Positions 1 through 45,912 of a stretch of 45,912 bases of DNA are shown here, one piece after another. Every line of letters starts with the position of its first letter. Position 1 is the stretch's first letter. Source of the DNA: Candidatus Thorarchaeota archaeon (GTDB lineage Archaea; Asgardarchaeota; Thorarchaeia; Thorarchaeales; Thorarchaeaceae); contig JAGXKG010000012.1 of assembly GCA_018335335.1 (NCBI GenBank), forward strand, positions 1 to 45,912, read 5' to 3'. The translations under genes were made by a program, and so were the position numbers. The notes beneath the pieces were generated by a model. That model saw nothing but the letters and a program-made list of their open reading frames with translations, did no database searches and was not told the DNA's origin.

Positions 1-357
1 TCCATTACTTGGTTCTTTGGTTATTCTATCATCGCCTCATGGCTTTTCGGAATATCCGATTTGGCGAGCTTCCTTTCGTTCTTCAGCAAATTGCTTCTGG
101 CAAATCTCATATCTGTGGCTTTCATCGTTTTCTTCGTTTCCGGTCTGGCGATATTGACCCATCAAAAGGGGCTAGACCCTGACAACTATATCATTCCATT
201 GGTTTCTACACTGGCTGATGCAGTAACCTCCCTCGCACTACTGTTTGCCATATTACTCTTGGTGCGATCCTACACCTCTGGGAAAATGTTACTCAAGATT
301 TTCAATGGCATACAGTTGTACCATTGCATTATTGCTTCTGTTCAGGACGGTAGTTGA
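1..357 (+). CDS. MgtE/SLC41-type Mg2+ transporter, C-terminal fragment
   Basis: The reading frame is open from base 1 to the TGA at 357, so the gene begins outside the window and only about 118 C-terminal residues are visible. They form three or four hydrophobic helices. Between two of them lies DPDNYIIPLVSTLADAVTS, which matches the DPDN...PLV.slaD signature of the MgtE/SLC41 integral membrane domain, where Asp and Asn line the Mg2+ pathway. The role is inferred from the family: divalent cation uptake or export across the cytoplasmic membrane. The protein has a short tail after the last helix. It converges with the PhoU/TrkA-C gene on the other strand, a partner commonly seen beside mgtE-type genes in archaea, which supports the call. 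Confidence 0.72.
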   Translation, partial: SITWFFGYSIIASWLFGISDLASFLSFFSKLLLANLISVAFIVFFVSGLAILTHQKGLDPDNYIIPLVSTLADAVTSLALLFAILLLVRSYTSGKMLLKIFNGIQLYHCIIASVQDGS

Positions 358-421
358 TTCCGAAATCCCAGTGCCGAATCTGTCATTCTCAAGTAGCATT
401 GATAGCGAACAAGCATTGGTT

Positions 422-1627
422 CTACTCAGAGCTGTATGTAGGATCTGCTATCTCGCGTATTTCTTCAAGTCCAGACTTGTATCCATCGAACACAAGTACA
501 TCGCCGCCTCGCAGGGTTAGGTCAGCTGATGGCCGGTGGAACCAATGCCCTTCACGACGGACCGATAACACATAGATGCCGTAGTTGTCGTCCAAAGCCA
601 GCTCTCTGAGTGAATGACCTGCAAGTGAGGACTCGGGATGTACCGTCACTCGACTTACAATTTCTTCAGCTTCATCAGCAATAGAAACGATTACCGGATG
701 CGTTTTCAAACCGCTCAACTGAACGGCTGCTATCTCCCATGCTGCATCAGCAATCTCTTCTGTGGCGATCACAAACCGCATCAAATCCAGTTTGCGATTG
801 ACGTTTTGACCTGTATTAGCAATTATTTCGCGTATAGCTATTTCACACTGGTTGTCGATTCTTTCTTCTAGTTCCCTAACTTCCTTGGCCAGTTCAGAGT
901 CTCGATACTTGATAGCTGCAAATGCCATTGAAACCATGAATTCGGATGTTTCTTTCATATCAAGAAGAAGGCGTTCGAAGCTAACTTCTGGCTCTTCAGA
1001 TTTTTCAATATCGGTGCCAGGTCTGGTGTTGGAGGCTAGTTCCGTAAATTGTGCGATTTCCTTTGGTGAGCCTCTTAGAAAAATGACATCTCCATCCTCG
1101 AAGGAGAGGTTTTTTCCAGGGTTGACTTCCCATGAGTTGTCTCTTCGAACAGCAATAATATCGACATTCACATCATGTTTTTCCCAAAGAGCACCTATGT
1201 TTGATCCTATGAGTTCTGAATTCTTTGATATCACCGTCTGCATTAGACGCTCATCAACATACTTGAACACATGCTCGATGATGGGATGAACATCAGGCGT
1301 TCTATGAGCCAAATTGGCAATATCTGCTGCAGCATCCGAAATCCTGTTTGTTGAACCAGCAACACGGAACAAACCGACTGCAAGCTCGGCATCTTCTTTG
1401 TCCCGTATTGACAATGAAAGAGACATGACAAGCTGGTAGCCAAGATGATCTACTTCCTCCTCTAGTTCCATGACCCATTTGGTCAAGCCCGGACTGGAAA
1501 AGAGAATGGATGAGTATGCTAAGTCTAACATAAGCTCTGAATATGTCTTCATTTTGGCAAGAATTTCACGTACTGATATTGGCTTATATGAGATAGAATC
1601 CGTATTCTCCTCAGAATCAGCGTCTAT
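422..1627 (-). CDS. PhoU/TrkA-C domain protein (ion transport regulator)
   Basis: The protein holds two copies of a PhoU-like helical bundle followed by a TrkA-C (RCK-C) ligand-binding domain. The first TrkA-C has VISKNSELIGSNIGALW and a DGDVIFLRGSPKEI end; the second has VHPESSLAGHSLREL and GGDVLVFDGYKSGLEEI. Proteins of this layout are thought to sense a ligand and control a neighbouring cation transporter, here presumably the convergent MgtE-type gene. The first ATG (1552) would start inside the first PhoU helix (KMKTYSELMLDLAYSS) and has no Shine-Dalgarno. The frame is open 25 codons further, to an ATA codon at 1627 preceded by GGAG with a 9-nt spacer; the extra residues (SYKPISVREILA) fit the usual N-terminus. 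I therefore place the start at ATA. The domain call is solid; the start is an inference. Confidence 0.75.
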   Translation of the reverse strand: MDADSEENTDSISYKPISVREILAKMKTYSELMLDLAYSSILFSSPGLTKWVMELEEEVDHLGYQLVMSLSLSIRDKEDAELAVGLFRVAGSTNRISDAAADIANLAHRTPDVHPIIEHVFKYVDERLMQTVISKNSELIGSNIGALWEKHDVNVDIIAVRRDNSWEVNPGKNLSFEDGDVIFLRGSPKEIAQFTELASNTRPGTDIEKSEEPEVSFERLLLDMKETSEFMVSMAFAAIKYRDSELAKEVRELEERIDNQCEIAIREIIANTGQNVNRKLDLMRFVIATEEIADAAWEIAAVQLSGLKTHPVIVSIADEAEEIVSRVTVHPESSLAGHSLRELALDDNYGIYVLSVRREGHWFHRPSADLTLRGGDVLVFDGYKSGLEEIREIADPTYSSE

Positions 1628-1863
1628 TTTTCAATCCTCCAATCTATATTATCATTCTTGGCAAACTGACTGCGATTCTAATGTGATATACAGTATGAAG
1701 AGATAGATTTCATCCCTCATAAATGTGACCACAATGACCTAAGGCGGGGTTCTCTCAAGAAAGCTAACGGACTGTTTCTGGGTTTTTCCGATATATTGAC
1801 CAGTAATGTCAATGGAAGTAATGATCTCCGATTTGGTACTCTGAGATACTAGTCAACTAATCC

Positions 1864-2463
1864 TCAATGCAGAATGTCGAGAGAAACACATTCTGGGTAC
1901 TCTCCAGCAATTCTCTGCCACTTATCGTATGATGATAATATCACAGTTGATTGTTTCATCAAATCTGTCGCTATCTGTTTTCCGGTGTGTGTTTGAATCA
2001 ATCTGTTCATCGTATCCTGAAGCTTTCTTGCTTCATCAACACATTCTTTGAACCCCAGATTCCTTGTTGCTGTTCGATATGATATTTCTCGGACCAAACC
2101 AAAGGGCCCCAGGGTTTGCAGTTTATCTGCATCAAAGACTACTCTCGCTTCAATTGTATTTGCTCTGTTAATGGTCTCAGGTTCTGAACATTCCACACAA
2201 TGTACTATCTGCTCGACAAACGAGCTTGTTACACCGATCGAGAGCAAATACTCTCTAACTTGATGAGCACCTTCGGGATGATACTGATGAAGAAGAGCGC
2301 CATATCTGCAGATTTTGTGGTTGGCGTCCTCTCTTCTTGCGATTGACTCTGCAAGATTGGCCGTCCTGTAGGCGTGTTGTCGTCCGTGTGTATCATGGAG
2401 GGTTTCGTATTTCTTGACAGCGAAGGCCTTTATCTCCTGTTTCTGTTTTGTAGTAAGCTCCAT
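1864..2463 (-). CDS. Degenerate HD-domain protein
   Basis: A 199-residue all-helical protein shaped like HD-superfamily phosphohydrolases. The first histidine region is present (THGRQHAYRTANLAESIA), and the late Asp motif is present (VVFDADKLQTLGPFG). The defining His-Asp pair reads GALLHQYH instead of ALLHD, and the following histidine region reads IVHCVECSEP, where HS is usual. Two metal ligands therefore appear to be lost, and it may be a non-catalytic or altered-metal member. It is the last gene of a minus-strand series behind cofC with a 113-nt gap, so it may be co-transcribed with the F420 genes. A GGAG lies 13 nt before the ATG, a long spacer. The substrate is unknown. Confidence 0.65.
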   Translation of the reverse strand: MELTTKQKQEIKAFAVKKYETLHDTHGRQHAYRTANLAESIARREDANHKICRYGALLHQYHPEGAHQVREYLLSIGVTSSFVEQIVHCVECSEPETINRANTIEARVVFDADKLQTLGPFGLVREISYRTATRNLGFKECVDEARKLQDTMNRLIQTHTGKQIATDLMKQSTVILSSYDKWQRIAGEYPECVSLDILH

Positions 2464-2576
2464 TCTATGAACCCGTCTCCTTGAACCTTGATACTGAGTA
2501 TAGAAGTAATATGTTGTCTGTTCTTAGGGCTTTTTTCTTCGAGGAATATCCCCTAGATGAATGCAAGAACCCTCGA

Positions 2577-3284
2577 CTATGGCTTCCAACCATGTGATTG
2601 AATTGCCTTTGACTGCTGTAGATATTCAATGGCTATATTGTCAGCCGGATATTGTAAGAGAGCTTTTACGTCATCGGGAGTGTCGATATCAAGGCCCAGT
2701 GTGGGCGATTGATACGCAAGGAACGTGACATCGCTTTCTCTAGCCAACATCTGATGATTCTTGAAGCTGGATGGCCCGAATTGCACTCCAAGAGCATTGG
2801 GTGGAATCCTGAGAAGAGCACTTGTTCCACCATTATCAGAAGGTGCTGCAACAACAACAGGGGGATCTACGTCCTTTCCCAGTGAGAGGATTCCCTTGAT
2901 GTCCGGCTTTGTAACAAGAGGAACATCAGCCGGAATGATGAGTAGTGGTTGTTCACCGTAATGCCTTCGCACATGAGTAGTAGCAGCACGCAAAGCGCTG
3001 TTGAGATCTGTATCAGAGGAATCAGTCCAAATGTCCAATCCCTGAAGATTAAGTTTCGATACGATACCCGCTTCTTTAGTCACAACAAGTATCGTGGTGA
3101 TTGCCTCTGAATCTCGAAGTGTTCCAAGTACATCTTCTAGCATCGAGAGAGCAAATTGCCTTCTCTGCTCTGAATCGAGAATTGGTGCAAGCCTAGACTT
3201 TGCATGATTGAGTTTCTTCAACGGTACAACAGCCACAGCTTTACCCGCTTCAGTGAATTCCGTGTGACTGCTTTGGGTTGTCAT
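2577..3284 (-). CDS. cofC: 2-phospho-L-lactate (or PEP) guanylyltransferase CofC
   Basis: The 235-residue length and motifs fit the CofC nucleotidyltransferase family. The N-terminal VVPLKKLNHAKSRLAPIL corresponds to the conserved P.K.l..aKSRLa GTP-binding segment. LLIIPADVPLVTKPDI holds the metal-binding Asp, and VAAPSDNGGTSALL plus LDIDTPDDV complete the fold. In the F420 pathway CofC joins GTP to 2-phospho-L-lactate, or to phosphoenolpyruvate in other lineages, making the activated intermediate used by CofD. It lies 147 nt downstream of cofD on the same strand. The adjacent FbiB-like reductase suggests the PEP-derived variant, but the substrate cannot be read from this sequence alone. The ATG at 3284 lacks a clear Shine-Dalgarno. 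Confidence 0.9.
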   Translation of the reverse strand: MTTQSSHTEFTEAGKAVAVVPLKKLNHAKSRLAPILDSEQRRQFALSMLEDVLGTLRDSEAITTILVVTKEAGIVSKLNLQGLDIWTDSSDTDLNSALRAATTHVRRHYGEQPLLIIPADVPLVTKPDIKGILSLGKDVDPPVVVAAPSDNGGTSALLRIPPNALGVQFGPSSFKNHQMLARESDVTFLAYQSPTLGLDIDTPDDVKALLQYPADNIAIEYLQQSKAIQSHGWKP

Positions 3285-3431
3285 TGACGTTCAGTGAATT
3301 CACCCTCTTTTTGTTCTTCAACGTTTCGAAAAAGCAAATACTGGAAATTTTGATATTTGTTGCCTGCAGTTAAACCTTAACTTCTCTCAGCAACAGCCTT
3401 TTTCTGGATAAAGGTCTGAGGACTCTATGTC

Positions 3432-4379
3432 TTAAGATGCGTCTTGAGCAACAAAACCGACTATCTCCTTTGCCAATCGACGCTTGTCTTCAAGTGTCTT
3501 CATGAGTGTATTGGTTGTGAGCACATGTAATCCACGCTCTCTTACATGTTGAGTGCATGATTCATCGACCACGTCAAGAACAAAATGACTGAAAATCCCA
3601 TCATAATAGTCGAGCACTCCTTCAATACTTGCCTCGTATCCTGCCGCTTTCATGAACTTACGAGTTGGACCTTTGACTGCCCTTCCCCCGATAAGTGGCG
3701 TTACACCAACTACCGGAGAGTTTGTTTTTTTGAGAGCATCTTCAATTGCCTTTATGGAAAGAATTGGCCCTATGGACGCTATAGGATTGCTCGGGCATAC
3801 GACGATGCCATCGGCGTTTTCAATTTCTTCCAATACCCCTTTTGCGGGCTTGGCTGATTCAGAGCCTACGTATTCAAATTCCCGCACTTCGTCTTTGAAT
3901 CCGCGTTTAACGAAGTATTCTTCAAAGTGCATCCATGAGCCGTCCTCTACCCGAACATGCGTCTGAACGTCATCATCCGTCATTGGGAGGAGGCGCAAAT
4001 CTTTCAATCCAACCCGATTTGCCAGCTCTTCCGTGATCTTGCTCAGTGGCTGCCCTTCATGAAGCATTCTGGTTCGAAGAACATGAGTTGCGAGATCCTT
4101 GTCTCCAAGATTGAACCAATCGGGGCCATTATAGTATTCACTGATGGCTGTCAGGAAATTGAATGAATCGTTCTGAATGCCCCACCCTTTCTCAGTATCA
4201 ACCATGTCTGCTAAGGTGTACATCAGTATATCCAAATCAGGGGAGACAGAAAGCCCAAGAATATCAATATCGTCGCCCGTGTTTGCGATAACCGTGAGTT
4301 CGTTTTTTTCAAGCACCTTGTACAGTCCCAGTGCAAGTTTGGCTCCACCGATACCACCGCTTAGAGCTACAACCTTCAC
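3432..4379 (-). CDS. cofD: 2-phospho-L-lactate transferase CofD
   Basis: The protein begins KVVALSGGIGGAKLALGL, the nucleotide-binding signature of CofD. It continues with NTGDDIDILGLSVSPDLDILMYTLAD and GIVVCPSNPIASIGPIL, both typical of the family, as is a length near 315 residues. CofD transfers the phospholactyl (or phosphoenolpyruvyl) group from CofC's product to the deazaflavin Fo, giving F420-0 or dehydro-F420-0. The frame also permits a GTG at 4391. I prefer the GTG at 4379 because the product then starts at the conserved strand and GGAG stands 6 nt upstream. The nitroreductase stop lies 36-48 nt upstream of the start, so the two genes are probably one operon. Confidence 0.92.
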   Translation of the reverse strand: MKVVALSGGIGGAKLALGLYKVLEKNELTVIANTGDDIDILGLSVSPDLDILMYTLADMVDTEKGWGIQNDSFNFLTAISEYYNGPDWFNLGDKDLATHVLRTRMLHEGQPLSKITEELANRVGLKDLRLLPMTDDDVQTHVRVEDGSWMHFEEYFVKRGFKDEVREFEYVGSESAKPAKGVLEEIENADGIVVCPSNPIASIGPILSIKAIEDALKKTNSPVVGVTPLIGGRAVKGPTRKFMKAAGYEASIEGVLDYYDGIFSHFVLDVVDESCTQHVRERGLHVLTTNTLMKTLEDKRRLAKEIVGFVAQDAS

Positions 4380-4427
4380 AATCCTCTCCACCGTGTTTGA
4401 AAGTAAACTGCCTCACTACTATATTAG

Positions 4428-5042
4428 TCAAACGAAACGGAGAATCTCATCAACAGATTTGCGTTTTGGTGATTCTGGATTCTCATCAGGTTCTCCAACT
4501 ATAATGAATGCTTGAGGTTCAAACTGAACTGGCAGATCAAGAGTTCTTTTGACCAGTTCTCTGGAGAACAGCGGCGCACAGAGCCAGCACGCGCCTAGGC
4601 CTTCCGCCTTCGCTGCAAGCAAGAAGTTCTCAATTGCAGCGGCTGTGCTTTGAACAGCCATCATGTATTCTGCTGAATGTCGCTCTGAATCAGAATAAGA
4701 ATCCATATTCTCCATTGTAAGGCACACCAACAATAAGCACGGTGCTTGTCTAATCTTCTTCTGTTTCTCCTGGACATCTTTAGATGCTTCTACCTCCGAG
4801 AGACCATCATCTACGAGGTCTGTACGCCAAGCTTCAGCCATCCGGTCCAGCAATGATTCCTTTTTCCCTTTGTTCCGAATACAAACGAAGCGCCATGGTT
4901 GTGCATTGTGAGCAGATGGAGCCATCGATGCTGCACGAACTAGCTTCTCTATCTGCTTTCGAGAAGCATCTCCAGATAGTTTGCGTATGCTTCTCCGACT
5001 TTCCAAGATGGAGTAGAATTCCTGGGAATCTTCGTTTTCCAT
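4428..5042 (-). CDS. FbiB-like nitroreductase, probable dehydro-F420-0 reductase
   Basis: A 204-residue nitroreductase-fold flavoprotein. SRRSIRKL and APSAHNAQPWRFV match the FMN-binding arginine and amide regions, and AAAIENFLLAAKAEGLGACW is the family core. Several details resemble the C-terminal domain of the actinobacterial FbiB: LLDRMAEAWRTDL, the stretch ending QKKIRQAPCLLLV, and CAPLFSRELVKRTLDLP. That domain reduces dehydro-F420-0 to F420-0 with FMNH2. Its place directly before cofD and cofC, on the same strand and with a gap under 50 nt, strengthens the inference. If correct, this organism builds F420 from PEP rather than phospholactate. A general NAD(P)H nitroreductase is the alternative. 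No Shine-Dalgarno is visible before the ATG, so it may be leaderless. Confidence 0.82.
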   Translation of the reverse strand: MENEDSQEFYSILESRRSIRKLSGDASRKQIEKLVRAASMAPSAHNAQPWRFVCIRNKGKKESLLDRMAEAWRTDLVDDGLSEVEASKDVQEKQKKIRQAPCLLLVCLTMENMDSYSDSERHSAEYMMAVQSTAAAIENFLLAAKAEGLGACWLCAPLFSRELVKRTLDLPVQFEPQAFIIVGEPDENPESPKRKSVDEILRFV

Positions 5043-5133
5043 AGATTATCAACTAGAGCTTACAATGCAAGGACAACGGATAATGGTTCTGTAACAACGA
5101 AACACCTTCTTTCGGAGTAGTTCTCCATCGATC

Positions 5134-5817
5134 CTATAGGTATCGAAGAAGCAGTTCCAGAATTGCTACATAGAAGTTTCCACTCGGTGGCCTAATGAAT
5201 CCCAATGAGAGATTGAAATACGGTCTGAGGACCCAGGCAAGTTGAGTGCCAACGAATGCCAAAACACAGCTTCCGATGAGAACTCCTGGAATCCAGCGCT
5301 TATTCTCTCCGTGGATATATCCAAATCCGCTGAGCAGATAGACAACAGCAGTTAATCCAGCCAAAGTGAAGATAAGCACATTTAGCATAACAGTGAAAGT
5401 GTAGCTCGCAAAGCCGCGTTCAGGAGTTGTTATCGTGAAGAACAGAGTGACCGGCATGAATGCAACAAGCATAGTAGACATGGCAGTAACACTAATCATA
5501 AACAAGACAACGACTTGACGAAACGTCATCTCTCCTCCAAGAATTGCATTCAAGACATAGAATGTTGGTAGTGAAACAAAGAGGCTTATGAGAAGCAACA
5601 TGGGGATTTTGAGAGCGTCGTAAAGAATTTGGATTCCTCCAGCGTAGATTCCCATTACCAATCCATAAACAGCCGAGAAGATGAGCGTTCCAAGAAAAGA
5701 TGCGATGAAATATTCACCTAATCTCTTTTCCTCTTTTAGATCAGCATACACAGCTTTTCTACCAGAAATAAAACGGTTGATTGTCTCTAGGAACTCATCT
5801 TTTCCTATCATTTCCAT
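5134..5817 (-). CDS. Polytopic membrane protein, unknown role
   Basis: A 227-residue protein with a charged N-terminal stretch of about 40 residues followed by roughly six hydrophobic segments. Near the C-terminus QLAWVLRPYFNLSLGFIRPPSGNFY resembles the 'LRPF...F.R...NFY' ending of a bacterial membrane protein family of unknown function. The start is well supported: GAGG lies 8 nt before the ATG at 5817. It sits about 90 nt upstream of the nitroreductase on the same strand and may share a transcript with the F420 genes. No catalytic motif is visible and no function is assigned. Confidence 0.6.
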   Translation of the reverse strand: MEMIGKDEFLETINRFISGRKAVYADLKEEKRLGEYFIASFLGTLIFSAVYGLVMGIYAGGIQILYDALKIPMLLLISLFVSLPTFYVLNAILGGEMTFRQVVVLFMISVTAMSTMLVAFMPVTLFFTITTPERGFASYTFTVMLNVLIFTLAGLTAVVYLLSGFGYIHGENKRWIPGVLIGSCVLAFVGTQLAWVLRPYFNLSLGFIRPPSGNFYVAILELLLRYL

Positions 5818-6158
5818 GGATAAACCCTCAGTATTGTCAGATGATTTTTCTTGTAAAAAAGATTTGCAGAAGCCGCGATTTAGTCATTAAATAAAAATCA
5901 TGTGACAGTATCTGAATCTTCTTTGTCAGATGGTTTGTAGAAATTGAGTGCTATAGCCGCTGTTACACCAGCGGAAGTTGCCTATCCTCCATAATTCTGT
6001 TCTTATCTGTGAAGGTACCAGCATCATTCTCGCCTTAACGAATTCCAGTTATGGTTGTTCTCCATAAGTAGAAACTCAAAATCACATAAACCTTCACAAT
6101 AACGGTTGGTACCAAGTTACTCAGTACGTTCCATTGCCTTTCTGGTTATGTGTATTGT
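5818..6158. other. Intergenic gap of 341 nt
   Basis: No intact gene is visible here. The only coding-like signal is a short minus-strand peptide at 5898-5981 (listed separately). A T-rich stretch near 5848-5870 and weak inverted repeats occur, but no promoter or RNA gene could be supported. Confidence 0.4.
5898..5981 (-). pseudogene. Possible C-terminal remnant of a membrane protein gene
   Basis: On the minus strand this stretch translates to 27 residues, ATSAGVTAAIALNFYKPSD followed by KEDSDTVT and a TGA. This looks like the last half helix and charged tail of a membrane protein. An in-frame TAG lies directly upstream and no start codon precedes it. It may be the decayed end of a deleted gene, or chance. 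It belongs to neither neighbouring gene. Confidence 0.22.
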
Positions 6159-6599
6159 CTACTTACTTGTTAGTGAGCTCTGAATTTCGCGGAGGGTAGA
6201 CAACAAGTTATCTACACTATGAACGATCATTCCGTGCTTCTCAATTGCACCAAGCACATACTGGTTTTTGTACATCTTGCCCGGCCCTTTTCTTTTGGCT
6301 CGTATATCCGTGTACAGCGCAATGATGGGGATTTGTGCATTGGAAGCCACACCGATTTCACAAGCTACACCAGCATCTATTGGAAATTGGTCGATGCATG
6401 CAACGAGTACATCACTTGTCAGAATTGCTTCACTATCTGCTTCGTAGATTTCTTCGTTGGTAGGGGCCTCATCGAAGGTAAACGGTGTTTCTTGCGGCAA
6501 GAACACTTCGTATCCAACCGATCGTAATTTCTCTGCACAACGCTTGTTGAATGCTCTATCGGCATCGGAGAAGAGCGCATTGGCCCAATAGATTTTCAA
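6159..6599 (-). CDS. Nucleoside 2-deoxyribosyltransferase-like protein
   Basis: The product begins with KIYWANALFSDADRAFNKR, the characteristic start of nucleoside 2-deoxyribosyltransferase folds. ADSEAILTSDVLVACIDQ follows, then DAGVACEIGVASNAQIPIIALY, which carries the acidic residues placed at the active site in this family (D.G...E.G.A). Such enzymes swap bases between deoxynucleosides or hydrolyse nucleotides; some relatives act as nucleotide hydrolases. A longer frame exists to an ATG at 6713, but those residues show no family resemblance and contain a TATA-like stretch (ctttTATAga). I therefore choose the TTG at 6599, which gives 146 residues, the normal family length. It is transcribed divergently from the GTPase gene. 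Confidence 0.72.
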   Translation of the reverse strand: MKIYWANALFSDADRAFNKRCAEKLRSVGYEVFLPQETPFTFDEAPTNEEIYEADSEAILTSDVLVACIDQFPIDAGVACEIGVASNAQIPIIALYTDIRAKRKGPGKMYKNQYVLGAIEKHGMIVHSVDNLLSTLREIQSSLTSK

Positions 6600-6790
6600 T
6601 TGGCTACTCAAAGTACAAACACCAATCGAACCTAGTTTAGCCTCTATAAAAGAGTCTCTTATGGAGGCAGTCAATGATGGTGGGGCGCGTGTTTCCAAGA
6701 CCGAAGGAAACATAGATCTCAGAGAGGTTCAGAAGACGAAAGAGAAATCATACAATTAATTAACGATGTTAGAAATCTGGAGTACACAAA

Positions 6791-8455
6791 ATGACTCAGC
6801 CTGCAGATATGCTAAAAATCGTCCGCATGGGTGAAACGGACAATACAGAGTTCAAACGCCGTCTCACAAAATCTGATTTGCGGAAAGAACGCCTACAGAG
6901 CCTGATTTCGCGCATTCGATACATGACGTGCGAAAGTCCTTTTGAAGGAAGATTTCTGATTGGAATTGAAGACCATGACGGTGAGGAATGGGAAGTCTAT
7001 GGTTTAAGCGAGAAGGCCCTGCAAACCTCAGAAGATATCCTGAAACAAATCTGCGAAAAAGCAGAGATTGAGGTCATCGAAGAAACCCGCGTAGAAACTG
7101 AGGAGGGAATGGTCGGCGTCTATGTTCTGAAGCGCTTGGCGGACACCGAAACGAGGGAGAGTTGTGCTGTCTCTGTGGCTGGGCGAGTCAATTCTGGAAA
7201 GTCCACCCTGATAGGAACTCTTGTTACGGGGCAACCAGATGACGGAAGCGGCAAGGCCAGATCATTCCTCCTGAAACATCCTCAGGAGATAACTCGAGGG
7301 CAGACCGCAGATATCCATATGGCGTTTCTGGGATTCAACACTGAAGGCGATCCCATCCATCTTGATAATCCCTTGAGCAAGGCCGAGTGGGCAAGGGCTC
7401 TCGACCGATCTTCAAGGGTATTGATGTTTGCTGATGCTCCTGGCCATCAAGAATATAGCAAGACGATGATTCGGAGCATTCTTGGTGGAGATGCGAGTTA
7501 TGGGATTATCCTCGTACCGGGAAAAGACGAGGCGAATCTGATTAGATCGGAGGAACTACACAATAGCCGGCGTCGCTTAGATAAGATAACCCGTGAACAC
7601 ATGATTCTCATGTCCGGGCAGGATATTCCATTCATTGTCGTAGTGTCGAAAGTTGATAGTGTCGAAAAAGAAGAACTCGAATTTGTCACCGCTGTTGTGC
7701 GTAAGACGATTAAAGACATCGGAGGCATTCCAGTTTCGATTCAAGATGTAGAGGACATAGATACTGCAGTGAAAGAAATGGGGCATGGAGTAATAGTGCC
7801 GGTCGTAGAGGTCTCCTGCAAGACCATGCAGAATATCGATATTCTATCAAGCTTGCTGAGCAAACTCCCTCTTGATTCTAAAGAGACTGATCTAACACAA
7901 CCCGCTCAAGCCTATGTAGACAAAGTATACAGAGGAATCAGAGGGACGAACGTAGTCGTTACAGGAACGGTCAGGTCAGGAGTCTTCAAAGCTGGACAGC
8001 CTCTTGTAATCGTTCCAAACAACGGTGGAAAAAAGCTTGAGGGGCGAGTCGGATCCATCGAGGTCTTCAAGAAGCGAGTCAATGCCGTAAAGCCTGGTGA
8101 CATGTTCGGGATTGATGTCAAGGGTGTTGACAAGTACGCCGTAAGACGAGGACAGCTACTAGCTGATCCGGGCGGCTCTAAGCAACCATGTAGGACTTTC
8201 GAGGCAGAAATCGTTGTGACTCGTCATCCGACCCGCATTTCTGAAGGTTACACTCCGGTTCTTCAGTGCAATACAATACAACAAAGCGTTATGCTCAAGA
8301 AGATCTATGATGCCGATTTTCTATCCGTAGGCGATTTTGCACGTGTTCAGCTCGAATTTCTATTCAGACCAGAAGCCATTTCCGATGGTGATAAGATAGT
8401 CCTAAGAGAAGCAAACACGAGAGCCATCGGTACAGTAGCGGATATCGTTGATTAG
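6791..8455 (+). CDS. GTPBP1/GTPBP2-like translational GTPase
   Basis: A 554-residue GTPase of the elongation-factor superfamily. The GTP-binding motifs are G1 GRVNSGKST (near residue 129), the switch I threonine in TRGQTADIH, G3 DAPGHQEY, an unusual G4 VSKVD instead of NKVD, and G5 SCK. Domains II and III follow, with KVYRGIRGTNVVVTGTVRSG and VTRHPTRISEGYTPVLQCN typical of EF1A-like beta barrels. The first 125 residues form a separate N-terminal domain as in GTPBP1-type proteins, whose eukaryotic relatives act in ribosome rescue and mRNA surveillance. That role is inference for this archaeal protein. The start is firm: GGAG lies 8 nt before the ATG. A TTAATTAA-like promoter element lies at about 6756-6764. 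Confidence 0.85.
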   Translation: MTQPADMLKIVRMGETDNTEFKRRLTKSDLRKERLQSLISRIRYMTCESPFEGRFLIGIEDHDGEEWEVYGLSEKALQTSEDILKQICEKAEIEVIEETRVETEEGMVGVYVLKRLADTETRESCAVSVAGRVNSGKSTLIGTLVTGQPDDGSGKARSFLLKHPQEITRGQTADIHMAFLGFNTEGDPIHLDNPLSKAEWARALDRSSRVLMFADAPGHQEYSKTMIRSILGGDASYGIILVPGKDEANLIRSEELHNSRRRLDKITREHMILMSGQDIPFIVVVSKVDSVEKEELEFVTAVVRKTIKDIGGIPVSIQDVEDIDTAVKEMGHGVIVPVVEVSCKTMQNIDILSSLLSKLPLDSKETDLTQPAQAYVDKVYRGIRGTNVVVTGTVRSGVFKAGQPLVIVPNNGGKKLEGRVGSIEVFKKRVNAVKPGDMFGIDVKGVDKYAVRRGQLLADPGGSKQPCRTFEAEIVVTRHPTRISEGYTPVLQCNTIQQSVMLKKIYDADFLSVGDFARVQLEFLFRPEAISDGDKIVLREANTRAIGTVADIVD

Positions 8456-8478
8456 CATTCTCTGGGAATACGAATGAG

Positions 8479-9060
8479 TCATTCTTGATTCTCAATTAGC
8501 TCAGCAGAATGTGGATTGGATCGCAAGAACTCCCTCGCATATTCCTCGTTGCTGATTCTTACAGTAAAGCTTGACGCCTCCTTGCTGTAACTCATAATCT
8601 GAATCGCTTTTTGCAGATCGCTGGGGCTGAGTGTTCTGTATGAAACAAGCATTGCAACCATAACAGATACCCACAGGATTACCATCCAAAGAGCAATTGG
8701 CATAACCTGCAATATGGTTAATCCCAAGTTGAATGATAAGATAAGGAAGGCGATTATTGATAGTCCGTTGACGATAGCCGCGACGCTTCTATTTGTGGTG
8801 TTCTCTCCCTCGGAGGTAGCGTGCTCAGGACATGTAGGGATACGAAACTTTCGTGTTGAAACAGACTGGATTAGAGAGGCTCTGTGTATGGGAGCTGTGA
8901 TTCCACTTGGTCTAATAGGGTCGAAACCCTCGTTTTTCCCTGATTCGGATGCTAACATGACGCCTTCTTCGGTAGCGGGCTTGTTGCAAACCGGACATCT
9001 ATTCGGAAACGTGATCCTGTCCGGGTTGAATTGGACAATGTAGGTTCTCCCCTGAGGCAT
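8479..9060 (-). CDS. Zinc-ribbon membrane protein, paralogue 1
   Basis: A 193-residue protein with an N-terminal zinc-ribbon-like unit, CPVCNKPATEEG and later TCPEH, suggesting Cys/Cys/Cys/His coordination of one zinc. Two hydrophobic helices follow (about residues 95-145). A soluble C-terminal strand region ends SFTVRISNEEYAREFLRSN. It is closely similar along its full length to the next minus-strand gene at 9212-9817, so the two are tandem duplicates. The function is unknown. The layout suggests a membrane-anchored sensor or adaptor. Confidence 0.7.
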   Translation of the reverse strand: MPQGRTYIVQFNPDRITFPNRCPVCNKPATEEGVMLASESGKNEGFDPIRPSGITAPIHRASLIQSVSTRKFRIPTCPEHATSEGENTTNRSVAAIVNGLSIIAFLILSFNLGLTILQVMPIALWMVILWVSVMVAMLVSYRTLSPSDLQKAIQIMSYSKEASSFTVRISNEEYAREFLRSNPHSAELIENQE

Positions 9061-9211
9061 CGTTACATCTAATCCTCGGTTATGTTGTGAACTCCTTTCA
9101 TAAATAACTTTGCAACCTCATTTAGAGGATACATGTGATTGTAGTTAACCCTGTTTACCTGATTAACCGTACTGATACAAATTCTGACCCATGAGAACTT
9201 GCAGATTCTAG

Positions 9212-9817
9212 CTATAGTCGTTCAGGGCTTTCAATGACAGTTGCACTTGGATTTATTCGAATGAACTGCTCTGCGTATGCTTCATTTTGGAGCCTGACGG
9301 TTATCGTTGCCCCCTCCTCAGTGTAATCCACTATCTTGATAGCTCTTTCTAGCTCGCTTGAGCCAAGGCCTCTGTAAGAAATTATGAGCAACACAGCAAC
9401 ACCAACCACCAGCATATACAACCACAGCGGAGGAGCAATTCCTTCCACAAGATGGAACGCCAATTGGAATGCAGCAAATACAAAAATCAGAATGGACAAA
9501 CCATTTACTACTGCACATAATCCTTTTGCCCTTCCTATTTCCTCCTCAGAATACGCATGATTTTCACATGTATTGATTTGAAGCATCCTGACAGAGGTGG
9601 GGCCTGAGCTTCGTCTGGCAGTTCTTTGAGGAACCCCCTTGCCAAAGCTCCTGGGCATTGACCATTCTCGGTCCAGTGACTCTCCTGTCTTGGATTTCGA
9701 AGCGATTATCGTTCCAACAGCTTCTGCAGGTTCATTGCAGACCGGGCAAAAATCTGGAAATCTGGTTTTGTCAGCGTTGAAACGAATCAAATATCCCCTT
9801 TTCGACTTTTTAGGCAC
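9212..9817 (-). CDS. Zinc-ribbon membrane protein, paralogue 2
   Basis: A 201-residue paralogue of the 8479-9060 product: CPVCNEPAEAVG and NTCENHA form the zinc ribbon, two transmembrane helices span about residues 108-155, and the C-terminus ATITVRLQNEAYAEQFIRIN mirrors its neighbour. The start is a GTG with GGAG 10 nt upstream. It lies 151 nt before its copy on the same strand. It is divergent from the GHKL ATPase gene, with the two starts about 115 nt apart. No enzymatic motif is visible. Confidence 0.7.
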   Translation of the reverse strand: MPKKSKRGYLIRFNADKTRFPDFCPVCNEPAEAVGTIIASKSKTGESLDREWSMPRSFGKGVPQRTARRSSGPTSVRMLQINTCENHAYSEEEIGRAKGLCAVVNGLSILIFVFAAFQLAFHLVEGIAPPLWLYMLVVGVAVLLIISYRGLGSSELERAIKIVDYTEEGATITVRLQNEAYAEQFIRINPSATVIESPERL

Positions 9818-9932
9818 TGAAGTACAGCTCCTAATTCATAAAAAACCTGGGAGTTGTTATTGTTTTCGGCACAGAAAAACCAAATCAAATCAAATGAGAT
9901 ATATTTATTCAGGGGAGTGGTGTTCATTGTTT

Positions 9933-10721
9933 ATGAATCATCTCGATAAATACGAGAAGTTCAGCAAATACCGAGAAGAATGCGAAAAAGATGGGATAGT
10001 TGATCTCTCTTCTGAGCATTTCTTCTTTCCTACTACACTTCTACCCTTGTTTGATTTGATTAGGAAAGAAAAGCCGAAGATCATTTTTCCAGAAGATGAA
10101 GATGTAGCGAACTATTTCCGCACAATAACCGATGGTTCTCGATTTAAGCATGCAGCTCGCCAAAGGAAATCATATCTTCCTATCGTTGAGTTACCAAAAC
10201 AGGAGGAGGAAACGGATAGAATCCTAAGACGATTATATGAGATTAATGAAGAAGGCGAGGAATTCGGTGGCGAGTCCGCTTTCAAGTACCTTGTTGGCGA
10301 AATAGTTGACAACATCTATCAGCATTCGGAATTCAGTAATGCTCTAGTAATGGCGCAAAAATATGAATCACAAGCATTTACGGAATCTTGTTTCTTTGAT
10401 GATGGACTTACCATAAATGGTTGCTTTAGAAAGCATGGAATGGGTCGAGCGGAAGACGTTGATGCAATATGGGATGCAATAAATGGAACATCCACCAAGA
10501 GCAAAGAAAGAGGCTTTGGACTAAATTCAGTAATCAGTATATTCACGGATGGAATTGAGGGTGAAGTTTTTATTGTATCCGGTAGAGGTGCGATTAGTCT
10601 AACAAGAAATGACCATATTCGTTATTCATTGAACAATGCTTATGAGCTCTCAGGAACCTTGGTAACTGTAAGAACACCTTGTCCTGCACCTGTGGTGGAT
10701 ATATATGACTATGTCGAGTAG
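9933..10721 (+). CDS. GHKL-type ATPase (anti-sigma-factor/kinase-like fold)
   Basis: The 262-residue product carries a Bergerat ATP-binding fold in its C-terminal half. The N box is LVGEIVDNIYQHSEF with the Mg2+-binding Asn near residue 125, the G1 box is FFDDGLTINGCF near residue 153, and the G2 box is KERGFGLNSV near residue 192. The first 110 residues are charged and without a recognised domain. No histidine phosphoacceptor or receiver domain is present, so it resembles stand-alone SpoIIAB/RsbW-type ATPases. The frame is open much further upstream, but that part overlaps the divergent zinc-ribbon gene. ATG codons at 9894 and 9933 are the realistic starts; the TATA-like atatattta at 9898-9906 favours 9933. 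The STAS-like gene overlaps its 3' end. Confidence 0.72.
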   Translation: MNHLDKYEKFSKYREECEKDGIVDLSSEHFFFPTTLLPLFDLIRKEKPKIIFPEDEDVANYFRTITDGSRFKHAARQRKSYLPIVELPKQEEETDRILRRLYEINEEGEEFGGESAFKYLVGEIVDNIYQHSEFSNALVMAQKYESQAFTESCFFDDGLTINGCFRKHGMGRAEDVDAIWDAINGTSTKSKERGFGLNSVISIFTDGIEGEVFIVSGRGAISLTRNDHIRYSLNNAYELSGTLVTVRTPCPAPVVDIYDYVE

Positions 10722-11022
10722 AAAGGTTATGATCACTCATATATTATCGGAAGATTTGGCATTCAGGCACAATGCACGATATCTTTTTGAGACGATAGAA
10801 TCATATGCTGAGCGTGAAGTAGTTCTTGATTTCACGAATGTGAAAACCATTTCTCGTTCCTTTGCTCACGAGTATTTGTCAAGAAAGAAGAAGTGTTCAA
10901 AGAACATCGAAGAAGTATGTGTACCGGAAACTGTTGAAAAAATGTTTAAGGTTGTTCAAAATCCATCGAAAAAAAGAAAGATTCTTGACAAGGACGATTC
11001 AGAGATGGTACTTCTCAATTAA
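10705..11022 (+). CDS. STAS-like (DUF4325-type) protein
   Basis: A 105-residue protein with the strand-helix pattern of STAS-like DUF4325 domains: REVVLDFTNVKTISRSFAHEYLS corresponds to the conserved 'vvlDF.gv..is.sFa.e.l' segment. The start overlaps the GHKL ATPase gene by 17 nt in another frame, so the two are almost certainly translated together. In bacteria, GHKL ATPases and STAS proteins work as partner-switching pairs in which the kinase phosphorylates the STAS domain and controls its binding. Here the usual target, a sigma factor, does not exist, so the output is unknown. ATG codons at 10705 and 10711 are both possible starts. Confidence 0.7.
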   Translation: MTMSSRKVMITHILSEDLAFRHNARYLFETIESYAEREVVLDFTNVKTISRSFAHEYLSRKKKCSKNIEEVCVPETVEKMFKVVQNPSKKRKILDKDDSEMVLLN

Positions 11023-11112
11023 CAAACAAAAAAATTCCATAAACCCCCAGTTTGCATCCTTTATCCGTCACAAACCATACAATCCTTTTCTAGAAGAGAT
11101 TCAACATATCCA

Positions 11113-11208
11113 ATGGGAAGATCACAGCGAAATACGAACCTATCCAAAGCAGATTTTTGGGAGGACCTGTGGAGCTTGGTTAGGGAACTAATAATCCGTT
11201 GGGTTTGA
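11113..11208 (+). CDS. Possible 31-aa small protein downstream of GHKL/STAS genes
   Basis: An ATG at 11113 opens a 31-codon frame ending in TGA. The C-terminal part, KADFWEDLWSLVRELIIRWV, would form an amphipathic, tryptophan-rich helix of the kind found in membrane-binding microproteins. There is no clear Shine-Dalgarno. It lies 90 nt after the STAS-like gene on the same strand and could be a third member of that operon. Chance cannot be excluded at this length. Confidence 0.28.
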   Translation: MGRSQRNTNLSKADFWEDLWSLVRELIIRWV

Positions 11209-11233
11209 GTGGTGAGATGTGTGCAATTTCAAA

Positions 11234-11578
11234 TCACTGCACGGTTATATCTACAACATGGGTTTCTTCTACCTCAAAACGGAACAGCTCCTGCACTATG
11301 AGTTTCGTTTCTCCTGGCTTCAGGGCCTTGAAAAACCATTTTCCGGCCTCAGCATCTCCCCCGGTCCAGCCCGGCTTCATTCTCTCAGGATATTTGTAGT
11401 GAGTCTCGGTTTTTACATGTTCAATTATGTCTTCATCTACAATTTCGAACCTTGCGTCTTCACCAACAGAACCATGCCGATGGAAATTGAAGAAGAAGAT
11501 GGAACCAGCTTCAAAAGTGAGAGATGCATTCTCTCCCTTCCAACTGCCTTCGATTGGGTCGTCCTTGCGTGGCTTCAT
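11234..11578 (-). CDS. Chagasin-like (inhibitor I42 fold) protein
   Basis: The 114-residue product fits the immunoglobulin-like chagasin/I42 cysteine-peptidase inhibitor fold. It opens with ENASLTFEAGSIFFF and contains GWTGGDAEAGKWFFKALKPGE, which corresponds to the G.GG...f.fkAlk.G. segment. It ends with paired strands ELFRFEVEETHVVDITV. The inhibitory NPTTG loop is not recognisable and the RPW loop is replaced by LFRFE, so inhibitory activity is doubtful. No signal peptide is present, which implies a cytoplasmic protein. It is divergent from the M32 carboxypeptidase. It could instead be a general Ig-like protein. Confidence 0.55.
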   Translation of the reverse strand: MKPRKDDPIEGSWKGENASLTFEAGSIFFFNFHRHGSVGEDARFEIVDEDIIEHVKTETHYKYPERMKPGWTGGDAEAGKWFFKALKPGETKLIVQELFRFEVEETHVVDITVQ

Positions 11579-11642
11579 TTTTGCCGGCTCGTCTCTCCAA
11601 TTGCAGAATCTCTACTTAAGTTATGTCTCATCCCTAGAAATG

Positions 11643-11650
11643 TATATAAA
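11643..11650 (+). promoter_or_regulatory. TATA box of the M32 carboxypeptidase gene
   Basis: TATATAAA lies 48 nt before the ATG at 11699, a plausible archaeal TATA box with a short leader that contains the gene's Shine-Dalgarno. Confidence 0.5.
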
Positions 11651-11698
11651 ACCTCAAAGATATCTGAGTAGCCGTTACATCATAGTGAGGGTCATGTA

Positions 11699-13216
11699 AT
11701 GGATTCGTACAGTCAACTCATGCAGATATATCGAGAGAACGTAATGCTCATGTCGATAGGAAAGGTTCTTTCTTGGGATAGGTATACCGTATTACCACCG
11801 GCGGCAGAATCTCGGCGTGGGGAGCAACAGGCACTTCTTGCTCAATTAATGCATAGAAAACTCAACAGCAGGAAGGTAGGAAGCCTCTTGGATGAGCTGG
11901 AGAGTAGTGACATCTATGAGTCGCTGACCCCTGTTCAGAAACGAAACGTATACCTGATACGGATCGAACATGAGAAGAAGACGAAGGTGCCAGATGATCT
12001 TGTAGGACGTTTAGTAAAACAGAGGGCTATTGCAAACAGGGCCCGAGAGAAAGCTCTTGCAAGCGAAGACTGGTCGCTTTTCGAACCCGAGTTTGTGAAG
12101 CTCTTTTCTATTCATTGCGAGCTAGCTGAGCATGTCGTTGAAATCCTAGATACTGACAACCTATATGATGTGAGTATAGAGAAATTTGATCACGGAATGA
12201 GGACAACTCACATATCGAGTGCATTTGATGAACTCAGGTCTAGTCTTCCCCAAATGATAAGAGAATACAGTGCGATGTGTGTAGGAAACCGGAAAGACTT
12301 CCTGAGCAGACCTGTGGAACAGAGAGACCAAATTCGGATTGTGAAAAAGCTTGCATCCTTCATCGGGTACGATTTGAGTTCAGATGAGGCCTACGGAAGG
12401 ATAGGCGAAGGAATCCACCCTGTGACAATTGGAGTCTATAATGACGTACGAATACTCCTCAACTACAAAGAAGACAACCTCTTTCGCTCATGTATTAGTT
12501 TCCTTCACGAAGCTGGCCATTCGCTTTACAATCGGAATATCAATGAAGAGTGGTGGTATTTACCAGTAGGTAGCAAGTGCAGCGTAACTGTAAGTGAAGC
12601 TCAGGCAAGATTCACTGAAAACCTGATAGGTCGCTCTCCAGAATTCATGGAATACTATCTACCGTTAGTAAATGATGTGACCCATGGTGTTTTCGAAGAT
12701 GTTACTCCTTCAGAATTCGCCCGGGCTGTGAACCAGGTTAAGCCGGAGCCGATAAGGGTAATTAGCGACGAGATATCCTACAATATGCATATTATCATCC
12801 GGTTTGAGATTGAACGTGGCCTCTTTGATGGAGAGATTGAAGCTTCCGAAATCCCCCAGGTTTGGAGTGAGCTATTTGAGGAGTATCTCGGAATAGAAGT
12901 TGACAATGATGCTATCGGTCCACTCCAAGATATTCATTGGGGATTGGGAATGTTTGGCTACTTCCCTACGTATGCTCTTGGAAATCTTGTTGCTGCGCAG
13001 CTTGCAGAAGCAATGACAGATGACATCCCCAATTGGAGAGATGAAATAAGAGAAGGGGAGGCATCAGCAGTGATGAATTGGATGGATCGTAACGTCCACA
13101 AGAAGGGCTGTCTCTATGATACACCTGAACTGCTTCAGCAGGTTACAGGAACGGAATTATCTTCAGATTCTTACATCAATTACATCGATAGCAAATTCTC
13201 AGAGCTATACAAATGA
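11699..13216 (+). CDS. M32 family metallocarboxypeptidase
   Basis: A 505-residue protein matching the thermostable carboxypeptidase 1 (M32) family in length and motifs. The N-terminal QLMQIYRENVMLMSIGKVLSWDRYT resembles the family's helical cap. IHPVTIGVYNDVRILLNYKEDN precedes the zinc site. The site itself is FLHEAGHSLY (His270, Glu271, His274), with a third ligand in VSEAQARFTEN (Glu300). M32 enzymes remove C-terminal residues from peptides in the cytoplasm. The ATG has GAGG 8 nt upstream, and a TATA box lies at 11643. No signal peptide is present. Confidence 0.92.
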   Translation: MDSYSQLMQIYRENVMLMSIGKVLSWDRYTVLPPAAESRRGEQQALLAQLMHRKLNSRKVGSLLDELESSDIYESLTPVQKRNVYLIRIEHEKKTKVPDDLVGRLVKQRAIANRAREKALASEDWSLFEPEFVKLFSIHCELAEHVVEILDTDNLYDVSIEKFDHGMRTTHISSAFDELRSSLPQMIREYSAMCVGNRKDFLSRPVEQRDQIRIVKKLASFIGYDLSSDEAYGRIGEGIHPVTIGVYNDVRILLNYKEDNLFRSCISFLHEAGHSLYNRNINEEWWYLPVGSKCSVTVSEAQARFTENLIGRSPEFMEYYLPLVNDVTHGVFEDVTPSEFARAVNQVKPEPIRVISDEISYNMHIIIRFEIERGLFDGEIEASEIPQVWSELFEEYLGIEVDNDAIGPLQDIHWGLGMFGYFPTYALGNLVAAQLAEAMTDDIPNWRDEIREGEASAVMNWMDRNVHKKGCLYDTPELLQQVTGTELSSDSYINYIDSKFSELYK

Positions 13217-13252
13217 CGGTATCTAGTGGGATAATGCTTAAACTCCCAAACA

Positions 13253-13260
13253 CTATATAC
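13253..13260 (+). promoter_or_regulatory. TATA-like element of the broken V4R-like gene
   Basis: The stretch cactaTATATAC ends about 28 nt before the ATG at 13288. Together with GAGG and a 9-nt spacer before that ATG, it suggests the promoter and ribosome-binding site of the interrupted gene are still intact. Confidence 0.4.
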
Positions 13261-13287
13261 AGGCCAACTAGCCAGAGGCTCGCTGAG

Positions 13288-14254
13288 ATGATGGACGATA
13301 CCACAAAGACGATACCTCTAGAGTGATGCAAATTTAACAGAATCCTAAGAAAAATAGAGCGTGAAAGTGTAAAATTGTTGTAAGATTTCCTGCAAGTGCT
13401 ACAGTGACCGAGGGCAGTAGGAGTTTATTAGGCCTAGTACGAGACCGGAGTCTGGTAGGACTAGGCAAGCGGGCTAGTGATTCGTCATGATGCACGCGGC
13501 CGAAAGCTGTGAGGAAGACTCCTTCTTCTAAGCAGAAGTCCTCACTCTCCTAACAGGTGATCTCATCAGGTCCCGGAGAGTCCGCGGCTGTTCACCATGT
13601 CCGTAATGGGCCATCTCTGCGGTGGTGACAAAGCTGGGGTGGGTGATCATGACCACGCCGTGGTAAGAACTGTGGAAAAGCTTACTGTCGCCGGGAGTGA
13701 TGACCCGGCATGACGACAGGAGACAGAAACCAGGACCGCGGGAGGAATCCTATTCCTGTGAACGTGGACAAAGCCCCTGCTGACTCACGGGCCTTCGGGT
13801 ACCGTGGGGGCGGCGACGCTGGCACGGGACGGGTGGAACACAGAAGTTTCATGCAGTTGGGTTCGCTCACTCAACTGTAAGAAACGGGTTATATGGGCAC
13901 AGAATAGCCGAAAGAGTAGAGAAAGGGTTACCAGATTTAACTGAGCTGGATCTATTCGAGGAAAAAGGTAAAACGAAAAACGGCAAAACATTTGTTCGAG
14001 GTTGTACACTTAGCAAGGTGTTCAAACAACAAGATGCTCTAGATGTAGGGCATATGTATTGCTATGTTGATGCAGCCAAGAGCATGGCACTCAATCCCGA
14101 GGAGAAAATGATTCACACATCCTGTGCGGCGTGCGGCGACGAAGTTTGTATCTTTAATGTTGTTCCTACGACAGAGGATGATCGGAAAAAATTCGCTAGC
14201 AGAGATAGGTCGTGGCAGACCGTAGATCCCAGACTCCTAGAATACAAGAAGTGA
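13288..14254 (+). pseudogene. Interrupted V4R/ATC-hydrolase-like gene
   Basis: Two pieces of one gene flank a non-coding insert. The 5' piece (13288-13323) has GAGG, a 9-nt spacer and an ATG, and encodes MMDDTTKTIPLE before a TGA. This matches the start of the intact paralogue at 20299 (MSEEERNIPIE). Homology resumes at about 13883 in an open frame with NGLYGHRIAERVEKGLPDL and runs to TGA 14254. It includes the cysteine motif RGCTLSKVF, MYCYVDAAKSMALNP and the CAACGDEVC cluster, all shared with the paralogue. About 40 codons (paralogue residues 12-51) are missing, replaced by roughly 560 nt including a GC-rich structured segment. A GTG at 14018 could start a 78-aa remnant. I infer insertion of a structured element followed by a deletion. 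The alternative is splicing of an intron together with a shortened product, which the missing core helix makes unlikely. Confidence 0.7.
13400..13877 (+). ncRNA. Structured RNA-like element, possible group II intron 5' part
   Basis: The segment is clearly more GC-rich than its surroundings, has no sustained reading frame on the plus strand and is packed with consecutive hairpins. Examples are 13432-13438 with 13460-13466 (inner stem 13442-13453); 13495-13511 around a CGAAA loop; 13509-13515 with 13539-13545 (inner stem 13522-13538); 13556-13560 with 13592-13596; 13686-13718 with a perfect GCCGGG/CCCGGC stem; 13743-13757; 13786-13806 with a TTCG loop; and 13854-13877 with a 9-bp stem. It splits a protein gene. 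The style fits domains I-III of a group II intron whose ORF and 3' domains were lost. I find no domain V, which would be decisive. It could also be another mobile or novel structured RNA. Both boundaries are approximate. Confidence 0.5.
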
Positions 14255-14335
14255 AAACAGAGTCAGCAAGTGGGCTAATCAGACGAGAGAAAACCTTTGT
14301 ACAACCGTGCTAGCTTCAATGATTGATGGTTTGAG

Positions 14336-16894
14336 TCAATCCCCTTCACCTGTTGACTCCAATTCGTTCTTCCTCTGTTTAGCTAGGGTATTTTTCTCTG
14401 CAGCCAATGCAGTTTGAACAAGAACAGGCACTAGTATAAAATGCAATACTATAAAGACTGGGTGGAATCCTAACAGTGTGATTTCACTGGTATGAAAGAG
14501 AATAGGAGACAAGAATGCTACAGACAGAAGCAAGACCATACCTGCTATTCTAAGTAAGGTAACTGAATGAATGCTACCCGGATGAGCTATATCCTCTGCG
14601 TCTGCAAGCAGGTGAGTGAAAGCTGCTATATACAATCCAATAATGCTGATGTAAATTGCTACTGCAAGAGACAAAAAGCTCCAGCCATAAAAATGCGAAA
14701 TTAGGAATATTCCTTCCTGCAAGATTCTCACGAATTGGCGAACATCAGCAAAGAGAACGGCGATACATGTTATTGACATGATTAGACTGATTCCAGCGGA
14801 GGCTCTTCCTCGGATTCCAAGCCATCCAAACTTATCACTAGCTGGCTTCATTGCTAATCGAAACATAAAGAAGAGGGATGTTAGTATCACCGTCGGAAGA
14901 AAAACATAGAGCACTGGTACCCAAAATAGGGTATGCTGATAGGCCCGAAACTCGGAGCCACTTCGAAGAAGTATTGGGGCCAAGATCCAAGTGACTGATA
15001 CTAACGCGCCCGTATACGCAGTCAACCTCCCTATGGACTTCAGCCAGCTTACAGCCAACTCTCTTCTATCAGCTGGTTCTTGAGTACTTGGTGCTTCCTC
15101 GGAGGGAGCAGAATATGCCCTTCCAGTAGTTACCAATCTAATCAGCACGAATACGCCGTAAATGTCCAGATAGACTGCCAATCCGAGGGATAAGCCGTAC
15201 AGTGGTGCTATGGGTCCGTAATACCACCATGCTGGAACCAGCGAAATCAGCGCAAGTACCAGATTTCCCATCATAAGGGTGGCTATGTCAACAAGGCCAA
15301 ACTTGCGATAGTTGAAGTGGGATTCTTTTCGTCTGTCGAAAAGCTTGTTCAATCTGTAGAGTAATAGTGTCAGAAACGGAGCTAGTAGAAAGAAATAGTT
15401 CCAGAATGCTACGACTGCGAACATGAACGAACCTACGTAGAACGCACATCCAAAAGTAAGAACAATATCAATGTTGTACAGCATTGTATTCTGTGACTGA
15501 TCCAGGTTTTTCGATAGCGTTACGAGGCGTTTGAAGAGTGAATGTTCTTGTTCAATCTCTCCTTCTGCAGCTCTCTCTTCGTCATCCCCAGAAACTTCCT
15601 GAGGTATTTGAGAAAATACAATACTCAACGCTGGAAGAAACTGAAACATGACCAGGACTAAAATCGATGGATACACAGGAACCACCACGACCAATGCTGC
15701 AATACCAATCACGAACCACAGAAGAGTTAGAACAAATGCCTTCGCAACCACCTCGCCTGGGGAATATGTAATCTCTTCTCTATGTTCAGATGGTTCTGGC
15801 TGCTTCATCGTCCTCTCTATTTCAACCTCTTCAGGCCGTTCTGAAACCTCTCGTGGGTATTCCTCGTCACCAGGTCTCTCTTCTTGTATTAGTTCAGTTT
15901 CAGTAGCGATTTCCGCCGGGCTAGCTTCCTCTTTGGCATACTCTTCCCAGTAGGTCTGTTGAGCAGATATGATATTGAAAACCAGGAACGCTCCATACCA
16001 TAGGAGGATAACCGCTCCCGGAACAGTTGACATCCGCCAAGGACGTTGGCTGAACTCAACTCCAAGAAGCATGTTGAAGAAGAATAGCAGAACGAAGTCT
16101 ACCAGCACTTGACGTTTGGCAAAGGTAATCGACCGTTGATCTTCTCCTTTTTCGAATAGAAGATATAGTCTAAGAATAACAAGAAGCACAAGGGCCATGA
16201 GCCACAACGAAGGAATGAAATAGAACTTCCAGAGGAAAATGAAGTAAGCTGCAGTGATACTAGCTGAAATGGTTGCAAGAAGATCAAGACCAAAGAGAAT
16301 CTCAGATCTCTTTGGAAATAGATTCACTGGCATGATAAAGACCCTTATTGACATGGGCCATTCTTCAGTATCTGGTTCGCTTAAGTGGACATCTCGATAG
16401 TTTTGAGTCAGTAAAAAGCCCATGAAACAACAGAGCCCGATGGCGGCTTCGAAGCCGAAAACGAACACGATCCAGGTTCCCGCTCCTATAGCAGCAAGCA
16501 AGGAGAAGAGCGGGAAGAGATATAGGGATTTGACAAACGCATCCAGATAAAGAGTGGTTTGGTCCTTTGGTCCTATCTCCTCAGGGATGCCACGCATTCG
16601 ACCCTCTTCTGGCATTTTGTCCCGTTCTACCAATTCCGATTCTGGATGGATGTCATCAACTCTCTCAGGATGCATGGATAAGATATACTCTTCAGCTACC
16701 TCCGATGGAGCACCGAATCTTGCTACTGTTTGTTTGGCCGCTTGTTCCGTAATCGTTCCATTTCCCCGCTCCATTGCTGAGTCTATGATATAATGCTCTA
16801 GTTCAGTGATAACCTCATCAGCTATATCTACCGGCAGATATCGTCTGACAAGGGTTAGGTATGTTTCGATGACTCTCTCACCCTCTTCACTCAT
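14336..16894 (-). CDS. Large multi-helix membrane protein with HAAS-like N-terminal domain
   Basis: From the ATG at 16894 the product has 852 residues. The first 70 form a soluble helical domain (TYLTLVRRYLPVDIADEVIT, then TITEQAAKQTVARFGAPSEVAEEYI). This matches the HAAS/DUF1700-type domain found beside PadR regulators in bacteria. Roughly 18 transmembrane helices follow, in two or three related blocks: LLVILRLYLLFEKGEDQ..FAKRQVLVDF and LTLLLYRLNKLFDRRKE..YRKFGLVDI occupy equivalent places, separated by an acidic loop of about 70 residues. The ATG overlaps the PadR stop as ATGA, so the pair is translationally coupled. An in-frame ATG at 16948 lies inside the PadR gene and is less likely. Its function is unknown, possibly a membrane stress sensor or transporter controlled by the PadR protein. 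Confidence 0.7.
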   Translation of the reverse strand: MSEEGERVIETYLTLVRRYLPVDIADEVITELEHYIIDSAMERGNGTITEQAAKQTVARFGAPSEVAEEYILSMHPERVDDIHPESELVERDKMPEEGRMRGIPEEIGPKDQTTLYLDAFVKSLYLFPLFSLLAAIGAGTWIVFVFGFEAAIGLCCFMGFLLTQNYRDVHLSEPDTEEWPMSIRVFIMPVNLFPKRSEILFGLDLLATISASITAAYFIFLWKFYFIPSLWLMALVLLVILRLYLLFEKGEDQRSITFAKRQVLVDFVLLFFFNMLLGVEFSQRPWRMSTVPGAVILLWYGAFLVFNIISAQQTYWEEYAKEEASPAEIATETELIQEERPGDEEYPREVSERPEEVEIERTMKQPEPSEHREEITYSPGEVVAKAFVLTLLWFVIGIAALVVVVPVYPSILVLVMFQFLPALSIVFSQIPQEVSGDDEERAAEGEIEQEHSLFKRLVTLSKNLDQSQNTMLYNIDIVLTFGCAFYVGSFMFAVVAFWNYFFLLAPFLTLLLYRLNKLFDRRKESHFNYRKFGLVDIATLMMGNLVLALISLVPAWWYYGPIAPLYGLSLGLAVYLDIYGVFVLIRLVTTGRAYSAPSEEAPSTQEPADRRELAVSWLKSIGRLTAYTGALVSVTWILAPILLRSGSEFRAYQHTLFWVPVLYVFLPTVILTSLFFMFRLAMKPASDKFGWLGIRGRASAGISLIMSITCIAVLFADVRQFVRILQEGIFLISHFYGWSFLSLAVAIYISIIGLYIAAFTHLLADAEDIAHPGSIHSVTLLRIAGMVLLLSVAFLSPILFHTSEITLLGFHPVFIVLHFILVPVLVQTALAAEKNTLAKQRKNELESTGEGD

Positions 16895-17265
16895 AGTAGG
16901 TTTGCCTCCTTCATGAGTGCCACCAGCTGACCGTTCAAATCTCGCCATGATCGGACCATCCTATTCAGAATTCTCTTGCCTTCTTTTGTGACGTAGTAGA
17001 GCCGGCGACGGCGCCCTCCTTCGTTGACCCAGTTCCCCTCCAGCATTCCTCTTTTTTCCAGCCTTCTAAGCAGGGGATATGTTGTTGACGGTTCTATCTG
17101 AAGAGCACTGTAGTTGTCCTCTAACTTCTTCATGATGTTGTAGCCATATGATTCTCCCATCGAAATAACTGCTAGAATAGCTAGTGAAATAGCTCCTCTG
17201 CGTATTTCATGGGACCATCGCTCGAATTCAAGTTCGGGATTGCCCCCGTCTTTGTCTTTTACCAA
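16891..17265 (-). CDS. PadR-family transcriptional regulator
   Basis: The 124-residue product has the winged-helix PadR core: AISLAILAVISMGESYGYNIMKKLE, IEPSTTYPLLRRLEKRGMLEG and RRRRLYYVTKEGKRILNRM, followed by the C-terminal dimerisation helix. The frame is open to an ATG at 17433, but that extra part runs through operator-like palindromes and has no family resemblance. A TTG at 17265 has GGAG 9 nt upstream; a GTG at 17271 is the alternative. It overlaps the large membrane protein gene by 4 nt. Upstream palindromes at 17282-17334 suggest it represses its own operon in response to an unknown ligand. Confidence 0.85.
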   Translation of the reverse strand: MVKDKDGGNPELEFERWSHEIRRGAISLAILAVISMGESYGYNIMKKLEDNYSALQIEPSTTYPLLRRLEKRGMLEGNWVNEGGRRRRLYYVTKEGKRILNRMVRSWRDLNGQLVALMKEANLL

Positions 17266-17281
17266 CCGCACCGGCTCCGGA

Positions 17282-17334
17282 GATATACTGGCAGTATATC
17301 GTGCTACGATATATATCGTGCCACATAGTATATC
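17282..17334 (-). promoter_or_regulatory. Palindromic operators and promoter of the PadR operon
   Basis: Directly upstream of the PadR start lie a perfect 8-3-8 inverted repeat, GATATACTGGCAGTATATC (17282-17300), a perfect 14-bp palindrome, ACGATATATATCGT (17306-17319), and a further half site AGTATATC (17327-17334). All share the GATATA/TATATC half, and the central site doubles as a TATA box. The arrangement fits PadR dimers blocking TBP access. PadR binding is inferred. Confidence 0.65.
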
Positions 17335-17516
17335 AACTTTTCGTGCAACATGAATTGGAGTTTTATCTTTTGGAGCTGAGTAAGAACTGTTCCACCATCT
17401 CAAGCGGAGGCATACGAACAGGTGCCCCTTCAATAATATGTAATCAATACATTGTGTATGTGGACTTCAAAATGTCAAAATTACTTGGCAGGTAGATGGT
17501 GATAGAGACAACTACC

Positions 17517-17558
17517 AAAAAAAAGGTTGAGAGTCACCCATCATGGAATGACTCTCAA
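17517..17558 (-). terminator. Hairpin plus T-run terminator of the surface protein gene
   Basis: Downstream of the minus-strand gene ending at 17568, a perfect 10-bp stem (17527-17536 with 17549-17558, 12-nt loop) is followed on the minus strand by CC and eight T (17517-17524). This is the classic form of an intrinsic terminator. Confidence 0.65.
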
Positions 17559-17567
17559 TTCATTGAA

Positions 17568-20060
17568 CTACTTCCTTCGAGCAAGTACGATTATCAGAAT
17601 CAGAACTACCGCGCCTACCGCTACAAGCACTATCCAGGTATCAATACCGAATATCTTATCGGGAAGTCCAGGTATTCCTCCGCCGGGACCCGTTTCTACT
17701 TCAACAAAGACAACATCACTAGCTTTGTTTCCTGTCCAGTCTATCGCGGTGACAACATACGTGTAGTTGGCCGCTTCCAGAGTATCGAGATTGACCTCGA
17801 TGGGTCCGCCGTCCCAACTACCTGAATCTACAATTGTTCCGTTCCTTTTGACAACATACTCGGCTGGATGATAGCTTACAGGGTTCCAAGTAATACTGTT
17901 TCCTGTTTCTCCTTCAGTAAACGATACATCCGCCGGTGAATCAATCGTTGGGGCAAAGAGATGGGCCACGACATTCAACCATAGCTCGAAGCTATCAAGG
18001 TAAGCTGAGTCGTCACTGTCTCCAACAATCTGATCGAATATGTAACCCATAGCGATGGTCTTCCTATCCTTACGAACTGCAAGCGCACATTTGTTGTTCT
18101 GCGGAAGGGAACTAGAACCTCCTAGAGCAGTAGCATTATCGAAGACATGGAACAAGTCGCCGTCATCACCATATGGCCCGCTAATTGAAAATGAAGTCTC
18201 ACCCAAATCGATGGGATTGACGTAGACAGGATGGTCTTGGTCCCACACATAGAAATCATCACCAAGAGGGTAATCATCAGCGTAAGAGACACCCATCAAA
18301 TTCAACAACGGTTCGTAATCTGGATAGTCGAAATCGAAGCTGTGCATTGCTAGATAGCCATCGTTTTCAACGTGTTCTATCAAATAGGGAATAGATTCAT
18401 CAATGAAGCGGTTGGGAGCATCAATTATTACGTGTTCCCACTCGTACTCGTCAAGAGTAAGATTGAGATTCAAATCATAGGTTACCAAGAAGTAATCTAT
18501 TCTGAGTTCGTTCAATGCTTTTGCAGCAGGTGTCTCGTAGAAATCATCTGCCATCACATCATCGCAATATAGCAATGTGTCTGCTCCAACTGAACCAAGC
18601 CAGTTTGCAATATTGAGTGCCCAAACCTCATTGTCTTCGCTTGCGAAGTTGTTCTTGTCAGCCCAGTTCATATCTGCTGAAACTACTACTCGGCCACCCC
18701 CATATTCGGTCGCAGCAACATGGATATTCCCGTCTTTCGTAACCAGTGGAAAGGCATCACCTGTGATGTTTATGTATCCACCAGAAGCAAATTGGACGGT
18801 CTCTGCGCCATCCTTAATGGGGTGATAAAGGATATCCCCTGTTACTGAGGAGACCCCTTCTGTGATCTCCATGTCAAACGGATTAATCATAGTGTTTACC
18901 TGTTCGGTTGCTTTTCCAAAGGTAATCTGGTCCAAGGCTTCTCCAAGAACCAGAAGAGACCCACCAGCATCTACCCACCCCTCAACGGCACTTCTCTCCG
19001 AATTGGTGTAGTTATAATCAGGAGATGTAAGAATAAGGGTGTCATACGGTGCAAGATTATCTTCGGTAAGATTGCCTTCGGAGGAGGGGTAGATTTTCTC
19101 CACTGTAAACGAATGCGTTACGAGATGATCTCTGAAGTCCACAAGATAGTCCGGATATGACATCCCCTCGTCCCAAGGGTCAAAGCCTAGCCTTGGCTGA
19201 TGGGAGATATCGAATGCAATCCTAGATTTTGGAGTCGGGCATAACCACTCGATAGCATCTATCCACATAGACTCCATTTCCTCAACAATGAATACATCTT
19301 CATCTAAGTTCTGGGCATAGCCTGGGAGATGCACGACTCTACCACCTCTAAGCTCAGGCTCGTATGCTATTCCTGTTGCTTTATTCGAATCTCCTTCAGC
19401 GTAGAGAAGCTTGACATACTCGGATGCTTCAGTTGTGCTTGAGATTGCAGACCAATCAAAGGTTGACCAGAAAAGCGAAGTAATGTTGATTTCATCTCCG
19501 ACCGAAAAGCTCTTCGTAGCAGGATGAAGATTCGCTACCTCTTGAATATCTGATGATTGATGCGACCAGTACGTGCCATATCCGTGGTCTCCCTCGGATT
19601 CATAGGGAATTATTCCAGCGTAGCCTAGGAAATTGGCAGCGCTGTCGATGCTAAGAATCCCTCCGCCAGATAACCAGAATGATTTTGCAAGCATGGTTAC
19701 ATTTTCCCGCAGAAGATTATCAGGGATTACGAAAACGTCGAACTCCGAAAGAACCAGTTCGTGGTCAAGCAAATTCTGGAATGTTAGGAGACGTACCTCA
19801 TATCCTGCATCCTCCAATATTTGCCCGATGTCACTGGAGTCGTTATTCACATCTCCACCATATGCCCAATCTGGGGTGGTCGTGTTTGGTTCATCGTAGA
19901 CTCCTACTCGTATATTACGCGGCATGATTTCAGCCGGGGTTGCTGTTTCCATCAAACTTTCTACCGTTGAATTATCAACGGAAGATACTTCCGATGGAAT
20001 GTAACTTAAACTCATCAACATGATGAGAGATAGGAATATGACGTGCTTTCTTTTGAGCAT
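17568..20060 (-). CDS. Large secreted surface protein with glutaminase-like domains, Ig-like module and C-terminal anchor
   Basis: The 830-residue protein starts with a signal peptide (KRKHVIFLSLIMLMSLSYIP). It contains repeated class I glutamine-amidotransferase-like/DUF4350-type segments, seen as RVGVYDEPN, DVFVIPDNLL, TLILTSPDYN and WVDAGGSLLVLGEA. These serve as structural or sugar-linked domains in other surface proteins. Near residues 700-795 it has an Ig/FN3-like module (ITWNPVSYHPAEYVVKRNG, then YTYVVTAIDWTGNKASD). A GPGGG linker and a C-terminal helix with RRK place it outside the cell, anchored in the membrane. Many N-x-S/T sites are present. The ATG has GAGG 8 nt upstream. The module recurs in the genes at 26672 and 27323. 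The exact role is unknown. Confidence 0.7.
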   Translation of the reverse strand: MLKRKHVIFLSLIMLMSLSYIPSEVSSVDNSTVESLMETATPAEIMPRNIRVGVYDEPNTTTPDWAYGGDVNNDSSDIGQILEDAGYEVRLLTFQNLLDHELVLSEFDVFVIPDNLLRENVTMLAKSFWLSGGGILSIDSAANFLGYAGIIPYESEGDHGYGTYWSHQSSDIQEVANLHPATKSFSVGDEINITSLFWSTFDWSAISSTTEASEYVKLLYAEGDSNKATGIAYEPELRGGRVVHLPGYAQNLDEDVFIVEEMESMWIDAIEWLCPTPKSRIAFDISHQPRLGFDPWDEGMSYPDYLVDFRDHLVTHSFTVEKIYPSSEGNLTEDNLAPYDTLILTSPDYNYTNSERSAVEGWVDAGGSLLVLGEALDQITFGKATEQVNTMINPFDMEITEGVSSVTGDILYHPIKDGAETVQFASGGYINITGDAFPLVTKDGNIHVAATEYGGGRVVVSADMNWADKNNFASEDNEVWALNIANWLGSVGADTLLYCDDVMADDFYETPAAKALNELRIDYFLVTYDLNLNLTLDEYEWEHVIIDAPNRFIDESIPYLIEHVENDGYLAMHSFDFDYPDYEPLLNLMGVSYADDYPLGDDFYVWDQDHPVYVNPIDLGETSFSISGPYGDDGDLFHVFDNATALGGSSSLPQNNKCALAVRKDRKTIAMGYIFDQIVGDSDDSAYLDSFELWLNVVAHLFAPTIDSPADVSFTEGETGNSITWNPVSYHPAEYVVKRNGTIVDSGSWDGGPIEVNLDTLEAANYTYVVTAIDWTGNKASDVVFVEVETGPGGGIPGLPDKIFGIDTWIVLVAVGAVVLILIIVLARRK

Positions 20061-20298
20061 GTATTTATCCTCTAGAAGCTAATTTTATGTAAACTAAAAA
20101 ACACATCGATTCTTGGATATACGTATGAATGTTTAAACAAAATTAGACCTTAGACACATTCTCCACCAAATCAAAATTGGAGGAACCATGTTATGGAATT
20201 AACATTACAAGCAAGTCATGTCCCAAGTTTCATAGAACGATCTCTTGACAAAAATAAAGATTAATTGTATAATTCATATTCAGGTTTAGGTTTTTTCA

Positions 20299-20823
20299 GT
20301 GAGCGAAGAAGAAAGGAATATCCCAATTGAGGAAGCAATAGAGGCCACGCGAGGCGCCCTCTCTAGAGTTGCCCTGTTACATATCGCTTTTTCGAAGGTT
20401 CTAGTGGAGGAATTCGGAGAAGAAGAGGGCCGTGATTTAGTTGCAAAAGCAATTAATGAATATGGTGAAAGAATAGCACACAGGCTCCAGAAGGGTTTGC
20501 CTGATTTGACACCGCTTGGTCTCTATGATGAAACAGGTGAAACAGACGAAGGAAGACCGTTTGCTAGAGGCTGCACGCTAGCCAAGGTATTCGAAGAAGA
20601 AGATGCGATAGATGTAGGTTATTTGTATTGCTATGTTGACGCCGCCAAGATGATGGCGATGGATCCTGATGCGAAGATGATATACACTTCGTGTGAAGCA
20701 TGTGGCGATGAATCATGCACAATGGATATAGTCCCCACAACCGAAAAGGAACAAGAATCCTTTGCGAGTAGGATAGGCTCATGGCGTAGTGTAGACCCAA
20801 GACTGTTTGAATTCAAAGGCTAG
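20299..20823 (+). CDS. V4R / ATC-hydrolase-like protein (intact paralogue)
   Basis: A 174-residue protein starting at a GTG. An N-terminal helical region (ATRGALSRVALLHIAFSKVL) is followed by RGCTLAKVFEEEDAIDVGY, LYCYVDAAKMMAMDPDAKM and SCEACGDESCTMDIVP. The conserved Cys, the YC..D motif and the C..CGD..C ending fit the L-2-amino-thiazoline-4-carboxylate hydrolase-like and V4R superfamily, whose members bind small molecules or catalyse hydrolysis. The cysteines could bind a metal. No substrate can be named. The broken gene at 13288-14254 is a close paralogue. A TATA-like stretch (attGTATAATTC) occurs about 30 nt upstream. No strong Shine-Dalgarno is present. Confidence 0.65.
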   Translation: MSEEERNIPIEEAIEATRGALSRVALLHIAFSKVLVEEFGEEEGRDLVAKAINEYGERIAHRLQKGLPDLTPLGLYDETGETDEGRPFARGCTLAKVFEEEDAIDVGYLYCYVDAAKMMAMDPDAKMIYTSCEACGDESCTMDIVPTTEKEQESFASRIGSWRSVDPRLFEFKG

Positions 20824-20848
20824 TTCAGACTACCAATAGTTTGCTTGT

Positions 20849-22654
20849 TCAGCTGGCCAACTCGACCCAGATCGGGCCTACCGCACAGGTTCTTCCGCTG
20901 TCAAACAGAATTCGAATGAAGTAATAATCTGCGCCATTGGTATTCAAGATGTCCGGGTCAATAGAATCCTTGGAGTATTCGTGGATATACTGACCATCTG
21001 GACCTGATACGGCAGATGTATAGCTTGTACCCGTTAGATTTTGATTATCGGTCCACTGGAATCTGGATAGTTTCGAACTCAAGGAGCTGTTCCTCCATAA
21101 CATGCCATTTTTGAAAACCTGAATTTCGCCAGTCCAAACAGGCTCATCATTCCTTGGCAACGCCGCGGTCTCAAGGGCTGCTGCAGGATTTCCATCGTTG
21201 GCAACGAAAACAGAAATCGTCCGCTCCTTAGAAGAATTTACGAGGACCACCGTTGAATCACTCTCACCGGGTTCAACTCCATTGATATCAAAGAGCACAT
21301 AGGGTCTTCCGTAATCAGAGCAGGCAATTGTTTTTCTTGAGTATAGCGCACTGAAAATGTTCTCTCTACTCAGTTCGTTTGAGAATACACCCGTAATCCC
21401 TGAGGGGTATGGATGCGAAGACCTTGCGTAATCCATGGTAAGGGGATACTGGTGGCCGGCATAAGCACCAGTGTGTGTAATGGAATGGCCCGGGAAACCA
21501 TCATGCGAGTCTCCGTTTGCCATGAGACCCATTTTCAAACCCATGGTAAGAGCAGCATTGATTGAGCTACCATTTACCCGTTTTTCAGGAACATCTACAC
21601 TCCCCATTTCACTCCAAGTGGAATAGGGATTAACCAAACTGCTTCCGTGTACCGAGAATGCCTCAGCAAGCCGTACATACTTGTTGTGGGCGCTTTCCGT
21701 TTGCAAGACCTGGGCCCAGTCCTGAATGAAAGATTCTCGAACGGTGTGATGAGGAATGGCTAAAGCACCGATATTCCTAGTTTGCGTGAATTCATCCAAG
21801 TACGCCCAGAGATCCTCTGGAGTCTTCTGTATGTCTGCGCTGATATGGGGCAGATCATTCCCGGATACTACACAGGTGAAATGGCCGTATCCTCGTGAGG
21901 ATGTATGCGGTCCTCCACTGCTCGTCCATTCCACACCTTGCAGTGCTACAAACTTCGCTTCTTCATAGGCTTGGTTTGTGTCGTGCTCAATGGAATTCCA
22001 TGAGTTTTTGATATGCAGATTCTCTCCATGATCAGTGATCGAGCAAAACTCTAAGCCCGCGATGTTACGTGCGAAGTAGTAAGCTTCAGAGGGTAGGCCG
22101 CTACCATCAGACAACATGGAATGAGCGTGAACATCACCCCAGTATAGATGTGGGCTACCGTCTTTGACAACTATTGGATTACTCCAGTAGATATGTCCTG
22201 TTTGGCTATCTGAAACCTGAATATAATGGATTCCAGACGTTTCAATAGAGAACGAAAACTCGTGCACTCCATTGTCGCCGCCCGGAAGTGACCATGGGGG
22301 TACGAATCCTTGCCCAATCAGAAGACCTTGGAACCTGTATGTATCTGGAAGATCTGCTTCTACATCAGTTGAGTCCATTTCTTCAAGTGACGATGCATTA
22401 TAGGAGACCACTTCAAACTCAACTTCACCAAAGTAGGTTCCACTCACGCGTTCATATCTATCCCATGCCTCAACTAGTATCCTACCTTCTTCCCCAGGCT
22501 CAAGCGTTGATGGAGCATGGATCCAGAGCAGAACCGTATCATTCTGAAACATCAGGTTGGGGCGTATATTGTGGAAGCTCCATATGACGAGTGGTATCAG
22601 AGTTACGGCTATCAGAGCGAGCTTCTTAGGGGTTGGTTTCTTATCTCTCAGCAT
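20849..22654 (-). CDS. Membrane-anchored PHP-type phosphoesterase (DUF3604-like)
   Basis: A 601-residue protein. An N-terminal helix (KLALIAVTLIPLVIWSFHNI) works as a signal anchor, and a beta-rich region follows. The PHP-like core has HLYWGDVHAHSMLSDGSG, GLEFCSITDHGENL, FVALQGVEWTS, ALAIPHHTVRE and MANGDSHDGFPG. These His/Asp motifs form the metal site in DUF3604/PHP proteins. The C-terminal part (ERTISVFVAND, RTCAVGPIWVEL) is beta-rich. The active site probably lies outside the cell, and the substrate is unknown. It follows the small membrane protein gene at 22659 by only 4 nt on the same strand. It converges with the V4R-like gene. Confidence 0.75.
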   Translation of the reverse strand: MLRDKKPTPKKLALIAVTLIPLVIWSFHNIRPNLMFQNDTVLLWIHAPSTLEPGEEGRILVEAWDRYERVSGTYFGEVEFEVVSYNASSLEEMDSTDVEADLPDTYRFQGLLIGQGFVPPWSLPGGDNGVHEFSFSIETSGIHYIQVSDSQTGHIYWSNPIVVKDGSPHLYWGDVHAHSMLSDGSGLPSEAYYFARNIAGLEFCSITDHGENLHIKNSWNSIEHDTNQAYEEAKFVALQGVEWTSSGGPHTSSRGYGHFTCVVSGNDLPHISADIQKTPEDLWAYLDEFTQTRNIGALAIPHHTVRESFIQDWAQVLQTESAHNKYVRLAEAFSVHGSSLVNPYSTWSEMGSVDVPEKRVNGSSINAALTMGLKMGLMANGDSHDGFPGHSITHTGAYAGHQYPLTMDYARSSHPYPSGITGVFSNELSRENIFSALYSRKTIACSDYGRPYVLFDINGVEPGESDSTVVLVNSSKERTISVFVANDGNPAAALETAALPRNDEPVWTGEIQVFKNGMLWRNSSLSSKLSRFQWTDNQNLTGTSYTSAVSGPDGQYIHEYSKDSIDPDILNTNGADYYFIRILFDSGRTCAVGPIWVELAS

Positions 22655-22658
22655 TCTT

Positions 22659-23228
22659 CTATAACGCTCCAGAAGTGAAGATAATGTAAAGTTGAACTAG
22701 GAGAATCCAAATCCACGAGATAACCCCCATAATCCTCCACTCTTTGGTCTTTCCAAACCAGATAATCAGAAAAGCGCTTACGATACCAATGACATTCCAA
22801 AAATAGAGTGCTCCATCTAGAATGGCGATCGAGAACAATCCTACGCGTAACATATGACCACCTACCGAAATATCGGCATTCTCAAACCTGAATGATCGTC
22901 GATTCAGTAGCTCGGTAACGAGCCACGAGAAACCAATAGAGAAAATACCCGCAAAGGATACCGCGATAGCCTGAAAAACATTTACTGGCACAAAAACCAG
23001 CGGAAACATCCAGAGATAGATAATTATTCCTGTAATCAGCAGGTAATTAGTTGGAATGAATATCACAACCGCAACAATCCCGAAAATACAGGCTAGGAGT
23101 GCGTTTCTCATGGAGGGTTTGGGAAGGGTTCTCATGATTGGTTGTTTACTCTGATGACCCAATTTAGCTTTGTGGCAATGAATGGTGGATTTGAGTACCC
23201 GCATGAAATGAAAGCCGATTATTCCCAC
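22659..23228 (-). CDS. Small membrane protein with four to five helices
   Basis: The frame encodes up to 189 residues with four or five hydrophobic segments (for example ALLACIFGIVAVVIFIPTNY and VSWLVTEL-like stretches). The start is uncertain. A GTG at 23228, and ATGs at 23204 and 23135, are possible; the last gives a compact 158-residue protein beginning just before the first helix. It shares a transcript with the PHP phosphoesterase (4-nt gap). No family was recognised. Confidence 0.5.
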   Translation of the reverse strand: MGIIGFHFMRVLKSTIHCHKAKLGHQSKQPIMRTLPKPSMRNALLACIFGIVAVVIFIPTNYLLITGIIIYLWMFPLVFVPVNVFQAIAVSFAGIFSIGFSWLVTELLNRRSFRFENADISVGGHMLRVGLFSIAILDGALYFWNVIGIVSAFLIIWFGKTKEWRIMGVISWIWILLVQLYIIFTSGAL

Positions 23229-23255
23229 GAAAAACCAATCTTCGTGTGTTCAGAT

Positions 23256-24476
23256 TTACTCAACGATTAGCTCCTCGACATCAAGTGGGTATTCAGTAAG
23301 TATGTCTATTCCCGCCTCTGTCACAACAAACGTATCGCTGTGCCGAAATCCTCCGACACCTTTTGCATATACTCCGGGCTCACATGAGAATATCATACCA
23401 GGTTCCATTTCCTCTTTCGAACCGATATCGAGAAACGGTCTTTCATGTCCTTCCAATCCGAGTCCATGACCTGTGTGATGTCGTGCTAATTCGAAGACTC
23501 CGTGTTCTTTCAGTGCTTTTCGGGCAGCCTTATCCACGTCTGCACACTTTACGCCGGGCCCGGCAGCAGAAAGCGCTGCAGACTGAGCAGCCGTAGCAGC
23601 GTCAAACAACTTCCTTTGGTTGGAATTGGGCTCTCCCATGAACATGGTACGTTCGAGTTCTGATTGGATTCCGTAGACATCAGAAGTGGCACCTGTTACG
23701 AGTGTATCTCCATCTGAGAAAGTCAGGCCTCGTGAGAGAGCGTGTGGGAAGTAAGAGTTCGCCCCTATCTGTCCTCGATAAAGAGCAGTAGCCGGAAACA
23801 TGCTGAAGCCTGTAGGATGATAGTCATCTCCGAGTGCATTTACCATGTCATCTGAAGCATCTGAGCTAGCTCTAATCGTCACGTCGATTTCATTCTTTCC
23901 TACTTCTGTGTACTCCTGAAGGTAATGATGTGCTCTGCTGGCCCATTTGGCTGATTCTCTCATGAGCTCAATTTCTGCTGGTTCTTTCACAACCCGCATA
24001 TCCATCACAATATCGGACAGAATCTCGAATTTGAGACCTGTTGCTTCCTCAAAACTGGGCCCTTCATATCCCCAATATCCTGAGAATCCTGGAGATTCAG
24101 ATGCAACGGTCTTAGGCTGTACCTTAAGCTCATCAATGAGGACTTCTGAGAAGACTTCCATTGGATGCGTGAGGTCCGGATACTCATAGTAGGAATACAC
24201 CTCATTGAGAAACGGTACTTGGTCTTCGATGTGATCTATCTCAAGTGAAGGAAGGAAGGCATATACCTCTCCATCATGGATAATGAGGGCAATCGGTCGT
24301 TCAGTGGGAATGAATGAAAAGCTGCTAAGATAGAATATGTTCTTGGCGTTGAGAACCACGAATGTTCGAAGGTCCTTCTCTTCAAGCTTGCTCTGAAGTG
24401 ACGTTATTCGCTCTTGATGTTCATCTGGTGTGATTCTTGTGCGGGTCAACTGAAGGTCCTCCAGCTCATTCGTCAT
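23256..24476 (-). CDS. M24-family (Xaa-Pro peptidase/creatinase-like) protein with altered metal site
   Basis: The 406-residue protein has the N-terminal creatinase-like domain (LEEKDLRTFVVLNAKNIFYL, FIPTERPIALII) and the C-terminal pita-bread fold. It keeps HHTGHGLGLEGHERPFL and FSCEPGVYAKGVGGF. Compared with aminopeptidase P and prolidase, the metal-binding Asp pair is replaced: DTLVTGATSDVYGIQSELERT stands where D.G....Y.sD.tRT is expected. The last Glu is replaced by Ser in GGFRHSDTFVV. This resembles metal-free creatinase-type members, which hydrolyse C-N bonds rather than X-Pro peptides. True peptidase activity is therefore doubtful. The ATG at 24476 faces the divergent gene at 24606. 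Confidence 0.8.
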   Translation of the reverse strand: MTNELEDLQLTRTRITPDEHQERITSLQSKLEEKDLRTFVVLNAKNIFYLSSFSFIPTERPIALIIHDGEVYAFLPSLEIDHIEDQVPFLNEVYSYYEYPDLTHPMEVFSEVLIDELKVQPKTVASESPGFSGYWGYEGPSFEEATGLKFEILSDIVMDMRVVKEPAEIELMRESAKWASRAHHYLQEYTEVGKNEIDVTIRASSDASDDMVNALGDDYHPTGFSMFPATALYRGQIGANSYFPHALSRGLTFSDGDTLVTGATSDVYGIQSELERTMFMGEPNSNQRKLFDAATAAQSAALSAAGPGVKCADVDKAARKALKEHGVFELARHHTGHGLGLEGHERPFLDIGSKEEMEPGMIFSCEPGVYAKGVGGFRHSDTFVVTEAGIDILTEYPLDVEELIVE

Positions 24477-24605
24477 CGAAGCAGCATAAAGCTACTGTGA
24501 CTACCATTTTGACTACTAGTTTCATGCTTCTAGTCACCATCGATAGGACTTCATTAGGAAGCTCTAAGAAGCTGTTATGGACTCGACGTTCCATACATCT
24601 GAAGG

Positions 24606-25613
24606 ATGATGACATTGAACGACATCTCTATTGAGAAACCTGTGAAAGCTGCAGTGAGTGAAATCCCCAATCTTTTACAATCGTTGCTTGTGGGGCTGCG
24701 AATTGGCGGATTTGATGAGATTGCAAGAGATGACAGAAAAGCACAGATAAAAGAACATCTTCAAGATGACTCGATACAGGCTTTTCAATCGCATTTTGAT
24801 GCCCTAGAAGGTGTCAGTTCTTCAACTTGGTTTGCTCTCTTGTATCAGATACCTGCGTATTTGGCTGAAGATATCGATTCGCTACAATCTATACTAAATG
24901 ATTTGCGGCATGCTCATCCATTGAAGATAATCCATGAGTTTCCCGAGAAAGAAGAAATGATTTCCAAGTATATGCCCAATGACGAATTCAAGCGGTATTG
25001 TGGTTTCGAAGGGTCTGTTCATGATCCATGGCCGGAGATTTTGGCCGAGTATCGAGACATAGCAGTGGAATTTTACGATGACTGGTTCAAAGAAGATTGG
25101 AACAAAGTTTCTGAGCTACTAGAGAAAGCAGGTAGTCGCATGACGCCCATGTTCAGAAACCATGACTGGATAGCCGCGTGGGAAGAAAAGACATCCATCG
25201 AGTTTCCATATCCATGGTTCATAGTTGAGCTGATCAATCCAACTACCACTCAAGGAACGTCATTACTTGCTGATAGGGATGGGTTCTACGCGCATGTAGA
25301 GCCGCTCATGGTTGTTACAATGGTGTCTCATGAAATTTGTACTCATCTGCTCTACAACACCACCGCAATCAATCATCCTGAAGTAGGACCCCTGATTGAG
25401 AAAAATCTAGAACGATATCTTCGGGCCAATGAACTGGTTTCTTGGTCTCTTAATGAAGAAGTCATGCAGGAAATGGGCTATGATTGGGTAATGAGCGATT
25501 CTTTCCAGTGGATGGGAGATGTCCGCGATGATGTTAGAAAACTTGTGGGGGATATGGAAGGCGTATCGGCATGGGAAATCATCAAAGAAGCCTATTCACT
25601 TATGCAAATGTGA
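24606..25613 (+). CDS. Uncharacterised protein with an HExxxH motif
   Basis: A 335-residue soluble protein, rich in helices and acidic residues, with no signal peptide or membrane segment. At residues 242-247 MVSHEICTHLLYN resembles the helix of zinc metallopeptidases but with one residue too many between the histidines (HExxxH). A later SLNEEVMQEMGYDW could supply an acidic ligand. The region before it, FPYPWFIVELINPTTTQGTSLLADRDGFY, looks like substrate-binding strands of such enzymes. I recognise no family. It may be a divergent metallopeptidase or a catalytically dead relative. Starts at ATG 24606 or 24609 are equivalent. Confidence 0.6.
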   Translation: MMTLNDISIEKPVKAAVSEIPNLLQSLLVGLRIGGFDEIARDDRKAQIKEHLQDDSIQAFQSHFDALEGVSSSTWFALLYQIPAYLAEDIDSLQSILNDLRHAHPLKIIHEFPEKEEMISKYMPNDEFKRYCGFEGSVHDPWPEILAEYRDIAVEFYDDWFKEDWNKVSELLEKAGSRMTPMFRNHDWIAAWEEKTSIEFPYPWFIVELINPTTTQGTSLLADRDGFYAHVEPLMVVTMVSHEICTHLLYNTTAINHPEVGPLIEKNLERYLRANELVSWSLNEEVMQEMGYDWVMSDSFQWMGDVRDDVRKLVGDMEGVSAWEIIKEAYSLMQM

Positions 25614-25658
25614 TTCTTGCAGCTCGCTATGTAGGTTGTTCACAGAAAGAATCCGGAC

Positions 25659-25683
25659 CAGCTGGTGAAAGAATCACCAGCTG
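25659..25683. terminator. Perfect 9-bp hairpin between convergent genes
   Basis: CAGCTGGTG (25659-25667) and CACCAGCTG (25675-25683) form a perfect stem with a 7-nt loop between two convergent stops. There is no long T-run on either side, so it may be a bidirectional mRNA 3'-end structure rather than a true terminator. Confidence 0.4.
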
Positions 25684-25715
25684 AATTGATGTGATGGAAT
25701 TTGATGGATTGTTCC

Positions 25716-26501
25716 TTAGGCGTAGAGACGCTGGTAGCCTGTCTTTCCGCCTTCTTCTTGTTGTTGACGCATACCTTCGACCTGTTCGGCCATCTCTCGC
25801 ATCTTCTGCTTTATCTGCTCAGCACTATCTTCGAGTTCGCTTGTGTCGATATCGATGTCATAGAGCTTGTCAACAACATTGAGTAGCTTGATAGCACCCT
25901 TTGGATCTGGAATAACACTCACGGCAGGGGTAAGGAAGGTGAAGCCAATCATCTTTCGTGTCAGTGTCTCTTTCAGTATTGAGCCTGCAATTCCTGTGAT
26001 CACACCCTTCTTGAGGATTTCGAGTTCTTCTACATCCTCGAAATCTGCCATCTTCTCCTCTTCCGTTGCATAGAGAACTTTTCTGTCAGAAGGAATTCCT
26101 CGCACTGGAATACCATCCAGAACAACTGTTTCTGTAGATCCGAGTTTCCTTGCCCAATCAAGCAAGCAGGATGTTACTTCGTATAATCCGGACTTGTCAA
26201 CTGGAAGCTCAGTGGTTGCAACGAGCAAATTCTTCTCTTTGCTTCCATAAATGCGGAACGGATGTCGTAGCCTACCTTCGAAGAAGACTGCTGCTGATGG
26301 AATATGCTTCGAACGGAGAAAAGCAATCTGCTCCATGTCAAATTGGTCAATGATAGTGTTCGCTGCGATTGATCCAACTAAACCTGCTGAAGGAAAACCA
26401 CAAATCAGTAATGGATTGTCCATCTCAATATCTTTCATCTGGACAATCTTTGCGTCAGGGGCTCCTAATTCCTCATAATCCTCACAATTATTCTCGGCCA
26501 T
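25716..26501 (-). CDS. PAC2-family proteasome assembly chaperone-like protein with HbYX-like tail
   Basis: The 261-residue protein matches the archaeal PAC2/PbaB family: NPLLICGFPSAGLVGSIAANTII, IPSAAVFFEGRLRHPFRIY, LDGIPVRGIPSDR and GVITGIAGSILKE. A helical region (SAEQIKQKMREMAEQVEGM) precedes the C-terminus. The last residues are YQRLYA, so the chain ends hydrophobic-Tyr-any, the HbYX pattern by which proteasomal activators dock on the 20S alpha ring. This supports a role in proteasome assembly or activation in the cytoplasm. GGAG lies 9 nt before the ATG. Confidence 0.85.
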   Translation of the reverse strand: MAENNCEDYEELGAPDAKIVQMKDIEMDNPLLICGFPSAGLVGSIAANTIIDQFDMEQIAFLRSKHIPSAAVFFEGRLRHPFRIYGSKEKNLLVATTELPVDKSGLYEVTSCLLDWARKLGSTETVVLDGIPVRGIPSDRKVLYATEEEKMADFEDVEELEILKKGVITGIAGSILKETLTRKMIGFTFLTPAVSVIPDPKGAIKLLNVVDKLYDIDIDTSELEDSAEQIKQKMREMAEQVEGMRQQQEEGGKTGYQRLYA

Positions 26502-26671
26502 AACTTCCTTCTCCTTCTTAACAATAGTTTGCCCTCAAATCCTTTTCAAGTTTGGCAAATGAGCGCCTTCTCAATAGACTTGCGTGAATCTTGGTTGAGA
26601 ACAAAACTGCCGCAAGAGTATTCTTATTTGGAAATAGGAAATCTTGCGTGTGAATCTCGGCTGGGCTTGCG

Positions 26672-27199
26672 ATGAGACGGAATGTTTTCCGAATCGCCAT
26701 TCTTCTTACCATCTTTGTTGTTTTAATGAGTGGTGGGCATTCTCAGACAACATCCCCAGTTCAGAGAGAGGAAGTACTCGATAATCGATATTCTCTTTTG
26801 AATCAGACCTCCTCCATTCTAAATCATCCAAGTGACATCGTTTACAGGCATGGAACAATCGGCCATGCAATCACATGGACGATTCATGACATCACGATGG
26901 AATTCTATAGGGTCTACAGAAACAACAAGCTGGTAGAATCTTCTGAATGGATTGGAAATCAAGTCAAAATAGACATAGATGGGCTCGATGTGGGTACATA
27001 CCATTATGCAATTATTGTATTCGACGAAAATGGCAAAGCTGCAGTAGATAGTGTTACGGTCACCGTTGGAGAATACCCTGCCTCCAAAGCCGCAAATGTT
27101 CGAATAATATACCTCGGTTTCAGGTGGGCGATAATCGTTGTAGCTGGAACAACAGTGGCTGCGAGTCTTCTTGCTGAATATATCGATAAAAGAAAATAG
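26672..27199 (+). CDS. Small secreted Ig-like surface protein with C-terminal anchor
   Basis: A 175-residue protein. A signal peptide (VFRIAILLTIFVVLMSGGHS) leads into a single Ig/FN3-like module (LNHPSDIVYRHGTIGHAITW, YRVYRNNKLVESSEW, IDIDGLDVGTYHYAIIVFDENGKAAVDSV). One transmembrane helix and EYIDKRK follow. The module and the tail are clearly related to the C-terminal part of the next gene (27323) and to the protein at 17568. It is probably displayed on the cell surface, facing outwards. Its binding partner is unknown. Confidence 0.7.
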   Translation: MRRNVFRIAILLTIFVVLMSGGHSQTTSPVQREEVLDNRYSLLNQTSSILNHPSDIVYRHGTIGHAITWTIHDITMEFYRVYRNNKLVESSEWIGNQVKIDIDGLDVGTYHYAIIVFDENGKAAVDSVTVTVGEYPASKAANVRIIYLGFRWAIIVVAGTTVAASLLAEYIDKRK

Positions 27200-27322
27200 C
27201 AGCGCCTTGCGTATTCTCATTCTCTTCAATCCTATTTAGGAAAAATCCGTAGGTGCAAAGAATCTATGCGGAAAGCTTTTCTGCTTTGTTGCATAGAATA
27301 GAGCATCTGGGTAGGAGTCTCA

Positions 27323-30300
27323 ATGAGAGAAGCTGTGTTGTCTATTCTTGTTTTCGCATTACTTCTGGTGTATTTCCCCACTACCACTCATATAAGAAAG
27401 CTAGGGAATAAGGTTGCAGCCCGAAACAGCCCAGGAACAACGATGCCCTACGAAAATCATGAACCAATTGTGATATCTTCAAACCACGATTTTGAGCGAC
27501 AGGGATGGCCGGGAAGCGGAACGCAAGAAGATCCATACATTATTGAGGGGTTCAACATAACGGCTTATTCAAACTCTGTTCTGATTAGTGACACAACAGC
27601 CTATTTTGAAATCAGAGAATGCCATCTTTCTACAAAGAGTCCTGAAACTTCCAAGTGTGTTTATTTTGAGGATGCCAAACACGGAAGATTACGGGACTGT
27701 AGAATTCAATCAGGATCGGTGTATCTGTCGCAGTCAACCAATATCACAATTGAAAACAATGTGGCAACAGAGACTTCAAGAGCCTTTGTTCTCTGGGATT
27801 CGGCTAATTGTACCATTCTAGATAATGCGGCCCATAGCTGCTCGGGTACCAGTTTCTTATTGTACAGCTCAGAAAACTGCATCTTATCAAATAATACCGC
27901 TTCTAATGGCTCTGCGTGTGGGTTCTATCTATTGGCTTCTCACGGATGCAGACTCCTCAATAATACGGCCGTGAATAATGCTGAATACAACATCTATTTG
28001 GATTCCAGGCGCTGCGAACTCCTCAATAACACACTTGTGGGTAAAGGTTTACAACTACGTGGAGATGTCACCGATGACTGGATTCATGTAATGGAGAACA
28101 ACACTGTAGACGGGATGCCAATAAAGTACCTCAAAACCATCAACGGTACCATCTTTGGAGGTCAAGAGTATGGCCAAATTATACTTGCCAACTGTACAAA
28201 TTGCAATCTTCACGATGCTGCATTCTCTGTGGATTCAGCTGCAATTCAAGCTGGATACAGCAAGAATTGTTTGTTCGAAAATATCACCATAAGCGATGCC
28301 AGGACTGCAGTTTATCTGAGTCATTGCCATGAATGCAATTTTACAAACAGCAGAATCACCAACTGCACGCTTGATGGTTTTTCAGTTAGTAATTCGAATT
28401 ATTGTCAATTTGCAAATAACAATATCAGTGGCAGCGGGTTTGGGTTCCATTCCGACCTTTCTGACAACTGCTCTTTGGTCAATAACACTTTCGTAGAGAA
28501 TGAAATTGCAATTTCTCTTGAATACGCTACAGGGACAACAATTGAGAATAATACTCTTTCCAGAAATGGCCAAGGATGTGTGGTTGATTATTCGCATTAC
28601 TGCGTTTTAATTGATAACACTGTTGACAATAATACAGATGGCGTGTTTCTCGATGATTCCTCCAATTGCCTTCTCATCAATAATACATTTTTGGCCAACG
28701 GTTTGCGAATTATTGGGACGGATGCGATTGAATGGAGGCATGATATGGCAGGAAATACTGTGAATGAAAAACCGCTTGGCTTTTTTCGGAATGTTAAAGG
28801 TGACACAATAAATGGTTCGGAATATGGTCAGATTATTCTCTGCAATTGTTCTGACATAAGAGTCGAAAATGGTATTTTCGAGAATCTGTCAACCGCAATT
28901 CATCTCGGATACTCCGAGAATTGCACATTGGCAAATGTAACAGGCAACGAGAATCATATGAATGGTATTCTACTTCAGTCCTGCAGAGATTGTACTGTTG
29001 CAAACAGCACCGCTAACGAAAATTCAGAAAATGGTTTTAGTATTATTTCGTGTGATGACTGTGAATTTGAGAATAACATTGTGAACGATAATTCTGAAGA
29101 TGCATTCGGCCTCTGGCGTTCCACCCAATGCAGCTTTACCAACAATACCCTTACGAACAATGGGATGTATATTCGCGGAGGACGCGATGATTGGTCTCAC
29201 GAGATTTCTGGAACAACGGTAGATGGAAAGCCACTTGGTTACTTCGACGAGCGCGTTCGAGCAACCATTGATGCAGATATGTATGGACAGATCATTCTCG
29301 CTTTTTGTAGTGATGTTACAGTGAAAGATGGGGCATTCACGAAGGGAAGTGGAACTCTAGAGCTAGGATTCTGTGCCTCCTGTATTGTAGAAAATATTAC
29401 GGTTTCCAATAGTGCCCACGAAGGCATTTTCGTCTATATATCTAGTGGCTGCGAACTCCGAAACAACACAGTATCCAAGAATGGTGATGCGGGTGTTTTG
29501 CTAGAAGGGTCCAACGATTGTACATTGTTACGTAATATGGCTTTGGATAATAGTAAGGAAGGGTTTGGTGTGGAGACCTGTGATATTCCTTTATTGAAAA
29601 GCAATTTAGCCATAGGGAATGAAATTGGTTTTTGGCTTGACTGGAGTCATGATGCTAGGCTGAGGAATAACACCGCAAGTACAAATTCCAAATCAGGCTT
29701 TCTCCTCTTTGACAGTAGAGAGTCCATCCTAAGCTTCAATACTGCTATAGAGAATTCAAGGAATGGGTTCACAGTTTTTGGCAAGAGTACCAATTTATTA
29801 CTGAACAGAGCAAGCAAAAATTCGGGAATGGGCTTCAGTATTGGGTCTTCATATAATCTCTTGACGAAGAACACAGCTGAGCATAATGGTGAATCAGGCA
29901 TTTTTCTTGGTAAGTATGCTGATGGTAACCTGCTGTATTGGAACAGACTTGGGTACAATAAAGTAACAGATGCTTTTGATCAGGGTGATTCAAATATCTG
30001 GAATGCTGATGTTAACGGCAATTTCTGGAGTGAATATGATGGTGAAGGTGTGTACGCTATACCAGGGACTGCTGGTAGTCTTGACAATAATCCGTTTGCG
30101 TATGATTACGAATTACCACTTATTGACCACCCGCCAGATATAGTCGTAACCTGCAATGGTCCCCAAGGCAATTATGTCATATGGAATCCGTGTGATTGGA
30201 ATCCGGATAGGTACGAAGTCTACAGGAACACATCTATTGTCGAATCGGGACCGTGGAATGGGTCAGCTATTAGGGCAAATATAGACGGGTTGTCTGATGG

Positions 30301-30535
30301 CATATACAACTATACCGTAGCGGTATACGATACCGAGGGCAACAAAGTAATGGACACCGTATATGTCTCAGTAATCAGCTTTAACCCAATATCCCCTCCA
30401 ACTACAGAAACAACCACCACTGAAATTGACGATTTCGGTCTCATTGGGCTCAGAATTATTATCGGATTTATTGCAGGAGGAGTAATAGTAGTCATAATAA
30501 TGGCTGAGTACCTGGAAAAGAGAAATAGGGTATGA
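27323..30535 (+). CDS. Giant NosD-like parallel beta-helix surface protein with Ig-like module and anchor
   Basis: A 1070-residue protein. After a signal peptide and WPGSGTQEDPYIIEGFNITA (the usual entry to NosD/PbH1 domains), residues 60-900 consist of about 22-24-residue beta-helix coils rich in NNT, SNNC and S..CxL motifs. Many conserved cysteines and N-x-S/T sites are present. A longer unit recurs three times, starting near residues 248, 467 and 621, with W.H.M..NTV...PLGYF..., then EYGQIIL.NCSD. Residues of about 935-1020 form the Ig-like module shared with 26672 and 17568. A TTTETTTTE spacer, one helix and EYLEKRNRV follow. Beta-helix proteins of this type often bind or cleave polysaccharides; here an adhesive or carbohydrate-binding surface role is inferred. 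Confidence 0.78.
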   Translation: MREAVLSILVFALLLVYFPTTTHIRKLGNKVAARNSPGTTMPYENHEPIVISSNHDFERQGWPGSGTQEDPYIIEGFNITAYSNSVLISDTTAYFEIRECHLSTKSPETSKCVYFEDAKHGRLRDCRIQSGSVYLSQSTNITIENNVATETSRAFVLWDSANCTILDNAAHSCSGTSFLLYSSENCILSNNTASNGSACGFYLLASHGCRLLNNTAVNNAEYNIYLDSRRCELLNNTLVGKGLQLRGDVTDDWIHVMENNTVDGMPIKYLKTINGTIFGGQEYGQIILANCTNCNLHDAAFSVDSAAIQAGYSKNCLFENITISDARTAVYLSHCHECNFTNSRITNCTLDGFSVSNSNYCQFANNNISGSGFGFHSDLSDNCSLVNNTFVENEIAISLEYATGTTIENNTLSRNGQGCVVDYSHYCVLIDNTVDNNTDGVFLDDSSNCLLINNTFLANGLRIIGTDAIEWRHDMAGNTVNEKPLGFFRNVKGDTINGSEYGQIILCNCSDIRVENGIFENLSTAIHLGYSENCTLANVTGNENHMNGILLQSCRDCTVANSTANENSENGFSIISCDDCEFENNIVNDNSEDAFGLWRSTQCSFTNNTLTNNGMYIRGGRDDWSHEISGTTVDGKPLGYFDERVRATIDADMYGQIILAFCSDVTVKDGAFTKGSGTLELGFCASCIVENITVSNSAHEGIFVYISSGCELRNNTVSKNGDAGVLLEGSNDCTLLRNMALDNSKEGFGVETCDIPLLKSNLAIGNEIGFWLDWSHDARLRNNTASTNSKSGFLLFDSRESILSFNTAIENSRNGFTVFGKSTNLLLNRASKNSGMGFSIGSSYNLLTKNTAEHNGESGIFLGKYADGNLLYWNRLGYNKVTDAFDQGDSNIWNADVNGNFWSEYDGEGVYAIPGTAGSLDNNPFAYDYELPLIDHPPDIVVTCNGPQGNYVIWNPCDWNPDRYEVYRNTSIVESGPWNGSAIRANIDGLSDGIYNYTVAVYDTEGNKVMDTVYVSVISFNPISPPTTETTTTEIDDFGLIGLRIIIGFIAGGVIVVIIMAEYLEKRNRV

Positions 30536-30551
30536 TGGTTGGAGCTTCATC

Positions 30552-30686
30552 TTGTTTAGGGCATTGAGCAGATTTCTTCCTTTGTTTGCGGTTGTTGCAA
30601 CAACAACAGTGGTATCTATTCTTGCCATTGAGTACTTCGAGAAGGGACAATATGGCGATTCAAGACTCGGGGGCCATCCAAGTTGA
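30552..30686 (+). pseudogene. Remnant or microprotein: anchor tail of a third surface-protein paralogue
   Basis: Right after the beta-helix gene a frame open from within its last codons encodes LFRALSRFLPLFAVVATTTV, then VSILAIEYFEKGQ and 12 more residues to a TGA. The hydrophobic helix followed by EYFEKGQ mirrors the C-terminal anchors ...AEYIDKRK and ...AEYLEKRN of the two preceding genes. Only a TTG (30552) could start it, without a Shine-Dalgarno. It is most likely the tail of a deleted tandem copy. Confidence 0.5.
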
Positions 30687-30857
30687 ATTTCTTATGCATG
30701 ATTTCGCATTGATATCTCCTTGCCTAATTTGTTGATTGGCAGAAAAGCAGTAGAGATAATACTAGGAGGGGCAATGCATATGATACAGCTGCATGTGCAA
30801 TTTATACCGGCTTGGTAGTGGACATGCATAGACTCCCTGCTAGATGGAGTGAATCAG

Positions 30858-32243
30858 ATGAATACTGAACAAACAACGAAAAAGGTGCCAACCGACCGAA
30901 AAGAACGGATAGGCTGGTATCTCTACGACCTAGCAAACACGAGCTTCACGGTACTGATAGTAACAGCTCTTTTCCCACTTTACTTCCGTCTTCTTGTCGG
31001 AAATGAAACGCTTGGAGACGCGATGTGGGGGTATGCTGGAAGCATCACAATGATTGTCATCGCTTTGAGCTCCCCTGTGCTTGGAGCGATTGCTGACTTC
31101 GGAGGATCAAAGAAGAAGTTCATGGCCGTTTATACAAGCATCTGCATCATATTCACGGTAATGATGATTTTTCTTCCGCCCATACTACCTAGGGAAGAAG
31201 GTCCATTCACTTTTCCACCTGTACTGGGACTGGAAATATGGGTCTGGGCTTGGTTGATATTCATAATTGCAAACATCGGCTTTCAGGGTGCCCTGCCATT
31301 CTACAATGCATGGTTGCCAGAAATATCAACCGAGGAAAATATTGGACGTATCGGTGGTTATGGGTTTGCTGCTGGCTATGTTGGTGCGATGGCTACAATC
31401 CTAATTGCCTTGGCAACGACTTTCGTCTACGGTCTTCCATACACCTATGCATTTGCTCTAAGCGCCCTGTTCTTCCTTGTTTTCTCCATACCTAGTTTCA
31501 TCATGCTAAAAGATCGGCCAGCAAAGAAGCTGCCTGGAGAAGAGGACATTGCCATCGCCAGAGTAGGTTTCAGAAGGGTGGCCAATACGATAAGACAGAT
31601 TCGGAACTATGAAGGACTTCCTCTGTTTCTGGTTGCGTACTTCCTGTTCAGTGATGCCATTACAACGGTCATCTACTACGCAGCTATATTCGGTGCCGCT
31701 GTTTATGCATTTGATACGACGATGACCCTAGTTTTCTTTGCAGTTACACAACTGGCAGCGATACCTGGTGCGTTCATCTTTGGTTCGATTGCTGATAGGA
31801 TAGGCACGAAAAAGACTCTCATCAGTACCCTATTCATCTGGGTAGCAGCCTTGCTGATAGCATACTTCTTCGTTGGATACGGCCAGATAGTATGGTGGAT
31901 TGTTGGTATGATTGCTGGCATCGGCATGGGTTCATCACAAAGCACAGCACGCAGTATGTACGGTCAATTCATTCCCGAGGAGAAAAAGACAGAGATGTAT
32001 GGCTTCTACGCACTCACCGGGAAATTCGCTGCCATACTGGGTCCATTCGTATATGGTTCAGTATTGCTTCTCGTGAATCCACAGCAGTTGCCGTCTGTTA
32101 CAGTAGAGGCACACATGGCTGCAATGCTGGTTATTCTTCTCTTCTTCGTTGTAGCAATACTCCTGTTGTTGAAGGTACGGCAGCCAGTGAAAGGCGAGGC
32201 AGAGGTTTATCTCGAGGATGATATTCCGTTTGCTGTAGAATAG
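30858..32243 (+). CDS. UMF1/Atg22-like MFS transporter
   Basis: The 461-residue product has about 12 transmembrane helices. The start RKERIGWYLYDLANTSFTVLI is the signature of the UMF1 subfamily of the major facilitator superfamily, related to the yeast vacuolar amino-acid exporter Atg22. The MFS loop GAIADFGGSKKKFMAVY and its half-repeat GSIADRIGTKKTLI are present, as is GIGMGSSQSTARSMYGQF. Family knowledge suggests export of amino acids or similar small molecules across the cytoplasmic membrane. The ATG at 30858 has GGAG 8 nt upstream and is preferred over the GTG at 30849. A terminator follows at 32255. Confidence 0.85.
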   Translation: MNTEQTTKKVPTDRKERIGWYLYDLANTSFTVLIVTALFPLYFRLLVGNETLGDAMWGYAGSITMIVIALSSPVLGAIADFGGSKKKFMAVYTSICIIFTVMMIFLPPILPREEGPFTFPPVLGLEIWVWAWLIFIIANIGFQGALPFYNAWLPEISTEENIGRIGGYGFAAGYVGAMATILIALATTFVYGLPYTYAFALSALFFLVFSIPSFIMLKDRPAKKLPGEEDIAIARVGFRRVANTIRQIRNYEGLPLFLVAYFLFSDAITTVIYYAAIFGAAVYAFDTTMTLVFFAVTQLAAIPGAFIFGSIADRIGTKKTLISTLFIWVAALLIAYFFVGYGQIVWWIVGMIAGIGMGSSQSTARSMYGQFIPEEKKTEMYGFYALTGKFAAILGPFVYGSVLLLVNPQQLPSVTVEAHMAAMLVILLFFVVAILLLLKVRQPVKGEAEVYLEDDIPFAVE

Positions 32244-32254
32244 ACGATACTATA

Positions 32255-32286
32255 GGAGGGACAAGCACCCCTCCACTTCTTTTTTC
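32255..32286 (+). terminator. Hairpin plus T-rich terminator of the UMF1 transporter gene
   Basis: GGAGGG (32255-32260) pairs with CCCTCC (32269-32274) across an 8-nt loop. ACTTCTTTTTTCTTT follows, 12 nt after the stop codon: a bacterial-style intrinsic terminator. Confidence 0.6.
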
Positions 32287-32431
32287 TTTAGAATGAGCTG
32301 CAGAATAAACCAACTAGACTACGATTTGACACCGAATCCATCTCGCTGTCAGTTATATTTATCACTACATAGCCCCAGAAAACGCCTTGACTGAGCACCT
32401 TTCAAACCGTTCAATTCAGGATGTAAACTCC

Positions 32432-32839
32432 ATGAAAAAAGACGATCTCTTTGAATTTTGTGAAGAATGGCTCTCAGCTTGGACTGGAAACCAGCCAGAG
32501 AAACTGATTGAATTCTATGCTGAGGATGCTCAGTACGTGGATCCAAAACACCGGCAGGGACTTCAGGGACGAGATGAGATTCTGAAATACTTCAGGAAGT
32601 TACTGCGCAAGTATCACGATTGGGTATGGACGCCGATTGAAGTTTTTCCCATTGATCGGGGATTCATTGTGAAATGGGAGTGCGAAATCCATGTCGGCAC
32701 TGAGGAACTCACTGAAATGGGTGTCGATATTGTTGAACTAGAAGATTACAAGATAATGCGAAACGAAGTCTATTTTGATAGAACCCGGATGATGCGCGCA
32801 GTCGAGAACGAACGAAAGCGGCAGAAACTAATCAGGTAG
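32432..32839 (+). CDS. SnoaL/NTF2-like fold protein
   Basis: A 135-residue protein of the SnoaL/NTF2 fold: LFEFCEEWLSAWTGNQPEKLIEFYAEDAQYVD is the typical opening helix pair, followed by GRDEILKYFRKLL and strands VWTPIEVF and GFIVKWECEIHVG. Such cones bind small hydrophobic ligands or isomerise them; catalytic residues cannot be assigned. I use the ATG at 32432 (AGGA 10 nt upstream). A TTG at 32387 sits about 25 nt after the TATA-like TTATATTTA (32353-32361) and could be a leaderless start giving 150 residues. The 3' end overlaps the convergent hydrolase gene by 12 nt. Confidence 0.7.
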   Translation: MKKDDLFEFCEEWLSAWTGNQPEKLIEFYAEDAQYVDPKHRQGLQGRDEILKYFRKLLRKYHDWVWTPIEVFPIDRGFIVKWECEIHVGTEELTEMGVDIVELEDYKIMRNEVYFDRTRMMRAVENERKRQKLIR

Positions 32840-33592
32840 ATTTAGCGTTTCATCAGCCCAGTCGATTATCGTATTATTCAATTCGCTTGGTTGTTCAACC
32901 ATGACACCGTGACCAGCGTTTGCAATAACATGAAGATCTGAGCTGGGAATTTTCTCATGCAAATACTCCGCATACTTTGGTGGAGTCATGAGGTCATCTG
33001 CACCAACCAGAACAAGCGTAGGCAAATCTATTTGACTTACCTCGTCCATGATATCAAAATCGTTGCACATCTCAAAATCCCTCCTGATGACACTTCTGCG
33101 GCATTGACGAATTTCCTTCAGAGACGCCTGAATCACTTCTTGATCGGTCTCTTTGCTAAACATGAATTTCTCGACAAGTTGTAGGTATTTCTCCATGCCC
33201 GAGTCGATGGCATCAAACACATTTGGATGGACTTTTAGCTTGGCACCTGTCCCAATGAGCACCAGACCCGAAATCTCGTCAGGGTATTTCAATGCGTATA
33301 GCTGGGCAAGTGCACCTCCCATGGAATGTCCAGCGAGAATCGGTCTCTGGTATTCGTGCACAACCTCTTTGATATCCGCCAGATAGGCATGCTGCACATT
33401 ATCAGGTTGTCGATCGGGTGTATCTCCATGGCCATTCAACTCCAGAGCAACTACACGAAAATTGTCTGACAATCCGCGGAGTTGCATCATCCATGTGCCT
33501 GCTGAACCTCCAGCTCCATGAATGAATACAAGTGTGGAATCCTTGTTTTTTCCCCGAATGAGTTTCGATACCGTCATGGCATGTGTGGTCAA
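32828..33592 (-). CDS. Alpha/beta-fold hydrolase
   Basis: The 254-residue protein shows the whole catalytic set: oxyanion-hole segment LVFIHGAGGSAGTW, nucleophile elbow AGHSMGG (Ser), acid in LVLVGADDLMTPP (Asp) and NAGHGVMVEQP (His). It belongs to the broad esterase/lipase group with a short helical lid. It has no signal peptide, so it is cytoplasmic, and the substrate is unknown. It converges on and overlaps the SnoaL-like gene. Confidence 0.88.
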   Translation of the reverse strand: MTTHAMTVSKLIRGKNKDSTLVFIHGAGGSAGTWMMQLRGLSDNFRVVALELNGHGDTPDRQPDNVQHAYLADIKEVVHEYQRPILAGHSMGGALAQLYALKYPDEISGLVLIGTGAKLKVHPNVFDAIDSGMEKYLQLVEKFMFSKETDQEVIQASLKEIRQCRRSVIRRDFEMCNDFDIMDEVSQIDLPTLVLVGADDLMTPPKYAEYLHEKIPSSDLHVIANAGHGVMVEQPSELNNTIIDWADETLNLPD

Positions 33593-33746
33593 CAGATGTC
33601 CCTATCAGTTTTGTGAAAATCAGTCTGATTGAATCCAAATTCTAGGCACTATCCTTTTTAGGGACCTTGGGCAGTTATTAGCAAAGGGAGCCTCGGTGAC
33701 GGGGCACTTGTAAAACACGCTAATGAACGCGTAAGGAGAGTAGAAA

Positions 33747-34793
33747 ATGAATAAAAAGACAACAGCCATAGTCGTTATCATTGTGCTTGTTGTGGCTATA
33801 GGTGCTGGAATTGTATTCCTTGGACCTATGCTCTTCCCTGCACCCACCAATGTTGCCATTGTTTTCGCAACAGGTGGATTAGGCGACAAGTCGTTCAACG
33901 ACGCCGCCTATGAGGGAGCCCAACGAGCCAAGACCGAGTTAGGCTGGGATTTCACGTACGTCGAACCGACTGAGATTTCAGAGTACGAAGGTTATCTCCG
34001 GGATTATGCAAATCCTGAATCCGGAGAAACTTACGAGCTGATTATATCCATCGGATTCGATCAAGCAGAAGCCCTAAATAAAACGTCCCAAGACTACCCG
34101 AACCAACGTTTTGCTATAGTTGATATGGTAGTAGACCAGCCCAATGTGTCGAGCCTCATTTTCTCGGCAAGTGAGGGTTCAGCTCTTGTTGGTGCAATAG
34201 CAGGAATGTACACAGAAACCAATCATATCGGTTTTCTGGGCGGGATGGATATCCCTCTAATCAATGAGTTTGCTGCTGGGTACCTATGGGGCGCAAACTA
34301 TACGAATGAAGGCATAGACTACTCGGTCAATTATGTTGGTGAGTGGGCAAACCCCACAGCGGGTCAGAGCTTAGCAAACGGAATGTACACTGATGGCGCT
34401 GACATTATTTTTGCTGCAGCTGGTCAGTCTGGATTAGGTGCTTTTACGGCAGCCAAGAATAACGGGACCGATCACGACACCTATGTTATTGGTGTTGATA
34501 GCCCCCAGATGTATCTGGGATGTGAAGATCCAGAGAATCCTGAGCCACCAACTGCCTGTATCACGTCGATGCTGAAGCGGGTAGATGTCGCTGTATTTGA
34601 GACAATCGAGGACGTCTATAACGATGAGTTCCAGCCTGGAATTCGCGTCTGGAATCTTGCTAATGGTGGAGTTGGTTACGAAACCAATGAAGACTTGTTA
34701 ACGCTACCAGACGACATCATAACCACGGTTGAGGACCTTAAGCAGAAAATCATTGACGGCAACGTCACTGTACCAACAAGCAAGTACTGGTAA
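33747..34793 (+). CDS. BmpA/PnrA-type nucleoside-binding protein of an ABC transporter
   Basis: A 348-residue solute-binding protein. One N-terminal helix (AIVVIIVLVVAIGAGIVFLG) anchors it; no lipobox cysteine is present. The mature part has VAIVFATGGLGDKSFNDAAY, the hallmark of basic membrane protein/PnrA purine-nucleoside receptors, then IISIGFDQAEALN, GFLGGMDIPLINEF, GADIIFAAAGQSGLGAF and VIGVDSPQ. It acts on the outer face of the membrane and delivers nucleosides to the transporter encoded just downstream. GGAG lies 8 nt before the ATG. A terminator after it at 34813 suggests the receptor is made in excess over the permease, as is common. Confidence 0.92.
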   Translation: MNKKTTAIVVIIVLVVAIGAGIVFLGPMLFPAPTNVAIVFATGGLGDKSFNDAAYEGAQRAKTELGWDFTYVEPTEISEYEGYLRDYANPESGETYELIISIGFDQAEALNKTSQDYPNQRFAIVDMVVDQPNVSSLIFSASEGSALVGAIAGMYTETNHIGFLGGMDIPLINEFAAGYLWGANYTNEGIDYSVNYVGEWANPTAGQSLANGMYTDGADIIFAAAGQSGLGAFTAAKNNGTDHDTYVIGVDSPQMYLGCEDPENPEPPTACITSMLKRVDVAVFETIEDVYNDEFQPGIRVWNLANGGVGYETNEDLLTLPDDIITTVEDLKQKIIDGNVTVPTSKYW

Positions 34794-34812
34794 TCTAGTG
34801 TAAAAACGTAGT

Positions 34813-34846
34813 GAGAGGCATCAGCCTCTCTTATCTCTTTTTTTTT
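34813..34846 (+). terminator. Hairpin plus T-run terminator after the nucleoside-binding protein
   Basis: GAGAGGC (34813-34819) and GCCTCTC (34824-34830) form a perfect 7-bp stem with an ATCA loop. TTATCTC and nine T (34838-34846) follow. It separates the receptor gene from the ATPase/permease genes. Confidence 0.7.
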
Positions 34847-34982
34847 GCATCATCATATATTTTGTAGATAGCCATTATGTGTTCTCTCTAACCCGTAGCA
34901 TTAAATACCATTTTTGATAGCCACACAAACAAACGGGACGCTTTCAGACAGCAATCCACCCTAGTCAAAGGAGGAAATAGCC

Positions 34983-36563
34983 ATTTACGCGATTGAGCTT
35001 GAGAACATCAGCAAGACGTTCCCTGGCGGTGTGGAGGCAAACAAGGATATCACACTGCGTATCGAAGAAGGCGAAGTACACGGCCTGCTAGGAGAAAACG
35101 GAGCTGGCAAAACCACTCTAATGAATGTTCTATATGGATTGCTTTCCAAGGATAGTGGAAAAATCAAAATCCGGGGAGAAGAGGTCGACCTAGAATCACC
35201 TCACGGAGCTATAGCCCGAGGTGTGGGAATGGTGCATCAACACTTCAAGCTCATTCCGCCTCTCACAGTTGTTGAGAATGTTATTCTCGGCCTAGAACCA
35301 ACCATTGCCAAATTTGAATCTTTTCAGAGCAGATTTGGGCAAGAAGCAGGGCTGCTTATGCCCATGGACATAGACAGAGCTGCAGAGAGAATCAAGGAAA
35401 TTGCCCTGGAGAATGGCATGAAGATTGATCCCTTCGCCAAAATGCAAGATTTGTCCGTTGGCCTGAGACAACGAGTTGAGATTCTAAAAACGCTTTATCG
35501 GAATGCGGAAATCCTGATACTAGATGAACCGACTTCGGTGCTTACACCGCAGGAAGTTGATGACCTTTTTGTTACTCTTGATAAATTCAAAGAGCAAGGT
35601 AGAACCATTATACTCATAACACATAAACTGAGAGAGCCTATGGCGCTTTGCGATAGAATAACAGTCCTCCGAGAGGGCAAGCTAGTGGGAACTGTAGATA
35701 AGGATGATACGAGTCCAAAAGAACTTGCAAAAATGATGGTTGGACGACCCGTTGTATTCAGAATCGAGAAGGAGGAAGCACACCTAGGAAAAGAGATACT
35801 TCGAGTTGAGAATCTCAAAGTGAAAGATACTCGGGGTCTTATTGCGGTTGATGGTGTGAATCTGAGTGTACGTGAAGGTGAAATTCTGGGAATTGCGGGA
35901 GTCGAAGGAAATGGACAAACCGAACTCGTGGAGGCGATTGCTGGCATCAGGAAAGTCGACGATGGTAGAGTTTTCGTCGATGGAAATGAAATCACGAACT
36001 TTGATGCAAGAAAGGTCCGCGAGACGGGAGTATGTCATATCCCCGAGGATCGACACAGAAAGGGCTTGGTCCTAGATTTCACGGTGCGGGATAATATAGC
36101 TCTTGGCAGGCATTACTATGAGCCTTTTGCTACTGGCCCGAACGATTCCCTGCTGAATATGCAACAGCTTTCTTCGCTTTCTAGTGATCTTGTTAATGAA
36201 TACTCAATTATGGTTTCTTCAATCAATGCGCCAACGAGAACCTTATCTGGAGGTAATCAGCAAAAAGTCATAGTTGCACGGGAATTGGCCTACAAGCCAA
36301 AGCTCGTGTTGGCAGCTCAACCTACGCGAGGGCTTGATGTAGGAGCAACTGAATTCATACGAAACACTCTGATTGACATGAGAGATAAGGGAGCAGCTAT
36401 TTTATTGATATCCGCAGAGCTCGATGAAATCACCAACTTGGCTGGACGAATTGCTGTGATTCATGAGGGTAAAGTAGTTGCGAAAGTCAAACCCGAAGAG
36501 ACTACGTATGAAGAGCTAGGCTTGCTCATGGCAGGACATGAAGAACGCGTAAAAGGGGTATAG
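34983..36563 (+). CDS. Nucleoside ABC transporter ATPase (two NBDs) with ATT start
   Basis: A 527-residue protein with two fused nucleotide-binding domains, as in NupO/YufO and RbsA. NBD1 has Walker A GENGAGKTTL, signature LSVGLRQRVEIL and Walker B ILILDEPTSVLTP. NBD2 has the degenerate GVEGNGQTELVEAIAG loop normal for this family, LSGGNQQKVIVARE and AAQPTRGLDVGA. The first standard start, GTG 35031, would remove the conserved first strand IELENISKTFPGG. An in-frame TAG stands at 34962 and no ATG, GTG or TTG lies between. The ATT at 34983 has GGAG with a 9-nt spacer, exactly like the ATG starts in this window, so I take it as the start. It powers nucleoside uptake with the next two genes. Confidence 0.92.
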   Translation: MYAIELENISKTFPGGVEANKDITLRIEEGEVHGLLGENGAGKTTLMNVLYGLLSKDSGKIKIRGEEVDLESPHGAIARGVGMVHQHFKLIPPLTVVENVILGLEPTIAKFESFQSRFGQEAGLLMPMDIDRAAERIKEIALENGMKIDPFAKMQDLSVGLRQRVEILKTLYRNAEILILDEPTSVLTPQEVDDLFVTLDKFKEQGRTIILITHKLREPMALCDRITVLREGKLVGTVDKDDTSPKELAKMMVGRPVVFRIEKEEAHLGKEILRVENLKVKDTRGLIAVDGVNLSVREGEILGIAGVEGNGQTELVEAIAGIRKVDDGRVFVDGNEITNFDARKVRETGVCHIPEDRHRKGLVLDFTVRDNIALGRHYYEPFATGPNDSLLNMQQLSSLSSDLVNEYSIMVSSINAPTRTLSGGNQQKVIVARELAYKPKLVLAAQPTRGLDVGATEFIRNTLIDMRDKGAAILLISAELDEITNLAGRIAVIHEGKVVAKVKPEETTYEELGLLMAGHEERVKGV

Positions 36564-38051
36564 ATGATGAGCAACGAAGAAACCAGCATAAGCAGTTCTG
36601 GAGAAGGAGAACCAAGGGAAGGAACGCCAATAGATGCTATTGTTGAAGGCATCGAAAACAAGATTTCCAGTCCAGAGTTCCAGAAGACTGTCATTTCCAC
36701 AGTAGGGTCAATCGTCCTAGCGATGCTTATCGCTGCCCTTGTCATGATAATGACCGGTTACAATCCGTTTCTTGCCTACGTCGCGTTGTTGAGAGCCGCT
36801 ATGGTCCAGTGGGCACAGGTATTATTCAATGCCACTCCGCTCATCTTCACGGGGCTATCAGTAGCTTTCGCTTTCAAATGTGGGCTATTCAATATTGGTC
36901 CCGAGGGGCAGGTTTACGTTGGCTCATTGGCTGCAACTGTCACGGGCTATGCAATTAGCCTACCAGTAGTTATTCATCCACTTGCAGCGCTTGCCGTAGG
37001 GGCCTTTGTTGGAGGATTGTGGGGATTCTTGCCAGGTCTTCTCCGGGCTTATAGAGGAGCTCATGAAGTGGTTACAACGATGATGCTCAGCTATACTGCT
37101 ATTCTACTTACACATTGGTTGGTTGCTGGCCCGTTTTTGGAACCTGGAAACGAGTACATTCTTCAAACCCAGTTAATCAATGAAACTGCTGAGCTTCCGT
37201 TTCTGTTAGGACATTTTCTGAGCTGGGCCTTCATTGTTGCTGTTCTCGCTGTTGTGGGGGTGGATATTCTGATAAACAGAACAGTTCTAGGGTATGAAAT
37301 GAGGGCAGTGGGATCGAACTTGGAAGCAGCTGAATATGCTGGCATTAATGCAAAGGCGAAAATGGCTCTCTCTTTGGGTATCGCTGGCGCTCTCTCTGGA
37401 CTAGCTGGTGCCGGGCAAATTCTCGGATATCATCATCGATTTATTGATGGATGGTCTTCCGGACTTGGATGGGACGGCATAACTGTAGCTGTGCTAGGGG
37501 CAAATAACCCATGGGGTGTTCTCATGGGTGCGCTATTCTTCGGAGCTTTGAATGTTGGTGGCAGGAGCATGCAAAGGCTTGCAGGAGTCCCAAGCGAAAT
37601 GGTCAGCCTTATTCAAGGGCTTATAGTCGTCTTTGTAGCTGCGCCAAGAATAATGGATTGGCTTGCTGATAGAGGCATCGAACAGGCAAAATGGATGAAA
37701 GAAAAACCAAAAATGGGTATGCCGCATTTATTCTCTATTGCCATTACTCTGGTTGCTTCTCTGATTGGTTTCACTCTTGTCGGGTCATATGGGGCGGTTC
37801 ATTTTGCTGCTTCTGGACTTGTCATGGCTGCTGCCGGAATTGGAATTTCAGGAGCCATACTCATGCTTACTAACAAGATGCTTGGGCTCAAAATCGGAAT
37901 TCTGTCAGGTTTATTCTGGCTATCAGTTGGGGCTGTAGGTTTGGCAGCGGGCGATTTTGCTATGGTTCTAACGTCGTTGATTCTTGGTGGCTTGACCATG
38001 ATTTTCGATTTGATATCATACTATCTGGTAAAATCAGAGGTGGAGGCCTGA
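36564..38051 (+). CDS. Nucleoside ABC transporter permease 1, with extra C-terminal helices
   Basis: The first 370 residues match branched-chain-type permeases of BmpA systems (NupP/YufP): GLSVAFAFKCGLFNIGPEGQ, AYRGAHEVVTTMMLSYTAILL, AVGSNLEAAEYAGINAKAK and LGWDGITVAVLGANNPWG. About 125 further residues form four extra helices (from LFSIAITLVASLIGFTLVGS to the end) that typical family members lack. ATG codons at 36564 and 36567 follow the ATPase stop directly; the second has GGGG 8 nt upstream. It forms the pore together with the next gene. Confidence 0.9.
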   Translation: MMSNEETSISSSGEGEPREGTPIDAIVEGIENKISSPEFQKTVISTVGSIVLAMLIAALVMIMTGYNPFLAYVALLRAAMVQWAQVLFNATPLIFTGLSVAFAFKCGLFNIGPEGQVYVGSLAATVTGYAISLPVVIHPLAALAVGAFVGGLWGFLPGLLRAYRGAHEVVTTMMLSYTAILLTHWLVAGPFLEPGNEYILQTQLINETAELPFLLGHFLSWAFIVAVLAVVGVDILINRTVLGYEMRAVGSNLEAAEYAGINAKAKMALSLGIAGALSGLAGAGQILGYHHRFIDGWSSGLGWDGITVAVLGANNPWGVLMGALFFGALNVGGRSMQRLAGVPSEMVSLIQGLIVVFVAAPRIMDWLADRGIEQAKWMKEKPKMGMPHLFSIAITLVASLIGFTLVGSYGAVHFAASGLVMAAAGIGISGAILMLTNKMLGLKIGILSGLFWLSVGAVGLAAGDFAMVLTSLILGGLTMIFDLISYYLVKSEVEA

Positions 38052-38055
38052 TAGA

Positions 38056-39012
38056 ATGCAACTTGGTGACTTTACAATTCTGATCCTCGGATGGTTGATC
38101 AAAGCCACACTACAGATGGGTACTCCGTTAGTTCTCACCGCACTGGGAGGTATGTTCTCAGAGAGGTCTGGCGTTGTTAACATTGGACTTGAGGGAATGA
38201 TGCTTACGGGAGCATTTACTGGAGCGGTTGCCAGCCACTATTCTGGAAATCCTTGGCTGGGTATTTTGGTTGGAATAATAGGCGGTGCCGCCCTCGGATT
38301 ACTCCATGCCATCATATGTGTCAAGTTCAAAGGAAATCAAATCGTCAGCGGTACTGGCTTAATACTCATAGGCTTTGGACTTAGCACCCTTGGTTTACAG
38401 GTCGTATGGGGAAGAAAGGGGCGATCCGATGAAGTACCAGGTATTACTCCGGTGGAATTACCCTTCATTAGGGACATACCAGGCATAGGAACTGCAATCG
38501 GTAATCTATCGCCCATTATCTACTTGATGTTTGTGATTGTTGTGGTTTCTTGGTATGTGCTCTACAAGACTCCTTTTGGACTTCGAATCAGAGCCTCAGG
38601 AGAAGATCCAAGCACCCTCGACACAGCAGGCGTCGACGTCGAATGGGTTAGAATAGTAGCCGTAGTTATCAGTGGTTGCTTGGCTGGACTTGCTGGTGCC
38701 TATCTATCTTTAGGATTCGAAAACGCTTTCGCAAAGAACATGACAAGTGGGAGAGGATTTATCGCATTGGCTGCCATGATTTTTGGGAACTGGACACCCA
38801 TCGGTTGTTTCCTCGCAGGGATGTTCTTCGGCTTCCTTGATGGGCTTCAATACGCCCTGCAGATAACCCTCGGTGTAGAAGTTGTCTCGCAGTATCTTAG
38901 CTTCATACAAATGGTTCCATATGTTTTGGTGATTGTTGCATTGGCGGGTATTCGAAGGGCTGTTCCGCCCGCCGCTGTGGGTAAGCCCTACGAAAAGGAG
39001 GCGCGTGCGTAA
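38056..39012 (+). CDS. Nucleoside ABC transporter permease 2
   Basis: A 318-residue permease of the NupQ/YufQ type with eight to ten helices. LVLTALGGMFSERSGVVNIGLEGMMLTGA is the family signature. FKGNQIVSGTGLILIGFGLS, IRASGEDPSTLDTAGVDVEW and SGRGFIALAAMIFGNWTPIG complete the core. It pairs with permease 1 to form the membrane channel. The stop of permease 1 lies 4 nt upstream, so they are one operon. Confidence 0.93.
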   Translation: MQLGDFTILILGWLIKATLQMGTPLVLTALGGMFSERSGVVNIGLEGMMLTGAFTGAVASHYSGNPWLGILVGIIGGAALGLLHAIICVKFKGNQIVSGTGLILIGFGLSTLGLQVVWGRKGRSDEVPGITPVELPFIRDIPGIGTAIGNLSPIIYLMFVIVVVSWYVLYKTPFGLRIRASGEDPSTLDTAGVDVEWVRIVAVVISGCLAGLAGAYLSLGFENAFAKNMTSGRGFIALAAMIFGNWTPIGCFLAGMFFGFLDGLQYALQITLGVEVVSQYLSFIQMVPYVLVIVALAGIRRAVPPAAVGKPYEKEARA

Positions 39013-39014
39013 AA

Positions 39015-39464
39015 GTGGCACGACTGCACAATCAAACCCCCCTCGTATTGTGTGTAATCGGGGGTGCCCTAATACTCTTGTCAGGGTCAAGTGGGACCAT
39101 TGGTTTCATTGGAGGGCTAGCAGGTGGCTGGGATGAAGTGTTGGGACCCAACGGAACTCTCACTCTGGAAATAATGGCAGGGTTATTGGCAATTTTCACA
39201 GTAGTCGGTGGCTTAGGAATCATAGCTACTGGCTTTGTTCTGACCACAAAGCATGTTCGTAAAGCTAGAACGGGAATTGCATTCTTCATCGCTATGACTA
39301 TTTCCGGGTTGGTCGTTACTCTGGCAAATCTGACATTATCGGGCCGGTTCGCAATGGGACTAATGTTTCAATTTATGCAATCTTTGGGATGGTTAGGAGC
39401 AATACTAGCAGTAGTTGCGCGAACAATTGCCGAACAGAAACCTATTCTCGATCCATCCGCTTAA
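39015..39464 (+). CDS. Four-helix membrane protein at the end of the nucleoside transporter operon
   Basis: A 149-residue protein from a GTG 2 nt after the stop of permease 2, so it belongs to the operon. It has four hydrophobic helices (PLVLCVIGGALILLSGSSG, ITLEIM-type second helix, IAFFIAMTISGLVVTLANL, SLGWLGAILAVVA). No family motif was recognised. Its layout recalls the four extra helices at the end of permease 1, although the sequences are not clearly alike. It may be an accessory subunit. It overlaps the convergent roadblock gene by 4 nt. Confidence 0.65.
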   Translation: MARLHNQTPLVLCVIGGALILLSGSSGTIGFIGGLAGGWDEVLGPNGTLTLEIMAGLLAIFTVVGGLGIIATGFVLTTKHVRKARTGIAFFIAMTISGLVVTLANLTLSGRFAMGLMFQFMQSLGWLGAILAVVARTIAEQKPILDPSA

Positions 39465-39853
39465 AGACTGAATATTGAAGTTGTGCTCGCTATACTCTTC
39501 GCAGCGCGCTGGCACTCTTTCAAGATGCTATTCTTGTCTTCATCCATGGGAACGAAAACAGCCACATACCAAGTACCCCTTCCAGTTCCGCATATTATTG
39601 ATGTAGCTCCTGATGGATTGATTGCAACGAAACTGTTCTTGTTCCTAAGTGCAGTCACGAAAGTGATATGCTTAATTGTAAACTCTGTTTCGTTCTTTCG
39701 CCAAACTTGTAGCAATTTAGATGCATCCGAACCCAACTGCATGTTTTCTGTTTGAAAAGCAATCTTTCCTTCAGATGTGAAAACGCATGCTCCGCGTATC
39801 GAAGGATAGTTACTCTGAATGATCCGGATTGTTCTCTTTATCGTGTTGACCAC
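39461..39853 (-). CDS. Roadblock/LC7-like domain protein
   Basis: The 130-residue protein consists of a single roadblock/LC7-like domain: helix IKRTIRIIQSNYPSIRGACVFTSEGKIAF, then LQVWRKNETEFTIKHITFVTA, FVAINPSGATSIICGTG and a C-terminal helix SILKECQRAAKSIA. Roadblock folds bind small GTPases or form scaffolds in eukaryotes (dynein light chain, Ragulator). They are unusually numerous in Asgard archaea, often next to small GTPases. No GTPase gene is present in this window. It is convergent with the transporter operon by a 4-nt overlap and faces the wHTH pair. The partner is unknown. Confidence 0.68.
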   Translation of the reverse strand: MVNTIKRTIRIIQSNYPSIRGACVFTSEGKIAFQTENMQLGSDASKLLQVWRKNETEFTIKHITFVTALRNKNSFVAINPSGATSIICGTGRGTWYVAVFVPMDEDKNSILKECQRAAKSIASTTSIFSL

Positions 39854-39944
39854 AGAAATGCGCCCAAGCAGTTCAACTCTTCAACCAATAATAGAAGTTT
39901 TCTCGTTTAAAGTCCCAAGTGTTACGTTTTGCCGAGGAACTACT

Positions 39945-40547
39945 CTATGAGGGGAGAGATCGAGCCATTTTGATTGCTTTGGCGAAGAGGAGCGTTCTCA
40001 AGTGTAGTTCGTCGTTGCTAATTCTGGCTTCCAGATGGTTGTTATAAACAGAGAATCCATGACGCATTGCGATACTCTTCAAGCGTGGAGAAATAATTTT
40101 GGAGCTCTTCAATTTATAGCTGAACCACTCTTCAGGACCATCACCGCGGATTTTGCATTGGACTTGAATATCAACATCATCTAAAGCAAGATTGAACTTC
40201 TTGCCGATGCGGTGGTTGATTTCCGTTTTTCTTCCAAAAATACCGTGCAACACAGCATCAGTATAATCAACAGCTGGTGCTGGAAGGAAAGCCCATGACC
40301 AGAACGCATAACCGAAGAACAGAAGCGCACAAGCTAGGATAAAACCGACAGTGTTGTAGGAGACCACGACTTCGAAACCTTGGGCCCACCCAGGGGGAAT
40401 CCAGTTGGGTGGTTGTGTATCAAAGCCATATATGCCCGGGCTATAGAACAAGTAGAGCGTGACCGAGAAGACAACGATTGACGCTGCCAGTGCAAGACGT
40501 TGTCTGTCTATATAGAGGCCCCGTGCTCTTTCAAGGAGTTTGTTCAT
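39945..40547 (-). CDS. Two-helix membrane protein coupled to a wHTH regulator
   Basis: From the ATG at 40547 the product has 200 residues. A short basic N-terminus (MNKLLERARGLYIDRQRLAL) is followed by two transmembrane helices (about 18-37 and 70-92), with a proline-rich outer loop (DTQPPNWIPPGWAQG) between them. A cytoplasmic domain of about 105 residues ends NNHLEARISNDELHLRTLLFAK. The ATG overlaps the stop of the wHTH gene (ATGA), so the two are coupled and probably work together as membrane sensor and DNA-binding protein. No known domain is recognised in the C-terminal part. An upstream in-frame ATG at 40607 lies inside the wHTH gene and is unlikely. Confidence 0.62.
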   Translation of the reverse strand: MNKLLERARGLYIDRQRLALAASIVVFSVTLYLFYSPGIYGFDTQPPNWIPPGWAQGFEVVVSYNTVGFILACALLFFGYAFWSWAFLPAPAVDYTDAVLHGIFGRKTEINHRIGKKFNLALDDVDIQVQCKIRGDGPEEWFSYKLKSSKIISPRLKSIAMRHGFSVYNNHLEARISNDELHLRTLLFAKAIKMARSLPS

Positions 40548-40900
40548 GAGTCTTCCTCCAGCGAATTGAGATACAGCTCTCTCGCCTTGTCCCCATACTC
40601 CCTGCACATCTTAACCAGCACCTCTAGGAGAGGATGCTCGTTGTTGATCCGAATGGCGTAGAGCCTGGGTGTTAATTCATCGATCATGATTAATTCGTCA
40701 TCTTGGAGATGATCCAGGACGCCTCGATAAAGGCTCCTCGATTTTCCGCTATAACCGATGAGTCGGCTGAGCTGAACTCCGCTTACGCTCCGCGGATAGA
40801 TGTGGGCCAGTGCCAAGAGTATTGCCCGCTTTGTCTGGTTCAACGAAGACATCAGTTGGATGACTTCGTATGCGGAACGAAGCATTTCCTCATTATCCAT
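40544..40900 (-). CDS. Winged-helix DNA-binding protein
   Basis: A 118-residue protein with a winged helix-turn-helix layout: NQTKRAILLALAHIYPRSVS, then GVQLSRLIGYSGKSRSLYRGVLDHLQ as the recognition helix, and DELIMIDELTPRLYAIR as the wing. A C-terminal helix (LLEVLVKMCREYGDKARELY) could dimerise. It is the first gene of a pair with the membrane protein above. A near-perfect dyad at 40928-40947, about 28 nt before the start, is a likely binding site for autoregulation. The ATG has no strong Shine-Dalgarno, so it could be leaderless. Confidence 0.72.
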   Translation of the reverse strand: MDNEEMLRSAYEVIQLMSSLNQTKRAILLALAHIYPRSVSGVQLSRLIGYSGKSRSLYRGVLDHLQDDELIMIDELTPRLYAIRINNEHPLLEVLVKMCREYGDKARELYLNSLEEDS

Positions 40901-40927
40901 CAGTGATTTATCCCTCTATCTACTTGC

Positions 40928-40947
40928 TTGTGCACCGGGGTACACAA
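40928..40947. promoter_or_regulatory. Near-perfect inverted repeat in a divergent promoter region
   Basis: TTGTGCACC-GG-GGTACACAA has 9-bp arms with one mismatch. A second, perfect short repeat AGTGT-ACG-ACACT lies at 40977-40989. Both sit between the divergent wHTH gene and the gene at 41118. They are probable operators for the wHTH protein; this is an inference from position and symmetry. Confidence 0.5.
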
Positions 40948-41117
40948 TGTTTTCGTGGAATCTGTAGACGTAATTAAGTGTACGACACTACGCTCCACAT
41001 ATAGCTGTTCCAGTATGTATAGCTCTACCTATTTTTATCTTCGCACAGGAGACCAGCACCAAAGTGTTAATAGCAGGAACGCTAGATATATGTTAGAACC
41101 TAATTATCGAGGAGGAA

Positions 41118-41693
41118 ATGACGATTAGCACATTCGGATCAAAATACTTCGGATGGCTTGCCGCGCTTGGCACTGTTCTTGCCGTAGGTTGGTTCTTGCT
41201 TCCCGAAGGTTACGATACAATTGTACTCTGGCTTGCCCCCCAGCTAGGTAATTACATTCGTCCATTGTTAGTCATGGTGAATATATTGCTCGTGAATCCA
41301 TTGAACAATATAACCATGGTTGCCGTATGGGCTGGAGCTGGTTTTATTGGAGGCGTCATGGCAGGTACAAAGAAGGGCTCTTTTGTTGTTGGAATTGTTA
41401 CATGGTTTAGCTGTGTACTCATTGCTGTCTTCTGTGCGTATCAGCTATTTATGTCTGGTATAGAACTGGGAACACTTCCACCAGTTCCTCAGGGTACATC
41501 AATAACTGATGTTCTGAGCATTCCGCTCGTTCAGTCCGCTATTGATGAAGTGATTACTCTAATGGCATCAAGTGGTGGTTCCGGACCAGATATTTCAAGC
41601 ATTCTAACACCATTACTGATTTGGTTATTCACACCGATAGTTACTGTCATTGTGGCGGGAATTGTCGGAGCTATGGTGAGGCCAAAGGAGTGA
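41118..41693 (+). CDS. Four-helix membrane protein, unknown
   Basis: A 191-residue protein with four transmembrane helices: GWLAALGTVLAVGWFLLPEG, the MVNILLVNPLNNITMVAVWAG pair, VVGIVTWFSCVLIAVFCAYQ and LIWLFTPIVTVIVAGIVGAMV. A polar outer loop of about 60 residues precedes the last one. GGAG lies only 3 nt before the ATG but 9 nt before an in-frame ATT at 41124, so either could be the start. It lies 12 nt before the secreted protein gene and forms an operon with it. No family was recognised. Confidence 0.62.
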   Translation: MTISTFGSKYFGWLAALGTVLAVGWFLLPEGYDTIVLWLAPQLGNYIRPLLVMVNILLVNPLNNITMVAVWAGAGFIGGVMAGTKKGSFVVGIVTWFSCVLIAVFCAYQLFMSGIELGTLPPVPQGTSITDVLSIPLVQSAIDEVITLMASSGGSGPDISSILTPLLIWLFTPIVTVIVAGIVGAMVRPKE

Positions 41694-41705
41694 GCGTGAT
41701 AAAAG

Positions 41706-43346
41706 ATGAGAGTAGAACGTAAAATCATAACTATTAGTTTCATAGTAGCCTTTCTGGTTATTCCATCGGTAGTCGCAGCAGCCAGCACGTCTCCGACTTT
41801 TGCTCCGGCTCAAGAGCCAGAAGAGATTATTGGTGAGCTTCTAGGAGAAGGAGCTGAGATCCTGCTAAGCAGCATTGATGAGGAGGGGGCACCTCGCCTC
41901 ATTTATGGACAGCTCGGTCTTCCATCAGACGCTCTTGCCATTGAAGATGAGATGTATGACGGTTGCATTGCGGTTGCTATGGTGGCGACCCAAGGTGAGT
42001 TCTTGAATTATGTCTTCGAACTCTTGGGTGTTTCAGAAATGACCGGGGGTGGATTCGGGGAGGATGGATTCACTCCTTCGCAATTTGGTGGAGATTTTGA
42101 TCCTGGTCAGATAATTGATCTACTCGGTGACGAATTCACATTGATGTTCGCGGCATACGTGAATCTTGACGATTCGGTAGCTCAAAGCCGTATGAATGAG
42201 GTTCGTAACCACCTGTCTAGTGCAGATGGGTTTGGATTCAATTTCGCTGAGCTTCTCAATCTCAGAATAGACGAATCTACGTTCCCAGAAGAAGAAAACG
42301 TTACCTTACCATTTAATTCAATCAACATATTCTTGGATCAGGTATCAAACCCCTTCGATGATGCAGTGTCAGCTGTATTGGATGGTCTATCTAATGAGGG
42401 ACTACTAGCTTCAATTGACCGATCGGTCTTTACTGATGTGCGAGGTTCTGCTGCTGGGATGCTAGCTATTCCAGATATCGCAGAGCTGGTGAATCTGTTC
42501 GAAGGTGCATCTCAGCCCACCACTCTACCAGAGTTTGCAATAGCCCAAAATCCCTTTGAGAATGTCACAGGGCCAATCGCTATTGCTGCAGCAGGCTATG
42601 TTGGTGAGCAACAGATTGTACTTGGAGAAACAGAACTAAGATTATCGAGTCTCGTTGGGTCTCCCGACGATTTCAGCCCACTTCCAGAAGGGCTCTCAGT
42701 CGTTGTAGCCAACATGCCAGTGACGAGCAATATCACGGGTTTCAGTCCTAATGTTGCGGGGATGAACATGTACGACAACACCTCCCAGACCGTGATGTGG
42801 AATGCTACCGGCATTGGAACGGTTCCTGATTACATCCTCAATTTTGAGAGTGACGACTTCCCGCCTAATGTGACAATTTCAAGGAGTTTCACTCCGCAGT
42901 CCCTTGCAGTTGGTGGTACGACCACAGTTACGGTTACTGTAACCAATAATGGAGACCAACCAATCACCAATATTACCGTCGACGACTCAGGCCTAACAAG
43001 TTACTACAGCACTGTGAGTGTGGAGGGTAACACACAGACAACCGTTGCTTCAATTCAGCCGGGAGATACTACCACCATGGAGTATACTGTTACATTCCCG
43101 AACGAGGGGAGCTACTCCTTCTCTGGCGCATCTGTAATGTATCAGTATGATGGTGCTCTCTACGATAAGGACACAGATCGACAAAGTGTTGTGGTTCGAT
43201 CAAATATTGGGTCTCTCATCTCGCAAGGACTGACTGATGGATGGCCATATACGACGATAGCACTAGGCGTGGTTGGACTAGGTGCTGTGTTCAATATTGT
43301 CAGACTTGTTCGAGGAAGAGGCGGCGGAGACACATACGACGTATAG
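41706..43346 (+). CDS. Secreted protein with CARDB-like domain and C-terminal anchor
   Basis: A 546-residue protein. A signal peptide (ITISFIVAFLVIPSVVAAAS) is followed by an acidic region of about 370 residues without a recognised family. A CARDB/BACON-like Ig domain lies near residues 395-500 (FTPQSLAVGGTTTVTVTVTN, QPGDTTTMEYTVTFPNEGSY). One transmembrane helix and a basic RLVRGRGGG tail end the protein. It is probably displayed outside the cell. It shares an operon with the four-helix protein before it, which may be its membrane partner. It does not contain the Ig-like module of the 17568/26672/27323 group. A terminator follows at 43361. Confidence 0.65.
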   Translation: MRVERKIITISFIVAFLVIPSVVAAASTSPTFAPAQEPEEIIGELLGEGAEILLSSIDEEGAPRLIYGQLGLPSDALAIEDEMYDGCIAVAMVATQGEFLNYVFELLGVSEMTGGGFGEDGFTPSQFGGDFDPGQIIDLLGDEFTLMFAAYVNLDDSVAQSRMNEVRNHLSSADGFGFNFAELLNLRIDESTFPEEENVTLPFNSINIFLDQVSNPFDDAVSAVLDGLSNEGLLASIDRSVFTDVRGSAAGMLAIPDIAELVNLFEGASQPTTLPEFAIAQNPFENVTGPIAIAAAGYVGEQQIVLGETELRLSSLVGSPDDFSPLPEGLSVVVANMPVTSNITGFSPNVAGMNMYDNTSQTVMWNATGIGTVPDYILNFESDDFPPNVTISRSFTPQSLAVGGTTTVTVTVTNNGDQPITNITVDDSGLTSYYSTVSVEGNTQTTVASIQPGDTTTMEYTVTFPNEGSYSFSGASVMYQYDGALYDKDTDRQSVVVRSNIGSLISQGLTDGWPYTTIALGVVGLGAVFNIVRLVRGRGGGDTYDV

Positions 43347-43360
43347 ATTACTTAGAATGG

Positions 43361-43403
43361 TTCTCGGGGAATCCTGAGAGCCATAATCTTTCTTTTTTTT
43401 TTT
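43361..43403 (+). terminator. Hairpin plus T11 terminator after the secreted protein gene
   Basis: TTCTCGGG (43361-43368) pairs with CCTGAGAG (43373-43380) across a GAAT loop, with two G-T pairs. A run of eleven T follows at 43393-43403. The T-run is 12 nt from the stem, further than in a standard intrinsic terminator, so the T-run alone may suffice. Confidence 0.55.
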
Positions 43404-43462
43404 GAGCACCTCATTCAGCATGTTTATGTGAATGCGGCCAGTTCCATAATCCAGTGATAATC

Positions 43463-44407
43463 ATGGCGCTCAGAGATGAACTGAATGGGTATCTTAAGCT
43501 ACCTGAAGCATTCTGGGGGATTCCGCCACCTACTTCGGGAGAGCCTGATGTAGGCATCCTTGGCGTTCCGCATGATTTGACTTCCAGTTATCTTCCTGGG
43601 TGCAGATTTGCTCCTCGCGAAATACGTAAGGTTACCACAAGCCGCTGGACGCATAGCCACCCTCTAACAGTTGGTTATGATGAGTTCAGAGAATTCAAGC
43701 CCTTGACTGAGATGCTGACTCTGGAGGACATAGGCGACCTAGAAATTGAATTGCGACAACCAGAACAGGCGATGTACGATATGGCAGGAGCAGCAGAGCG
43801 GCTGGCCTCGTCCTCAAGTAGTATCTACTTCATTGGTGGTGACCACTACATTACGTACCCGCTAATCAAAGGCCTCAAGAAGGGTACTAGTGGAGAGTAC
43901 GGTATTGTCTATTTGGATGCTCATGCTGACTTCAATCAGGATTACGGTGGGTATCAGCTGTCTCATGCTACTACTTTGCGACGTATCCTCGATGATGGAA
44001 TAGTAATGAAGAAGAATATTCTTGCGCATGATTTGAGATCAGCTCCCCCTGACCATCGAAAGGAACTTGCTGATGGAGATGATGTTACAGCCCACACGCT
44101 CGGAAGTTTCTCAGACGCAATCCAAGATATTGCTGAGAGGACGGACTACATCTACGTTTCAATCGACATCGACGTCCTAAAACCGGATGTAGCGCCTGGA
44201 ATAAGCCATCCGGAAGCTGGGGGTCTAGAGTTGGTAGAACTGCTTGAGTTCATGCGAGCTTGTTTTGAGACTGGCAGAGTGAAGTATGCTGACCTAGTGG
44301 AACTCAACCCAATGAGGGATCCTAACAATATTGCAGCTGTTGCAGGGCGAGAAATAACCAAAGAAGTTCTTACTGGGTTTGCATATCATAAGTGGCAGTC
44401 TGAATGA
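43463..44407 (+). CDS. Ureohydrolase (agmatinase/arginase-like)
   Basis: The 314-residue protein carries the binuclear manganese motifs of the ureohydrolase family: FIGGDHYITYP (His128), YLDAHADFNQDYGG, and SIDIDVLKPDVAPGISHPEAGG. VELNPMRDPN follows as expected. It probably hydrolyses agmatine or a related guanidino compound, giving putrescine and urea; archaeal polyamine synthesis often uses agmatinase. The loop after DAHAD is longer than usual and lacks the HG of agmatinases (QLSHATTLRRIL), so the substrate is uncertain. The ATG at 43463 is preferred to the GTG at 43454. Confidence 0.85.
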   Translation: MALRDELNGYLKLPEAFWGIPPPTSGEPDVGILGVPHDLTSSYLPGCRFAPREIRKVTTSRWTHSHPLTVGYDEFREFKPLTEMLTLEDIGDLEIELRQPEQAMYDMAGAAERLASSSSSIYFIGGDHYITYPLIKGLKKGTSGEYGIVYLDAHADFNQDYGGYQLSHATTLRRILDDGIVMKKNILAHDLRSAPPDHRKELADGDDVTAHTLGSFSDAIQDIAERTDYIYVSIDIDVLKPDVAPGISHPEAGGLELVELLEFMRACFETGRVKYADLVELNPMRDPNNIAAVAGREITKEVLTGFAYHKWQSE

Positions 44408-44493
44408 ATCGTAACCCTTAATGGCTTTCTTCTTCTGGGTTGCTATGTCATCTTGACGGATACATTCACCTCAAAATACCGGAGTCACATCAG

Positions 44494-45864
44494 ATGTCAG
44501 ACTACGAAGTTATTATCGCCGGTGCGGGAACTGCAGGTTGTACAGCAGCATATACGCTTGCCAAGGAAGGACATTCCGTTCTTCTTCTGGATCGGAAAGA
44601 GCGAGCCCTCATTGGAAAGAAAACCTGTGGTGATGCGCTAGGGTATCATCATGTTAACGAGCTGAAAGACCTTATCGGATTTCCAGATATACCCGATGAT
44701 CTTATTGAATATCAGGTCTCTGGAATGTTTCTCTGGGCTCCCGATAGAAAGCATAAACTCCGTATGGAAGGACCAACTACTACCGGCTGTTCCTTCAATC
44801 GACTCAAACTCGGGCAGTGGATGGTTTCTCTTGCAGAAAAAGAAGGTACTGAAGTCAGAGCAGAAACCGCCGCGATGGATCTTGTTTTCGATGATGATGG
44901 AAGAGTTGACGGTTTGACAATCAGGGGCCCTGACGGTGTAGAAACCCTACATTCCGAAATTGTGATTGATGCTACTGGTGCTGCAGCTGTGCTCCGAAGG
45001 CAGATGCCAGAATCATCTCAGATAGAAAAGAAGATCGAGAAGCATGACCGGATGGCTGCTTGGAGATGTGTGTACAAAACACCCGAGTACGAGTTCGAGG
45101 AACCCGACATTCTACACATCTACTGGAATCAGGACGTGACCCGAGGCGGCTATACATGGGTTTTCCCACAGGGTGAACATCGTGTGAATGTAGGACTTGG
45201 TCTTATGATGCTGCCCGATTACGGAAATCCACGGGCAATATATCAGGACTGGGTTCCAGACAACTGGGAATTCATGGAGACAGAAAAAGAGGTTCTGGAT
45301 TGCAGTGGTGGTACGGCTCCTGTCAGAAGACCAATTGATACTATGGTTGATGACAATTTCATGCTGGTTGGTGATGCAGCATGCCAGGTCAATCCCGTTC
45401 ACGGTGGAGGAATCGGCTCGTCTATGCTTGGTGGTGCTCATGCGGGTATAACAGCAGCACGGTGTCTTGAGGAAGGAGACACGTCGAAGGAGAACCTCTG
45501 GCCGTATAATATCGATTATATGGAATCGTACGGGATTAAACAGGCTTCGTTGGACCTTTTCCGCTGGTTCTTGCTCAATATCGAAAATGAAGATATCAAT
45601 TATGCCTTCGAGAAGGGTATTGTCAAAGGTGAAGATCTCCTTGAAGTCAGCATGACTGGCAAGATGCAAATCGGAATGGGAGAGAAGTTCAAGAGACTGT
45701 TGTCCGGGTTTGGCAGAATACCTCTTCTTCGTAAAGTGAATGAAATCGCCAATTTGATGGATGACATCAAACAGCTATACAGAGATTATCCAGAAGATCC
45801 AAAGAATCTGCAAACATGGAAGGCCAAGCTTAAGCCAATTTATGAAAAAGCGAAGGTCCTGTGA
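44494..45864 (+). CDS. Geranylgeranyl-reductase-family flavoprotein
   Basis: A 456-residue FAD protein. It starts DYEVIIAGAGTAGCTAAYTLAKEGHSV (Rossmann dinucleotide motif), followed by KTCGDALGYHHV, the conserved C.G motif of the family, GYTWVFPQGEHRVNVGLG (the Y.W.FP.G substrate-site motif) and FMLVGDAACQVNPVHGGGIG for FAD. In archaea these enzymes saturate the isoprenoid chains of ether lipids. Related halogenase-like enzymes exist, but the motif set favours reductase. The ATG at 44494 has GGAG 9 nt upstream, which rules out the longer frame from TTG 44440. The next gene starts 1 nt after the stop. Confidence 0.87.
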   Translation: MSDYEVIIAGAGTAGCTAAYTLAKEGHSVLLLDRKERALIGKKTCGDALGYHHVNELKDLIGFPDIPDDLIEYQVSGMFLWAPDRKHKLRMEGPTTTGCSFNRLKLGQWMVSLAEKEGTEVRAETAAMDLVFDDDGRVDGLTIRGPDGVETLHSEIVIDATGAAAVLRRQMPESSQIEKKIEKHDRMAAWRCVYKTPEYEFEEPDILHIYWNQDVTRGGYTWVFPQGEHRVNVGLGLMMLPDYGNPRAIYQDWVPDNWEFMETEKEVLDCSGGTAPVRRPIDTMVDDNFMLVGDAACQVNPVHGGGIGSSMLGGAHAGITAARCLEEGDTSKENLWPYNIDYMESYGIKQASLDLFRWFLLNIENEDINYAFEKGIVKGEDLLEVSMTGKMQIGMGEKFKRLLSGFGRIPLLRKVNEIANLMDDIKQLYRDYPEDPKNLQTWKAKLKPIYEKAKVL

Positions 45865-45865
45865 T

Positions 45866-45912
45866 ATGCGTAAGCTAGCTGAAGCAGAAGGGATTGAGCT
45901 ATATGCTTCCCC
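45866..45912 (+). CDS. Start of a further gene, truncated by the window end
   Basis: One nucleotide after the reductase stop an ATG opens a frame that runs off the window: MRKLAEAEGIELYAS. The tight spacing suggests translational coupling with the reductase. Fifteen residues are too few to identify a family. Confidence 0.5.
   Translation, partial: MRKLAEAEGIELYAS

Follow-up and report, generated by a model that had tools for sequence, protein, structure and literature searches.

The window analysed here, a 45,912-nucleotide stretch of DNA, is part of a 2.94-Mb metagenome-assembled genome of Candidatus Thorarchaeota (Asgard archaea) that is 97% complete. Downstream of an M32 carboxypeptidase gene it carries an ATC_hydrolase/V4R-like gene (13291-14254) that is split by an insert of 569 bp (13323-13891; Table 1). 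The 5' remnant starts with an ATG at 13291 and its last base, 13322, falls inside codon 11 (GA/G). The host sequence that is missing amounts to 130 nt: codons 12-54 (43 codons) and the last base of codon 11. An intact paralogue lies further downstream; the PF14196 (ATC_hydrolase) profile scores it at 33.7 bits, above the curated cut-off of 28.1, and gives the 3' remnant alone 26.7 bits.

A sequence-only reading of this DNA had described a mobile insertion disrupting one of two paralogues, with host codons lost beside it, and had proposed searching for an uninterrupted gene in a relative. Both claims are borne out, since the insert is multicopy and a same-genus genome serving as our sister comparison (G001) holds an uninterrupted orthologue of 174 aa that has codons 12-54 and lacks the insert. 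This orthologue follows the M32 peptidase gene in the same order and is 94% identical at the nucleotide level from 13892 on. The insert, put at about 560 nt, proved real and its extent could be made exact. Coding homology had been placed from about 13883; the alignment of the 174-aa paralogue to the region, which had also been proposed, gave 62% identity over 119 aa by tblastn and moves this start to Tyr55 at 13892, so that the loss of residues 12-51 becomes the slightly larger one given above. The match of promoter, Shine-Dalgarno sequence and first 11 codons to the paralogue is weak by itself, with only 3/11 residues identical (MDDTTKTIPLE against VSEEERNIPIE; 4/11 against MNEHRKMIPIA of the sister orthologue). 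The 5' remnant is instead supported by synteny, because the M32 peptidase gene precedes the gene in the sister genome too.

Table 1. Features of the split gene, its insert and its neighbours, in window coordinates
Feature	Position	Strand	Evidence
M32 carboxypeptidase gene, left neighbour here and in the sister genome	11699..13216	+	Pfam PF02074, E 1e-141
5' remnant of the ATC_hydrolase/V4R-like gene (codon 1 to mid-codon 11)	13291..13322	+	synteny and weak identity to the intact orthologue
TCTAGA target site, left copy, without a matching right copy	13317..13322	.	alignment with other copies; copy L130 of G001 has TCTAGA on both sides
Non-autonomous ("ghost") transposon copy, 569 bp	13323..13891	+	about 28 copies in its own genome, ends aligned
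Left end with TTTAAC/TTTTAC-type terminal motif	13323..13432	+	kept at the 5' ends of copies; in full-length element L197 located past the giant gene
Relic of the tnpB 3' end (about residues 461-556), not open here	13458..13763	+	nucleotide alignment; tblastn of TnpB on other ghost copies
Structured RNA (omegaRNA-like) core	13507..13843	+	base-pair covariation
Terminal right-end hairpin, long subtype	13846..13885	+	GTTTC...GAAAC inverted repeat
Right terminus GGGTTA	13886..13891	+	common to most copies
3' remnant of the same gene, Tyr55 to stop, frame open	13892..14254	+	62% aa identity to the paralogue, 94% nt identity to the sister orthologue
Intact paralogue, 174 aa	20299..20823	+	PF14196, E 8e-8

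Ghost copies, target duplications and an omegaRNA-like fold

The insert is one of about 28 related copies, partial or complete, that are dispersed in its own genome with identities of 72-89% (best E among the others 5e-176). Related elements were found in 25 of the 59 genomes examined, all 25 in the same family. Complete copies are mostly 550-570 bp long, the exceptions being one of 206 bp and one of 1.68 kb with part of tnpB. They retain the left end, the tnpB 3' end/omegaRNA region and the right end and have lost the parent genes; a 488-aa TnpB query in tblastn matched other ghost copies at residues 380-488, several of them with stops. As in elements called ghosts, MITEs or PATEs, the copies are gene-less, keep both ends, are multicopy and have gene-bearing relatives. 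Their terminal inverted repeats are imperfect (TTxTTACA motif), and no transposase lies beside the right-end-only fragments (L026, L028-L030). The 206-bp copy (L027, 1307-1512), a minimal one with both ends and with the RNA region mostly lost, is situated downstream of a tRNA-like sequence, and the matching site in G001 (L192) is empty.

Host DNA flanking the copies on both sides usually repeats TCNNGA. The middle two bases agree between left and right in 12/15 copies of this genus, compared with 3.9 expected by permutation (0/20000 permutations), and this agreement includes TCTTGA/TCTTGA, TCTAGA/TCTAGA and TCAGGA/TCAGGA pairs, so the repeats are not one fixed sequence of the element. Three insertion sites are empty in G001, each with a single target copy, and two copies in another genus carry 8-bp repeats, AAGCGAAC and ATCTGGGG; the ghosts of genome G006 yielded no convincing duplications. 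The flanking repeats are target-site duplications. We had also entertained the flanks as IS605 cleavage sites (C_L/C_R), a candidate dropped in view of the paired changes.

At their 3' side the copies have 440 nt that match the final ~100 codons of tnpB together with the right end, and in short copies the frame is usually no longer intact. An alignment of 31 copies, drawn from four genomes, supports 80 base pairs, of which 38 show two-sided compensatory change. Pairing holds in 95.4% of cells and drops to 38-45% if the partners are shifted by 1-3 columns; the covariation score is 0.349 versus 0.202 in shuffles. The RNA fold is constrained, and its position and behaviour are those of an omegaRNA, although a guide function would be assigned by analogy with TnpB biology.

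A strong RNA structure sitting within a reading frame could also be expected of a self-splicing intron of group I or II. The Rfam search, both at gathering level and at E 10, returned only chance matches (mir-196, hammerhead II) and no intron model. The same-genus genome has the uninterrupted gene with all its codons, including those absent here, and no insert, and the target-site duplications together with the interruption of the gene point to insertion rather than splicing. An intron is therefore extremely improbable, and we conclude that the insert is a non-autonomous copy of a TnpB/omegaRNA transposon.

Loss of the 43 codons and reciprocal loss of the paralogues

TCTAGA precedes the window copy, no repeat follows it, and its right end abuts codon 55 directly; mismatched flanks also occur in two other copies (L015, L125). 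The sequence-only reading had the 3' end of the element deleted. We find no support for this, the right end being intact to the terminal GGGTTA as in most copies; what is absent at the right junction is host sequence and the right copy of the target duplication, not element sequence. Since the junction lies exactly at the end of the element, it calls for either recombination between two copies or a deletion primed from that end.

Two features of the locus bear on this choice. The window copy is chimeric: its left half is nearest to one subtype and its last 50 nt are of the long right-end subtype, matching long-type copies at 43-47/50 positions and short-type copies at 31-36/50. Flank identity to G001 also differs, at 68.6% on the left, in the M32 gene (window 11698-13149), and 94% on the right. 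At the protein level the M32 locus pair is 65.7% identical, and the other M32 orthologue pair reaches 89.5% nucleotide identity; such excess divergence of the syntenic pair suggests an allele replacement in one lineage at the M32 gene. Because the element is chimeric and its left flank anomalously divergent, we favour recombination between two copies as the route by which the codons may have been lost. One copy would have inserted at TCTAGA in codon 11 and a second near codon 54, recombination between them then removing the 43 codons and leaving the gene split in a cell that keeps the paralogue at 20299.

A deletion starting exactly at the right end is the less likely course, though still a possible one. 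Here integrase or repair would have removed 136 nt (the right TCTAGA copy plus 130 nt of gene) after a single insertion at TCTAGA, so that one insertion suffices, and a right end intact to its last base beside a displaced host flank fits well. Such a deletion accounts, however, neither for the chimerism of the copy nor for the rise in flank identity from its left side to its right, unless each arose by coincidence, as it may have. The earlier order of events, insertion and then deletion, is accordingly one of two live options, with the chimerism and the jump in divergence favouring recombination.

The genome being a metagenome assembly, some weight is also due to a misjoin through the repeat, in which two strains had the insertion at different codons and their reads were fused into an allele that exists in no cell. 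Several contigs do break inside the repeat, and the left and right flanks are unequal in divergence. Both flanks nevertheless come from a single gene, with order and orientation as expected, and copies only 72-89% identical are mostly resolvable, which makes a misjoin unlikely.

Compared with G001, the 3' remnant has dN 0.036 and dS 0.179 and still looks constrained; the disruption is therefore probably recent relative to the species split. In the sister genome it is the other paralogue that is lost, since a 270-bp deletion truncates the counterpart of the 20299 gene after residue 83 (G001:C4, L084/L085). Thus the first paralogue is disrupted in the window's genome and the second truncated in G001, with one intact copy in each. 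Separately, window positions 14324-17427, holding an 870-aa gene and a 180-aa gene with a weak HAAS-like match, are missing at this place in G001, with 94% identity on both sides.

Gene-bearing relatives and a giant protein with a predicted Cas1-like domain

With a TnpB alignment as query we found 64 TnpB loci; a single TnpB sequence as query gave none. Full-length relatives of the ghost encode a TnpB of ~560 aa whose nearest solved relatives are TnpB and Cas12f. The Cas12f1-like_TNB profile matches above its cut-off, and NF040570, at 91.8 bits, falls just under its cut-off of 100. An omegaRNA-like region with covariation overlaps the 3' end of tnpB. The RuvC residues D242 and D436 are each conserved in 61/61 sequences, and the RuvC-I motif reads DLG, not DPG. 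The canonical Glu position holds Gly in 64/64, and a glutamate, E403, is present in 62/62, seven residues before the first zinc-finger Cys (ExxxxxxCxxC). An alternative Glu (Ealt) has been defined for Fanzors and a minority of TnpBs (PMC10711439), and judged by the alignment E403 is the Fanzor-like Ealt site. We considered a catalytically dead TnpB, with Gly at the canonical Glu, and rejected it because the alternative Glu is invariant. The tnpB gene of the window's own genome (L083, 3036-4703), like the 64 loci, is of the Ealt type with the invariant Gly. One of the 64, L252 (WJMJ01000149.1), is labelled Lokiarchaeota, which reflects either a bin with the wrong label or transfer beyond Thorarchaeota.

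About half of the 64 loci carry a giant gene of ~1,400-1,900 codons, divergent from tnpB and directly upstream of it. The best full-length case, L197 in G001, spans ~7.65 kb and consists of a left end, a giant gene (1734 aa), a tnpB with one internal TGA, and a right end. It is flanked by matching TCTGGA repeats and is the sole full-length element with clear duplications verified, an automatic search at other full-length loci having given mostly chance-level matches. Ghost left ends of G006 have their match in L256 at the side of the giant gene away from tnpB and, more weakly, in L221 of another genome. From the layout of L197 and the match of ghost left ends beyond the gene in L256, it follows that the giant gene lies inside the element. 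In the window's genome we found one giant gene only (L083, 4945-7185); it encodes the single Cas1-like giant protein of that genome and runs off the contig end.

Beside tnpB at L197, L246, L256, L272 and other loci, the giant genes encode Cas1-like, PD-(D/E)xK and RecA-like parts. Comparison of the protein with Pfam, NCBIfam, PADLOC and PDB sequences matched no relevant family, and no sequence profile identifies it as Cas1. An AlphaFold2 model of 930 residues (pLDDT 79.5) matches RAD51/DnaB-type ATPases and also Cas1, and would place the RecA-like fold after about residue 560. When the first 306 residues are isolated (mean pLDDT 84.6), the first 13 PDB hits are all Cas1, from several systems, with a Foldseek probability that reaches 1.00, although E is only 0.0036 and TM about 0.36-0.40. 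Residues E77, N114, G121, R125, H165, D172, D175 and R178 are invariant in 34/34 giant proteins and follow the motif order of Thorarchaeota Cas1 (IEG, NALxSFG, H, LDLxEEFR); the catalytic residues of the M. mazei casposase are E162/H232/E247 (PMC6977970). Alignment to Thorarchaeota Cas1 with hhalign paired the same motifs at an E of only 0.05, a score equalled in 3/60 column shuffles. The region that follows shows, in the alignment, a PD-(D/E)xK pattern with QxxxY.

Neither a BFVD fold search nor a scan of viral contigs with the Cas1-like domain gave a match, and ordinary Cas1 was not found in the host genome. A polymerase domain is absent from 22 giant proteins, and L197 holds only the giant gene and tnpB. 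The Cas1-like giant protein occurs in 19/49 genomes, which all belong to the same family; G006 alone has 20 matches. By fold and motif, and not by sequence-profile significance, we regard its N-terminal domain with moderate confidence as a Cas1-like integrase.

Mobilization and relation to known transposons

TnpB and an omegaRNA are typical features of IS200/IS605 and IS607 elements, and a TnpA can act in trans, so the ghosts might be PATEs moved by a Y1 or serine TnpA missing from the assembly. The Y1 transposase (PF01797) is absent from the window's genome, G001, G006 (despite its 36 TnpB matches) and nearly all genomes of the family, whereas control genomes were positive; the serine recombinase (PF00239) is absent from the window's genome. 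Target duplications, moreover, are not expected for Y1 elements. We consider this origin improbable, and the predicted action of the giant protein in trans is most likely what moves full-length and ghost copies alike.

On this proposal the giant protein, with its Cas1-like fold, PD-(D/E)xK motif and RecA-like fold, would be the integrase. TnpB (D242, E403, D436) would be an RNA-guided nuclease using omegaRNAs, those of ghosts included, and the guide of a ghost omegaRNA would be the host DNA just beyond its right end. The likeness to Cas1 could instead be convergent, the giant protein having a nuclease or ATPase role while another enzyme moves the element, as the weak profile score and modest TM would allow. 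Yet the leading fold hits are all Cas1, the catalytic residues are invariant and in Cas1 order, and the gene sits between the ends of the element and accompanies TnpB; we rate this rival as a minority view, of fairly low probability. Taken as a whole, it is quite probable that the window holds a ghost copy of a Thorarchaeota transposon family with TnpB and a giant integrase, and that the codons were lost by recombination or, failing that, adjacent deletion.

Like casposons, these elements live in archaea, have a predicted integrase of Cas1 fold with an associated Cas4/RecB-like nuclease motif, carry ends that resemble inverted repeats and are flanked by target duplications. They differ in that the integrase domain of the parent elements is missed by Cas1 profiles and is part of a protein of ~1,400-1,900 residues; the parents carry tnpB/omegaRNA, no PolB was found in them and no preference for tRNA ends was seen, and the duplications here are about 6-8 bp, compared with 14-15 bp for casposons (PMC6977970). 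IS200/IS605 and IS607 elements and their PATE/MITE derivatives share TnpB, an omegaRNA overlapping the tnpB 3' end and gene-less two-ended derivatives, but the parents described here lack a Y1 or serine TnpA, have target duplications and encode a TnpB with the alternative Glu. Fanzor elements of Spizellomyces, which have "ghost" copies (PMC10432273), are alike in the alternative RuvC Glu and in many ghosts with ends and omegaRNA and no protein gene, and unlike in that our parents are archaeal, have DLG rather than DPG in RuvC-I and carry a giant partner gene. The aloposons of Heimdallarchaeia are likewise Asgard transposons with giant proteins, but those proteins measure 3,000-6,000 aa, integration is at tRNA sites, there are four other conserved genes, and the paper makes no mention of TnpB (PMC8813620). 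We had weighed the parents as aloposons and judged them different on protein size, tRNA-site integration and gene content.

For each of these kinds (casposons, IS605/IS607-PATEs, Fanzor ghosts and aloposons), at least one defining feature is absent from the parent elements or uncertain in them. We lean towards regarding them as a new transposon class, so far almost only in Thorarchaeota, that would combine a Cas1-like integrase with a Fanzor-like TnpB/omegaRNA and whose ghosts may supply guide RNAs in trans. In the open-access literature we found no paper that connects transposons of Thorarchaeota with casposons or with Cas1. The prevailing view derives CRISPR-Cas from mobile elements of two separate kinds, casposons for the Cas1 integrase and TnpB transposons for the type V effectors. 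Casposons and TnpB have been treated as separate sources of CRISPR (PMC6452270).

At the locus itself, each of the two sister species has lost a different one of the two paralogues, in one case through this element, and the locus thereby illustrates clearly, on a small scale, how a ghost transposon can cost its host a gene. If our interpretation of the parents is true, one mobile element carries a relative of the enzyme of CRISPR adaptation together with a relative of the type V effector, which would show that a Cas1-like integrase and TnpB/omegaRNA can be combined on one element. Cooperation of RNA-guided cutting with Cas1-type integration would then become testable, and the arrangement would point to a way in which TnpB elements spread through genomes of Thorarchaeota that have no TnpA.
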